Of a DNA stretch of 38,847 nucleotides, positions 1 through 38,847 are shown one piece after another (position 1 is the stretch's first letter; every line of letters starts with the position of its first letter). The position numbers and the translations under genes were made by a program. The DNA lies in the IMG/VR virus record IMGVR_UViG_3300021437_000008, positions 1-38,847 of that record, one strand, 5' to 3'. This DNA comes from a virus. Under the pieces are notes generated by a model that made no database searches, had not been told where the DNA came from, and was given only the letters and a program-made list of their open reading frames with translations.

Positions 1-92
1 TTTGTATTCGGCGTGTCGTTCGTCAGTGAGGCCAGAATCTTAGGACTGATTCTGGCCTCCAAATCTGACTGCGACGAGTACGGGTGCGCCAT
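1..92 (-). CDS. Partial gp36-like head protein (duplicate 5' end)
   Basis: This is the first 30 codons of the gene that is complete at 38369-38812, shown again because the circle was cut here. Its ATG (90-92) overlaps the TAA stop of the major capsid gene (92-94) by one base, a TAATG junction. Do not count it as a separate gene. Confidence 0.9.
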   Translation of the reverse strand, partial: MAHPYSSQSDLEARISPKILASLTNDTPNT

Positions 93-127
93 TAGGCGAT
101 GGAGTACGCGAGGTATCCGGCATCGGC
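1..127. repeat. Terminal direct repeat, left copy (assembly overlap)
   Basis: Identical base for base to 38721-38847. A perfect 127-base end repeat is what an assembler leaves when it closes a circle with a 127-base word, so I read it as circularity, not as a biological terminal repeat. It runs through the junction of the major capsid gene and the gp36-like gene, an ordinary place for coding sequence. Confidence 0.95.
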
Positions 128-1108
128 GTAGGTCACAATATCGCCGTAGATATGCTCGGTTTCGTAAACCATGACCTTGCGGGGTTCCCAACGGTACGAG
201 GTAGCTTTCGGGTAGCCCTTCTTGATTGCGCCCATGCCAAAGCCCGGCTGCATGATGCCGGTGCCGACATAAGCAAGGATGACGTTGCCCTGTTGTACCG
301 CGCCCCAAACGTCCTGCTTGGTCAGTGCGGTTTCACCCACACCACCACCCAATCCGGAGCCGACAACGGCTGTACCGACAACAACCTTGTTCAGTTCGAG
401 CAAGGAAGCGGCGATGTCTGTTGAAACCATCGCACGGTCATTGAACGAACCGCTATACTTGATGCGGTCGCGGACTGCGGCGTTGTTGCGGAAGAGGTTC
501 CATGCTTTCGGATCGAAGATTGCCACGTTCGGGTAGCGTCCAATGGCCTGACGGATTGCTTCACGTCCGGTCTGGATGTTCTGGATCGGATCACCGGTTG
601 AAGCCCAGGCGAAACCCGCGCCGGAGGTCTTGTTCGAGGAGGAGTAGTTGCCGGAGGTTGTCGCGGCGATTGCACGGTTGATTTCCCGCTCGAGAGCAAC
701 GGCATCGTCCACCATGAATTGACGCGCAAGCATCAAGGTCTCTTTCGAGACGGCAAATTCCTCAAGTTCACGATCATCAAGCTCGAATCCGAGGGAGTGT
801 TCATCGAGCGTCAGGGTAACCGCACCCTGAACGACGTTCATCTTCGCCACGTCACCGCGCAAGTTACGCTTGGTATTGTGGAGTTTGAACGCTTCCTGAC
901 CGAAGGCCGGGAATTTTCCGGTTTCCTTCTCGGTCGGAACTGCGGGGAAAAGAACGTCACCGACAAGCTCCGTATTACGGAAGCCCTGCGATTGTGACGT
1001 GAGAATCGGGTCTGCAATACGCAGAGTTCCGAGGATTGGATCAGCGAACTCAATCGCTACGGGGTTGCCCTGACCGTCGAAACGGATAAGGCGTTTTTCT
1101 GCTGCCAT
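92..1108 (-). CDS. Major capsid protein
   Basis: 338 residues, the usual size for an HK97-fold capsid subunit. It is the third gene after the portal, following the protease/scaffold and the decoration protein, which is the standard position. The sequence is soluble and acidic, with no signal peptide. A central segment near residues 195-215 (FDPKAWNLF) and the C-terminal stretch describing an aromatic, basic strand (YRWEPRK) resemble gpE/DUF5309-type coat proteins, but I cannot name the exact family. The ATG has a strong ribosome site, AAGGAAT, in a leader almost identical to that of the decoration gene. This fits the most abundant virion protein. Confidence 0.85.
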   Translation of the reverse strand: MAAEKRLIRFDGQGNPVAIEFADPILGTLRIADPILTSQSQGFRNTELVGDVLFPAVPTEKETGKFPAFGQEAFKLHNTKRNLRGDVAKMNVVQGAVTLTLDEHSLGFELDDRELEEFAVSKETLMLARQFMVDDAVALEREINRAIAATTSGNYSSSNKTSGAGFAWASTGDPIQNIQTGREAIRQAIGRYPNVAIFDPKAWNLFRNNAAVRDRIKYSGSFNDRAMVSTDIAASLLELNKVVVGTAVVGSGLGGGVGETALTKQDVWGAVQQGNVILAYVGTGIMQPGFGMGAIKKGYPKATSYRWEPRKVMVYETEHIYGDIVTYADAGYLAYSIA

Positions 1109-1142
1109 GAGTGTAATTCCTTATGAATAAAAAGTGAACCGC

Positions 1143-1595
1143 TTACGCGGCGACTGACAACTTGACGAGGCAATACGCGGTCGTGGAACCCGCGCTGTAG
1201 GCACGTCCGAGAATCTTCTGCGGAAGCGTGGAACCGGCGAGGGTCATTGCAGGCTGCGCCGAGGATGAGGTAACGGCAGTACCGGAACCCGGAACGGTCG
1301 CAGAGAACGCGGTCGCTTTCACGGCCTTGCCTGCCGAATCCGAAACGATGTCATCGCCAACCGCGACGTTACCACCGCAGAGAACCGGAACGAAGCCATC
1401 CGTCCATACCTGAATCGTGCTGCCAACCGCACCCGCTTCGGCTGTTACGCCAAGGGCTGCCGCGCCTGCGCCACAAACCGCGCCATCAACGCCAATGAAT
1501 ACATTGCGGACGATGTCCGCCGTTGCAACCGTAATCGCAAAGGGTGCTGCGCCTGCGCGATACGTAGTGTCATAACTGACTACTGGAGCTGCCAT
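1143..1595 (-). CDS. Capsid decoration protein (DUF2190-like)
   Basis: 150 residues, rich in Ala, Gly, Val and Thr, with the alternating pattern of a small beta-barrel and a segment (VWTDGFVPV...VGDDIVSD) typical of DUF2190-type capsid cement proteins. It sits between protease/scaffold and major capsid genes, the normal place for a decoration protein that binds the outside of the shell. Its ribosome site AAGGAATTA is shared with the capsid gene, suggesting matched high expression. The repeated AGAAAL-like low-complexity stretch is in line with the family. Confidence 0.7.
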   Translation of the reverse strand: MAAPVVSYDTTYRAGAAPFAITVATADIVRNVFIGVDGAVCGAGAAALGVTAEAGAVGSTIQVWTDGFVPVLCGGNVAVGDDIVSDSAGKAVKATAFSATVPGSGTAVTSSSAQPAMTLAGSTLPQKILGRAYSAGSTTAYCLVKLSVAA

Positions 1596-1632
1596 GTTGA
1601 TAATTCCTTATAATGTTGTGTTGTTGAAAATC

Positions 1633-2955
1633 TTACTGCGAGACTTTGATTTTTCCGGCGATGATGTCGCGGACTGCAAGAGCGTTCCGCTGTTCAACCG
1701 TACCTTCGCCGTAGTTCGGATTCTGCCGGACGTACTCTTCAGCGAATGCAACGATCTGCATTGACTTCTCAGACGCGCCGTATTTCTTGTGTCCGTACTT
1801 CTCGGACATTTCCACGCGAGGCACGTCCTGACCTGCGACTTCTTCTTCCTTGACTTCGGGGAGAGCCGCGACGTAATCGGTCATGAACTGTTCGGCGGTC
1901 TTGGTGACTTTCGCATCGCCTTCGCCAAACTCAACGGTCTGACCGGAGAGAATGAACTGCTCAGCGAACTGCGGGAAGCCGAGGTCGATGAGTTTCTGCT
2001 TCTTGCCGCGCACCTTATCGGATTCCATAAACGCAGTGACTTTGGCTTTCGCGGATTCCTTTTTCTGCGTTTCGGCAAATTCGGCCTTCTGCGCTTCGAG
2101 TGCGGCGGCTTGGTCTGCCAGTTTCTTATTTTCGGTTTCGAGTGCCGCGATTTTGTCGGCAAACTCCTGTTTCTCTTTTGCGTCCATGTCTGTGGACTCC
2201 TTTCGTGATGTTTTGAAAAACTTTTTTAGCTTTGAAATAATCGTTTCGGACTTCTCGCCCATCTCTGTTCCCTCTTCCATGCTTTCGAGCTTGTCCATGA
2301 ATCCGAAATGCTCCCCAACTTCTTCTTGAATGTTCGATGTGAAGTCGTAAAGAGCCTGATAACACAAGTCTTTGTGGTCGTCGGTATCAACCGATTCAAG
2401 AGCCGCCTTTACATCTCCGACAAACTTTGCACAGAACTCTTCAATCGTCTTGAGCGTGTTCTCAACGGCTGCGGCCTCTACCGTGTCGTAAATCCCTACT
2501 TCTGCCATTGCGATACCGCCCGGATTCAGTTCGGCGTATTCAAGTGAGAGACCCTTGACCGCAGGGGGCTTTGCTCCGAGCCATGCCAGAGCCTTGAAAT
2601 GCCACTTGCCCGGTGTCGGGTTGTTGGGATCTGCCGGGTCATAGGCTTCAATGCTCTTGGTCTGATATAGCCCTTTATCGAGGTATTCAGACAGTTCCGG
2701 CGTGACTTTACCCGGTAAAGCCATGAGAACCTTTCCCACCCGCTTCAATCCGGCGATCCATCCGAGCGCAGGGATGCGAGAGTCAACCGTTCCTTTGTCG
2801 TTGATCCAGTCCGAGGAGTGTCCCGGAATCATGGGGGCATTGTGTACGTTCGGGTCGTAACTTCCCACCATTTCATCAATCACCGCTTCGGAGAAATCAC
2901 CCTGAGGATAATTCCCCGCCCTGAATACTTCGATCCAACCCATTTGCTTTGCCAT
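1633..2955 (-). CDS. Prohead protease/scaffold fusion (Mu gpI-like)
   Basis: 440 residues in two parts. Residues 1-150 look like the Mu gpI type of head maturation protease: GWIEVFRAG at the start, PGH with H46, and YQTKS with S101 as likely catalytic His and Ser, followed by GKWHFKALAWLGAKPPAVKGL. Residues about 160-320 are charged and helical, with a strong coiled coil near 255-300 (many Lys, Glu and Ala), as in a scaffold. An internal start for a separate scaffold is possible (Met codons near residues 222-260), as in Mu gpI/gpZ. Gene order portal, protease, decoration, capsid supports the call. The two secreted-protein genes between it and the portal are unusual. Confidence 0.7.
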   Translation of the reverse strand: MAKQMGWIEVFRAGNYPQGDFSEAVIDEMVGSYDPNVHNAPMIPGHSSDWINDKGTVDSRIPALGWIAGLKRVGKVLMALPGKVTPELSEYLDKGLYQTKSIEAYDPADPNNPTPGKWHFKALAWLGAKPPAVKGLSLEYAELNPGGIAMAEVGIYDTVEAAAVENTLKTIEEFCAKFVGDVKAALESVDTDDHKDLCYQALYDFTSNIQEEVGEHFGFMDKLESMEEGTEMGEKSETIISKLKKFFKTSRKESTDMDAKEKQEFADKIAALETENKKLADQAAALEAQKAEFAETQKKESAKAKVTAFMESDKVRGKKQKLIDLGFPQFAEQFILSGQTVEFGEGDAKVTKTAEQFMTDYVAALPEVKEEEVAGQDVPRVEMSEKYGHKKYGASEKSMQIVAFAEEYVRQNPNYGEGTVEQRNALAVRDIIAGKIKVSQ

Positions 2956-2959
2956 GTTG

Positions 2960-3808
2960 TTACCTGTTCAGAATGATGAGTGTTACGTTTACGTCCGCGA
3001 AGTCTTGACTATCGCCTGTGTCGTTTCTTGCGCTTATGTGGTAACTGTTTGTTGACGTGGAGTAGAATCCAGTCCATGAGAAATTTGAGAGACCGCCTGT
3101 TGATGACAGATGATACATCACAAATGCGCTTCCGGTGTTTATCCCACTGTCATAGTCGTAGGTTGATGTTGACATTTGCGCCGGTATTGTAAACTGCAAC
3201 GTGTCCGAGAGGCGCAACGCCCCCGCAACCACCGTATCGGGGGTGATGATGTTTCCATGTATTGCGCGAATCGCATCAAAATATTCTCCATCACCATCTA
3301 TCAAGACGCCGGCAGACAATGTGCTGTTATGGTGTCCAGCCCCGCCAAGGTATATATCTAAACCGTTCATCAGTTGTCCGGTGCCTTGAAGGTAGGAACC
3401 ATATCCTATCATGTAGTAGCAGAATTGACCAGTCGAAGCAGCGGTATCACCCTGCGTAGTCATATCGGTCTCTACTCCTATCATTGGGTTCGATTCCATA
3501 ATGCTATCTATCAGGAACCGCACACCTCTTTGTGGGTCGATGGAGTTGATAGTGAGAGGGCTTCTTATCCCGCGATCATAAATATCCAAAGCATAGATAT
3601 TGTCGAATCTTGGAAGAGCTGTATCTATCGCAACGATTTGGAGTAGTTTCTGTACGCTTTCGTTTGAATCTGTTTGTGTCTGGGATAGCGTTAATCGTTT
3701 CAGAGATAATGAGTCTGGGATACTACCCCCAGATGTATGCGGGAAGTATTGCCCAAATCCAAGCGATGAAACGAGAAGTATTGCAATAACAAGAAACGTG
3801 AATCGCAT
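2960..3808 (-). CDS. Secreted fibre/appendage-like protein
   Basis: 282 residues from the ATG at 3808, chosen because it follows the upstream stop (3810) by one base and starts a clear signal peptide: MRFTF, hydrophobic core, then SLGFGQ with likely cleavage near residue 20. The mature part is rich in Ser, Thr, Gly, Asp and Ile, looks all-beta, and ends in a strand-rich tail (NVTLIILNR) like phage appendage proteins. I recognise no domain. It lies inside the head operon, directly after another secreted protein. A Sec signal on a late phage gene is unexpected, because virions assemble in the cytoplasm; it could act at the cell surface or periplasm. Confidence 0.6.
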   Translation of the reverse strand: MRFTFLVIAILLVSSLGFGQYFPHTSGGSIPDSLSLKRLTLSQTQTDSNESVQKLLQIVAIDTALPRFDNIYALDIYDRGIRSPLTINSIDPQRGVRFLIDSIMESNPMIGVETDMTTQGDTAASTGQFCYYMIGYGSYLQGTGQLMNGLDIYLGGAGHHNSTLSAGVLIDGDGEYFDAIRAIHGNIITPDTVVAGALRLSDTLQFTIPAQMSTSTYDYDSGINTGSAFVMYHLSSTGGLSNFSWTGFYSTSTNSYHISARNDTGDSQDFADVNVTLIILNR

Positions 3809-3809
3809 A

Positions 3810-4220
3810 TCAGTACACCTCAATGGTGGCCTTGAAACTTGTGGATGATTTAACGATTACCCGCTTGATAAATGCCTGTGGGAATGTTATCAACTGAGTA
3901 GCTCCGGCGATAACGATAATCGGGTAGTTTGCTGTTGCTACGTTGCCATTGTAAAGCGTCTGAGACAGGGAAACGAAAACAGTATCGCCCGTTGTCCCGC
4001 CGTTGATAATCTGTAGGTTTCGTCCGTACCCCGCCGCAGTGAGTGTGTCAATCGTTCCAGAGGCCATTGAGAGGTTCCAACCCGACACAAAGGCCGTAAC
4101 GGTAGTCGTGAATCCGTCAAACGTGGTTGCGAGAGTGTCTGTCTTGGCTGTCGGGGTTGCCGCCTGAGTGAAACCGGACAGGCAGAGAAGTAAAAACAGG
4201 GAAATAATCAGGCGTTTCAT
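3810..4220 (-). CDS. Small secreted beta-rich protein
   Basis: 136 residues. Its ATG overlaps the portal stop in an ATGA junction. The N-terminus is a classic Sec signal: MKRL, a Leu-rich core, then GFTQA with cleavage near residue 20-21. The mature 115 residues are Thr, Val, Gly and Ala rich and look like a single beta sandwich, with strands such as TVFVSLSQTLY and IKRVIVKSSTSFKATIEVY. No family recognised. It is translationally coupled to the portal and to the next secreted protein, so it is probably made late with the head proteins. Confidence 0.6.
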   Translation of the reverse strand: MKRLIISLFLLLCLSGFTQAATPTAKTDTLATTFDGFTTTVTAFVSGWNLSMASGTIDTLTAAGYGRNLQIINGGTTGDTVFVSLSQTLYNGNVATANYPIIVIAGATQLITFPQAFIKRVIVKSSTSFKATIEVY

Positions 4221-5575
4221 GCGTTGTTTCCTTTTGGGGTAGGGGTTTTTCCGGTTTCGTCGGTTGTTTTTGGCACATCTGGAGGCTGAACATCTGCGAG
4301 TTCAATCCCAAAATTCTCTTCAATCCACTCTTGAGACACGGTATATCCGGCATCTTTGAGGTCTTTTACGACACCGGAGAGCATTTTAACATCGGTCGGC
4401 TCAGATAAATCGGACTCTAAACGGGGATAATTCACCACGTTTGAGAAGTTGTAATCCACCATCCACTTGATTAGGGACTGTGAGAGCGTTTCATCACTCG
4501 CGGCTGCGTAATACTTGATTCTGTCCCACAGGGTTGAAAGGTGAACGTCTCCGAGAGCCTTTGAGCCTGAACCCGACGCGCCGGAAGCCTCTGTGGTCAA
4601 TTCCTGTCCGAGAATACACTTGGTTGCTTGTGCGTCAAGGAATCTCATTGCTGATTCGTAAACAGCCCCAACGGATGATGCGCCATTGGCTTGCGCCCAT
4701 TCGATTTTGAACGATTCCGGCATACGCCCGTATGAACCGTTGCGGATTGATGAGGCTATCTGTTCGGCCTCTGCTTTCAGCTCTTTGTCTGCGGAATCAG
4801 GGTGAACCACAACCGGCACGGGGGCCGCGCTGTTCTCCAGGTATTGCATGAAGAACTTTGTAACCTGACGCTTGAAGAACCATGTCCAGTAAACTTTCTG
4901 GTCAATCGCGTCACCGAAGGGGTTTTCCCACTTCTTGCTCGCACGGTGAAGGATGAACTTGCGATCCGGTACGGGGTCACCGTAGTAAGCGTTCGTAATC
5001 GTGCGCACCTTGAGGTTCCGAGTCACTGCATCGAACTGGAAACGCCTCTGAGGACGGGACATTATCTCAATCGGCACAACGTACCCATCGGGGTCAATAC
5101 CCCAAATGATTTCAGAAACGGCAAAACCCTTGCCGATTGCGTCATTTAAGTCGAGAATGTCCTGGTTGAATGCGGGGATCTTGCCGATTGTCTTTTTCAC
5201 CCATTCGCAAATAGCCTGTTCACGCGGCGAGGCATCGGGAGGAACGACAATATCCCTGTCCAATCCGGCGATTGCGAGCTTCAAAGAGTCCAAAACGCCA
5301 GCGATATGGGGGTCTTTCTCAACCTCTTCGTACAGGTCATACCCGTACAATTCCATGTAATACTGCGTAAGGAATACACGATCATTCGTGTTAAGGAAAA
5401 CTCCAGAGCCGGGGGTGTTGGAAGGGTAGGTAGTGCCGACGTACTGCCGGATAAAATCTTGAAGAGCCGATGCAGCCTCATCCTTTTGGATTGCAGAGCG
5501 CACACCGGGAACGTCATCACGCTTGACAACGGGGAATGATTGCGGGTTAGCGTCTTTCTTCTTCGATTTCGCCAT
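4217..5575 (-). CDS. Portal protein (DUF935, Mu gp29-like)
   Basis: 452 residues from the ATG at 5575. A longer open frame to 5635 would translate through a terminator hairpin, so I reject it. The sequence matches the DUF935/Mu gp29 portal pattern: NTNDRVFLTQYYMELYGYDL, GKGFAVSEIIWGIDPDG, SRPQRRFQFD, NPFGDAIDQKVYWTWFFKRQ. It forms the dodecameric channel at the head vertex. It is separated from the large terminase by two small genes and a terminator. No obvious ribosome site precedes the ATG (the leader is T-rich), unlike the capsid genes. The C-terminal 30 residues are Pro, Thr and Lys rich and probably disordered. Confidence 0.85.
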   Translation of the reverse strand: MAKSKKKDANPQSFPVVKRDDVPGVRSAIQKDEAASALQDFIRQYVGTTYPSNTPGSGVFLNTNDRVFLTQYYMELYGYDLYEEVEKDPHIAGVLDSLKLAIAGLDRDIVVPPDASPREQAICEWVKKTIGKIPAFNQDILDLNDAIGKGFAVSEIIWGIDPDGYVVPIEIMSRPQRRFQFDAVTRNLKVRTITNAYYGDPVPDRKFILHRASKKWENPFGDAIDQKVYWTWFFKRQVTKFFMQYLENSAAPVPVVVHPDSADKELKAEAEQIASSIRNGSYGRMPESFKIEWAQANGASSVGAVYESAMRFLDAQATKCILGQELTTEASGASGSGSKALGDVHLSTLWDRIKYYAAASDETLSQSLIKWMVDYNFSNVVNYPRLESDLSEPTDVKMLSGVVKDLKDAGYTVSQEWIEENFGIELADVQPPDVPKTTDETGKTPTPKGNNA

Positions 5576-5586
5576 TAAATGGGGAT

Positions 5587-5629
5587 AAAATAAAAAAAGG
5601 CGAACACCCTTATTTAGAGGATGTCCGCC
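5587..5629 (-). terminator. Strong intrinsic terminator before the portal gene
   Basis: Read on the minus strand, GGCGGACATCC (5619-5629), a 9-base loop and GGGTGTTCGCC (5599-5609) form an 11-bp stem with two G.U pairs, followed at once by seven T, one A and four T. The G.U pairs are A-C mismatches on the plus strand, so it points leftward. It ends only 12 bases before the portal ATG, which leaves no room for a separate promoter. Confidence 0.85.
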
Positions 5630-5674
5630 GTGCATTGATGCTACTCGCGGTGAATCTACGTTGAAACTTATGTG

Positions 5675-5842
5675 CTACTGACGATTGATCTTCACATCGT
5701 CAAAAGGCGGACGCGGCTTGAATGTTTCTTCCGTTGTCCAACCTGTTACCTTACCACCTTTGAACTCCACAGAGACAGACCCGTAAAATCCGCGCCGCTC
5801 AAGTTCTTTAAGGGCGCTTATGTATTGGTCTAACTCACTCAA
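5675..5842 (-). CDS. Small hypothetical protein, DUF2292-like
   Basis: 55 residues starting at TTG (5840-5842), M/L-SELDQYISAL at the start, then GFYGSVSVEFKGGKVTGW and TFKPRPPFDDVKI. The pattern of a helix followed by a strand-turn-strand ending in a basic tail resembles small DUF2292-type proteins of unknown function. It fills most of the 259-base space between the gene at 5895 and the terminator. The TTG start has no clear ribosome site; the reading frame has a stop ten codons upstream and no better start, so the exact N-terminus is uncertain. Confidence 0.5.
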   Translation of the reverse strand: MSELDQYISALKELERRGFYGSVSVEFKGGKVTGWTTEETFKPRPPFDDVKINRQ

Positions 5843-5894
5843 AGGAAATATACCGATATGTGGTTAAAGAAGCAAGTAGCTTGGCGAAATATTT
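5843..5894 (-). promoter_or_regulatory. Weak candidate promoter TTGCTT-17-TATATT
   Basis: On the minus strand the spacer between the gene at 5895 and the small gene at 5675 holds TTGCTT, 17 bases, and TATATT (5847-5852). The -10 matches 5 of 6 consensus bases, the -35 only 3 of 6. It would start transcription just before the terminator and the late operon. Much weaker than the promoter at 26045-26073. Confidence 0.25.
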
Positions 5895-6131
5895 TTACGC
5901 TTCATCCGGCTTGAAGAAAATCACATCGCTTCCGAGCGGCGGGGCGTTGGGGATCTGTCCAACCTGAACGAACCGGAACGTGGTCGGCTTGGGCTCTTCC
6001 CCTTCCTTTGGTTTCGGTGTCGAGTCAGCCTTGAGTGTGTGGGTCTTGATATTCCCGATGTACAGGTTAATATCCCCGTTGCGTTCCTGAATGATTTTGC
6101 CTTCGTTCAACTGCATTGAATCTATTGCCAT
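5895..6131 (-). CDS. Hypothetical protein next to terminase
   Basis: 78 residues, no domain recognised. The N-terminal half (ERNGDINLYIGNIKTHTL) looks like two or three strands; the middle is Pro, Lys and Glu rich (PKPKEGEEPKP) and likely flexible; the end is acidic. The ATG is preceded by AAGGAATAA, the same strong ribosome-site leader seen before the capsid, decoration and 308-residue tail genes, so this small protein may be made in quantity. It could be a minor head or decoration component, but that is inference from the leader and position only. Confidence 0.6.
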   Translation of the reverse strand: MAIDSMQLNEGKIIQERNGDINLYIGNIKTHTLKADSTPKPKEGEEPKPTTFRFVQVGQIPNAPPLGSDVIFFKPDEA

Positions 6132-6152
6132 TGGTTATTCCTTTGATTGTGG

Positions 6153-7586
6153 TTAAAATCCGCGTACTTGTGAAATCATATTGGGGGCAATCTTCACGCG
6201 GTCACCGTCCAGATTTACAATCCGAGTGCCAAGCCGTGTGAGTGCCATTGAAAATGCGTCAGCTAAATCCTTGTACTTCCCATTCGGGAACCGGACTATT
6301 CCCTGATTGGGGTCATTGATAATCTTGTCCCAGATACGGCGTTCGATGAACACCTTGCCATTCTCAGCCGGAACGGAAGCGAGCCTTGCCCGCGCAACCT
6401 TATCGCCGTGAACGGATACCTCTTTGGCGTAGATACCGTGAAGTCTGAGAAACTGAGCGAGGGACTTTCCAGAGGACTTCGCTTCGATGTAGTGTACCTT
6501 GCTTTCCTTCATCCACCTGAGCGTATCGGGAACCTCCAACCAATTCCATCCGCAATCAGAAACGTAGATATTCCCCGTGTACGGATCTTTCCCCGCTTCC
6601 ACGAATGCAACCGCCGCATTTTCTTCGTTGCTCGTTTCTGCCGTATCCCAATGTCTACCAACGTCCTGAATGTTCAACCTTGAATCTCCCGCATCGTACA
6701 CCTTAAACCACTCGGATTTCCAGATGTCACCGCCGAGCGATACGGGGGATTGACGGTAAAGGGCGTTCCAGAACATTGATCCGAGCTGTCCTTTCGTCCG
6801 CATGAGTGCGTCAACATCGTACTGCGCCGGGGATAAAGCCTCTCCGGTCTTTCTCCAGTCAGGCTCAAGTGTGCAAGTCTCAGGTATGGCGATTGTCGGG
6901 GCTTGTTCTTTTATCGCTTCAAAGTTTACGATATGCCAGTGCTCAGGCTGTTTGGATTCCTGCGAAAGCAACCGCCCGGCTAAATCATCCTCATGCCAAC
7001 GGGTCATAATCAGGATGATAGCGGCTCCAGGGTGCTGTCTGGTATAGAATACCGATTGCCACCACTCCCAAACCTTGTTCCTTTGATTTTGGCTCAGGGC
7101 TTCCTCTGCGTTGCTGATAGGATCGTCAATGATTCCGAGGTCGAAACCTTTTCCGGTAATTGAACCCCCCACACCCTGCGCCCAAAGTCCGCCGTTCTTC
7201 TGCGTCATCCATTCGGCTGTTCCGCTTACATCGTCCCTGACTTCACGGCCGGACTCGATATATCTATCCCTTGCGTCCCTTGAAAGCGATTGAGCGAGAG
7301 TAGCGGAGTACGAGGCAAGCCCTACCCATTTGGTCAGATTCTTGCGGAGGAAATAGCCTGGGAAAGAACGCGAGATTGCATCAGACTTACCGTGTCGAGG
7401 TGGAACAAAGAACATCGCCCGTTTCACTTCACCCCTCACGATCCGCTCCAATACGTCCGCAATCCGCTTGTTGTGTTCGTGCCAAACGTACTGAGGGAAA
7501 GCCCGATTGACGTATTCCACGAAAGTCATGCGTTCACGCTTCCTGAGTTCCAGTTCGGCGGCGGCCTGTTTTTGCTTGGAGGTCAC
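6153..7586 (-). CDS. terL: Terminase large subunit
   Basis: 477 residues, GTG start overlapping the previous stop (GTGA). It drives DNA packaging by ATP hydrolysis and cuts the concatemer. ATPase motifs: Walker A in VPPRHGKS (about 62-68), Walker B DLGIIDDP (149-156) and a coupling/C-motif region MTRWHEDD (194-201). The nuclease half begins near WDTAETS with D314 as a likely metal ligand and continues with YIEAKSSGKSL and a late acidic KDLADAF. Full length for the Terminase_6/GpA-like group that often accompanies DUF935 portals. A small terminase subunit is not obvious; candidates are the genes at 10513 and 11332. Confidence 0.93.
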   Translation of the reverse strand: MTSKQKQAAAELELRKRERMTFVEYVNRAFPQYVWHEHNKRIADVLERIVRGEVKRAMFFVPPRHGKSDAISRSFPGYFLRKNLTKWVGLASYSATLAQSLSRDARDRYIESGREVRDDVSGTAEWMTQKNGGLWAQGVGGSITGKGFDLGIIDDPISNAEEALSQNQRNKVWEWWQSVFYTRQHPGAAIILIMTRWHEDDLAGRLLSQESKQPEHWHIVNFEAIKEQAPTIAIPETCTLEPDWRKTGEALSPAQYDVDALMRTKGQLGSMFWNALYRQSPVSLGGDIWKSEWFKVYDAGDSRLNIQDVGRHWDTAETSNEENAAVAFVEAGKDPYTGNIYVSDCGWNWLEVPDTLRWMKESKVHYIEAKSSGKSLAQFLRLHGIYAKEVSVHGDKVARARLASVPAENGKVFIERRIWDKIINDPNQGIVRFPNGKYKDLADAFSMALTRLGTRIVNLDGDRVKIAPNMISQVRGF

Positions 7587-7759
7587 TTGGATTTTTCAAC
7601 CTTCAAATACGTTTTCGTACTCCAATACTTTTCTGGAGCGATATATTGAGTTAGGGCATCGTCTGAATCCAATGCAAACGGAATCGCCTTTTCATCTACG
7701 GCGTTCGTGCCGGCCTTTCGATCTTCGGGACTGAGAAACAGCTTCACGGTGTAGGTCAT
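7583..7759 (-). CDS. Small hypothetical protein
   Basis: 58 residues from the ATG at 7759 to the TGA at 7583, beginning MTYTVKLFLSPEDRK and ending TYLKVEKSK. It fills the space between the gene at 7756 (4-base overlap) and terminase (4-base overlap), which is the packing rule throughout this genome, so I am confident it is real although it is short. Charged, soluble, no domain recognised. Confidence 0.6.
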   Translation of the reverse strand: MTYTVKLFLSPEDRKAGTNAVDEKAIPFALDSDDALTQYIAPEKYWSTKTYLKVEKSK

Positions 7760-7983
7760 AGTTCGCTACACTCTGGAGCCATTTCGTCAAAATAGGTATA
7801 GGAGTATAGGTCTATCCACCAAAACAGAATCTTGATGTGCGCCGCAACCTGAAAGCATTTGTTGAAACGGTTGTAATTCCTTCCATCCCAAAGGTCGTAG
7901 CCGATTTCAAGGGAAAAGCTTATCCTCCCGTACTTCTTCTTGGGGATGAACGGGGAAACGGATGCACTGAATTTCTGTTTCAT
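7756..7983 (-). CDS. Hypothetical protein
   Basis: 75 residues, ATG overlapping the upstream stop in ATGA. Aromatic-rich (many Tyr, Phe and Trp) with strand-like segments RISFSLEIGYDLW and a region HIKILFWWIDLYSYTYF that may be a short amphipathic or membrane-associated helix. No family recognised. Coupled to the genes on both sides in the block upstream of terminase. Confidence 0.55.
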   Translation of the reverse strand: MKQKFSASVSPFIPKKKYGRISFSLEIGYDLWDGRNYNRFNKCFQVAAHIKILFWWIDLYSYTYFDEMAPECSEL

Positions 7984-8876
7984 TCTTTCGTCCGAGGTAC
8001 TTTGTAGCCGGGGAACGGTACGTGCTTATCGGAAGCAATCTCATGGGGAATGCTTGCCACTACGGGTATTTCAGACTGTTCGGGACGTAATCTATGCTCC
8101 CGATTCCATTCGGCAATGTATCCGAACCAACGCAACTTCTCTTCTTTCTCGTCTGTGGGCATTACGCCTTTCTCCAGTTTGTCTAAACGAGATCGAAACT
8201 CATTCACTGTATCTCCATCGTAATGGCTCGTTTTTTCCAACTTCGCAAGGACTTCATGGTGTTTTATGATTGCGGTCTCAAGATTCACGAGGCGTTGAAA
8301 CGGATTCAAGCCGGTGGTCGGACAAGCATCAAGCAATTCCTCAACCGCCTTGAGCCGTACGCTCACCTTCTCAAACCGTTCTTCCATGCCCTGAACGATT
8401 ACGGTGAGGTCGTTGACCTTTTGTTCCAACATGGATAATGGAGTTACCGTGCTATTGTACTTTTGGAGTTGAGCTACGCCGGATTCTCCCCGTTCTTCGG
8501 TTGTCGGCTCTGAAACGGGGATCACGTAATCAGGAGGTTGTGTATTCACCTGTTCCACGAAATCTTTGACCGCTTTGGCTTCTTTCGCTCCGGCCTTGCG
8601 GACAAGACGGAAACGGGATATAAGCCAAATAACACCACCTTCGATTTCCAAGTATTCTCCAGAAACATCTTCAACCTCATACTCTCTCCCCAGTATCAAT
8701 GAGTTATGATCCTTAATGGGTGTAACTATATCCCCTACACCAATAATCTGAGGTGTTTCCTCTGAGGCGGGAACGGGTGACGGGAAATTCTTTTCAAGCG
8801 CAAGACGCAGTTCTTCCCGTTGTTCCTTGTCGAGTTTCGGTATCAGTTCAATAATCTGTTCGTAAATAGGACTCAT
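7980..8876 (-). CDS. Hypothetical coiled-coil protein with KOW/SH3-like segment
   Basis: 298 residues. The first 30 are a helix (EQIIELIPKLDKEQREEL). Residues about 45-95 (VGDIVTPIKDHN...REYEVEDVSGEYLEIEG) look like a small beta-barrel of the KOW/SH3 type. Residues about 145-240 form a likely coiled coil (LEQKVNDLTVIVQGMEERFEKV). The end is Pro-rich. I do not recognise a family. Its position before terminase and its coiled coil would fit a packaging or scaffold helper, but nothing in the sequence proves it. Confidence 0.6.
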   Translation of the reverse strand: MSPIYEQIIELIPKLDKEQREELRLALEKNFPSPVPASEETPQIIGVGDIVTPIKDHNSLILGREYEVEDVSGEYLEIEGGVIWLISRFRLVRKAGAKEAKAVKDFVEQVNTQPPDYVIPVSEPTTEERGESGVAQLQKYNSTVTPLSMLEQKVNDLTVIVQGMEERFEKVSVRLKAVEELLDACPTTGLNPFQRLVNLETAIIKHHEVLAKLEKTSHYDGDTVNEFRSRLDKLEKGVMPTDEKEEKLRWFGYIAEWNREHRLRPEQSEIPVVASIPHEIASDKHVPFPGYKVPRTKE

Positions 8877-9040
8877 CCTTGCTTCTCCTCTGTTGGTTCA
8901 ACGGGGCGATAATCTTCCGGTGGGTATTTCCCGGTAATTGCTCTGGTTGTCCACACAATGCAATTCCTGACTACTATCGCAATCATGCAAATCCAGAACC
9001 ATACCCACCACGCATTTGGGTTTGTAAAAGTCTCACTCAT
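8873..9040 (-). CDS. Small single-pass membrane protein
   Basis: 55 residues: ATG at 9040 overlaps the previous stop (ATGA), and the stop overlaps the next ATG (GATGA). A Trp-rich hydrophobic segment, WWVWFWICMIAIVV (about residues 11-24), is a likely membrane helix, followed by a basic then acidic, Pro-rich tail (YPPEDYRPVEPTEEK). Both junctions obey the genome's overlap rule. Role unknown; small inner-membrane proteins of phages often act in superinfection exclusion or lysis control. Confidence 0.6.
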   Translation of the reverse strand: MSETFTNPNAWWVWFWICMIAIVVRNCIVWTTRAITGKYPPEDYRPVEPTEEKQG

Positions 9041-9240
9041 GATTTTTCCTTTCCTCCCTCCGCATTTCCGGTTGGAAGCTCACATTTCTTGCAGTATATG
9101 TCCGAATAAACTGTATTGTATGCCTCACCGCCCGTATTGGTTGTGGTGGTTACGGTTTTCCGATTGTACGGCACCGGCGTTTCGCAAGCACAAAGCCTTT
9201 GAAAATATTTTACCTGCGTTCCATCTGCGGCGGTACTCAT
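9037..9240 (-). CDS. Small zinc-site protein
   Basis: 67 residues with a CxC pair (RLCACETP) and a CxxC pair (IYCKKCELP), enough for one zinc site, and a Thr-rich middle (TVTTTTNT). The ATG has a good GGAG ribosome site and starts a run of tightly linked genes toward terminase. No family recognised. Confidence 0.55.
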   Translation of the reverse strand: MSTAADGTQVKYFQRLCACETPVPYNRKTVTTTTNTGGEAYNTVYSDIYCKKCELPTGNAEGGKEKS

Positions 9241-9259
9241 AGCTCTCCGTCCCTTTCGG

Positions 9260-9361
9260 TTAATTGGTTAAATAAGTCTCTCTGTTCAGGTCGCTCAACC
9301 TTGACCTATACCGCATAACCCAAATTAGGTACAAACAGGGTTTGCGGATTCTGCCACTCAT
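9260..9361 (-). CDS. Possible 33-residue basic peptide
   Basis: The 187-base space between 9241 and 9427 holds this open frame, M-SGRIRKPCLYLIWVMRYR and onward, ending in YLTN. It is basic with a short hydrophobic centre. There is no convincing ribosome site before the ATG, so I keep confidence low. The rest of the space holds only an 8-bp inverted repeat (CATTGAGG at 9378-9385 with CCTCAATG at 9408-9415). Confidence 0.3.
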   Translation of the reverse strand: MSGRIRKPCLYLIWVMRYRSRLSDLNRETYLTN

Positions 9362-9427
9362 GCCAAACCGTAGCTCACATTGAGGAAATCTACGGGGTGA
9401 GGGTTGCCCTCAATGCAGAGAGACGTT

Positions 9428-9625
9428 TCATTTTTCTTTCTGGCTTGCGGGGAGAAGGGAAAGAACTATTGCTTCCACGTCTGCTTTCTTTGTGTTCCCC
9501 AACTCATAAATCTTTTCGGCACAAGACCGTATGCAGTCGGCCTGAACCTGTTCAAACAGTTCAATCATCTCTGGTTTGGTATCGACATTGAAAACGTCTT
9601 GTTCCCACTCTTCTGCGCTTTTCAT
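9428..9625 (-). CDS. Hypothetical helical protein
   Basis: 65 residues, mostly helical and acidic (EEWEQDVF, MIELFEQVQADCIRSCAEKIYEL). This pattern recurs in many phage hypothetical proteins. Start overlaps the XRE gene stop in an ATGA junction, so it is coupled to that regulator. Function unknown. Confidence 0.55.
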   Translation of the reverse strand: MKSAEEWEQDVFNVDTKPEMIELFEQVQADCIRSCAEKIYELGNTKKADVEAIVLSLLPASQKEK

Positions 9626-9957
9626 TCTCTCTCCTTTGGGGCGGCTGGCGGTTTATCATACATCTGCAAAATCTTTACTTCTTCGGGGGATAAATCGAGC
9701 TTTTTCCCGCGCTCAAATTGGCTTATGCGAACAGTGTTCATTCCGTACTTTTTGCAAAACTCACGCAATGATAAATCTGCACCCATACGATTCTTGCGGA
9801 ATATTTCGCCCTGCTCGACACGCAATGGATAAAACTCGTCAACCTGTCCGGTTCCATCGCAAACATCACATGGTAATTCGATGCCCGTAGATAATCCTTT
9901 TTCCCAAAGTGGGCGAGTCAAAATGCTTCCTTTACCATCACATCTCGTACAGTTCAT
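9622..9957 (-). CDS. XRE-type regulator with DnaJ-like zinc finger
   Basis: About 111 residues from ATG 9957 (an upstream GTG four codons earlier is less likely). Residues 1-40 carry two CxxCxGxG-type motifs, CTRCDGKG and CDVCDGTG, a DnaJ-like zinc site. Residues about 60-95 (LSLREFCKKYGMNTVRISQFERGKK) form an XRE helix-turn-helix, like those of MqsA-type antitoxins. It probably binds DNA as a dimer and may control phage or host transcription. It is the only clear transcription factor in the genome and is not next to the early promoter. No toxin partner is obvious nearby. Confidence 0.7.
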   Translation of the reverse strand: MNCTRCDGKGSILTRPLWEKGLSTGIELPCDVCDGTGQVDEFYPLRVEQGEIFRKNRMGADLSLREFCKKYGMNTVRISQFERGKKLDLSPEEVKILQMYDKPPAAPKERE

Positions 9958-10002
9958 TCCCGCCCCCACCGCTTGTCAGATGGTTTCATGTGGTTCGCTT
10001 GT

Positions 10003-10203
10003 TCATTGTTTGTCAAGTCTCGATTGAACATGCAAAAGGTCTTGCCATCCAAGATTAAACTTTTCACCCGTAATCATCCTGACTTCCGATCCGTCAACTA
10101 CGGAAATCGCATTTATGCTGATAGTTACTTCGCCAAATTTATTCGGGCCGTAGGAGCGTACTTTATAAAACTGCTTTAAGGTATCGTCGGGTGATTCTGG
10201 CAT
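10003..10203 (-). CDS. Hypothetical protein
   Basis: 66 residues. Its ATG overlaps the previous stop by one base (TAATG). Beta-rich (FYKVRSYG, EVTISINAISVVDGSEVRMI) with a final helix (WQDLLHVQSRL). No domain recognised. Downstream of two tiny membrane or secreted peptides in the same coupled string. Confidence 0.5.
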   Translation of the reverse strand: MPESPDDTLKQFYKVRSYGPNKFGEVTISINAISVVDGSEVRMITGEKFNLGWQDLLHVQSRLDKQ

Positions 10204-10337
10204 TACGTGGTTCGCTTCCCCTTCTGCGGCTCGTTACGTGGTGAGTCCACGTACCCCTTCGAATAACCCCAAAGCCATACGCATACCAGGAGGATTGCAC
10301 CTCCTATGCAAGCAAGGATCGTCACGGTGTCGTTCAT
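10203..10337 (-). CDS. Small membrane protein (44 aa)
   Basis: 44 residues: MNDTV, a membrane helix (ILACIGGAILLVCVWLWGY, about 7-25), then a basic tail rich in Lys, Arg, Pro and Gln. The start overlaps the previous small gene by four bases (ATGA) and the stop overlaps the next ATG by one base (TAATG), which makes it a convincing gene despite its size. N-out/C-in topology is likely from the basic tail. Role unknown. Confidence 0.6.
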   Translation of the reverse strand: MNDTVTILACIGGAILLVCVWLWGYSKGYVDSPRNEPQKGKRTT

Positions 10338-10444
10338 GCGGCCTCAATCCATTGAATCATCGCCTCGCTTGTGTGTTCCGTGTGAGCCTTTTCCCTTTGA
10401 CCGTCCGCACAAAATAAAACTGAAAGAAGTATTATTGCAGCCAT
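10334..10444 (-). CDS. Tiny secreted peptide (36 aa)
   Basis: 36 residues starting MAAIILLSVLFCADGQ, a short signal-peptide-like or membrane N-terminus, followed by a polar helix (SEAMIQWIEAA). A strong ribosome site, GAAGGGAAG, precedes the ATG. The Cys at residue 12 is not in a proper lipobox. Its stop is coupled to the next membrane peptide gene. The pair may act together at the envelope. Confidence 0.5.
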   Translation of the reverse strand: MAAIILLSVLFCADGQREKAHTEHTSEAMIQWIEAA

Positions 10445-10512
10445 TGTCTTCCCTTCGATGTGTGGTTGAGCCTCCAAAGTGTTTTCCCGATAAAAAGCGA
10501 TAGTTTGACCAA

Positions 10513-10860
10513 TTACTGCTTGGTCGAACGTGCCATTTTCTCAAGCTGCTCGTCCGAAAGTCCGGTCACGTTGATTTCAAAAGGCTTGTCGTCCGCGTTC
10601 CCTACGGGCTGAACCGCTTTCCCAAAACGGTATTCGATCAATATCCGTGCGGCTGCGGGGTCTGGCTTCTCCGTGTAAACCCTTGTCCCGCCTTGAGAAT
10701 CCATCTTTTGGACTTCTACGCCTTGAGCAAGTTCGTACAGCTTCCCCGCAACAACTTCAAAATCCACGACACGGTCAAGGATTTCCTTAATTTGCAATCC
10801 AGCCTTGTTCGGCTTTCCTTTTCTTGAACCACCTCCGGTTTTTACGCCATTTCGCGCCAT
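10513..10860 (-). CDS. Possible small terminase subunit / DNA-binding protein
   Basis: 115 residues. The N-terminus MARNGVKTGGGSRKGKPNKA is basic and glycine-rich, like the start of some phage small terminase or packaging proteins; the middle is helical (IKEILDRVVDFEVVAGKLYEL) and residues 75-95 (DPAAARILIEYRFGKAVQ) resemble segments in such proteins. It is about 3 kb upstream of the large terminase, and no better small subunit is visible, so this is a candidate only. Its first codons are almost repeated at the 31-residue frame at 15259. Confidence 0.4.
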   Translation of the reverse strand: MARNGVKTGGGSRKGKPNKAGLQIKEILDRVVDFEVVAGKLYELAQGVEVQKMDSQGGTRVYTEKPDPAAARILIEYRFGKAVQPVGNADDKPFEINVTGLSDEQLEKMARSTKQ

Positions 10861-11078
10861 TATCGCACCTTTTCGCAGTTTGCCAAAACTGGGCTATTTA
10901 TACCCCATTGCGCTCTTTTGCGTTTCAGTGCGTCCGCAACGGATTCGCCCGTTTTCAACGTGAATGTCGATCCTGTTACCGGGTCGGTGAATAGGGGCAT
11001 ATCGGGATGGTCTCGAAAGCCTTTCTGGATTCCTTCGTAACGGATTCCCAACGTCTTGGCTGTTTCAGCGTGGTTCAT
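10860..11078 (-). CDS. Small helix-turn-helix-like hypothetical protein
   Basis: 72 residues. The start, HAETAKTLGIRYEGIQKGFRDHP, looks like a short DNA-binding helix pair followed by TGSTFTLKTGESVADALKRKRAQW. It abuts the next gene with one base shared (TAATGG). A role in packaging or gene control is possible because it is coupled to the candidate small terminase gene. Confidence 0.5.
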   Translation of the reverse strand: MNHAETAKTLGIRYEGIQKGFRDHPDMPLFTDPVTGSTFTLKTGESVADALKRKRAQWGINSPVLANCEKVR

Positions 11079-11335
11079 TCCTGTTCGTCAGATAAAATGC
11101 TTTTTGCCTCTGAAAGAATACGATTCCCTGCCAGTTGCGAATAAGCCCAATGAGCGCAAACCGATACTGATTCTGATTCCGGTGAATTGATGAAATAATA
11201 ATGCACCGAAACGGTTTCTTCTTGCGGGGTGTCCCAAAGCAGTAGAATCCCGTGTTTGCCGGACATGAGCTGTCCACAAATCTTTATCAGCTTTGGGAGG
11301 TTTTTAATCCACGAAATCAATCCGGCTCGGTTCAT
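11075..11335 (-). CDS. Hypothetical protein
   Basis: 86 residues from ATG 11335, chosen because it overlaps the upstream stop in ATGA (a GTG or ATG four codons earlier is also open). Helical start (RAGLISWIKNLPKLIKICGQL) followed by strands (GILLLWDTP, VSVHYYF) and a final helix. This layout recurs among phage proteins of unknown function. Confidence 0.5.
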   Translation of the reverse strand: MNRAGLISWIKNLPKLIKICGQLMSGKHGILLLWDTPQEETVSVHYYFINSPESESVSVCAHWAYSQLAGNRILSEAKSILSDEQE

Positions 11336-11742
11336 AACTTTTCCCACGGTGTCACCGTATCGAAATTCTTATCCCGCCTGTTCGGTGAATTAACTGATTT
11401 TGAGCCTAATTCCGCGAGTGTCAATTCTTTGGCCTTTTTCTTGTTTTTGGCCTTGCGGGTTACTTCCGAGACTTCCTTTGACTCACGGATCGCAGTCGCC
11501 TGCAGGTTCAAAAGGTTGAACTCTGACGAGGTCAATCCTTCGGCGGTCACAGACCCGCTATCGAGCCGGGAAATAAGAGCCGCCACGTCCTCCCGGTTCC
11601 GCTTTTGGGCTTTTAGCGTTTCCAACGCCCTTGACACGAGAATCTGGCGGTAGTTCGGAAACAAATTGACCCCGTCACCCAGGGAGGTAGGCAACGGGGT
11701 CGAGCGAGCGGAGGAACCAGATATTTGCACTTCTGCGGACAT
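11332..11742 (-). CDS. Hypothetical basic helical protein
   Basis: 136 residues from ATG 11742, preceded by AGGTAAG; the longer frame to 11832 overlaps the upstream gene and is less likely. Very Ser, Lys, Arg and Asn rich. A helix (NYRQILVSRALETLKAQKRNREDVAALISRL) is followed by LTSSEFNLLNLQATAIRESKEVSEVTRKAKNKKK written here only as its type: long, basic, coiled. It could be a DNA-binding or small terminase-like protein. No family recognised. Confidence 0.5.
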   Translation of the reverse strand: MSAEVQISGSSARSTPLPTSLGDGVNLFPNYRQILVSRALETLKAQKRNREDVAALISRLDSGSVTAEGLTSSEFNLLNLQATAIRESKEVSEVTRKAKNKKKAKELTLAELGSKSVNSPNRRDKNFDTVTPWEKL

Positions 11743-11798
11743 CTTACCTAATAATAAGGAATTGTAAGCACTAATACAAGAATGTTCTGGATTAAATT

Positions 11799-12125
11799 TT
11801 ACGGTCGATCCGATGAGTAATCCCACGCCCAACGGTCTCGGAGGTGTTCTTCGATGAATTTCCGGTGACGTTTTCCTGTTCCAACGTCTGAATCGTCACG
11901 GGTATTGTACCCAAGTTCACGGTTTTTACGGAGTGATGTTTCCAGTTCGATTCTCGCCTTGCATTCCAGGCGGTAACGGGACATAGCCCTACGGCCTTCC
12001 TCAACGGGCTTCCCGCAGCCACAGGCGCACATCTTTCTCCGGTCTCTCCGGTCAGGGCTCGGAATCTTCCCCAAACTGCGGGTTTTGGGTTTCTTCATCT
12101 TGAAGGTGATGCTTCCCTTTGCCAT
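11799..12125 (-). CDS. Zinc-site protein A (DDSDVG family)
   Basis: 108 residues. Basic N-terminus, then CACGCGKPVEEGRR and a later Cys give a zinc ribbon, and a C-terminal region with DDSDVGTGKRH, FIEEHLRDRW. The gene at 15354 has the same layout with CEECG, KYCKSCQ, then DDSDVGSTERH and IENYLKTDW, so these are diverged paralogues 3.5 kb apart. Clear AAGGAG ribosome site. Function unknown; the zinc ribbon and basic character suggest nucleic-acid binding. Confidence 0.6.
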   Translation of the reverse strand: MAKGSITFKMKKPKTRSLGKIPSPDRRDRRKMCACGCGKPVEEGRRAMSRYRLECKARIELETSLRKNRELGYNTRDDSDVGTGKRHRKFIEEHLRDRWAWDYSSDRP

Positions 12126-12129
12126 TGGT

Positions 12130-12582
12130 TCACTCCTTAACCACGATGGGCAAATGGCAGAAAGGGCAAAAACTCCATTCTTTCACAGATAAAGTATCGT
12201 CTTTCATCCCATCGCAACATAGCCAAAACGGGTCGTTGATTCCTTCTATACCATGCTCGTATCGCCACTCGCATTTCTGCTCCCCTATGGGAGAACACTC
12301 TGAAAGAATGACTTGCAAAAAGTTGATAACACCCCATGATGATTGTATCAATGCGGCATCTTCGGCATCTTCGTTTGTCTTGTATGCTTCGGCGAGATGA
12401 AATTCCAGTCTCTCCCTGCTTATTCCGTTTATCTCTGTGGCGGAGGCGAAAATAGATTTGAGCCCGTGAACCATACCGCGATAATATTCTTGATTTACCT
12501 TTTCCTTAGAATCGTCTTGATTCTTTTGTGCGGCGGCAATCTCTTCCTCGATTCGGCTTGCTTTTACATACTTCTCGCTCAT
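12130..12582 (-). CDS. Hypothetical protein with C-terminal zinc site
   Basis: 150 residues. The first 100 are helical and charged; the last 45 hold WLCCDGMKDD and SFCPFCHLPI, a CC...CxxC zinc ribbon near the end. Ribbons of this kind (FCPFCG) occur in many phage accessory proteins. Start overlaps the downstream gene of the string in ATGA. Function unknown. Confidence 0.55.
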   Translation of the reverse strand: MSEKYVKASRIEEEIAAAQKNQDDSKEKVNQEYYRGMVHGLKSIFASATEINGISRERLEFHLAEAYKTNEDAEDAALIQSSWGVINFLQVILSECSPIGEQKCEWRYEHGIEGINDPFWLCCDGMKDDTLSVKEWSFCPFCHLPIVVKE

Positions 12583-12830
12583 ACGGGTTCCTTCCTTTCC
12601 TGAATTGGTTTCTTGAGTGCTTCAAGATAGTCTTGGGTCTTATCGTTGCTCACATATCCGATAGCCTTGTCCAGAGCCTTGTTCCATCCCCTTGCTTCCG
12701 CATCCTCTAACTGCTTGCGGAGAGAGGCGTTCTCGTCACGGTATTCAGCGATCCGTTCGTTCAAATGGTCTGCCATACATTCAGGGCATCCATTGGTATC
12801 AACCATTCCGTGTTTCGTACAATCCTTCAT
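12579..12830 (-). CDS. Hypothetical coiled-coil protein
   Basis: 83 residues: an N-terminal CxxH/CxxC-like pair (DCTKHG, GCPECMADH) that could bind zinc, followed by a strong coiled coil (NERIAEYRDENASLRKQLEDAEARG). Common style for small phage proteins of unknown role. ATGA overlaps at both ends. Confidence 0.5.
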   Translation of the reverse strand: MKDCTKHGMVDTNGCPECMADHLNERIAEYRDENASLRKQLEDAEARGWNKALDKAIGYVSNDKTQDYLEALKKPIQERKEPV

Positions 12831-13021
12831 TTCTTCTTTGCTCCTTTCCCCGCAGAACGTAGGACGATGATAGCACGATGAAGGTTTTTAATCTTGTCTT
12901 GGGCTTTCGCCTGTAGCTTGCCATGGTCTTTTCCGTATGAAATATCACCCATGAACGATTGCCACATTTTAGCGGAATCTTGTAAAACTCTTATGGCGAC
13001 TGCATACTTATTTCTTGCCAC
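12827..13021 (-). CDS. Small basic protein
   Basis: 64 residues, strongly basic and helical, ending in a Lys-rich tail (SAGKGAKKK). Overlaps both neighbours by a few bases. Could bind nucleic acid; nothing more can be said. Confidence 0.45.
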   Translation of the reverse strand: MARNKYAVAIRVLQDSAKMWQSFMGDISYGKDHGKLQAKAQDKIKNLHRAIIVLRSAGKGAKKK

Positions 13022-13220
13022 GTCTTGCTCCTTTCTTGGGGAGAGGGCGAATCAGCCCTTGTCTTACCCACCGTTCTCTGAGTTCGGTCAAAATGGTTAG
13101 GCGATACTTCGGTGGTTGATTCTTAGACAAGTCAGTGTGAATGTCGTAAATCTTAACGGGAATCAGAACCGTTTGCCCGATTTTGTATTTTGGCGTATGT
13201 ATCTTCTTAGCCTTACTCAT
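13008..13220 (-). CDS. Small basic protein
   Basis: 70 residues from ATG 13220, chosen for its GGGAG ribosome site and ATGA overlap with the upstream stop (13217). Beta-like middle (YKIGQTVLIPVKIYDI) and a basic end (KKGARRGKK) suggest a small SH3-like, nucleic-acid-binding protein, but no family is recognised. Confidence 0.5.
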   Translation of the reverse strand: MSKAKKIHTPKYKIGQTVLIPVKIYDIHTDLSKNQPPKYRLTILTELRERWVRQGLIRPLPKKGARRGKK

Positions 13221-13636
13221 ACTCCCTCCCCGTTGATCTGTTCCAAAGTGAGATAACCCATCTTGAGACATGAAATAATAAGCTCCGAAAGTGCATCCTG
13301 TGGTGATTGCGCATTTTCTGCGGCAATCGGGAAATAAATACCATTCGATACATTGGCATACATGGCATTATAGTAATTTCCTTTGCATCCAGTATGTGAA
13401 GAACCAACCTTAGCAGAATATAGCGAGAGCCTTACGTTGTCCACCACAATATAATCGGGGAGAGCATCAAACAACTCACAGAAGGTCGGGGCGGGGAATA
13501 CGAGCGCACCACTGCCGATTATTTTAATCAATCGTGTAGAACCATCGCCCATTAACAAATATGCGTGTTCAACATCGAATACAACCCCTGCATCCTTGAG
13601 GGCTTTAGCCGATTCATAGCTTACGCAGTCTTTCAT
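13217..13636 (-). CDS. Hypothetical phage protein (PAPT motif)
   Basis: 139 residues. The pattern VSYESAKALKDAGVVFD, then FPAPTFCELFDALP, then a strand region and a C-terminal helix ending DALSELIISCLKMG is widely seen in phage proteins of unknown function (PAPT followed by a helix). ATGA coupling with the gene at 13633. Confidence 0.55.
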   Translation of the reverse strand: MKDCVSYESAKALKDAGVVFDVEHAYLLMGDGSTRLIKIIGSGALVFPAPTFCELFDALPDYIVVDNVRLSLYSAKVGSSHTGCKGNYYNAMYANVSNGIYFPIAAENAQSPQDALSELIISCLKMGYLTLEQINGEGV

Positions 13637-13899
13637 GCCTTTTTCTCCTTCAACTGTTCAAGATTTTCAAGCAATTTTTCCAAAACGTAAACGGGTGCGC
13701 TATCATACGTCCCCGGTTTGTTCATAATGCTACGGGTTTCCGCAATGGCATCATCCATGCCGATCCGTATCCCCGCATCTCTGGACTCCCTTTGGATGGC
13801 CTTGACGATATTAAATCGTTCTATCTCGCATTTCAGCCTATCGTCCCATTGGTCGGCTTCCGCTAAAGCTTTCATCCACTGTTCCGGTGTCTTTGTCAT
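13633..13899 (-). CDS. Hypothetical helical protein
   Basis: 88 residues, helical throughout (EQWMKALAEADQWDDRLK, YVLEKLLENLEQLKEKKA). No domain. Coupled by ATGA overlaps to both neighbours. Confidence 0.5.
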   Translation of the reverse strand: MTKTPEQWMKALAEADQWDDRLKCEIERFNIVKAIQRESRDAGIRIGMDDAIAETRSIMNKPGTYDSAPVYVLEKLLENLEQLKEKKA

Positions 13900-14690
13900 T
13901 TCCCACCCCCATTCTCTGAATCAAGACGAGCGATGATGGCATCGGCAAATTCAATCACAGGCGCACCATCCCCCAAATCCAGACCAATGTCCGATACAGC
14001 CCAACCACCCGCAATCTCCGCAATCAAATGCTCCCTGTAACTGATTTCTGACAACTTCTTGGAGCCGATGGAGGGCTTGGCAACAGGCGCATAAATAATC
14101 GCAAGGCAACTGTCACAATAAACCTCATCCCCTTTCGCCATGTTCGGACAATCCATAGATAAACATTGTGTTTCCTTCTCCCCCTGAGACACCGGAACGG
14201 AACGGGTATTCCACTTCACTCTCAACCGTCTATGCGCGGCGGCTTTGTCATCGTGAAACGTATCAACAACGCTCAATCCCGAACCGCAGTTTTCGCAGTC
14301 GATACGATAACCATGGTTTATCGGCATTGTCCCACAGAACGGACACGGCAACAAATCTGTTTCCACCGTAGGCGTGTTGCCCTCCGGCTCACACTTGGAG
14401 TGATGGGAAATCCATTCTTCCAACTGCGATTTTACAACACTCACCCGCACGTTACAACGATTGCAAACGAAAAGGATTGTACCCACTTCAACATCTTCGT
14501 GAATCTCAACCCACTCCGGCATCTCCGGCTCAAGGAGGTCGATAGGCGTACCGTAATTGCAAATACCACGTTCGGTGTCAACCCCAACATTCTCAATGTG
14601 TCGTACAATGGTTTCTACTGGACTAACACCATAACGCTTGTCGATGAACTTCGCCCCCACGGGCGTATCTTTGCTCAGAACTGTTTTCAT
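13896..14690 (-). CDS. Multi-zinc protein with Lar-like restriction-alleviation ribbon
   Basis: 264 residues from ATG 14690, chosen for the GGGAGTGACC leader (the longer frame to 14762 overlaps the next gene). Three cysteine sites: FVCNRCNVRV (a CxxC with partner His/Cys later), LLPCPFCGTMPIN...CENCGSG followed by AAHRRLRVKWNTR, and CLSMDCPN...YCDSC. The second matches the Lar family, which modulates host type I restriction (CPFCG, CxxC, and a closing helix with WN-R). Lar proteins are usually 60-100 residues, so here the ribbon is embedded in a larger protein. An anti-restriction role is an inference. Confidence 0.55.
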   Translation of the reverse strand: MKTVLSKDTPVGAKFIDKRYGVSPVETIVRHIENVGVDTERGICNYGTPIDLLEPEMPEWVEIHEDVEVGTILFVCNRCNVRVSVVKSQLEEWISHHSKCEPEGNTPTVETDLLPCPFCGTMPINHGYRIDCENCGSGLSVVDTFHDDKAAAHRRLRVKWNTRSVPVSQGEKETQCLSMDCPNMAKGDEVYCDSCLAIIYAPVAKPSIGSKKLSEISYREHLIAEIAGGWAVSDIGLDLGDGAPVIEFADAIIARLDSENGGGK

Positions 14691-14700
14691 GGTCACTCCC

Positions 14701-14916
14701 TTAAAAGTGTACGGTAATCTGTTCATTGATTTCCTTTTCGGCGGCGGCGATTTTCTCCGCAAGAATCTTTAAGCCTTTTGCCGGATCAACACCATTGCCG
14801 ACAACAACTTTTGCGGCAGAAAACAATCCAAGCAAACATCCGACATTGATGTAGTGGGTTGAATTCCCATTCTCGGTGAATGTTGCAACGGGATATGTGT
14901 AGTGTTTCTTGCTCAT
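14701..14916 (-). CDS. Small hypothetical protein
   Basis: 71 residues from ATG 14916, spaced correctly from GGAG; the in-frame GTG two codons upstream lies inside that site. Start KKHYTYPVATFTENG, a small residue-rich centre (GCLLGLFSAAKVVVGNG), then a helix. Unknown function. Confidence 0.5.
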   Translation of the reverse strand: MSKKHYTYPVATFTENGNSTHYINVGCLLGLFSAAKVVVGNGVDPAKGLKILAEKIAAAEKEINEQITVHF

Positions 14917-14937
14917 GGTCACTCCTTACCTTAGTGG

Positions 14938-15132
14938 TTACGAAATTGCTTGGATATATTCAACGCCGATCTGTTCGGTCTTTGAACGACCGTCAATATT
15001 CAGAACGACGTAATACTTTCCGACATTCTCTGTTGAACGGCTGATAATTTTTCCATCGCGCCCGTCGAAAATACCGCCCGAAATCTTCACGTTCTGGAAA
15101 GCCTCGAACGATTTGTGTATTCCGTATTCCAT
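14938..15132 (-). CDS. Small protein downstream of the structured RNA leader
   Basis: 64 residues, beta-rich: VKISGGIFDGRDGKIISRS and YYVVLNIDG look like a small SH3/OB-like barrel. The ATG has an AAAGG site nine bases upstream, and 25 bases further up ends the folded region at 15158-15250. If that RNA is a regulatory leader, this and the following genes are its targets. No family recognised. Confidence 0.55.
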   Translation of the reverse strand: MEYGIHKSFEAFQNVKISGGIFDGRDGKIISRSTENVGKYYVVLNIDGRSKTEQIGVEYIQAIS

Positions 15133-15157
15133 GCAACAACCTTTCGTTTAAAAATAG

Positions 15158-15250
15158 TTTAGCCCAAGAAATCCGCTTGCAAACCGACACACCCGCGAGG
15201 GTGTAGCGATAACGGACTAATTGGGCTAAATGTGAGTGTATCGGTTTGCA
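15158..15250 (-). ncRNA. Structured leader RNA: pseudoknot or two-state switch
   Basis: On the minus strand two long helices cross. Stem 1: 15234-15250 with 15178-15194, 17 bp including two G.U pairs. Stem 2: 15221-15230 (TTTAGCCCAA) with 15158-15167 (TTGGGCTAAA), 10 perfect pairs. An alternative nested fold uses stem 2, a 7-bp stem (15212-15218 with 15170-15176) and a hairpin ACACCC-TCGC-GGGTGT (15189-15204), which cannot coexist with stem 1. The G.U pairs exist only in the minus-strand transcript, so the structure is in the sense of the genes. It ends 25 bases before the ATG at 15132. I recognise no known family; it is not a tRNA. Confidence 0.6.
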
Positions 15251-15258
15251 TATACAAG

Positions 15259-15354
15259 TTAATAGGTAGTTTTGAAAAAAGCAAGTGTTTGAACATTAAA
15301 TTTACAGCAACCACAACTGGCCACCTTTGGGGATTTCACGCCATTTCGAGGCAT
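15259..15354 (-). CDS. Possible 31-residue peptide (MPRNGVK start)
   Basis: Starts 1 base from the stop region of zinc protein B (TAATG) and encodes MPRNGVKSPKVASCGCCKFN and onward to a TAA at 15259. The first seven codons nearly repeat those of the gene at 10860 (MARNGVK; the DNA shares CGAAATGGCGT). It could be a tiny gene or the leftover 5' end of a lost copy of that gene. Confidence 0.35.
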   Translation of the reverse strand: MPRNGVKSPKVASCGCCKFNVQTLAFFKTTY

Positions 15355-15641
15355 TATTGAGCTCTCGGCTTCTTCGGGGTAGGTCTTTCTGGCCGGATTT
15401 CGCTGTAAAGTATATCGGTATCGACTATCTTCCAGTCCGTCTTGAGGTAGTTCTCGATCATGGCGCAATGCCTCTCGGTACTCCCTACGTCCGAATCGTC
15501 CAACTGCGTCATGCCTATGCTTTTTTGGTAATCCATTAACTGCCGACATTGCTTCGTGGGCTGACAGGATTTGCAATACTTCTGCTTCGCTACTCTCGGC
15601 ATGAAGTCTTTGCCGCACTCTTCACACGGTCTCGGTTCCAT
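15354..15641 (-). CDS. Zinc-site protein B (DDSDVG family)
   Basis: 95 residues. CEECGKDF...KQKYCKSCQ is a four-cysteine ribbon at residues 6-26, followed by a helix and DDSDVGSTERHCAMIENYL, then a Lys, Arg, Pro rich tail. It shares this order and the DDSDVG...RH...IE..L...W signature with the gene at 11799; the DNA around the motif is also similar (ACGTCYGAATCGTC on the plus strand). Sits directly after the ParB-like gene. Function unknown. Confidence 0.6.
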   Translation of the reverse strand: MEPRPCEECGKDFMPRVAKQKYCKSCQPTKQCRQLMDYQKSIGMTQLDDSDVGSTERHCAMIENYLKTDWKIVDTDILYSEIRPERPTPKKPRAQ

Positions 15642-15650
15642 GATTATTCC

Positions 15651-16391
15651 CTACAACGTATCGGGAATATTTTCTTCTGTGATCTCGATTGAGTCGTGCT
15701 CGTTAATCTGGTCTGCTTCCCATGCCATTGAAAACTCTTTGTCCTTGAACATTTCCGCGAGGCCGCTAATCTGGGACAGTCTCAATATTTCATCCGCGTC
15801 CATACCAAGATTATGCGCGATTTTTTCATCGCTCCAATTCCGGCGTTTCAGTTCAATCACGATTTCCGACATACTGTCAATCCGGTGTTTCCCCCTTGCG
15901 CGATTGTGTCGGATTGTTGCCGCGATTCTATCGCCACGATCTTCACGCGCATGATTGATGGTAACCACAGGTAGGTAACCGTGAATACGCTTTCTCACTT
16001 GCTCGGATTCCCTCCCAACCCTGGAGCGGTGGAACCCATCAACAACTTCTCGGATTTCGCCATTGTCAAAAGTTACAATCGGCTGAGTGTATCCATCCTC
16101 AAGAATCGACACCTCAAGAAGTTGCATTTCCGGCGGTGCTACGGAATTGGGATTGTAGTCGTTCGCCTGGACACCTTCCGTCGCAACCCATAGAACACAA
16201 TCAACAGGTTCGTCCTTCATCGGACTTTGTTCGTGCATCGCAAGTTTCAACTGATTCAAAGTCTCAACCTTATCGGCAAGCGACAAGTCTTTCAACATCG
16301 CAAACAGAGACTTCGCTTCTCCAACGATGTAAGAATCCGCCTTGCCCGAATATAATTCTCCCGATAAAGACAACTGTTTGTCCGCGCTCAT
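15651..16391 (-). CDS. ParB-like nuclease-domain protein (IbrB-like)
   Basis: 246 residues from ATG 16391, which overlaps the PP-loop gene stop in ATGA and has AAAGGA nine bases upstream. The ParB/sulfiredoxin fold is seen in YTQPIVTFDNGEIREVVDGFHRSRVGR (GFHRxR as catalytic box), then RIAATIRHNRARGKHR and a helix-turn-helix (WSDEKIAHNLGMDADEILRLSQ) ending GLAEMFKDKEFSMAWE. This ending is typical of the ParB partner of PAPS-reductase-like proteins (E. coli IbrB). With the two genes before it, it forms a three-gene cassette. Role in phage unknown: gene regulation or DNA modification are both possible. Confidence 0.75.
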   Translation of the reverse strand: MSADKQLSLSGELYSGKADSYIVGEAKSLFAMLKDLSLADKVETLNQLKLAMHEQSPMKDEPVDCVLWVATEGVQANDYNPNSVAPPEMQLLEVSILEDGYTQPIVTFDNGEIREVVDGFHRSRVGRESEQVRKRIHGYLPVVTINHAREDRGDRIAATIRHNRARGKHRIDSMSEIVIELKRRNWSDEKIAHNLGMDADEILRLSQISGLAEMFKDKEFSMAWEADQINEHDSIEITEENIPDTL

Positions 16392-17596
16392 ATCGCCCAT
16401 TCCTTTCTACGTTTTTTCATTAATAGTAAATATTTTTGGTATGCTTCGCTTTTGTGCTGAGTAAAACTCAATCCCTTGCACCAATAATCATTACGAAGCA
16501 GTGATTTACAAACACGTCGCCACGATGGAACATTCTTTTTGCTTTCAAGTTCATACGGTGCTTCATCCGGTATTCCATCGGGATAGCCGCGAGTCATCCA
16601 CCATTTGCGGAATACCGCCACCTTGTTCCCGTAATGCTCTTGCGTTGCCGGAGGCATAGAGCTTATCAGAAGCTTTGCGAAGCTCTCCCATGTGTGCCCT
16701 TCGGGTTTGCTTACACGCCGGTACCCGTTGATATTTCCAGACTCTTGAACGTACAATGCCCCGCCATTTGCGCCGTTGACCCGCGCTACGACTCGCGCCC
16801 AGGTCTCAGGCTCGATCAGGTGAAACAACCAAAGACCACGCCGCTGATCGTCGCCGTATGGTTGGCAAATACGCATTTGACTCAAGGTCAATCCGGCCTT
16901 GTGCATCAGGTCGTATAAGCCATTGGAGGGCTTGTTGGGATTCTTGTAGTGATAAATCCAGAGATCGTCAACTTTCCAGTCATAGACCGGATACACATTG
17001 TACACTCCATCCATAACGAGGGTTGTCCATCGCTTATCGGTATGCATCTGTTTTGTTGCCGACGATACCGTTCGATAACGATTTAGGCTTTCATCTGAGC
17101 GAATCCCAACGAAACATGCCACAGGTTCGCCATTACCGTACCACTTCCCAAATAGCGGCACAAACTCTTCGAACTCCATGCCGTCATGGAAGAACGGAAA
17201 TTTCTTTGTATCGGTTATCGCAATCGTGGGAGGCGTTCTGATCCACGACAATTCTTTTTGCTTGTCCCAGCATATCCAATGCGGCTCGTAAACGCTGACA
17301 GCATTTCTAAGATGTATCGGCAGACAGCACCAAAACGGCTCTGTGTTGTTTGCATACATCGAATAGCATTTCAGAATGTGGTCAATTGTGATTTTGTATT
17401 GACCCTCAAGGTCAACAAAGAACACTCCGACTTTACGCTTGCGCTTGATCGCCTCATCCATCACAAGGTGAAGCATGACCGTGCTGTCTTTACCGCCGGA
17501 GAAGCTGACGTATATCTTTTTGAAATTGTCGAACGTCCACGCGATTCTTTCCCGCGCCGCGTCCAACACGTTTTTATCCAAATAGTTTTTTGGCAT
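16388..17596 (-). CDS. PAPS-reductase-like PP-loop protein (DUF3440, IbrA-like)
   Basis: 402 residues from ATG 17596, which follows an AAGGGAG ribosome site; a longer frame to 17728 would overlap the helper gene and is unlikely. The adenylating PP-loop SFSGGKDST lies at about residues 31-39; YPVYDWKVDDLWIY and the DUF3440-like C-terminal region (LYDLMHKAGLTLSQMRICQPYGDDQRRGLWLF; given in two overlapping parts only as a pattern) follow. Such proteins activate a substrate by adenylation, usually for sulfur chemistry. Paired with the ParB-like gene as in E. coli IbrA/IbrB. Relatives (DndC) insert sulfur into DNA, so a DNA or RNA modification role is possible but unproven. Confidence 0.8.
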   Translation of the reverse strand: MPKNYLDKNVLDAARERIAWTFDNFKKIYVSFSGGKDSTVMLHLVMDEAIKRKRKVGVFFVDLEGQYKITIDHILKCYSMYANNTEPFWCCLPIHLRNAVSVYEPHWICWDKQKELSWIRTPPTIAITDTKKFPFFHDGMEFEEFVPLFGKWYGNGEPVACFVGIRSDESLNRYRTVSSATKQMHTDKRWTTLVMDGVYNVYPVYDWKVDDLWIYHYKNPNKPSNGLYDLMHKAGLTLSQMRICQPYGDDQRRGLWLFHLIEPETWARVVARVNGANGGALYVQESGNINGYRRVSKPEGHTWESFAKLLISSMPPATQEHYGNKVAVFRKWWMTRGYPDGIPDEAPYELESKKNVPSWRRVCKSLLRNDYWCKGLSFTQHKSEAYQKYLLLMKKRRKEWAI

Positions 17597-18023
17597 ACTC
17601 CCTTTTCCATTGATTGACATATTTAGCGGAAACGATGTTTGCCGCATCTTGTTTTTGTTCTGAAAGCTCGTGCCATGCAAGGCGTGTAATGTCTTCGGGG
17701 ATTCCATGCGCGATACAAACCGCCGCATGGCCTAACCATGCTATGTGATTGATCGAACTGTTCGTGAAATTCTGTTCGCACGAAATAGGCCAAAGAGTTA
17801 AAGCCTTTTCCATGTGAAACCCAAATGCGTCTGTATCATTCATGAACCTGATTGCGATTTGAAACATTTCATTTCTCAGCTCTCCCGATACCGTTTTCCA
17901 AAGTCCGGCATGGAACTCTTCCCACTTGTCGTGATGATGATAAGCCTGCGGCAATTTCGGGATTCCCTCGCCTTCTACTGCGAGATATTCTTTGTATGAT
18001 CTAATTAGGTTTCTCCTTTGCAC
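17574..18023 (-). CDS. Helper protein of the PP-loop/ParB cassette
   Basis: 149 residues. The C-terminal part (WPISCEQNFTNSSINHIAW, GHAAVCIAHGIPEDITRLAWHELSEQ, ANIVSAKYVNQWK) matches a helical protein often coded beside phage PAPS-reductase-like and ParB-like genes; its biochemical role is unknown. The start is uncertain: the first open start is GTG 18023, but AAAGGAG lies inside this region and points to an ATT codon at 18005, immediately after the upstream stop. Overlaps the PP-loop gene by 23 bases. Confidence 0.6.
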   Translation of the reverse strand: MQRRNLIRSYKEYLAVEGEGIPKLPQAYHHHDKWEEFHAGLWKTVSGELRNEMFQIAIRFMNDTDAFGFHMEKALTLWPISCEQNFTNSSINHIAWLGHAAVCIAHGIPEDITRLAWHELSEQKQDAANIVSAKYVNQWKREYAKKLFG

Positions 18024-18610
18024 GGTAAATGGTCATGGTAATCTGTGGCTGAACTAAACTCTTTCCCGCAATCTCGGCAATCAAAAATAGGTGTCTTGGC
18101 TTTCGGCTCCCACTGCTTAAAAGGGAGGTCTGCGCTTGCGGCGGTGTATGCTACTGATCCGTCCGGCAATTCCCACCGAGCGAAATCCGTGTTCTTCCAT
18201 CCTTCGTGAAGTTTCTTGAGATACCAACCGTACCCACCCATTTCAATTCCGTACTCGAAAAAGTCTGCAATCGTCCAACTGGCAAATTTCTTGTTTCTCA
18301 GGAACCAGTCAAACGTCCGGCGATAGCGTTCTTCCGTCCATCCGGCATTGTCGATCTGGAGGAACAAGGCTTTGAATTTTACGGGGTCAAAATCTATCCC
18401 AAAATTGGCTTTCAGGACTTCGCCGGAACGGGCAAATGTCTCGCTCGATACCGGAGGGCTGTCAAATAGTTCCAGAGCGTTTATGTGATCGGAGTTCGTC
18501 AATCTCTTTTGCAAACTTTTCAGCGTCTGCAACTGCGTTCGGATTTCGGTAGGTTGCTCTTGCACCGACTGAGCCTGGATTGCTGTTATTGCTTGACCGA
18601 TTTGACGCAT
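18005..18610 (-). CDS. Replication-associated protein with C-terminal zinc finger
   Basis: 201 residues from ATG 18610, which has AAAGGA eight to nine bases upstream. That start lies 149 bases inside the replication initiator gene in another frame; the overlapped part encodes a plausible helical N-terminus. Middle: WTEERYRRTFDWFLRNKKFASWTIADFFEYG, helical. End: CRDCGKEFSSATDYHDHLPC, a C2H2-type zinc finger (residues about 176-196). Position directly after the initiator suggests a helicase loader or primosome helper, but no AAA+ motifs are present. Confidence 0.6.
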   Translation of the reverse strand: MRQIGQAITAIQAQSVQEQPTEIRTQLQTLKSLQKRLTNSDHINALELFDSPPVSSETFARSGEVLKANFGIDFDPVKFKALFLQIDNAGWTEERYRRTFDWFLRNKKFASWTIADFFEYGIEMGGYGWYLKKLHEGWKNTDFARWELPDGSVAYTAASADLPFKQWEPKAKTPIFDCRDCGKEFSSATDYHDHLPCKGET

Positions 18611-19313
18611 TGTTGTTGTCCTTTGGTGGGAAAAGACCTTGCCATTCATTAGCTATTGATTGTTCGACTGAAGCGACTGGATCACTGAGTTGTGAAAGTT
18701 TCTTGAGAGTGCCATCAATGCCCCCTTGAGTTTTATACGGATGCTTAATATCGGCTCGAAACTTTATCCAGTTGTTCCATGCGATTTCAAAGTTTGGAAT
18801 ACTGGACAGTTTTTCGATTGCTTTCCATCCGTCAAAATCAAAAGAATTGGTTTTCGGGGTAGGGGGCTTTTGTTCTTTCTTTACATTCTTATCATTCTTT
18901 ACATTCTTGTTTGTGCTCAGACCCTGCTCAAGACTTGCTCTATCGTTGCTCAATCCGTTGCCCTTTTGTTGCTCAATCTGCTGCTCAATCCCCTGATACT
19001 CGCTCCAATTAGTTATTACTATGACTGTAGTTACAGCATTTGGGACGTGCTCAATCATGTGCTCAGATTCCAGTAAGACTAAAAACGATTTTACGGTGTT
19101 CCTGCTCCAACCCCATCTTTTTGCTAATGAAAGTTGACTCACGCACAAACCACCAACGGGAAGGTCGATCAAATGCCCGTTTATCATAACCTTATTGGGC
19201 TTGTGGGCCGCAGAAAGAAGCAAATCAACCCATGCGGAAAACTTGCAAAACCTCTCAGAGCCATATATCCAGTTCTCGGTGATCTGCCTGTGGAGCTTAA
19301 TCCATCCCGCCAT
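18462..19313 (-). CDS. Replication initiation protein (phage O/DnaD-like)
   Basis: 283 residues. The start GWIKLHRQITENWIY...FCKFSAWVDLLL is characteristic of phage replication proteins with an N-terminal winged helix; SLAKRWGWSRNTVKSFLVLLES is the recognition part (about residues 60-85). A low-complexity Asn/Gln/Lys linker (about 110-155) leads to a C-terminal domain (WNNWIKFRADIKHPYKTQG ... NEWQGLFPPK). It would bind the phage origin and recruit the host helicase. The Asn/Ser-rich tail after residue 220 is the part overlapped by the next gene; origins are often inside such linkers. No clear iterons were seen by eye. Confidence 0.75.
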   Translation of the reverse strand: MAGWIKLHRQITENWIYGSERFCKFSAWVDLLLSAAHKPNKVMINGHLIDLPVGGLCVSQLSLAKRWGWSRNTVKSFLVLLESEHMIEHVPNAVTTVIVITNWSEYQGIEQQIEQQKGNGLSNDRASLEQGLSTNKNVKNDKNVKKEQKPPTPKTNSFDFDGWKAIEKLSSIPNFEIAWNNWIKFRADIKHPYKTQGGIDGTLKKLSQLSDPVASVEQSIANEWQGLFPPKDNNNASNRSSNNSNPGSVGARATYRNPNAVADAEKFAKEIDELRSHKRSGTI

Positions 19314-19504
19314 TATTGCCCCTCCAGCTTCGGGGCGTTGTCGTTAAGATACTTTCTCAACTGAGCTATTTCATCGTCAGAGGCAGTCACAACAATTCCA
19401 ACTTGCGGGTCGCCTGTATCCCCGCACTCAATCACCGGATACCCATCTTCGGGGAATTGAATCTCAAAGTATTTGACCCCATCGTATATCCTAAAAGCAA
19501 TCAT
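19313..19504 (-). CDS. Small hypothetical protein
   Basis: 63 residues: beta start (AFRIYDGVKYFEIQFPEDGYPVIECG) and helical end (DDEIAQLRKYLNDNAPKLEG). Start overlaps the tiny gene upstream in ATGA, stop abuts the replication gene start (TAATGG). Unknown function. Confidence 0.5.
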   Translation of the reverse strand: MIAFRIYDGVKYFEIQFPEDGYPVIECGDTGDPQVGIVVTASDDEIAQLRKYLNDNAPKLEGQ

Positions 19505-19638
19505 CGGTTTTCTCCAAAAAGCAAAGCCCCCAAATCAACCGGACGATCCAACACACGAGAACGTGCAAAGGCGGCTAATTCAGGGGCAATATTTGCTAAA
19601 GTCTTTCTCATTGTTGAATCGTCATTTTTAATGTACAT
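19501..19638 (-). CDS. Tiny protein (45 aa)
   Basis: 45 residues: M-YIKNDDSTMRKTLANIAP and then a helix ELAAFARSRVLDR ending GALLFGENR. Stop overlaps the next ATG in ATGA, which supports it. A second Met at residue 10 is an alternative start. The 73 bases upstream (19639-19711) are A/T-rich with an eight-T run but hold no clear promoter or terminator. Confidence 0.5.
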   Translation of the reverse strand: MYIKNDDSTMRKTLANIAPELAAFARSRVLDRPVDLGALLFGENR

Positions 19639-19711
19639 CTTTTGGATGACAAAATCAAGTTCTTTTGTGGTAGCTCGAAAGAATTAATACTTTATTTTTT
19701 CACAAAAAAAA

Positions 19712-20080
19712 TTACTCGTTGGGGAACATTCCGGGGTCTAACCAGTAACGGTCACCGCCTGTAATGGCTGACTGCATTTCGGATATTCGGCTCTTGAGTC
19801 CAGAGGTGGTAGAATCCCACTCTGATTTGTTCCTCGCGAACCAGTACCCCTTGCAGCTTGAGCATACTGGCTGCTTGAGTGTCGATCTGGAGAAGTTTAC
19901 AGCTTGGCGCACGTCTGAATCATCGTAGTCTGTCCCAAACCGTAGATTAAACCGCTCAGCAATCTTTGACCCCTTTATCGGAGTCTCGGAATCAATCTGC
20001 TCCTTTTCGGGATGCTCAACGGCAAACTTCAAAAGCGCAACTATCATCTCTGCGAATTTCTTGACTTCGGTTCCGGTCAT
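19712..20080 (-). CDS. Hypothetical protein with zinc site, replication region
   Basis: 122 residues from ATG 20080, two bases after the methyltransferase stop; a longer frame to 20176 would overlap that gene by 95 bases. A winged-helix-like start (TEVKKFAEMIVALLKFAVEHP, GSKIAERFNLRFG, DVRQAVNFSRST) is followed by CSSCKGYWFA, half a zinc site, and SRISEMQSAITGG. Similar proteins occur next to replication genes in other phages; function unknown. Confidence 0.55.
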   Translation of the reverse strand: MTGTEVKKFAEMIVALLKFAVEHPEKEQIDSETPIKGSKIAERFNLRFGTDYDDSDVRQAVNFSRSTLKQPVCSSCKGYWFARNKSEWDSTTSGLKSRISEMQSAITGGDRYWLDPGMFPNE

Positions 20081-20081
20081 G

Positions 20082-20699
20082 CTATCCCCATTGGTCTGCC
20101 ATTGCTTGAGCGATTGAAGGCCAGAATCTTGCACGTTCCTTTGAGCGGTCTTTACCACAACCCTTAATCCCCTCAACCCAATTCACAGGCTTTCCCGTTG
20201 TCGATAAGAAATAAAGCGGCTTTGGCTTGTCGGTTGATGTTTTCACCTGGAATAACGTATCGCTTGCGCTCCACGTCAGCTTGGGAATGTTCTTGAGCCA
20301 TATACAAGTCCTTTTTTTTACTGGATCACCAAAGTAATACGGATGTATAACCTGGTCCGGCTTGCGAAATACTCGGCTCATGTGTCCCAGTGGGTTTTCA
20401 ATCGCTATTTTAGGAATATCTGCGTTCCAAAGGCGCATGAAAAAGTCTGCCGCAGCGTCGCGGTTCTCTTTTCGCCCCGGCTTGTTCCAATGCCTTAATC
20501 CAACAAAACTCAAGTATGTGCATGGAGGGAAAGCAATCATCATATCCCAACCATCCCCGATAATATCAAACACATCGCCCTGATAATGCTCCCCTGGAAT
20601 CTCAGTGGGCAGTAAATCGCAACTCATGGCGTAATGCCCTTTGGCCTTGAACGCTTCTCGAACAGTACCGGAATACTCGCAAGCGACTAAAATTCTCAT
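20082..20699 (-). CDS. DNA cytosine methyltransferase-like protein
   Basis: 205 residues, short for a full Dcm-type enzyme (300-400), as in many phages. SAM-site start MRILVACEYSGTVREAF...GHYAMSCDL, catalytic PPC in AFPPCTYLSFVGLRHW, and IENPLGHMSRVF (the ENV/ENP motif). A large target-recognition domain is absent. It may modify phage DNA against host restriction or be a degenerate relative. ATGA overlap with the VRR-NUC gene upstream. Confidence 0.75.
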   Translation of the reverse strand: MRILVACEYSGTVREAFKAKGHYAMSCDLLPTEIPGEHYQGDVFDIIGDGWDMMIAFPPCTYLSFVGLRHWNKPGRKENRDAAADFFMRLWNADIPKIAIENPLGHMSRVFRKPDQVIHPYYFGDPVKKRTCIWLKNIPKLTWSASDTLFQVKTSTDKPKPLYFLSTTGKPVNWVEGIKGCGKDRSKERARFWPSIAQAMADQWG

Positions 20700-21025
20700 T
20701 TCCCAAACCTTGTCCGTGAATGAAATGTCTGCTTGAACTGTGTCTCGAAATCGGTAAAGTCTTTGACGGTGAAGTAGGAACCGCCCGAGGACAGGACTTT
20801 AGCCCTGTGGTCGATCTGGTCTTGGCTCATTACATCGTCACCGTGTTTCACTTCCACCTCCAAATAAAACCCATTCACGCAAGCAATAACGTCACCGCTT
20901 CCCTTGTGGTTCTTTGGGGCTTTCCGATTCGGGATAGGCCGGATATTGTTGCGGAATGCCATTGCTCCGGTAATAGCAAGGTAGTCCAGTATCTTTCGGG
21001 TGGTGTCGTTTGCTGTCTCGGTCAT
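20696..21025 (-). CDS. VRR-NUC nuclease
   Basis: 109 residues. Motifs of the VRR-NUC fold: GSGDVIACVNGFYLEVEVK with the catalytic Asp and the ExK pair, then DDVMSQDQIDHRAKVLSSGGSYFTV, giving the Gln and the closing strand. Such small phage nucleases cleave branched DNA, for example replication or recombination intermediates before packaging. Fits the nearby recombination and replication genes. Confidence 0.8.
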   Translation of the reverse strand: MTETANDTTRKILDYLAITGAMAFRNNIRPIPNRKAPKNHKGSGDVIACVNGFYLEVEVKHGDDVMSQDQIDHRAKVLSSGGSYFTVKDFTDFETQFKQTFHSRTRFGK

Positions 21026-21210
21026 GCGGTTATCACCTTCTTAAACGGATCATCGAAACCATCGAATATTTCAACGTACAAAGATGCTCCCCATATCAGG
21101 AATTGAAGGGTAAACTCATACTCCGTACTGTATTCGTATCGGCTTCGGTAGATTGAAAAGCCGAATTGAATAGAATTGTGTATGCGATAACACTTGATGC
21201 TTTTTCTCAT
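21022..21210 (-). CDS. Small hypothetical protein
   Basis: 62 residues, rich in Tyr, Ile and Phe (IQFGFSIYRSRYEYSTEYEFTLQ in a strand-rich region). ATGA overlaps on both sides. No family recognised. Confidence 0.5.
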   Translation of the reverse strand: MRKSIKCYRIHNSIQFGFSIYRSRYEYSTEYEFTLQFLIWGASLYVEIFDGFDDPFKKVITA

Positions 21211-21455
21211 GCCCGTCCCTCGATAATGTCCTCAATGGCTTTGAGGTGTTCCTTGATGCGCTCTACCCGTTCGGGGTTGGGGAGGTACGTGCGGGGGTGT
21301 TGTGGCTTCACGGAAACCCCATAAATATATCCACCGCATTCCTCGATTTCTGCAACGTCCGATTCTTTCATGCCGGAGAAGAAGGCCATCCGTGTATCAA
21401 CCACGCCCGCCTCTTTGACGGTGTATCTCAATTCGCCTGTAATTATCTCGGTCAT
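21207..21455 (-). CDS. Small hypothetical protein
   Basis: 82 residues from ATG 21455 with a good GGAG site and ATGA overlap with the HNH stop (21452); the longer frame to 21575 is inside the HNH gene. Strand start (ITGELRYTVKEAGVVDTR), then MKESDVAEIEECGGYIYGVSV and a C-terminal helix (RVERIKEHLKAIEDIIEG). Function unknown. Confidence 0.5.
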   Translation of the reverse strand: MTEIITGELRYTVKEAGVVDTRMAFFSGMKESDVAEIEECGGYIYGVSVKPQHPRTYLPNPERVERIKEHLKAIEDIIEGRA

Positions 21456-21802
21456 CCGGACTCCTTCAAGGTCTTTTCGATTGCTTCTAAATCGGTGCTG
21501 TAAATTACTTTCTTCTTGAGTGCGGTCAGATATTCCGCTAATTCTGGATTGTCTGCGAAGAAAACACGCAACCAAGACTTGTAGTTGGCGTGTATAACCT
21601 CGCTATGGCATCTTCGGCAGACTCCCATCCCATTCCGCAGGTCAAACTTCAACCCTTTCGCCTGAGACTTTTTAAGGATATGGTGAGCATCCTCGGACGG
21701 TCTCCCGCAAATCTTGCAGAACGGATCACGCTTCCGTATAGCCCTTGACCAGAGCGTAGACATTCTCGTTTCAAATCCGCTATTCTTTCGTTTTGCGTTC
21801 AA
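21452..21802 (-). CDS. HNH endonuclease
   Basis: About 116 residues from a TTG at 21802, preceded by GGAAGGG; ATG 21850, overlapping the ATP-grasp gene by 44 bases, is the alternative. HNH core: CKICGRPSEDAHH (two Cys and the catalytic DAHH) and GVCRRCHSEVIHAN (two Cys, His). The zinc-stabilised HNH could nick DNA; in this region it may be a free-standing homing-type or recombination-linked nuclease, not a packaging HNH, since it is far from terminase. Confidence 0.75.
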   Translation of the reverse strand: MNAKRKNSGFETRMSTLWSRAIRKRDPFCKICGRPSEDAHHILKKSQAKGLKFDLRNGMGVCRRCHSEVIHANYKSWLRVFFADNPELAEYLTALKKKVIYSTDLEAIEKTLKESG

Positions 21803-21806
21803 CGGG

Positions 21807-22580
21807 TCAGACCCTTCCTGATAAACATGGTTTCCAATGATATGAATCATCGCCTTGCGCCATATCAGTACACCACCATCGGCCATCGTCACCAAGCAAA
21901 AGGTCAACCGACCAATACCCGACAAAATATCTACAAACTTTGCGTAGCACTTTATTGATTTCTTCCAACTCAAATTCTGAAAACGACTGCACTGATTCGG
22001 GGTTGTCGGTACTACATTTCTGATCTTTGAACGCATCTGAAGGCCAGTAAGGGTGAATACACTGAACCTTGTGATCTCGAATGAAACATCGTGCTTCTTT
22101 GACAATCGGCATATCCCCATCGAAGGCGGTAAATGCGGGAGCGGTTTTAATCAGTTCCCGTACAACCCATACGTTTGTCGGCAAATCCACCATGTCGCTA
22201 AAAGCCGCAAGTTGTTCAACGTGAGACAGAACATCGTCCTTGCTTTCAAGGTAACAGGTGGATTTCCAATCATGCTTTCCGCTCGTTTGCCCCGTCCGCA
22301 AAAAGCAAGGAAAGCCCATCTCAATGGCGGCCTCAGTTATTTCCCGTATTAGGTCGCCATACCCGTCAAGTTTTTTGTGATCCCAAAGTCTAATAAGTTG
22401 TAAGTCTGTATGGATTATCTTTGTCTTTGGTACGAGGACTTCTGACTCCCTTAAAATTGAATACCAATACGAAAGGCAGTTTTGAGTCTTGTACCATTTC
22501 CATAGTATAGGGGTATCTGCTTTTTCCATAGCATCCATCTGTTCCTCGAAAGACGGTATAATAATCTTCTGCTTTTTCAA
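21807..22580 (-). CDS. ATP-grasp domain protein
   Basis: 257 residues. Three signatures of phage ATP-grasp proteins: FLRTGQTSGKHDWKSTCYL (about 100-118, nucleotide-binding loop), VVRELI ... FTAFDGDMPIVKEARCFIR, and YWSVDLLLGDDGRWWCTDMAQGD (metal and ATP-binding acidic strand near the C-terminus). ATP-grasp enzymes join a carboxylate to an amine or thiol via an acyl-phosphate. Substrate unknown; a peptide-tagging or nucleoside-modifying role is possible. It sits between a membrane protein and an HNH gene. Confidence 0.65.
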   Translation of the reverse strand: MKKQKIIIPSFEEQMDAMEKADTPILWKWYKTQNCLSYWYSILRESEVLVPKTKIIHTDLQLIRLWDHKKLDGYGDLIREITEAAIEMGFPCFLRTGQTSGKHDWKSTCYLESKDDVLSHVEQLAAFSDMVDLPTNVWVVRELIKTAPAFTAFDGDMPIVKEARCFIRDHKVQCIHPYWPSDAFKDQKCSTDNPESVQSFSEFELEEINKVLRKVCRYFVGYWSVDLLLGDDGRWWCTDMAQGDDSYHWKPCLSGRV

Positions 22581-22774
22581 CTCGCCAATCTCCTTTTGAT
22601 AAAAATGAATAATCCAACCGCCAAAGCGATTACACTTCCCGCCATCTGACGTGAGAATATCAATCCCACAATCAACAAACTCACTATTAGCGGGTCTGGA
22701 TATTGAATGTAAAAGAGTAGGAACGAGGGGAAGAAAACCAAATTCATCTCCCGCCCGTTTGAAAAGTATGCCAT
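22577..22774 (-). CDS. Small membrane protein
   Basis: 65 residues from ATG 22774, just after the upstream stop (22776). Two hydrophobic segments (NLVFFPSFLLFYI and IVSLLIVGLIFS ... SVIALAVGLFIFIKRR) give two or three membrane helices with a basic C-terminus. The longer frame to 22813 overlaps the Tad2-like gene. Its stop overlaps the ATP-grasp ATG (ATGA). Unknown role at the membrane. Confidence 0.5.
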   Translation of the reverse strand: MAYFSNGREMNLVFFPSFLLFYIQYPDPLIVSLLIVGLIFSRQMAGSVIALAVGLFIFIKRRLAS

Positions 22775-22775
22775 G

Positions 22776-22967
22776 TCAGTCACGCACCTCCCAATCGGTT
22801 GCGAGAATGTCATGTGCGTCTACGGGGTGAAGAAATTCGTCACCATCCTCTTCACCGCAGAATCCCAATATCAGCCCGAAAGTAAGAGTCAGCCATCTTT
22901 CCGAGCCTTTGCGCTTAAACATACCGCCATGCGCCCTAACAAAGAGGATTGCTTCTTGTATCGTCAT
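22776..22967 (-). CDS. Possible Tad2-like (DUF2829) anti-defence protein
   Basis: 63 residues from ATG 22967, with GGAGTGACC upstream; a longer frame to 23024 is less likely. N-terminus TIQEAILFVRAHGGMFKRKGSERW and C-terminus HDILATDWEV match the ends of DUF2829, the family of Tad2, which sponges the Thoeris defence signal. The middle is short and diverged, and DUF2829 is usually 75-90 residues. So the fold is plausible; anti-Thoeris activity is inferred. Confidence 0.45.
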   Translation of the reverse strand: MTIQEAILFVRAHGGMFKRKGSERWLTLTFGLILGFCGEEDGDEFLHPVDAHDILATDWEVRD

Positions 22968-22990
22968 TGGGGTCACTCCGTAATTGAGGG

Positions 22991-23407
22991 TTAGGAATAC
23001 AAAAGTTTCAACTTTTTTCTGCACTCGTCCATCTTATCGTCAAGTTTCTTCTGTGCTAACTTGTACCCGATGATTTCCTGAATCAAGGCGTTGTTATCAG
23101 ACGAATCAACGTAGACTGTTTTTTGATTGGCCTTTGAACGCTTACCATCTGCACTCTTTATCCAAATATCTCCATCCTCGGCACGGCTTGTAACCGTCAC
23201 CGGTACGAAAAATTCACGGTAATCATCCTTGATCGCCTTGAATGGTTCAAATGTGGATTCCTTTTTAAGAAGTGCATCAATCTTCGTCTTTAGCTTTCCG
23301 AGGGTATCGGCACGAAATTCCCCTCCCGAAATATCGCACGTCCAATTATCCGTATACTCATGAAACTCGCAAACAACACCCTTGTACAAAATTCTTGCAT
23401 CTGCCAT
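22991..23407 (-). CDS. Hypothetical protein
   Basis: 138 residues; start YKGVVCEFHEYTDNWTCDI is beta-rich, then a helix (LGKLKTKIDALLKKES), a strand region (FFVPVTVTSR, DIWIKSADGKRS) and a long C-terminal charged helix (YKLAQKKLDDKMDECRKKLKLLYS). AAGGAG before the ATG. Family unknown. Confidence 0.55.
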   Translation of the reverse strand: MADARILYKGVVCEFHEYTDNWTCDISGGEFRADTLGKLKTKIDALLKKESTFEPFKAIKDDYREFFVPVTVTSRAEDGDIWIKSADGKRSKANQKTVYVDSSDNNALIQEIIGYKLAQKKLDDKMDECRKKLKLLYS

Positions 23408-23529
23408 CTTCTCTCCTTCTTAGATTTGGCGGCCTGAACGACCGACGTGAATGAATTATGCTTGCACTTCAAATATATCCGTGCGGATGTCGGATGTGCT
23501 GTCTTACACCCGCACGGTTTCCAATACAA
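23290..23529 (-). CDS. Doubtful overlapping frame with zinc-like start
   Basis: TTG start at 23529; first 24 residues contain KPCGCKTAHP...YLKCKH, which could bind zinc, but the last 39 codons overlap the gene at 22991 in another frame. The same bases hold a 12-bp hairpin, so protein-like sequence may be accidental. Listed only because the space at 23408-23641 needs an explanation. Confidence 0.2.
   Translation of the reverse strand: MYWKPCGCKTAHPTSARIYLKCKHNSFTSVVQAAKSKKERRWQMQEFCTRVLFASFMSIRIIGRAIFREGNFVPIPSES
23479..23517 (-). other. 12-bp RNA hairpin between exonuclease and next gene
   Basis: On the minus strand CCGTGCGGGTGT (23506-23517), 15-base loop, ACATCCGCACGG (23479-23490): twelve pairs with one G.U, which is an A-C mismatch on the plus strand. 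No T-run follows, so it is not an intrinsic terminator. Lies in the 234-base space 23408-23641 that otherwise has no convincing gene; may be an mRNA processing or stabiliser element. Confidence 0.5.
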
Positions 23530-23641
23530 TATTTGTTCTAATTTGATCTGTGAGTTAGTAAGGTGCGGTGTCTTTTACGGCGATACCGCTTGAGTCCGTT
23601 GCTGTTGGTTTGAGGGTGGCTCCTTTCTTGGGGAGGATAGA

Positions 23642-24229
23642 TTACACAAGTTCAATCAATCTCTGCTTGGCGAGGGTAATGGACTCCGCAAGTCGTTCCT
23701 CGATTTGCACTATCTTCGCTGCGTCACGGTTCACCCTGACGAGCAACGGTTTCATCTTTGGGTGATATGAAAAGTAATCGCACCACGCCCTGCCGGACAC
23801 CATCAGCCCGAATTGGATCTGCCATTGGTATTCGCTCGGAACTGTCCCTTTGATGATGCTGTTGATAAGGGTTGAGAACAACGGGCATTTTATTTCACAA
23901 GCACCACCAACTCCAACAAGACCGTCTGGACTCCAACCCGTCCACTCGTCACGTTCCACAAACCCAACCGTAAGGACTTCGTTAAACGAGCGTTCGATGT
24001 ACGCTTCTCTCGCAATCGGCTCAAGTTCGTTTCCCCGTTGCATAGCCGCAGACTTGAACGTTTCGGGTGATTCTCCGGTGATGCGCTCGTACACAACACG
24101 ATTGACGCACTCCTGATACCCTGCGGTGTCTTTACCGGACATGAGTTTTGCCGCATTGGAAGCCGTAAACTTTCCGAGACGAACCGCAAGCCATTCCGGT
24201 GTACCTTGCTCCATCAGGTGAACGGTCAT
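23642..24229 (-). CDS. YqaJ-type 5'-3' exonuclease (lambda Exo-like)
   Basis: 195 residues. Motifs: GTPEWLAVRLGKFTAS (N-terminal RxxGxTAS-type box), GNELEPIAREAY (E70), SPDGLVG (D102), CEIKC (E112, K114), and QWQIQFGLMVSG. These are the core of the phage recombination exonuclease family, which resects double-strand ends to load the annealing protein. The start overlaps the annealing-protein stop in ATGA. After its TAA the frame stays open for 28 more codons (see findings). Confidence 0.88.
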   Translation of the reverse strand: MTVHLMEQGTPEWLAVRLGKFTASNAAKLMSGKDTAGYQECVNRVVYERITGESPETFKSAAMQRGNELEPIAREAYIERSFNEVLTVGFVERDEWTGWSPDGLVGVGGACEIKCPLFSTLINSIIKGTVPSEYQWQIQFGLMVSGRAWCDYFSYHPKMKPLLVRVNRDAAKIVQIEERLAESITLAKQRLIELV

Positions 24230-24981
24230 AGCGTAACTCCAATCTTCTTCGCCACAAAATTGGCGTAGATTTCGGAAAATTCCCCTTCGTCATACTTGCG
24301 TTGGCATTCCTCTTGGAGCGTTGTTTTATCTGCCCCCTGGTACACGGCAAGACCCTTGCGTATCTTTGCCATCATCTGTTTCAACGGGTCAACTGTTTTT
24401 GAAAATGTGGCAAGCATGGGATCATAGTTAATTGGGTCGAGACGGTTTACGTCCTTTCCAAAGATGTTGCCGAGGGTTTCAACCGCATCCTTAAATGCGT
24501 ATGACTTGGCGGCGGGAAGAGCCATTTGGACGGACGAACTTTTCAACTTCATAAAATCGGTAGCACCGGCACCCTGATCGGTCTGTAATGGTACGGCTCC
24601 TACTCCATCAACCCACTGCCATTTCCCATCTGTGGGATTCATGTAATGAACTCGCAACGTCACAGCAACGGAATTGGCGATTAGTTTCACGTCCAAAACT
24701 TCTGGGTACCAGTTGATAAAGATTCTCGTCATAAGCCACTCCTGACGAGCAATAGGAAGGTACATCGCAGGAGCATCCTTGGTTGAACCGTCCTCCTGAC
24801 GCACCTTACGCTTGGCGTATGGGTGGGGTTGAAGCCACTTGGGGTTTGCTGGTTGATTCAAAAGCACATGGAGGGCGTTGTCTTTTTCCCATTTCTCAAT
24901 GCTTTTCTCGTCGTACAATTCAAGCATTGTCGGCAACTGCGTTTTTTCCGGTGCTTTCTGTATTGCGTCACTTTTTGCCAT
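24226..24981 (-). CDS. Single-strand annealing protein (Rad52/RecT-like)
   Basis: 251 residues. Middle region VTLRVHYMNPTDGKWQWVDGVGAVP, then GATDFMKLKSSSVQMALPAAKSYAFKDAVETLGNIFG, follows the order of Rad52-type annealing proteins (a beta sheet with GvGa, then the helix with AKSxAxKDAvexLGxxFG). Directly precedes the YqaJ exonuclease, the usual pairing. C-terminal 80 residues are helical and charged, fit for binding SSB or exonuclease. Family placement (Rad52 versus RecT) is not certain. Confidence 0.7.
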   Translation of the reverse strand: MAKSDAIQKAPEKTQLPTMLELYDEKSIEKWEKDNALHVLLNQPANPKWLQPHPYAKRKVRQEDGSTKDAPAMYLPIARQEWLMTRIFINWYPEVLDVKLIANSVAVTLRVHYMNPTDGKWQWVDGVGAVPLQTDQGAGATDFMKLKSSSVQMALPAAKSYAFKDAVETLGNIFGKDVNRLDPINYDPMLATFSKTVDPLKQMMAKIRKGLAVYQGADKTTLQEECQRKYDEGEFSEIYANFVAKKIGVTL

Positions 24982-24996
24982 TGCTATTCTCCATTG

Positions 24997-25392
24997 TTAT
25001 TGGATTTCATTGGGCAACGGGATTGACACCCCATAGATTGCTGCAAATTGACGGATGCTTTCGAGGTACGCTTCCATTTCTACCGTGTTCAATTCGGTGG
25101 TGCTTCGTACCGTGTCGGGCTTTCCGTCGCTGTGGACTAATAAAAACTTCATCTTCATTGCTTCGTGCAGTTCTTCTGTAGTGTAACCGAGGTATTCCCC
25201 AAACACTCCGAGGACAACAGACCAGTAGTATTTATTCTGATTGCTACTCCGGTCTTTGTGGTACTTCTTCACGGTTACGGTTACTCGCTTTCCTTCCAGT
25301 CCAGAGAATGCACCCTTGAACACCTGTATGTTTTCAGCGTGGAACTTGCCATCCCGCACGATTCCATGATGGAGAATAACCGGATTGCTCAA
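24997..25392 (-). CDS. NinB-like recombination protein
   Basis: 131 residues from the TTG at 25392, which overlaps the upstream stop (TTGA) and follows a GAGGTG ribosome site; the longer ATG frame (25452) would overlap by 64 bases. Signature RSSNQNKYYW (NinB-type RSxxQNxxyW) and C-terminal RSTTELNTVEMEAYLESIR, FAAIYGVSIPLPNE. NinB-type proteins bind single-stranded DNA and aid Rad52-like annealing. Fits immediately before the annealing protein. Confidence 0.75.
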   Translation of the reverse strand: MSNPVILHHGIVRDGKFHAENIQVFKGAFSGLEGKRVTVTVKKYHKDRSSNQNKYYWSVVLGVFGEYLGYTTEELHEAMKMKFLLVHSDGKPDTVRSTTELNTVEMEAYLESIRQFAAIYGVSIPLPNEIQ

Positions 25393-25604
25393 GACAACAC
25401 CTCGCCGTTTATGCAATTCGGGTTCGTACACGGAATGCGGGTCATTTCGCAACCCTTCGCCATCGGATGAACAACGTAAACAGTCTCTTCACCGAAGCCG
25501 TGACAGGTGGTGCAAAGTTTCCACGTCTTGCGCTCCTCCACCTGTGGGATTTCACGAGCGTAGAGCAATCCGTTCTGTTGCGAGTTCTCCCATGTGTTAA
25601 GCAT
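25389..25604 (-). CDS. Zinc-finger protein (DnaJ-like CxxCxGxG)
   Basis: 71 residues from ATG 25604 (or 78 from 25625, overlapping more). CTTCHGFGEET and IPCTNPNCING form a DnaJ-type zinc site. Follows another small Cys protein. Role unknown; such small zinc proteins are common in early phage regions. Confidence 0.5.
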   Translation of the reverse strand: MLNTWENSQQNGLLYAREIPQVEERKTWKLCTTCHGFGEETVYVVHPMAKGCEMTRIPCTNPNCINGEVLS

Positions 25605-25812
25605 GGGGAACCACCACCTTTTCACGGTGCATCCAAGCGGACATCGAGACGATACGACCGCCCTTACTGTCCGCTATGAAGTTGGAAGCGATTGAGGAAA
25701 GACAAACGCAATCCTTCAACTTATAAAGGCACGTCTGGCAAAGAGCGATTGACTTCGGGGGATTTTCGGTTCCCGGATTCAATACGATTTCGGTTGTGTC
25801 TAAATGGATCAT
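25597..25812 (-). CDS. Small Cys-rich protein
   Basis: 71 residues with ALCQTCLYKLKDCVCLSS, a CxxC...CxC cluster that could hold zinc, and a polar end. Start overlaps the previous stop by one base (TAATG). Early position after the promoter suggests a role in host takeover; no family recognised. Confidence 0.5.
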   Translation of the reverse strand: MIHLDTTEIVLNPGTENPPKSIALCQTCLYKLKDCVCLSSIASNFIADSKGGRIVSMSAWMHREKVVVPHA

Positions 25813-26000
25813 TAGTTTTGCCCTCCGTGCAAAAGACCACGTTCAGTAAGAGCCTTTTCCAAAACCATATCGAAAAACTTTTGCCGTGAAATCCGGTGGG
25901 GGTTTTTCTTCCCGCCCATCGTTTCCGGTGCTTTGGCGATTGCGTTTCTATGCTCTCTCTTGAGCCGCCAGTTGACAAATTTGCGCTTCTGAATTGCCAT
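25812..26000 (-). CDS. First early gene, small basic protein
   Basis: 62 residues from ATG 26000 (MAIQKRKFVNWRLKREHR). An upstream ATG at 26042 would lie at the predicted transcript start, so it is less likely. The protein is highly basic and helical (QKFFDMVLEKALTERG) with a likely nucleic-acid or transcription-factor function. It is the first product of the strong promoter at 26045-26073, about 42 bases from the expected start of transcription. Confidence 0.55.
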   Translation of the reverse strand: MAIQKRKFVNWRLKREHRNAIAKAPETMGGKKNPHRISRQKFFDMVLEKALTERGLLHGGQN

Positions 26001-26044
26001 ATTTTTAACCTTGTGTGTAGTGTGTATGGTTATTTGATACATAC

Positions 26045-26073
26045 ATAATACGGCTATCCGGTGTTATTGTCAA
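26045..26073 (-). promoter_or_regulatory. Early promoter TTGACA-17-TATTAT
   Basis: Minus strand: perfect -35 TTGACA (plus 26068-26073), 17-base spacer, -10 TATTAT (26045-26050). The only near-consensus sigma70 promoter I see in the genome. It lies just downstream of the lysis block and its hairpins and reads into the early genes. Confidence 0.85.
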
Positions 26074-26085
26074 TAGAAATCCGAA

Positions 26086-26137
26086 GATTAAAGGAATTTA
26101 ATCTTGCCTAAAAATGCCTCAAAACTGTATCGTTTTG
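26086..26137 (-). terminator. Two hairpins closing the late region
   Basis: Minus strand: CAAAAC-GATACA-GTTTTG (26120-26137), followed by AGGCATTTTT, then GATTAAA-TTCC-TTTAATC (26086-26103). The first resembles a weak terminator with a T5 run. Together they separate the lysis genes from the early promoter. AGGCA occurs three times around them, which could be an operator. Confidence 0.45.
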
Positions 26138-26138
26138 C

Positions 26139-26231
26139 CTAAATCCAACCCGCCAATAGTCCAACCCCCACCGCTATCAGCGTGAGGGCTAAGACTATGG
26201 CGAGAACGTCAAGAATCTTCGCAATGGTCAA
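26139..26231 (-). CDS. 30-residue membrane peptide (TTG start)
   Basis: TTG at 26229-26231 overlaps the endolysin stop (TTGA), preceded by GGGGGAAG. Encodes M/L-TIAKILDV followed by LAIVLALTLIAVGVGLLAGW, one membrane helix, then stop. Same coupling style as other genes. Could be a second holin, antiholin or lysis modulator. Confidence 0.5.
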   Translation of the reverse strand: MTIAKILDVLAIVLALTLIAVGVGLLAGWI

Positions 26232-26665
26232 GTAATATCTTCCCCCCTGTCGGCTGCACGTCTCAACCACCCGTTGAGGAACGCCTTTTGTGGAGGATTC
26301 TTGTCAACAATCGTATGGAAGTGAGTCGTGAGGAAGTCAATCGCTACATTCATAGCTCCCTCAATATCGTCTTGCCCGATAAACAGCTTTTTAAGGTCTC
26401 TCGCTGTTTTCAACCCGCATAGAACGCCCGTATCAAAACACTTCCAAGCGGCGCGGGGATGGAGCGTATCAAGAGCAAGGGGGTTCCAGTACTCTTTGGT
26501 GTAGATTTCAACGGCTTGGTCTTTCATGAGGTTCGGTATGTCCACGTCTGGATGCCAACGCTTTGAAATGCCGTACTTCGTCTGACCGCCGGAGTCCAGG
26601 GGATTATCTACTGCGCCCTTTTCCCATACGTCGATTGTTCGGAGAATTAAATCGCTTTTGTTCAT
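26228..26665 (-). CDS. Endolysin, GH108 family
   Basis: 145 residues. DVWEKGAVDNPLDSGGQTKYGIS matches the N-terminal GH108 pattern (E-G-G followed by N-P-D-x-GG-T-x-YG-I) with E15 as catalytic acid, and the C-terminal PG-binding segment appears as KAFLNGWLRRA. No signal peptide, so it needs the holin. Length is slightly short for GH108 (about 160-180). Full gene with holin 106 bases upstream. Confidence 0.85.
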   Translation of the reverse strand: MNKSDLILRTIDVWEKGAVDNPLDSGGQTKYGISKRWHPDVDIPNLMKDQAVEIYTKEYWNPLALDTLHPRAAWKCFDTGVLCGLKTARDLKKLFIGQDDIEGAMNVAIDFLTTHFHTIVDKNPPQKAFLNGWLRRAADRGEDIT

Positions 26666-26771
26666 ATTTCTTTCATGTTCGCGGAACGTGAACAGCCTTA
26701 ATTAGTGAACGCCCCTATTAAAGTTTAAGGCTATAACCTTAAATAAGAGCCGTGAAATTCAGGGTATAACC
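26666..26771. promoter_or_regulatory. Holin-endolysin spacer with paired palindromes
   Basis: Two hairpin/palindrome units share GGTTATA: TTTAAGG-CTATAA-CCTTAAA (26724-26743) and AGGGTATAACCCT (26761-26773, touching the end of the holin gene). GTTC...GAAC repeats follow near the endolysin start. They may be operator sites or RNA hairpins; no T-run follows. Confidence 0.4.
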
Positions 26772-27026
26772 CTATGGTTGCACCGGATCTGTCGGGGTCT
26801 TGTCAGCCAAGAGCTGATTCTTGTCTGCGCTACTCTTTGATGAGCCGAAGAAGTACCCAACTACGGTGGTACCCCAACCGAGGACAACGCCGATTGAGAG
26901 CATGATTGCATCGTGGTTGTTTTCGGGAATCTGGACGTACATCGGGAGTACCAATGCGGTCACGGCGATAACGAGGATAATCCCGGCGAGGGCGTAAGCG
27001 AAGCGTTCTTTGTTTGACGGGTTCAT
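26772..27026 (-). CDS. Holin
   Basis: 84 residues with two membrane segments (YALAGIILVIAVTALVLPMYV, about 11-31; AIMLSIGVVLGWGTTVVGYFFG, about 40-61) and a C-terminus GSSKSSADKNQLLADKT typical of small phage holins. Directly upstream of the endolysin. Makes the inner-membrane lesions that release it at lysis time. Confidence 0.8.
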   Translation of the reverse strand: MNPSNKERFAYALAGIILVIAVTALVLPMYVQIPENNHDAIMLSIGVVLGWGTTVVGYFFGSSKSSADKNQLLADKTPTDPVQP

Positions 27027-27035
27027 GGTGAGTCC

Positions 27036-28091
27036 TTACAGGTATGGAGTTTCTTTGAGAGAGGCAACGCCGAGGGCTTCCCCAAGCGTCATTTGAACGG
27101 AGAAAAACTTTTCGTCCGGGAACAGGACGATACACGGCATATTCATCTTGGAGTACAGGGTGAAGTACCGCTTTTGATACCCTGAATTGATGAGCATATT
27201 CCCGCACATGAGACAGGCACGCTTGAAATCCCCTTCGTAGTAGGTTTCAACATCCGGTGTGTGGTAGTCTCCGGTGATACCAATATCCACATTCGGAAAT
27301 TGCAGGCGCATCATGCGCTTAACGCCGTGCAGTCGGTTGAATATTGACACTCCGGTGATCTTGTGGGACACAAGAAGCTCATACGAGGCTTTGCCGTGCT
27401 CCACCGTGAGCCTGCCGAGGCCGTTATGGTACACAAATCGGCGATTCAGCATATGTTTGATATGGGAGAACGCACCCCATTTTTCCTCACGCTCTACGCC
27501 GTGGTTGTCCCACCCTGCGGAGATAACTTTGGGTGCAATCGTATCGAGCCACGAAGCGAGGACTTCATGCTGTGTCTCAATATCCATGCTCTGAGAGTGA
27601 ACGGCGAGGGCGTTCTTGAACATTGCCGTTGTTTCGGTCAAATCCCCGTTGAGGATAACAAACAGGTTCGGAGTATTCAATATTCCCTCTGTGATTTCTT
27701 CAATCGCGTCATAATTCGCCGCCATAGAGCCGATATGGAGGTCTGAAAGCACCTGGATTATGATTGGCTTGCCCTTCATGCCGAGTTTTTCAACGTCGAT
27801 TATGGCGTGATCCTGAGAGAACGAACCTTGTTTCTTCAAATCCTGTCGGCTCTTGGAGTCCTTGAACCATTCCCGCCAATCGGTCTTTCCGGTCTTTTTC
27901 GTTCGGGCCGCTGCTTCTGCCTTTTTGAGAGCGACACGCTTCAAGTCCCCTGCCCTTCCAGGGGAGCAGTTGAACTTTTGACGAATAAACGAAATCGGGG
28001 CTTCTGTGTTGTGGACGATGTACTTGATTATTTCATCATCCGAGTGTACGGGTTTTCCATTACCTCTGAAATGTTGAGTATCACTTGCCAT
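27036..28091 (-). CDS. Metallophosphoesterase with N-terminal helix-turn-helix
   Basis: 351 residues. Residues 18-60 (DEIIKYIVHNTEAPISFIRQKF...) look like a small helix-turn-helix; residues 108-end are the phosphoesterase: SDLHIG (D117, H119), NGDLTE (D150), GWDNHGVE (N196, H197), SHK and GDYHTP. All key metal-site residues are present. Targets could be DNA ends, nucleotides or phosphoproteins. Its place between the spanin-like gene and holin is unusual, though similar genes are found in phage late regions. Confidence 0.8.
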   Translation of the reverse strand: MASDTQHFRGNGKPVHSDDEIIKYIVHNTEAPISFIRQKFNCSPGRAGDLKRVALKKAEAAARTKKTGKTDWREWFKDSKSRQDLKKQGSFSQDHAIIDVEKLGMKGKPIIIQVLSDLHIGSMAANYDAIEEITEGILNTPNLFVILNGDLTETTAMFKNALAVHSQSMDIETQHEVLASWLDTIAPKVISAGWDNHGVEREEKWGAFSHIKHMLNRRFVYHNGLGRLTVEHGKASYELLVSHKITGVSIFNRLHGVKRMMRLQFPNVDIGITGDYHTPDVETYYEGDFKRACLMCGNMLINSGYQKRYFTLYSKMNMPCIVLFPDEKFFSVQMTLGEALGVASLKETPYL

Positions 28092-28093
28092 GA

Positions 28094-28216
28094 TTATTTT
28101 TTAATTGATGGGCTGATGTACGCCTCTATCTCTTTCGAGTAGTCGGGCGCAAGGCTTCGCTGAAAGCGATAACAGAAAATGGAGAATCGGGATGAGTCGG
28201 AGTCTCTCAACGCCAT
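28094..28216 (-). CDS. Possible 40-residue protein
   Basis: ATG overlaps the spanin-like stop (ATGGCGTTGA) and the stop falls two bases before the metallophosphoesterase ATG, so it fills the gap perfectly. Encodes MALRDSDSSRFSIFCYRFQR and a polar end. I prefer it over the 79-codon frame 28101-28340, which overlaps the upstream gene heavily. Confidence 0.4.
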   Translation of the reverse strand: MALRDSDSSRFSIFCYRFQRSLAPDYSKEIEAYISPSIKK

Positions 28217-28719
28217 ATAAAATACTTACCCTCAATGGCGAGTCCGGTCTTTCCGTCCTGTAGCCTGCCGGAAATATCGAATTGGAATCTTGTAGCTTGG
28301 AAGCTAAGTCCGATGTCGAAATGAGGTATATTGTCGCCAAAAAGCATCACGCCGGAGCCGAGGAAACCACGAACGGAAGAGGGCGATTCGTACACTGTAT
28401 TCGTTACCGTTTTTGTCACCACTTTTCGGGGTGTGATTGTTTTACCTTGTATCTTGACTGTCTCAGGTTCGCAATAGCATTGTGAGCAATCGTAAGGCGG
28501 AGCCGGTACGGGGATGCTGTCGTGAATGTATTTGATGCGAGGCTTCGCGGGGCGTTCGGGGAGAATCGCAGTCGCTTCAATCATTCCGGTGTCAACGGTG
28601 ACAATATCCGTAATGATAGGTTTCGGTGCTGGATTCATTTTTGGAGAGAGCCAGAGTCCGAGAAGAAGTCCGGCGATCAATCCGACAAGCAAGCAAATCA
28701 GTAGCGTGTGAGAGTTCAT
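28207..28719 (-). CDS. Membrane-anchored, spanin-like protein
   Basis: 170 residues. N-terminal membrane helix (LLICLLVGLIAGLLLGLWL, about 5-23), a Pro-rich linker, a cluster CSQCYC (about 78-83), and a C-terminal 55-residue stretch of alternating strands (VRGFLGSGVMLFGDN ... FDIGLSFQATRFQFDISGR) that looks amphipathic, as in an outer-membrane strand pair. Spanning the periplasm from inner-membrane helix to a beta end near the outer membrane would fit a spanin-like lysis protein, an inference from layout and position in the lysis block. Confidence 0.45.
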   Translation of the reverse strand: MNSHTLLICLLVGLIAGLLLGLWLSPKMNPAPKPIITDIVTVDTGMIEATAILPERPAKPRIKYIHDSIPVPAPPYDCSQCYCEPETVKIQGKTITPRKVVTKTVTNTVYESPSSVRGFLGSGVMLFGDNIPHFDIGLSFQATRFQFDISGRLQDGKTGLAIEGKYFIWR

Positions 28720-28988
28720 CCGTGTAATGCCTTAATAATTTGTATGATTGCGAGAATTACAGTAATAGCCCCAACCCCGCCTAATGCTTTCCATTGAAAC
28801 TTGCGGAGTCCATCAATCTGTCGTGTGTGGGTTTTAGATGTGCCGTTGAGTCCGTTGTCTCCCTGTTCGCCAAACAGAGTAACCTGATTACGTTCCAACT
28901 GTCTCATCGCAACATCCAACCGTGTGGTTATCGGGTTCAACTTCTCATCAAGAAGCTCTGCGAATACGAGTTTATCGTGGTCGGTCAT
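28716..28988 (-). CDS. C-terminally anchored small membrane protein (XhlA/holin-like)
   Basis: 90 residues: helical, coiled start (KLVFAELLDEKLNPITTRLDVAMRQLERNQ), then a C-terminal membrane helix (LGGVGAITVILAIIQIIKAL, about 68-87). The arrangement resembles XhlA/DUF-type proteins that accompany holins. ATGA overlap with the spanin-like gene. Confidence 0.55.
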   Translation of the reverse strand: MTDHDKLVFAELLDEKLNPITTRLDVAMRQLERNQVTLFGEQGDNGLNGTSKTHTRQIDGLRKFQWKALGGVGAITVILAIIQIIKALHG

Positions 28989-28997
28989 CTCTGCCCC

Positions 28998-29954
28998 TTA
29001 AGGATAGATGCGGATTTCAATGGCGGTGTTTACGAGTCCCTTGTCAGAGTCCGTATCTACCCCGGTTCCCCCTGCGGTTTCGAGAACATCCAATCCCAAA
29101 ACGCTTGTACTTGTCCAGAAGGCATTGGAGGTCACAGAGTACCCCGTTCCCGCAGTCCAGTCAATAAAGGGATTGTCAACGTGAACCCAAGTTTTTCCAC
29201 TTGTGAAATGTGCGCTTGAGTTTATGGTATAAATCCCCGCATCCGTTCTGGCGTAGGTTGGTGTAAATCCCAGGTCATTCTGTAGTACGGTTGCCGTTGG
29301 TGCAGATGTGCCGGATTGATTCAGCAAGGCCACATAAACCTTATAGGGTCTTGCGTAGAACTGAGTAGCTAAGTGAGTCACGCCCGCCGAAGTATCTACA
29401 GTTGCGTTCCCCGTTGTTGCGTCAATCGCAAGGGGAGCGGAGGCGGTTGCAACAAGAGTACCCGCCGCGCTTCCAAGATAGATAGTGTGGTTGCTTCCGG
29501 CCTTTGATAGCAACGTGGTAGAATTTGATCCAGATGCTTGCAACATTCTCATTCCAGACGTGCCGGAAATTACAAGGCCGTCTCCAGTTTCGAGAGTGCT
29601 TCCGAATGTACCCGTGCCGTTTACTCCGAGGTTCCCCGTAAGGTCAAATTCCGAGGACGTTAGAGCAACGGTATTTCCAGAAGAAGCCGTGAATAACGCT
29701 CCGTTTTTCATGCGGATATACTTCATCGCCCTTGCGGTGTCGTGGTAATAATCGTAGTACCGCGTCCAGAACTTTTCCAGGCGGGTTGAGATGTTGTTCA
29801 GCGTCACAGCAGGGGTTGTATCAGTCTTTGAACCCGCCGAAAGAGTCGCTCCAGTTGTGAACAATGGGAATCCAAACATCGAAGTAGCTGACTGAGCTGG
29901 AGCGAGGGAAGAAAAAAGACAAACAAGAGCAACAAAAAGAAATAGTTTTTTCAT
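28998..29954 (-). CDS. Secreted fibre-like protein
   Basis: 318 residues with a signal peptide (MKKLFLFVALVCLFSS, cleavage near APAQ-S, residue 20-21). Mature part: coiled start, then TGNLGVNGTGTFGSTLETGDGL-like repeats typical of fibre shafts, and C-terminal segments (YKVYVALLNQSGTSAPTATVLQ, FTSGKTWVHVDN) found in phage tail or accessory proteins. At the junction of tail and lysis genes. Fourth protein with this type of signal. Confidence 0.6.
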   Translation of the reverse strand: MKKLFLFVALVCLFSSLAPAQSATSMFGFPLFTTGATLSAGSKTDTTPAVTLNNISTRLEKFWTRYYDYYHDTARAMKYIRMKNGALFTASSGNTVALTSSEFDLTGNLGVNGTGTFGSTLETGDGLVISGTSGMRMLQASGSNSTTLLSKAGSNHTIYLGSAAGTLVATASAPLAIDATTGNATVDTSAGVTHLATQFYARPYKVYVALLNQSGTSAPTATVLQNDLGFTPTYARTDAGIYTINSSAHFTSGKTWVHVDNPFIDWTAGTGYSVTSNAFWTSTSVLGLDVLETAGGTGVDTDSDKGLVNTAIEIRIYP

Positions 29955-30802
29955 TGTAATACGTCCGTTCCGTCAAGTGTGGATGAATCAAGCGTGAAGG
30001 GTGCGCCAACGGGTGTAGCGATTTCCGCTTCCGTGCGGAGAGTCTCTTCAACAAATACCAAAGTAGTCACAGGGTTCGCCCGTACTCCGTAGTTGTATGT
30101 GTATTGGACACCGGAAGCCGAGGGGTCAAAAACAACATCGTACACCTTACCATTAACGGGGTCAATGGTTGTGGTGTCAATGCTCTTGTGTTTCCACAAG
30201 ACGAAATTCCTCAACCAATCAACTTTGGCCGGATCTGTAATCGGTGAAAACTGAATGATTAACTTGTGCAGATAGCCGAAAGACGCATCACCCCTGTTCC
30301 CTCCAATGAATTGGAAATTCTTTTTGGCGATAACGATAGGATCGTCCTGTACCAACTGGCAAAGATAATTCCCCGCCGTTCCGTCTGTCCCGGCGTAAAT
30401 TGGAGTAAGGGTCATCGGTGAATCATCGTCAGGGTTCGGAGTTAGAGTCCGTTCCTTCAACTGCATGGAAAACGCATTGCCAAACCTCACGTTTTCGATA
30501 TACTCGAAAGCCTGTTCTTCCGATTCTATCGTTACATCGTAGGTCGTTCCGTCAATCGTGACTTTCCTATCCTCTCCGAAGCAAAACCCCATCACGAAAT
30601 ATGATAGAGCCTTATTATCCAGGGGGGCGAAGTCAAGAGAGATCGCCCGGCGGAATCCGATAGTGTTCTCGGAATATCCGCCGTTCAATCCTTTGAAAAT
30701 CACGCGCTCAAGCTCGAAATCAATTACGTTTGCAGCGTAGATATTGAAATCTTGCCCAATCGTTGAGCCGATGTAGGTATATGTGAGGTTGACGGACTGC
30801 AT
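29951..30802 (-). CDS. Tail structural protein
   Basis: 283 residues, beta-rich (MQSVNLTYTYIGSTIGQDFNIYAA, YSENTIGFRRAISLDF). No domain recognised, but follows two other large tail proteins and overlaps both neighbours by one or four bases. Likely baseplate or tip protein. Confidence 0.5.
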   Translation of the reverse strand: MQSVNLTYTYIGSTIGQDFNIYAANVIDFELERVIFKGLNGGYSENTIGFRRAISLDFAPLDNKALSYFVMGFCFGEDRKVTIDGTTYDVTIESEEQAFEYIENVRFGNAFSMQLKERTLTPNPDDDSPMTLTPIYAGTDGTAGNYLCQLVQDDPIVIAKKNFQFIGGNRGDASFGYLHKLIIQFSPITDPAKVDWLRNFVLWKHKSIDTTTIDPVNGKVYDVVFDPSASGVQYTYNYGVRANPVTTLVFVEETLRTEAEIATPVGAPFTLDSSTLDGTDVLQ

Positions 30803-31728
30803 TAGTCAGACCAAACACCATTCCATGAAGTGAAATCCGTAATAACACCCTCTCCGTGGAAGGCGAGAGAACGGATTTTGTCGGCGTTCCCTTCGGAGTC
30901 CACTTCGCAGGTCAACTGGAAAACATCATGACTGAGAAGAATCGCAACCCCGTCAAACGCAATCAACTGGAGGTCGATCTGGTTCAATGCGATAGCCTGC
31001 ACCAAGTCAATCTCCGTTTCCGATGTCTGGAGGACTTTTGCGTCGAACGTGAACTTGATAGCAGTTGTCCGGGGATTCTTTCGTCCGCCGCCGCCGTCTT
31101 CTCCGATGGTTTCAAACGTGAACTTCCCTTCCTGGAAGTCGGTATTCGCGTATGAACCATCATCTGCGGCCTTAAAGTACAAGGTCGTGAGTCCGTTCGG
31201 CATCAGGTAGGTTGAGCTGAAATCAATGGAGTTCAGGAAGTACAGAGCATCGGAAGGATTCGGAGAACCGTCCGCAGCCGGGGAGCTGGTAATCACGGTA
31301 GCGATTTCGCTTTCCTTGATGACCCCAGCAATCGTGTACTCGATAATGCGGAAATCATCGGCATCACCGCCCGAAATGATTTTCCACTTCAATCCCATCG
31401 GGGTACTTGAGGCAATCGGGTTGAAGTATAGTCCGTCCGTCAGTCCGATCTTGAAATCAAAAGGAGCGTTGGTGATGAGTTTGTCGAGTTGGTGTACGAT
31501 ATTGTACCCCGCGTCGATTGATTGCCATGTGATTTCCACCATATGCGCCCAAGTGTACGGGCGAAGTTTGGTGTCGGGTTTGCTCAGAGGCTTCACGGTG
31601 ATCTTTGCGTCCCTCGGAATGCCAACTGAATAGTAAGCATCATCGGAAGGTTTGCGGATTTTTGCGGACACAACCCCCGCCGCCCGAAGGTTGGCAAGGT
31701 TGAATGTCCATGAATCGAAAACGCCCAT
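30802..31728 (-). CDS. Tail protein, possible tail tube
   Basis: 308 residues, beta-rich (VSAKIRKPSDDAYYSVGIPRDAKITV ... FTFETIGEDGGGGRK, then VLQTSETEIDLVQAIALN). It has its own 30-base leader with the same strong ribosome site AAGGAATAA as the capsid genes, suggesting a major virion protein. That would fit a tail tube protein, otherwise missing, though it sits after the tape measure, not before as usual. Confidence 0.45.
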   Translation of the reverse strand: MGVFDSWTFNLANLRAAGVVSAKIRKPSDDAYYSVGIPRDAKITVKPLSKPDTKLRPYTWAHMVEITWQSIDAGYNIVHQLDKLITNAPFDFKIGLTDGLYFNPIASSTPMGLKWKIISGGDADDFRIIEYTIAGVIKESEIATVITSSPAADGSPNPSDALYFLNSIDFSSTYLMPNGLTTLYFKAADDGSYANTDFQEGKFTFETIGEDGGGGRKNPRTTAIKFTFDAKVLQTSETEIDLVQAIALNQIDLQLIAFDGVAILLSHDVFQLTCEVDSEGNADKIRSLAFHGEGVITDFTSWNGVWSD

Positions 31729-31758
31729 TGTTTTATTCCTTGAAAATGAGTGAAAAGT

Positions 31759-33162
31759 TTAGTACAAAACGGCCTTGATTGAGACTTCGCTTTTAATCAG
31801 GTCTCTTTTGATTTCGATAACAGAATAATCCGCGCTGTTAATCGTGACGCGGTCAAGAATCTTGAGAGGAGTTGAACCACCTACGGCGACACCGGAATAA
31901 CTGCGCTCGTACATCGTCCGGTTTGTCCAATAGACAGAGAACATCGTCAGCAATAATTGGTTGTAGTAGAAAAATCCAGAATACAGGTCGCTGAAATTCG
32001 CTTGTTGAACGGGTAAGAATTTTCCTGCGTTCAATGGGTCGGTAATCCACATATCGCACTCGGGAAAGAATGCATCCATGTGTTGCTGTAAAGACAGATA
32101 CGACACATGGGTATAAGTCTGGAGTGTAAGTCCAAACTGTTCGGCGTTTATCGTATCGGGGAAGTACAACGTCGGCTCGTCAGTATCGGTTGAACTGGAC
32201 TGAATAGCACCGTACCCGTAGAATGCCCTCTTGTTGCTTGTCAGAAGAGTTCCAACGTCACCGGAATCCACCACTGATCCATTCTCTCTCTGCTTCAACT
32301 CGAAATGATAAACGTCCATCGCGGGATCGTACACCAAAACTGGATAAGCGAGGAACTGAGAACATAACTGCATTAGGAAGTCTTTGACATTCTTCATCGG
32401 CATGAAGGAGCGGGTCTCGCCACCCGTTGACCACAAAACGGAGTAGTACGTAAGCCCATCGTGAGGCTCAAGCCATGAGCGAAGTAGGTACAATTCACCG
32501 ATTGTGCGTATTCGATCACCGCCTGAAATTGGCGATCCAACGATGTTATTCCGACACCAAAAAGTCTGCTCTGAGGTGAAATCGAAAACTGGTTCCACCG
32601 TTCCACTGTCAAAAGAAATGTAACTCTGAATAACCTTTAGAATTTCAGCGATCTTGAATACCGTCACGGTCTCACCGTTCGGGGAATAGCTCGGACTTAC
32701 AATCCCATGCGTTGAGTGCGTGTCCATATCCGCAAGGAAGGTCGTCATGCTCACGGACTCAAGTTTTTTGATGATGGAGAACGCTATGAACTTGCAAGAA
32801 TGGTACTCCGTTCCAGTCTCACTGTCGTAATACGATGGATATTCAACCGTTGAGAGGTCGATACTTCCGGGGAATAGGGCGTAATCCGTCCCCGCAACAT
32901 TCAGAACCATGAGGAAGTCGGCAATCGTAACACCCGAAAGGATTTCGTTTTGGAAAATCCCATCACGGTCAAACACTTCAATGTTCACGTCCGATATTCT
33001 CAAGACACCACCCGCGCCGTTCTCTTCTACGGACTCTATGGTTTCCGCAAGGTTCAGGAAATAATCACCATGCACCGCAACGTCAGAGCCGGAAGCGTCT
33101 GTCGTTATTGTTATCTTGAGCAGCCCATCTGCAATCACAATATCATCGAAGGTGTACTTCAA
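31759..33162 (-). CDS. Large tail protein (baseplate/hub)
   Basis: 467 residues, strand-rich throughout (YTFDDIVIADGLLKITITTD, VLRISDVNIEVFDRDG, DVYHFELKQRENGSV). Directly downstream of the tape measure (four-base overlap), the usual place of the distal-tail or hub protein. No enzymatic motif seen. Confidence 0.5.
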   Translation of the reverse strand: MKYTFDDIVIADGLLKITITTDASGSDVAVHGDYFLNLAETIESVEENGAGGVLRISDVNIEVFDRDGIFQNEILSGVTIADFLMVLNVAGTDYALFPGSIDLSTVEYPSYYDSETGTEYHSCKFIAFSIIKKLESVSMTTFLADMDTHSTHGIVSPSYSPNGETVTVFKIAEILKVIQSYISFDSGTVEPVFDFTSEQTFWCRNNIVGSPISGGDRIRTIGELYLLRSWLEPHDGLTYYSVLWSTGGETRSFMPMKNVKDFLMQLCSQFLAYPVLVYDPAMDVYHFELKQRENGSVVDSGDVGTLLTSNKRAFYGYGAIQSSSTDTDEPTLYFPDTINAEQFGLTLQTYTHVSYLSLQQHMDAFFPECDMWITDPLNAGKFLPVQQANFSDLYSGFFYYNQLLLTMFSVYWTNRTMYERSYSGVAVGGSTPLKILDRVTINSADYSVIEIKRDLIKSEVSIKAVLY

Positions 33163-34997
33163 ACATTCCCTCCGAGCTTGCGGTCAATGACTCGATACTG
33201 CTTCCATGAAATGAATATGTCCCGCCCGTCCAAGCGTGTCTCTCCCGTTAGGTGTATGTTCTGGACACCACCACTACCCGCCATATTGGTTAATGGCGTG
33301 ACGCGCTCTGCTCCGTTCTCTCCCAACAGATACCGCGATCCTGTTTTCATCCCGAAACCGGAAACCGGCTCGTTGATGACACCACCGGCGGCGAGTTTGA
33401 TTCCACCGAGACCCTGGAATAGTGGTGTGAATGCTCCCCCCGTGGCGAGAGAAAGCACACCCGCTATACCCGCGATTGCCGTTTGCTCCTCAAGCGTCTT
33501 TGCAATCGCCGCAATAATTCCTGCGGTGAATTGCTGTAGTGCGCTTGTGGCTCCGACGATATTTCCCGCCCAACCCTGTAGGTCTTGAGTGATAGATGCA
33601 ACGCCGGATTGCAAAATATTTATACCCGAAGAGTAATCGTCGATTATGTCCTTCGATACAGTCTCGTTATTAATCTTTTCGCCAGCAGGGAGCTTGGGGA
33701 CATTCACTTCGTGAACACGCGCTATCGCCGCGGCTTCGTCTTTCGCTCTTTTGATGCGCGTTTCTTGTATTGAGAGTTGCAGTAATTCTTCCGGAGTCAG
33801 TTTCTCAAGCAAGAAAAGATAGTCAAACATCAACTTATTTTCTTTTTCTTGCGCCGGGAATAACGCGCTCTTAGCCTGAGAAACACCCTTGTCCATCGCC
33901 TCAAGGTGTGCAATCGTCAGCTTCGTGCGCTTATCAAGAGCCTCGTTTTGATCCTTCAGGTTCTTTTCCGATTTCTTCTCGTCCTCTTCTCTCGCCTTTT
34001 TTATCTTTTCGTCGATTTCGGCAATAAGAAGAGACTGCTTCACGCGATCCTTTTGAACGCCCTCAAGTTGCTTTGCGTACTCTAACTCTTTTACATACTC
34101 ATCGGTGCTTGTTATTGCGAGAGTGTGACGGCGTTCGGCATACTTCATAGCACCTTCGGCGGTCTTGAGATACGAATCTTTCAGTTTCTGAAGTTCATCG
34201 GCTTCCTTTTTGGCGTCGGACTGATCTTGAAATATCTTTCCACCGCCACTGTAAAGTTTTGACGCGATAAACTTATCAGCACCCTCGCCAAGAAAACCAC
34301 CCGCAAGCATAGCCTTTGCTTGAGCGTCTAATTTCTCAAGTTTACGCTGTGCAAATCCGAGTTGATCGTCAAGGTTGGAAACATCGAAGTTTTTGAACGC
34401 TTCCTCAAGCTCTTTCAGACGTTTCTCCGAAAGCTCCTGCATATCCTTGTTCATTGCGGATATTTCACCGCCTAAGAACGTAATCGCACCCACTGCAATC
34501 CCCACCGGACCGGCAAACGCTTCAAACGCTGGCCCCGCAAGGTCAAGGGCAAACTTGATTCCAAGACCGGCGTTTAGTCCCTCTTTGGCTGAGGATGCAA
34601 ACTCTCCAAGACTGCTTTTCCCGTGTTCGGTTGCTCCGGCAAATCCTTCGATTGCAGTTGAAACTCCATCAAACCCGTGCATCAGTTCAAGGAGAACGAA
34701 CCGAGACATACGCGCTTCTTGTCGCGCTTCCCTGATTGTCTGCTTGTAGTTCCCCCGTATCTCTTCTCCCAACTTGAAATAGCTCTCCTTCATCTTTCCG
34801 TTATCAGAAAGAGACTCTTGAGCCGATTCGTGCAGAATGTTTTGCGCCGCCGCTACGTTTGCAGAGTAGGTCTTAAACTCTGCGCTGTTGATTGCAACCT
34901 GATCGCGGAGTTTCTTTTGGTCGCGGATGTAATCCTGAAGAACGGAGCGGCTTACGTTCTCTGTTTCAATCCGTATTTTCAGTCCATCATCGGCCAT
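33159..34997 (-). CDS. Tape measure protein
   Basis: 612 residues, long and helical. A central hydrophobic stretch (about 155-180, AGPAFEAFAGPVGIAVGAITFLGG here described, not quoted beyond 24) and coiled coils (about 180-330) precede a glycine-rich C-terminus with GENGAERVTPLTNM, typical of tape measures. A 612-residue ruler predicts a tail near 90 nm by the usual 1.5 A per residue. Follows the tail chaperone. Confidence 0.85.
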   Translation of the reverse strand: MADDGLKIRIETENVSRSVLQDYIRDQKKLRDQVAINSAEFKTYSANVAAAQNILHESAQESLSDNGKMKESYFKLGEEIRGNYKQTIREARQEARMSRFVLLELMHGFDGVSTAIEGFAGATEHGKSSLGEFASSAKEGLNAGLGIKFALDLAGPAFEAFAGPVGIAVGAITFLGGEISAMNKDMQELSEKRLKELEEAFKNFDVSNLDDQLGFAQRKLEKLDAQAKAMLAGGFLGEGADKFIASKLYSGGGKIFQDQSDAKKEADELQKLKDSYLKTAEGAMKYAERRHTLAITSTDEYVKELEYAKQLEGVQKDRVKQSLLIAEIDEKIKKAREEDEKKSEKNLKDQNEALDKRTKLTIAHLEAMDKGVSQAKSALFPAQEKENKLMFDYLFLLEKLTPEELLQLSIQETRIKRAKDEAAAIARVHEVNVPKLPAGEKINNETVSKDIIDDYSSGINILQSGVASITQDLQGWAGNIVGATSALQQFTAGIIAAIAKTLEEQTAIAGIAGVLSLATGGAFTPLFQGLGGIKLAAGGVINEPVSGFGMKTGSRYLLGENGAERVTPLTNMAGSGGVQNIHLTGETRLDGRDIFISWKQYRVIDRKLGGNV

Positions 34998-35126
34998 TGT
35001 TTTTCTTCGCTTTTTCTATTGCTTTTTCTTGGCAGTGGCTTTCAAATCGTCTCATGTCTGAGTGCCACATCAGGTCTGAGAGTGTGCAACGGTTCCAGAA
35101 GTGTTCTATCAGCCTTTGGTTGCCTT
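34987..35126 (-). CDS. Frameshift extension of tail chaperone
   Basis: The -1 frame at the end of the chaperone gene is open past its TGA (35109) down to a TGA at 34987, overlapping the tape measure start by 11 bases. It encodes KGNQRLIEHFWNRCTLSDLM and a charged end (about 47 codons). A slip at A-AAG (35124-35127) or GAAAAGA (35172-35178) would join it to the chaperone, as in lambda G/GT. No start codon or ribosome site of its own. Confidence 0.55.
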
Positions 35127-35516
35127 TGCAGGCTGAGTAGATGGAGATGTCGATTCCGAAATGTCGAGGTATCTTTTCGCCAGATTTTGTTCCATTGTAT
35201 TTTCCAAAGACGCGAGCCCGCCGCTCATCTTCATCTGCGCCATTCCCCCCGTTACGAAAAAACTCACCACCGCCTTTGCAACGTCACCCTGAGTAATATC
35301 TTCAACGATACTCGGCTTTACTTCCCCAACAATCAGAGCGGAGAGAAGCTCAAGGAGCTTTGCATCATCCCGGAGGAACGGATCGAGCTTGATTGACGTG
35401 ATAGGGTCGGAAATGGGGTCGTAGTCGAGAATCCGTCCAACCTTTTTGACCTGAGACAGTGAAGGGAACCGCATTTCGTATTCTTTGCCGCCGATATTCA
35501 GTATATTTTTTTGCAT
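35109..35516 (-). CDS. Tail assembly chaperone
   Basis: 135 residues between tail completion and tape measure genes, the fixed place of the tail assembly chaperone. GKEYEMRFPSLSQVKKVGRIL, then a helical body with RDDAKLLELLSALIVGE; acidic and soluble. It would coat the tape measure during tail growth. Likely made also in a longer, frameshifted form. Confidence 0.65.
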   Translation of the reverse strand: MQKNILNIGGKEYEMRFPSLSQVKKVGRILDYDPISDPITSIKLDPFLRDDAKLLELLSALIVGEVKPSIVEDITQGDVAKAVVSFFVTGGMAQMKMSGGLASLENTMEQNLAKRYLDISESTSPSTQPAKATKG

Positions 35517-35518
35517 GC

Positions 35519-36085
35519 TTAGCTTATCGTTATTGGGAAGTTTTGGTTGTTGATGATGTAATTTCGGAGGATATTCAGAATCGTTTGCACGTCCTCATCT
35601 TGAATCCGCATGAATTTACGTTGGGGGAGAACTATATGGAGCGTTTTGGCGAGTGCCATTGCTTTGAATGCGGGTATAGTCCCATCTGATTCGTACCATT
35701 TCGCCCAAAAGAATGCTCTTTGTCTTTCCGTTACGGTCTGGTTAATATCAGCACCGAAGTTCTGAGCAACGGCGTAGGGCAATCCTTGACCCCATGTTAC
35801 ATCTACGAAATTTGTTCCAACGTCCGCACGGCCTGAGTTCATTAATGCGCCCGTGTCTACGAGTGTCTTATGGCTACCCTCGCCGTCGACGCTGTTCTTG
35901 AATTGCGCTCTTTTACTTTGAGGCCATTGTTCCGGCCTTCCACCAACTTGGAAGTTGAGCATGATTGACTGTATCAGGACTTCTCCGATACTCTGCCATG
36001 CGTCCGGCGGTATGCTCTCCGCACGTAACGACATAGCAGTGAGACGTTGAGTTAATCCCCCATCGTCAAAACTAATACGGAACAT
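35519..36085 (-). CDS. Tail completion / virion morphogenesis protein (Mu gpG-like)
   Basis: 188 residues. GGRPEQWPQSKRAQFKNS, then LVDTGALMNSG and GTNFVDVTWGQGLPYAVAQNFGAD follow the order of phage virion morphogenesis proteins (PF05069; W...L.DTG.L..S....YA..h..G). It joins tail to head. Upstream of the chaperone as expected. Confidence 0.8.
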   Translation of the reverse strand: MFRISFDDGGLTQRLTAMSLRAESIPPDAWQSIGEVLIQSIMLNFQVGGRPEQWPQSKRAQFKNSVDGEGSHKTLVDTGALMNSGRADVGTNFVDVTWGQGLPYAVAQNFGADINQTVTERQRAFFWAKWYESDGTIPAFKAMALAKTLHIVLPQRKFMRIQDEDVQTILNILRNYIINNQNFPITIS

Positions 36086-36389
36086 TGCAGATTAGATTAG
36101 CTTCTTCTTTGGTGTTCCCGCCGAGGGTTTGAGCGACGATCTGGATGCGGAAAAGACTTGCGTATGCGTCTGACTGCCAGAACGAATTGACCGTAACCAC
36201 ATTACCGACAATCGAACAGCCAGAGGAAATATCCACGCTTGGGGCTTCGGTGTCGTTCTGATCCCACCGGAGAGCCGTGAGTATCTCGTTCGTGTCCGGT
36301 TCGTCAGGCAGCGACATAAAAATGACATCGAACGGTAGATTCTCGTTCGTGCTTCTGTTGTCAATTACGATACGGTTTGAGTATTCCAT
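36072..36389 (-). CDS. Structural protein, small
   Basis: 105 residues, beta-rich: NRIVIDNRSTNENLPFDVIF, SGCSIVGNVVTVNSFW, FRIQIVAQTLGGN. Looks like an Ig-like beta fold. Probably a minor tail or neck component. Overlaps both neighbours. Confidence 0.45.
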   Translation of the reverse strand: MEYSNRIVIDNRSTNENLPFDVIFMSLPDEPDTNEILTALRWDQNDTEAPSVDISSGCSIVGNVVTVNSFWQSDAYASLFRIQIVAQTLGGNTKEEANLICNVPY

Positions 36390-37543
36390 CAGTGCTTAAT
36401 CTTGATAATTCCGAGTGAGTCGTACAGGCATCCTACGGGCAGACCGCTTGCGCTTGTGGGCAAGTTTGTGAACTTCACGGTGTCGGCGGAGACGAGGGTT
36501 CCAGTGATTTTTGTCCCGCCTTCAAAAAATCCAGCCCAAGAAATACCGTCATCGCTTGTCGGGCCGTCAGTAGTCAGCCCTCCGTAAACACCGATATTTG
36601 TATGGTTACTCTGAGCCGCACCAACAAGACCAACACCAATCTTTGTGGCGTTCTTCGCTACTCCCCACGCACCATTTGATTGCGCCGGAGAACCGCCTGT
36701 TGACCAAAAATCTCCACCTTGCGACCAAGTTGTTCCACCTGATTTTCCATTGTTCGCATAACCACCTATCGCTATCCCCGCATTTGAACTATCAACAACG
36801 CTCTCGATACCATTTGCGGAAGCACCACCTGAAGAAAGGTTGCCAACAACAAGCCTTGCAGTATTGCTAAGATTAAAAATGGATTTAGAGGCATTAACTA
36901 TATTCACAATGCCCGAATGGTTCGTTGTGTCGGTTACAGATAGCACCCCTTGAACATGAGCGTTTCCGTCTGAGTAGAGGCCGTAATATTCACCAGAGGA
37001 AAGTGTTGGGTACGGAACAGACGAACCACCCGCCGCACCGTATAAGCCAATTCCACGATTCATACCGAAGGTTATTCCATACGCACCAATACCGTAACCA
37101 CCACCATTTGTCGAGTAAGACGAACCACCAACACCTACACTTGGGTCTGCGTTGCTTGCTGTGGTTGTCTGGAATAGCGCATTGTCTATTTCACCGGAGC
37201 TTGTTATATCGTATCGGTTCACCCACATCGTAGAACCGCCATTCGTGGTGCTTGAATCGAAAATATCCATGAAGTCTGTCGGCTTATTTCCCGAACGGCT
37301 CCACGTCCATTTCCCGGTCATCGTCCAGTTCTTTGACGTGTCGAAGGAGGAACCACCGCCGGAGAATACGCCCTTGAGCGTGGTGGTATCAACCTTCCAT
37401 GCCTTAGCCGTCGTATCGTACCGCATACCGTACCCCAAAGGCTTGAGGGAATACTTGCCGTGATCCCACGTCTGCAAATCGCCGTTACTCTGTGAGAACG
37501 CAGAGACGGAGAGGAAAATCAGGAAGAAATAAAGGCTTCTCAT
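36389..37543 (-). CDS. Secreted tail-fibre-like protein
   Basis: 384 residues. Signal peptide MRSLYFFLIFLSVSAFSQ, then LGYGMRYDTTAKAW near the start, Gly/Ser/Asn-rich beta repeats (SSGGASANGIESVVDSSNAG and YGGLTTDG), and a C-terminal tail typical of phage fibres (TGTLVSADTVKFTNLPTSAS ... GCLYDSLGIIKIK). Likely trimeric beta-helix fibre. Third signal-bearing protein in the virion modules; start coupled by ATGA to the gene at 37540. Confidence 0.65.
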   Translation of the reverse strand: MRSLYFFLIFLSVSAFSQSNGDLQTWDHGKYSLKPLGYGMRYDTTAKAWKVDTTTLKGVFSGGGSSFDTSKNWTMTGKWTWSRSGNKPTDFMDIFDSSTTNGGSTMWVNRYDITSSGEIDNALFQTTTASNADPSVGVGGSSYSTNGGGYGIGAYGITFGMNRGIGLYGAAGGSSVPYPTLSSGEYYGLYSDGNAHVQGVLSVTDTTNHSGIVNIVNASKSIFNLSNTARLVVGNLSSGGASANGIESVVDSSNAGIAIGGYANNGKSGGTTWSQGGDFWSTGGSPAQSNGAWGVAKNATKIGVGLVGAAQSNHTNIGVYGGLTTDGPTSDDGISWAGFFEGGTKITGTLVSADTVKFTNLPTSASGLPVGCLYDSLGIIKIKH

Positions 37544-37857
37544 AGCGTGTTCACCGTGATAATGATGTTCCGATTCTGCCCTTCATCGGCGTTGCTCTGA
37601 ATAACCGCCGTGCCGGTTCCGTCCTCGTTGTCCACCTGAGAGAGAATGTAAAGCGTTCCAAGTGCCGATCCGTTCTGCGCCCAAGCCGCAGTGATCTTTG
37701 AGTTCGCCGTGACCCCTGGCTTTGTGAATGTGAACGAGCAAGTGCCATCCTCGGCACGAACCAAAACGGCTGAATAACTGACTGGTCGCACGGTAAAATC
37801 CTTTGGCTGTGTATAAAATCTTGTTCGTCTTGGTACGGTTGAGTAAACTTCGCTCAT
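37540..37857 (-). CDS. Structural protein, small beta domain
   Basis: 105 residues: YTQPKDFTVRPVSYSAVLVR, then CSFTFTKPGVTANSKITAAW and a last strand (QNRNIIITVNTL), all-beta. In the head-tail joining region between gp37-like and fibre-like genes. Role unknown. Confidence 0.5.
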   Translation of the reverse strand: MSEVYSTVPRRTRFYTQPKDFTVRPVSYSAVLVRAEDGTCSFTFTKPGVTANSKITAAWAQNGSALGTLYILSQVDNEDGTGTAVIQSNADEGQNRNIIITVNTL

Positions 37858-38378
37858 GCAATCACCAGCACGATATAATCGGTGTAGTAAACAACGATAT
37901 GCGGAAGATTCACCATGAGCCGTTCATCTTCTCCCTCTGTTTCCATAAATGGAGAGATTGCATTCACTCCCGCCATTACATCGCCGGCGAGGAAAGGAAG
38001 ATTCCTGTCAAGCGGTTGGTCTGTGTTCAACCAATGCCCGTGTATCGAGTCATAAACCGTTGCCAGTAGGTCATAAGCATTCCGCTTGGCTTCATCCAAC
38101 AACCGAAGAGATTCAGCACCTACGAAAAACCGATACCGCAGTTCGTGGACGTTCAACTTCTTTGTCGAGTCCGTTGTGAATCGTCTTTTTCCCTGGTATT
38201 GGTACATGATGAGAGGAAGCATATGAATGAATCCCTCTTGCTTGGTCGCATCTGTGAACGTGCTTAGATTGATCTCTCCCGCATGTGGGGCAATCAAAAC
38301 ACCCTCATTCGATGGAACGGCCTTTAGGGTCGCTTCAATCTGCTTCTCTATGTCACCAAGAGAGTATCTCAAAACCAA
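37854..38378 (-). CDS. Mu gp37/DUF1834-like neck protein
   Basis: 174 residues. MVLRYSLGDIEKQIEATLKA, then VHELRYRFFVGAESLRLLDEAKRNAYDLLATVYDSIHG matches the helix-strand order of Mu gp37/DUF1834 neck proteins; follows the gp36-like gene as in Mu. Overlaps it by ten bases. Confidence 0.55.
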   Translation of the reverse strand: MVLRYSLGDIEKQIEATLKAVPSNEGVLIAPHAGEINLSTFTDATKQEGFIHMLPLIMYQYQGKRRFTTDSTKKLNVHELRYRFFVGAESLRLLDEAKRNAYDLLATVYDSIHGHWLNTDQPLDRNLPFLAGDVMAGVNAISPFMETEGEDERLMVNLPHIVVYYTDYIVLVIA

Positions 38379-38812
38379 CTCACGGGTTTATTCTGGTCGT
38401 AGAATCCGAATTGCTGTGGGTTGGAAACCATTTCAGCTTCCGGTGAATCAATCTCCGTCACGTTGTCGAGGTTCAACTTCAAATCCGCGATGTCCTGTAA
38501 TTGCTTCATTGCGGTTTTGTACGTCATATCCCATGACGCGGGCATAGCGACTTCCGTTGAACGTCTCTGATACGCCTTGTAAATTGCCAACTGTGCGGAA
38601 ATCTGCTTAACCAACGTCCCGACAAACGCGAGAGGAACCGGATAAACCTGTCCCACCATCGAATCAATCGTTGAGTCTGCATCTTCGATAAGAGCGGCAA
38701 GCACCTGTGGATCGGGTGCATTTGTATTCGGCGTGTCGTTCGTCAGTGAGGCCAGAATCTTAGGACTGATTCTGGCCTCCAAATCTGACTGCGACGAGTA
38801 CGGGTGCGCCAT
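38369..38812 (-). CDS. Mu gp36/DUF1320-like head-tail connector
   Basis: 147 residues. YSSQSDLEARISPKILASLTND and ALIEDADSTIDSMVGQVYPVPL..VKQISAQLAIYKAY are the DUF1320 pattern (D-x-x-R-x at start, then A...DAD..ID.Y.....P, L....A.Y.LY). It connects portal to tail. The start is repeated at 1-92 because of the circular join. Confidence 0.85.
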   Translation of the reverse strand: MAHPYSSQSDLEARISPKILASLTNDTPNTNAPDPQVLAALIEDADSTIDSMVGQVYPVPLAFVGTLVKQISAQLAIYKAYQRRSTEVAMPASWDMTYKTAMKQLQDIADLKLNLDNVTEIDSPEAEMVSNPQQFGFYDQNKPVSWF

Positions 38813-38847
38813 TAGGCGATGGAGTACGCGAGGTATCCGGCATCGGC
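38721..38847. repeat. Terminal direct repeat, right copy
   Basis: Same bases as 1-127. Removing one copy gives a circular genome of 38,720 bases. Confidence 0.95.

Follow-up and report, generated by a model that had tools for sequence, protein, structure and literature searches.

A pseudoknotted candidate leader RNA in front of early genes of uncultivated phages

Results

An intergenic element of an IMG/VR virus contig (record IMGVR_UViG_3300021437_000008, whose full stretch of 38,847 nucleotides is called the window below) can fold into a single four-helix pseudoknot and is very probably a real, previously uncatalogued control element. Its pseudoknot structure and its homology to a second element, found in locus L034 of a distantly related phage, are well supported, and a third member in locus L081 is probable. 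Our preferred reading, which we would call just about probable, is that the element forms the structured 5' leader of the next early gene's mRNA on the minus strand and controls translation initiation. We infer that it is transcribed as part of this mRNA. A regulatory RNA, as originally predicted, is the likely kind of element; control of the next gene is read from the anatomy of the loci and is our best guess because strand b' of the structure carries the Shine-Dalgarno sequence in both L034 and L081.

Crossing helices in an intergenic gap of the window

The main genes of the contig (38.8 kb) all lie on the minus strand, which is also the sense strand for every part of the element, with coordinates running downward from 5' to 3' (Table 1). 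The element sits in a 221-nt gap between a 95-aa open reading frame (ORF) that ends at 15354 and a 64-aa ORF that starts at 15132. This had been described as the longest empty gap of the genome, but the 259 nt at 5636-5894, with no listed ORF of at least 60 aa on either strand, are longer. Neither a promoter nor a terminator-like site was found in the gap of the window, and the ATG at 15132 lies 25 nt past the end of the element, with strand b' leaving the Shine-Dalgarno sequence uncovered.

Stem 1 (17 bp with two G.U pairs) and the interleaved stem 2 (10 perfect bp) were confirmed on the minus strand. The helices follow each other in the order a-b-c-d-a'-c'-b', with a crossing both b and c. 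Ten of the 17 pairs of stem 1 form the core of helix a (15250-15241 with 15187-15178), and this core is compatible with helices b and c and hairpin d, all of which can coexist. A single compact pseudoknot of about 34 pairs in 93 nt, its helices non-overlapping by position, is therefore possible in the window.

The original prediction saw the hallmark of a switch in these helices, with a second fold excluding stem 1. In such a conditional switch, two folds would exclude each other: the full 17-bp helix a would compete with hairpin d, or a5 would pair with the ribosome site. Two features speak for it: The 7-bp extension of helix a truly excludes d in the window, and in the nested minimum-energy fold the start codon is paired with the a5 flank. 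However, the clash with d is limited to this extension (15240-15234), that is to 7 of the 17 pairs, and its counterpart is absent in both L034 and L081, while the remaining 10 pairs coexist with d in one structure. For a5 and the ribosome site, 12-50% of shuffles reach an equally good pairing, which is not significant. We consider a switch very improbable.

The sense strand folds with a z-score of -4.5 (0 of 200 shuffles are as good) and the antisense strand more poorly (z -3.2). In a scan of the window for crossing helices with a combined length of 22 bp or more, the minus strand yielded this element alone and the plus strand a single G.U-rich match in coding sequence. The G.U pairs had been said to fix the strand of the element, and they do favour the minus strand, albeit as a small sample. 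With a descriptor of the full architecture, the window scores 95 against a peak of 80.5 in shuffled sequence (six dinucleotide shuffles of 743 kb, about 4.5 Mb). A search of Rfam 15 returned no family at gathering threshold, only sub-threshold matches to miRNA hairpins and unrelated families. Because of this lack of an Rfam match and because L034 keeps all helices by compensatory changes (see below), we find support for a new structured RNA candidate on the minus strand. Functionless inverted repeats, arisen by chance or left as a relic, would agree with the small number of members, but the architecture is absent from the approximately 4.5 Mb of shuffled sequence and, at this score, from other loci; together with the compensatory changes in L034, this leaves such an origin extremely improbable.

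A 30-codon open frame (15251-15159, minus strand) begins with an ATG where helix a forms its first pair and stops within b', with no Shine-Dalgarno sequence visible before it; neither this frame nor an open frame in L034 (3865) has a clear ribosome site.

Table 1. Positions of the element, its parts and its neighbours in the window and in the two other loci
Feature	Position	Strand	Sequence	Remarks
Leader 5' flank	15251-15353	minus		noncoding, after the 95-aa ORF; 25-nt stretch 76% identical to L034 flank (E 0.22, weak)
Stem 1	15250-15234 with 15194-15178	minus	UGCAAACCGAUACACUC with GGGUGUGUCGGUUUGCA	17 bp, two G.U
Helix a core, 5' strand	15241-15250	minus	UGCAAACCGA	conserved; L034 counterpart GGAAACGGA with two compensated changes
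Helix a extension	15234-15240 with 15194-15188	minus	UACACUC	7 bp, window only; excludes hairpin d
Helix b (stem 2), 5' strand	15221-15230	minus	UUUAGCCCAA	10 perfect bp
Helix c, 5' strand	15211-15218	minus	AGUCCG(UU)	6-8 bp with 15177-15170
Hairpin d	15189-15204	minus	ACACCC-UCGC-GGGUGU	6 bp, tetraloop
Helix a, 3' strand	15178-15187	minus	UCGGUUUGCA	pairs with 15250-15241, forming the pseudoknot
Helix c, 3' strand	15170-15177	minus	(AG)CGGAUU
Helix b, 3' strand (b')	15158-15167	minus	UUGGGCUAAA	pairs with 15230-15221
Shine-Dalgarno-like site	15140-15145	minus	GAAAGG	12 nt after helix b, 7 nt before ATG
Downstream gene (64 aa)	14938-15132	minus		weak match to C-terminal KOW domain of NusG-like antiterminators
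L034 element	3909-4030	coding		same helices in same order as window
L081 element	11149-11262			same layout as window and L034

A homologue with compensatory changes

Relatives of the window were gathered via the neighbouring DUF3440/ParB-like (IbrA/IbrB-like) gene pair, which gave 41 loci, chosen for their shared neighbour genes. In the window, the adjacent ParB-like and DUF3440/PAPS-reductase-like genes of this IbrB/IbrA pair occupy 15651-17728 (minus strand), and a 149-aa gene often stands beside the pair in relatives.

A search of the 41 loci for crossing helices returned one strong case, L034, whose element reads, in order, GGAAACGGA, a 24-bp stem with GUUAGGCUCUG, UCGCCG, CACAGCUCUGUG, UCCGUUUCC, CGGCGA and CAGAGCCUAAC. 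Compensatory changes in relatives had been proposed as a check of the predicted RNA, and L034 shows them: When aligned with the window in structural register, 16 of 29 comparable pairs are identical, 13 are double changes and none is broken. In addition, 12 of 14 bases of the d-a' segment are identical between the two elements, as reached by 6 of 3000 shuffles. We take the L034 element as a homologue of the window element on these grounds; covariation between two sequences is suggestive rather than statistical.

The L034 element lies directly upstream of a replication-initiator gene (gene 4032) on the same strand. Its b stem reaches to 1-2 nt from the ATG, and the Shine-Dalgarno sequence AAGGG lies within b'. 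Upstream there is a sigma-70-like promoter (TTGATT-17-TATAAT, 10 of 12 consensus bases), and no terminator-like site follows the element. Between the promoter-like site and the pseudoknot (3783-3908), a three-hairpin multi-branch domain is predicted, and the full L034 leader RNA may therefore be about 250 nt long.

A probable third member

When the rest of the relatives' records was fetched, a third case of the layout came up in L081, with an identical copy in a second contig and no clear sequence similarity to the elements of the window or L034. It precedes a GIY-YIG-like ORF on the same strand, identified by sequence motif with no Pfam match, and a replication-initiator gene follows one gene further. 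The Shine-Dalgarno sequence AGGAGG lies inside b', the gene starts with TTG at 11268, and a sigma-70-like promoter (TTGACA-17-TATACT, 11 of 12 consensus bases) is found upstream. The promoter-like sites of L034 and L081 are about 70-130 nt upstream of the element. As an aside, an unannotated relative of the GIY-YIG-like protein is encoded between annotated genes of Bradyrhizobium phage BDU-MI-1 (L097 5001-5246, KY940711.1 13934-14179).

A stricter descriptor scores L081 at 87.5 and both the window and L034 at 81. The next best hit in the fetched phage loci is a low-complexity repeat at 73; other phage and bacterial loci, 1.45 Mb in all, reach 72.5 and further sets at most 68.5. Covariance models cannot hold a pseudoknot, and automatic alignment of two or three members of differing lengths was poor. 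By sequence and layout, membership stands at two firm cases and one probable one.

Candidate roles of the element

All three elements lie between genes, immediately before a gene of the same strand, yet the genes that follow differ (KOW-like in the window, replication initiator in L034, GIY-YIG-like in L081), so that no single autoregulating protein fits all three. The 64-aa protein of the window weakly matches phrog_6386, a family of NusG-like phage antiterminators (E 4.6e-4, positions 122-177 of 179), and its match to Pfam KOW (E 0.08) is under the cut-off. Its structure model is all-beta at low confidence (pLDDT 54), with non-significant fold matches that include NusG C-terminal domains. 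The protein stands alone, its likeness confined to the C-terminal KOW domain of NusG, and searches for its relatives in viral contigs and known phages found none; a search for relatives of the portal protein likewise returned none.

These differing neighbours, none with a sequence-specific tie to the element, would also suit an independent noncoding transcript, either a small RNA or a scaffold of the phage, with its own promoter, whose 3' end abuts the next gene by chance. What precedes the pseudoknot in L034 and L081, namely promoter-like sites and additional hairpins, points the same way. Nevertheless, no terminator-like site follows the element in the window or in L034, b' overlaps the Shine-Dalgarno sequence in two of the three cases, and no promoter is seen in the window, so that we regard a free-standing RNA as rather unlikely.

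Alternatively, the element might act in cis on transcription as an antitermination or RNA polymerase-pausing element, by analogy with the put RNAs of phage HK022. It would be a structured RNA of an early operon that lies a short way behind a promoter in two relatives, and in the window the downstream protein weakly resembles a NusG C-terminal domain. What the elements consistently abut, however, are ribosome sites and not terminators, and the window gap is free of terminator-like sites; a role of this kind therefore seems quite improbable.

A DNA element such as an origin, priming or packaging site could work through a folded single strand, and interleaved inverted repeats can serve DNA-binding proteins; the positions before replication-initiator genes in L034 (directly) and L081 (one gene before) would suit such a site. 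Against this stand wobble pairs inside the helices on the coding strand, which become A.C mismatches on the other strand, the better folding of the sense strand, the adjacent Shine-Dalgarno sequences and the next gene of the window, which is not a replication gene. To a DNA element we assign a similarly low probability.

For a leader that controls translation, the linker between helices a and b is of interest: A span of 18-30 stacked pairs has to be bridged by 10 nt in the window, 9 nt in L034 and 5 nt in L081. A rough A-form estimate suggests that the window linker can do so easily, that the L034 linker is a borderline case and that the L081 linker cannot unless b opens at its base. This base holds the Shine-Dalgarno sequence in both L034 and L081, so that formation of helix a there would work against hiding of the ribosome site. 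In these two loci, the b/c hairpin would hide the ribosome site; helix a, reaching across b and c on a linker of 5-10 nt, would strain or open the base of b and thereby expose it. In an alternative step, a protein recognising the pseudoknot would lock the leader. In the window, the knot might exert steric hindrance or offer a protein a landing site beside an unstructured, A/U-rich ribosome site. Taken to its full extent, this would amount to a new family of phage leader RNAs common to unrelated early genes in which a long-range pseudoknot helix, stretched over a short linker, mechanically levers the hairpin covering the ribosome site, an idea that we put forward tentatively and consider unlikely to hold in its entirety.

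Comparison with known RNAs

HDV-like self-cleaving ribozymes resemble the element in their nested pseudoknot, made by a 5' strand that pairs within a longer hairpin, and their helices follow the order P1-P2-P3-P3'-P1'-P4-P2' with a catalytic C joint. The element differs by its extra helix c and an 8-nt joint before hairpin d, and we rejected this assignment because the helix order differs, no P4-like helix or recognisable catalytic C joint is present and Rfam gives no match. A riboswitch would bind a small molecule and thereby change its fold; no conserved aptamer-like core is visible with two or three sequences.

In the repZ/repA leaders of plasmids, a stem holds the ribosome site of a replication-initiator gene, and control by a pseudoknot involves an antisense RNA and a long-range loop contact along with translation of a leader peptide. 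L034 resembles them in having a putative leader pseudoknot before a replication-initiator gene and a ribosome site predicted to lie in a stem; the Shine-Dalgarno sequence falls within b' in L034 and L081 and outside b' in the window. No sequence or Rfam relation was found between the element and these leaders, of which the pseudoknots of IncI-alpha, IncB and IncL/M plasmids are cited in PMC10724649.

In the gene 32 translational operator of phages T4 and RB69, a pseudoknot precedes a ribosome site that is A/U-rich and unstructured, within an early mRNA (PMC535899). The window likewise has a pseudoknot upstream of its ribosome site, followed by CUAUUUUUAAACGAAAGG, an A/U-rich and probably unstructured stretch, and in design it seems closer to this operator. 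In contrast, the T4 knot of about 28 nt compares with about 93 nt and four helices in the window, the T4 gene encodes a single-strand DNA-binding protein whereas the window gene is KOW-like and not Ssb, and L034 and L081 bury the Shine-Dalgarno sequence. Of the UUAAA-type repeats that mark the T4 operator, the window has one UUUUUAAAC before GAAAGG, and L034 and L081 have no such stretch. Pseudoknotted translational operators of phages are known from a few model cases, to which a candidate family from uncultivated phages would add, with covariation support, a precise helix map and a location upstream of replication genes and of a gene whose product may be a transcription factor.

Among structured RNAs from comparative genomics, manA and wcaG are motifs that phages carry, with manA often sitting in potential 5' UTRs, and the STAXI motif is a pseudoknot found close to genes that encode DNA-binding and antirestriction proteins (PMC2864571). 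STAXI consists of repeated pseudoknots, unlike the single four-helix pseudoknot of the window, and the element has no Rfam match to any of the three.

Distribution beyond the three loci

Most relatives that share the neighbouring genes lack the element, and no further member turned up among loci with replication genes of the L034 type or among loci with ParB/IbrB neighbours. BLASTN against known phages gave only chance matches for the window and L034 elements and no match for that of L081. The only true match of an exact-pattern search in viral contigs was L034's own contig; matches in L043-L046 and L048-L050 are not this element, and those inspected are without such a fold. The helix descriptor can be used for searching larger virus collections.

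Two other repeat-rich regions came to light in these searches. A high-scoring hit in L064 (10816) was rejected as part of a run-of-G repeat array; the region around it (10600-10900), which precedes a phage gene, is densely filled with AACCTTCCTTC repeats and with inverted repeats of C runs and G runs. In L103, from a Bacillota MAG, two long inverted repeats overlap at 11550 (minus strand) around TAAAAAGTATGCACACCCC...GGGTGCATACTTTTTA...GGGTGTGCA.
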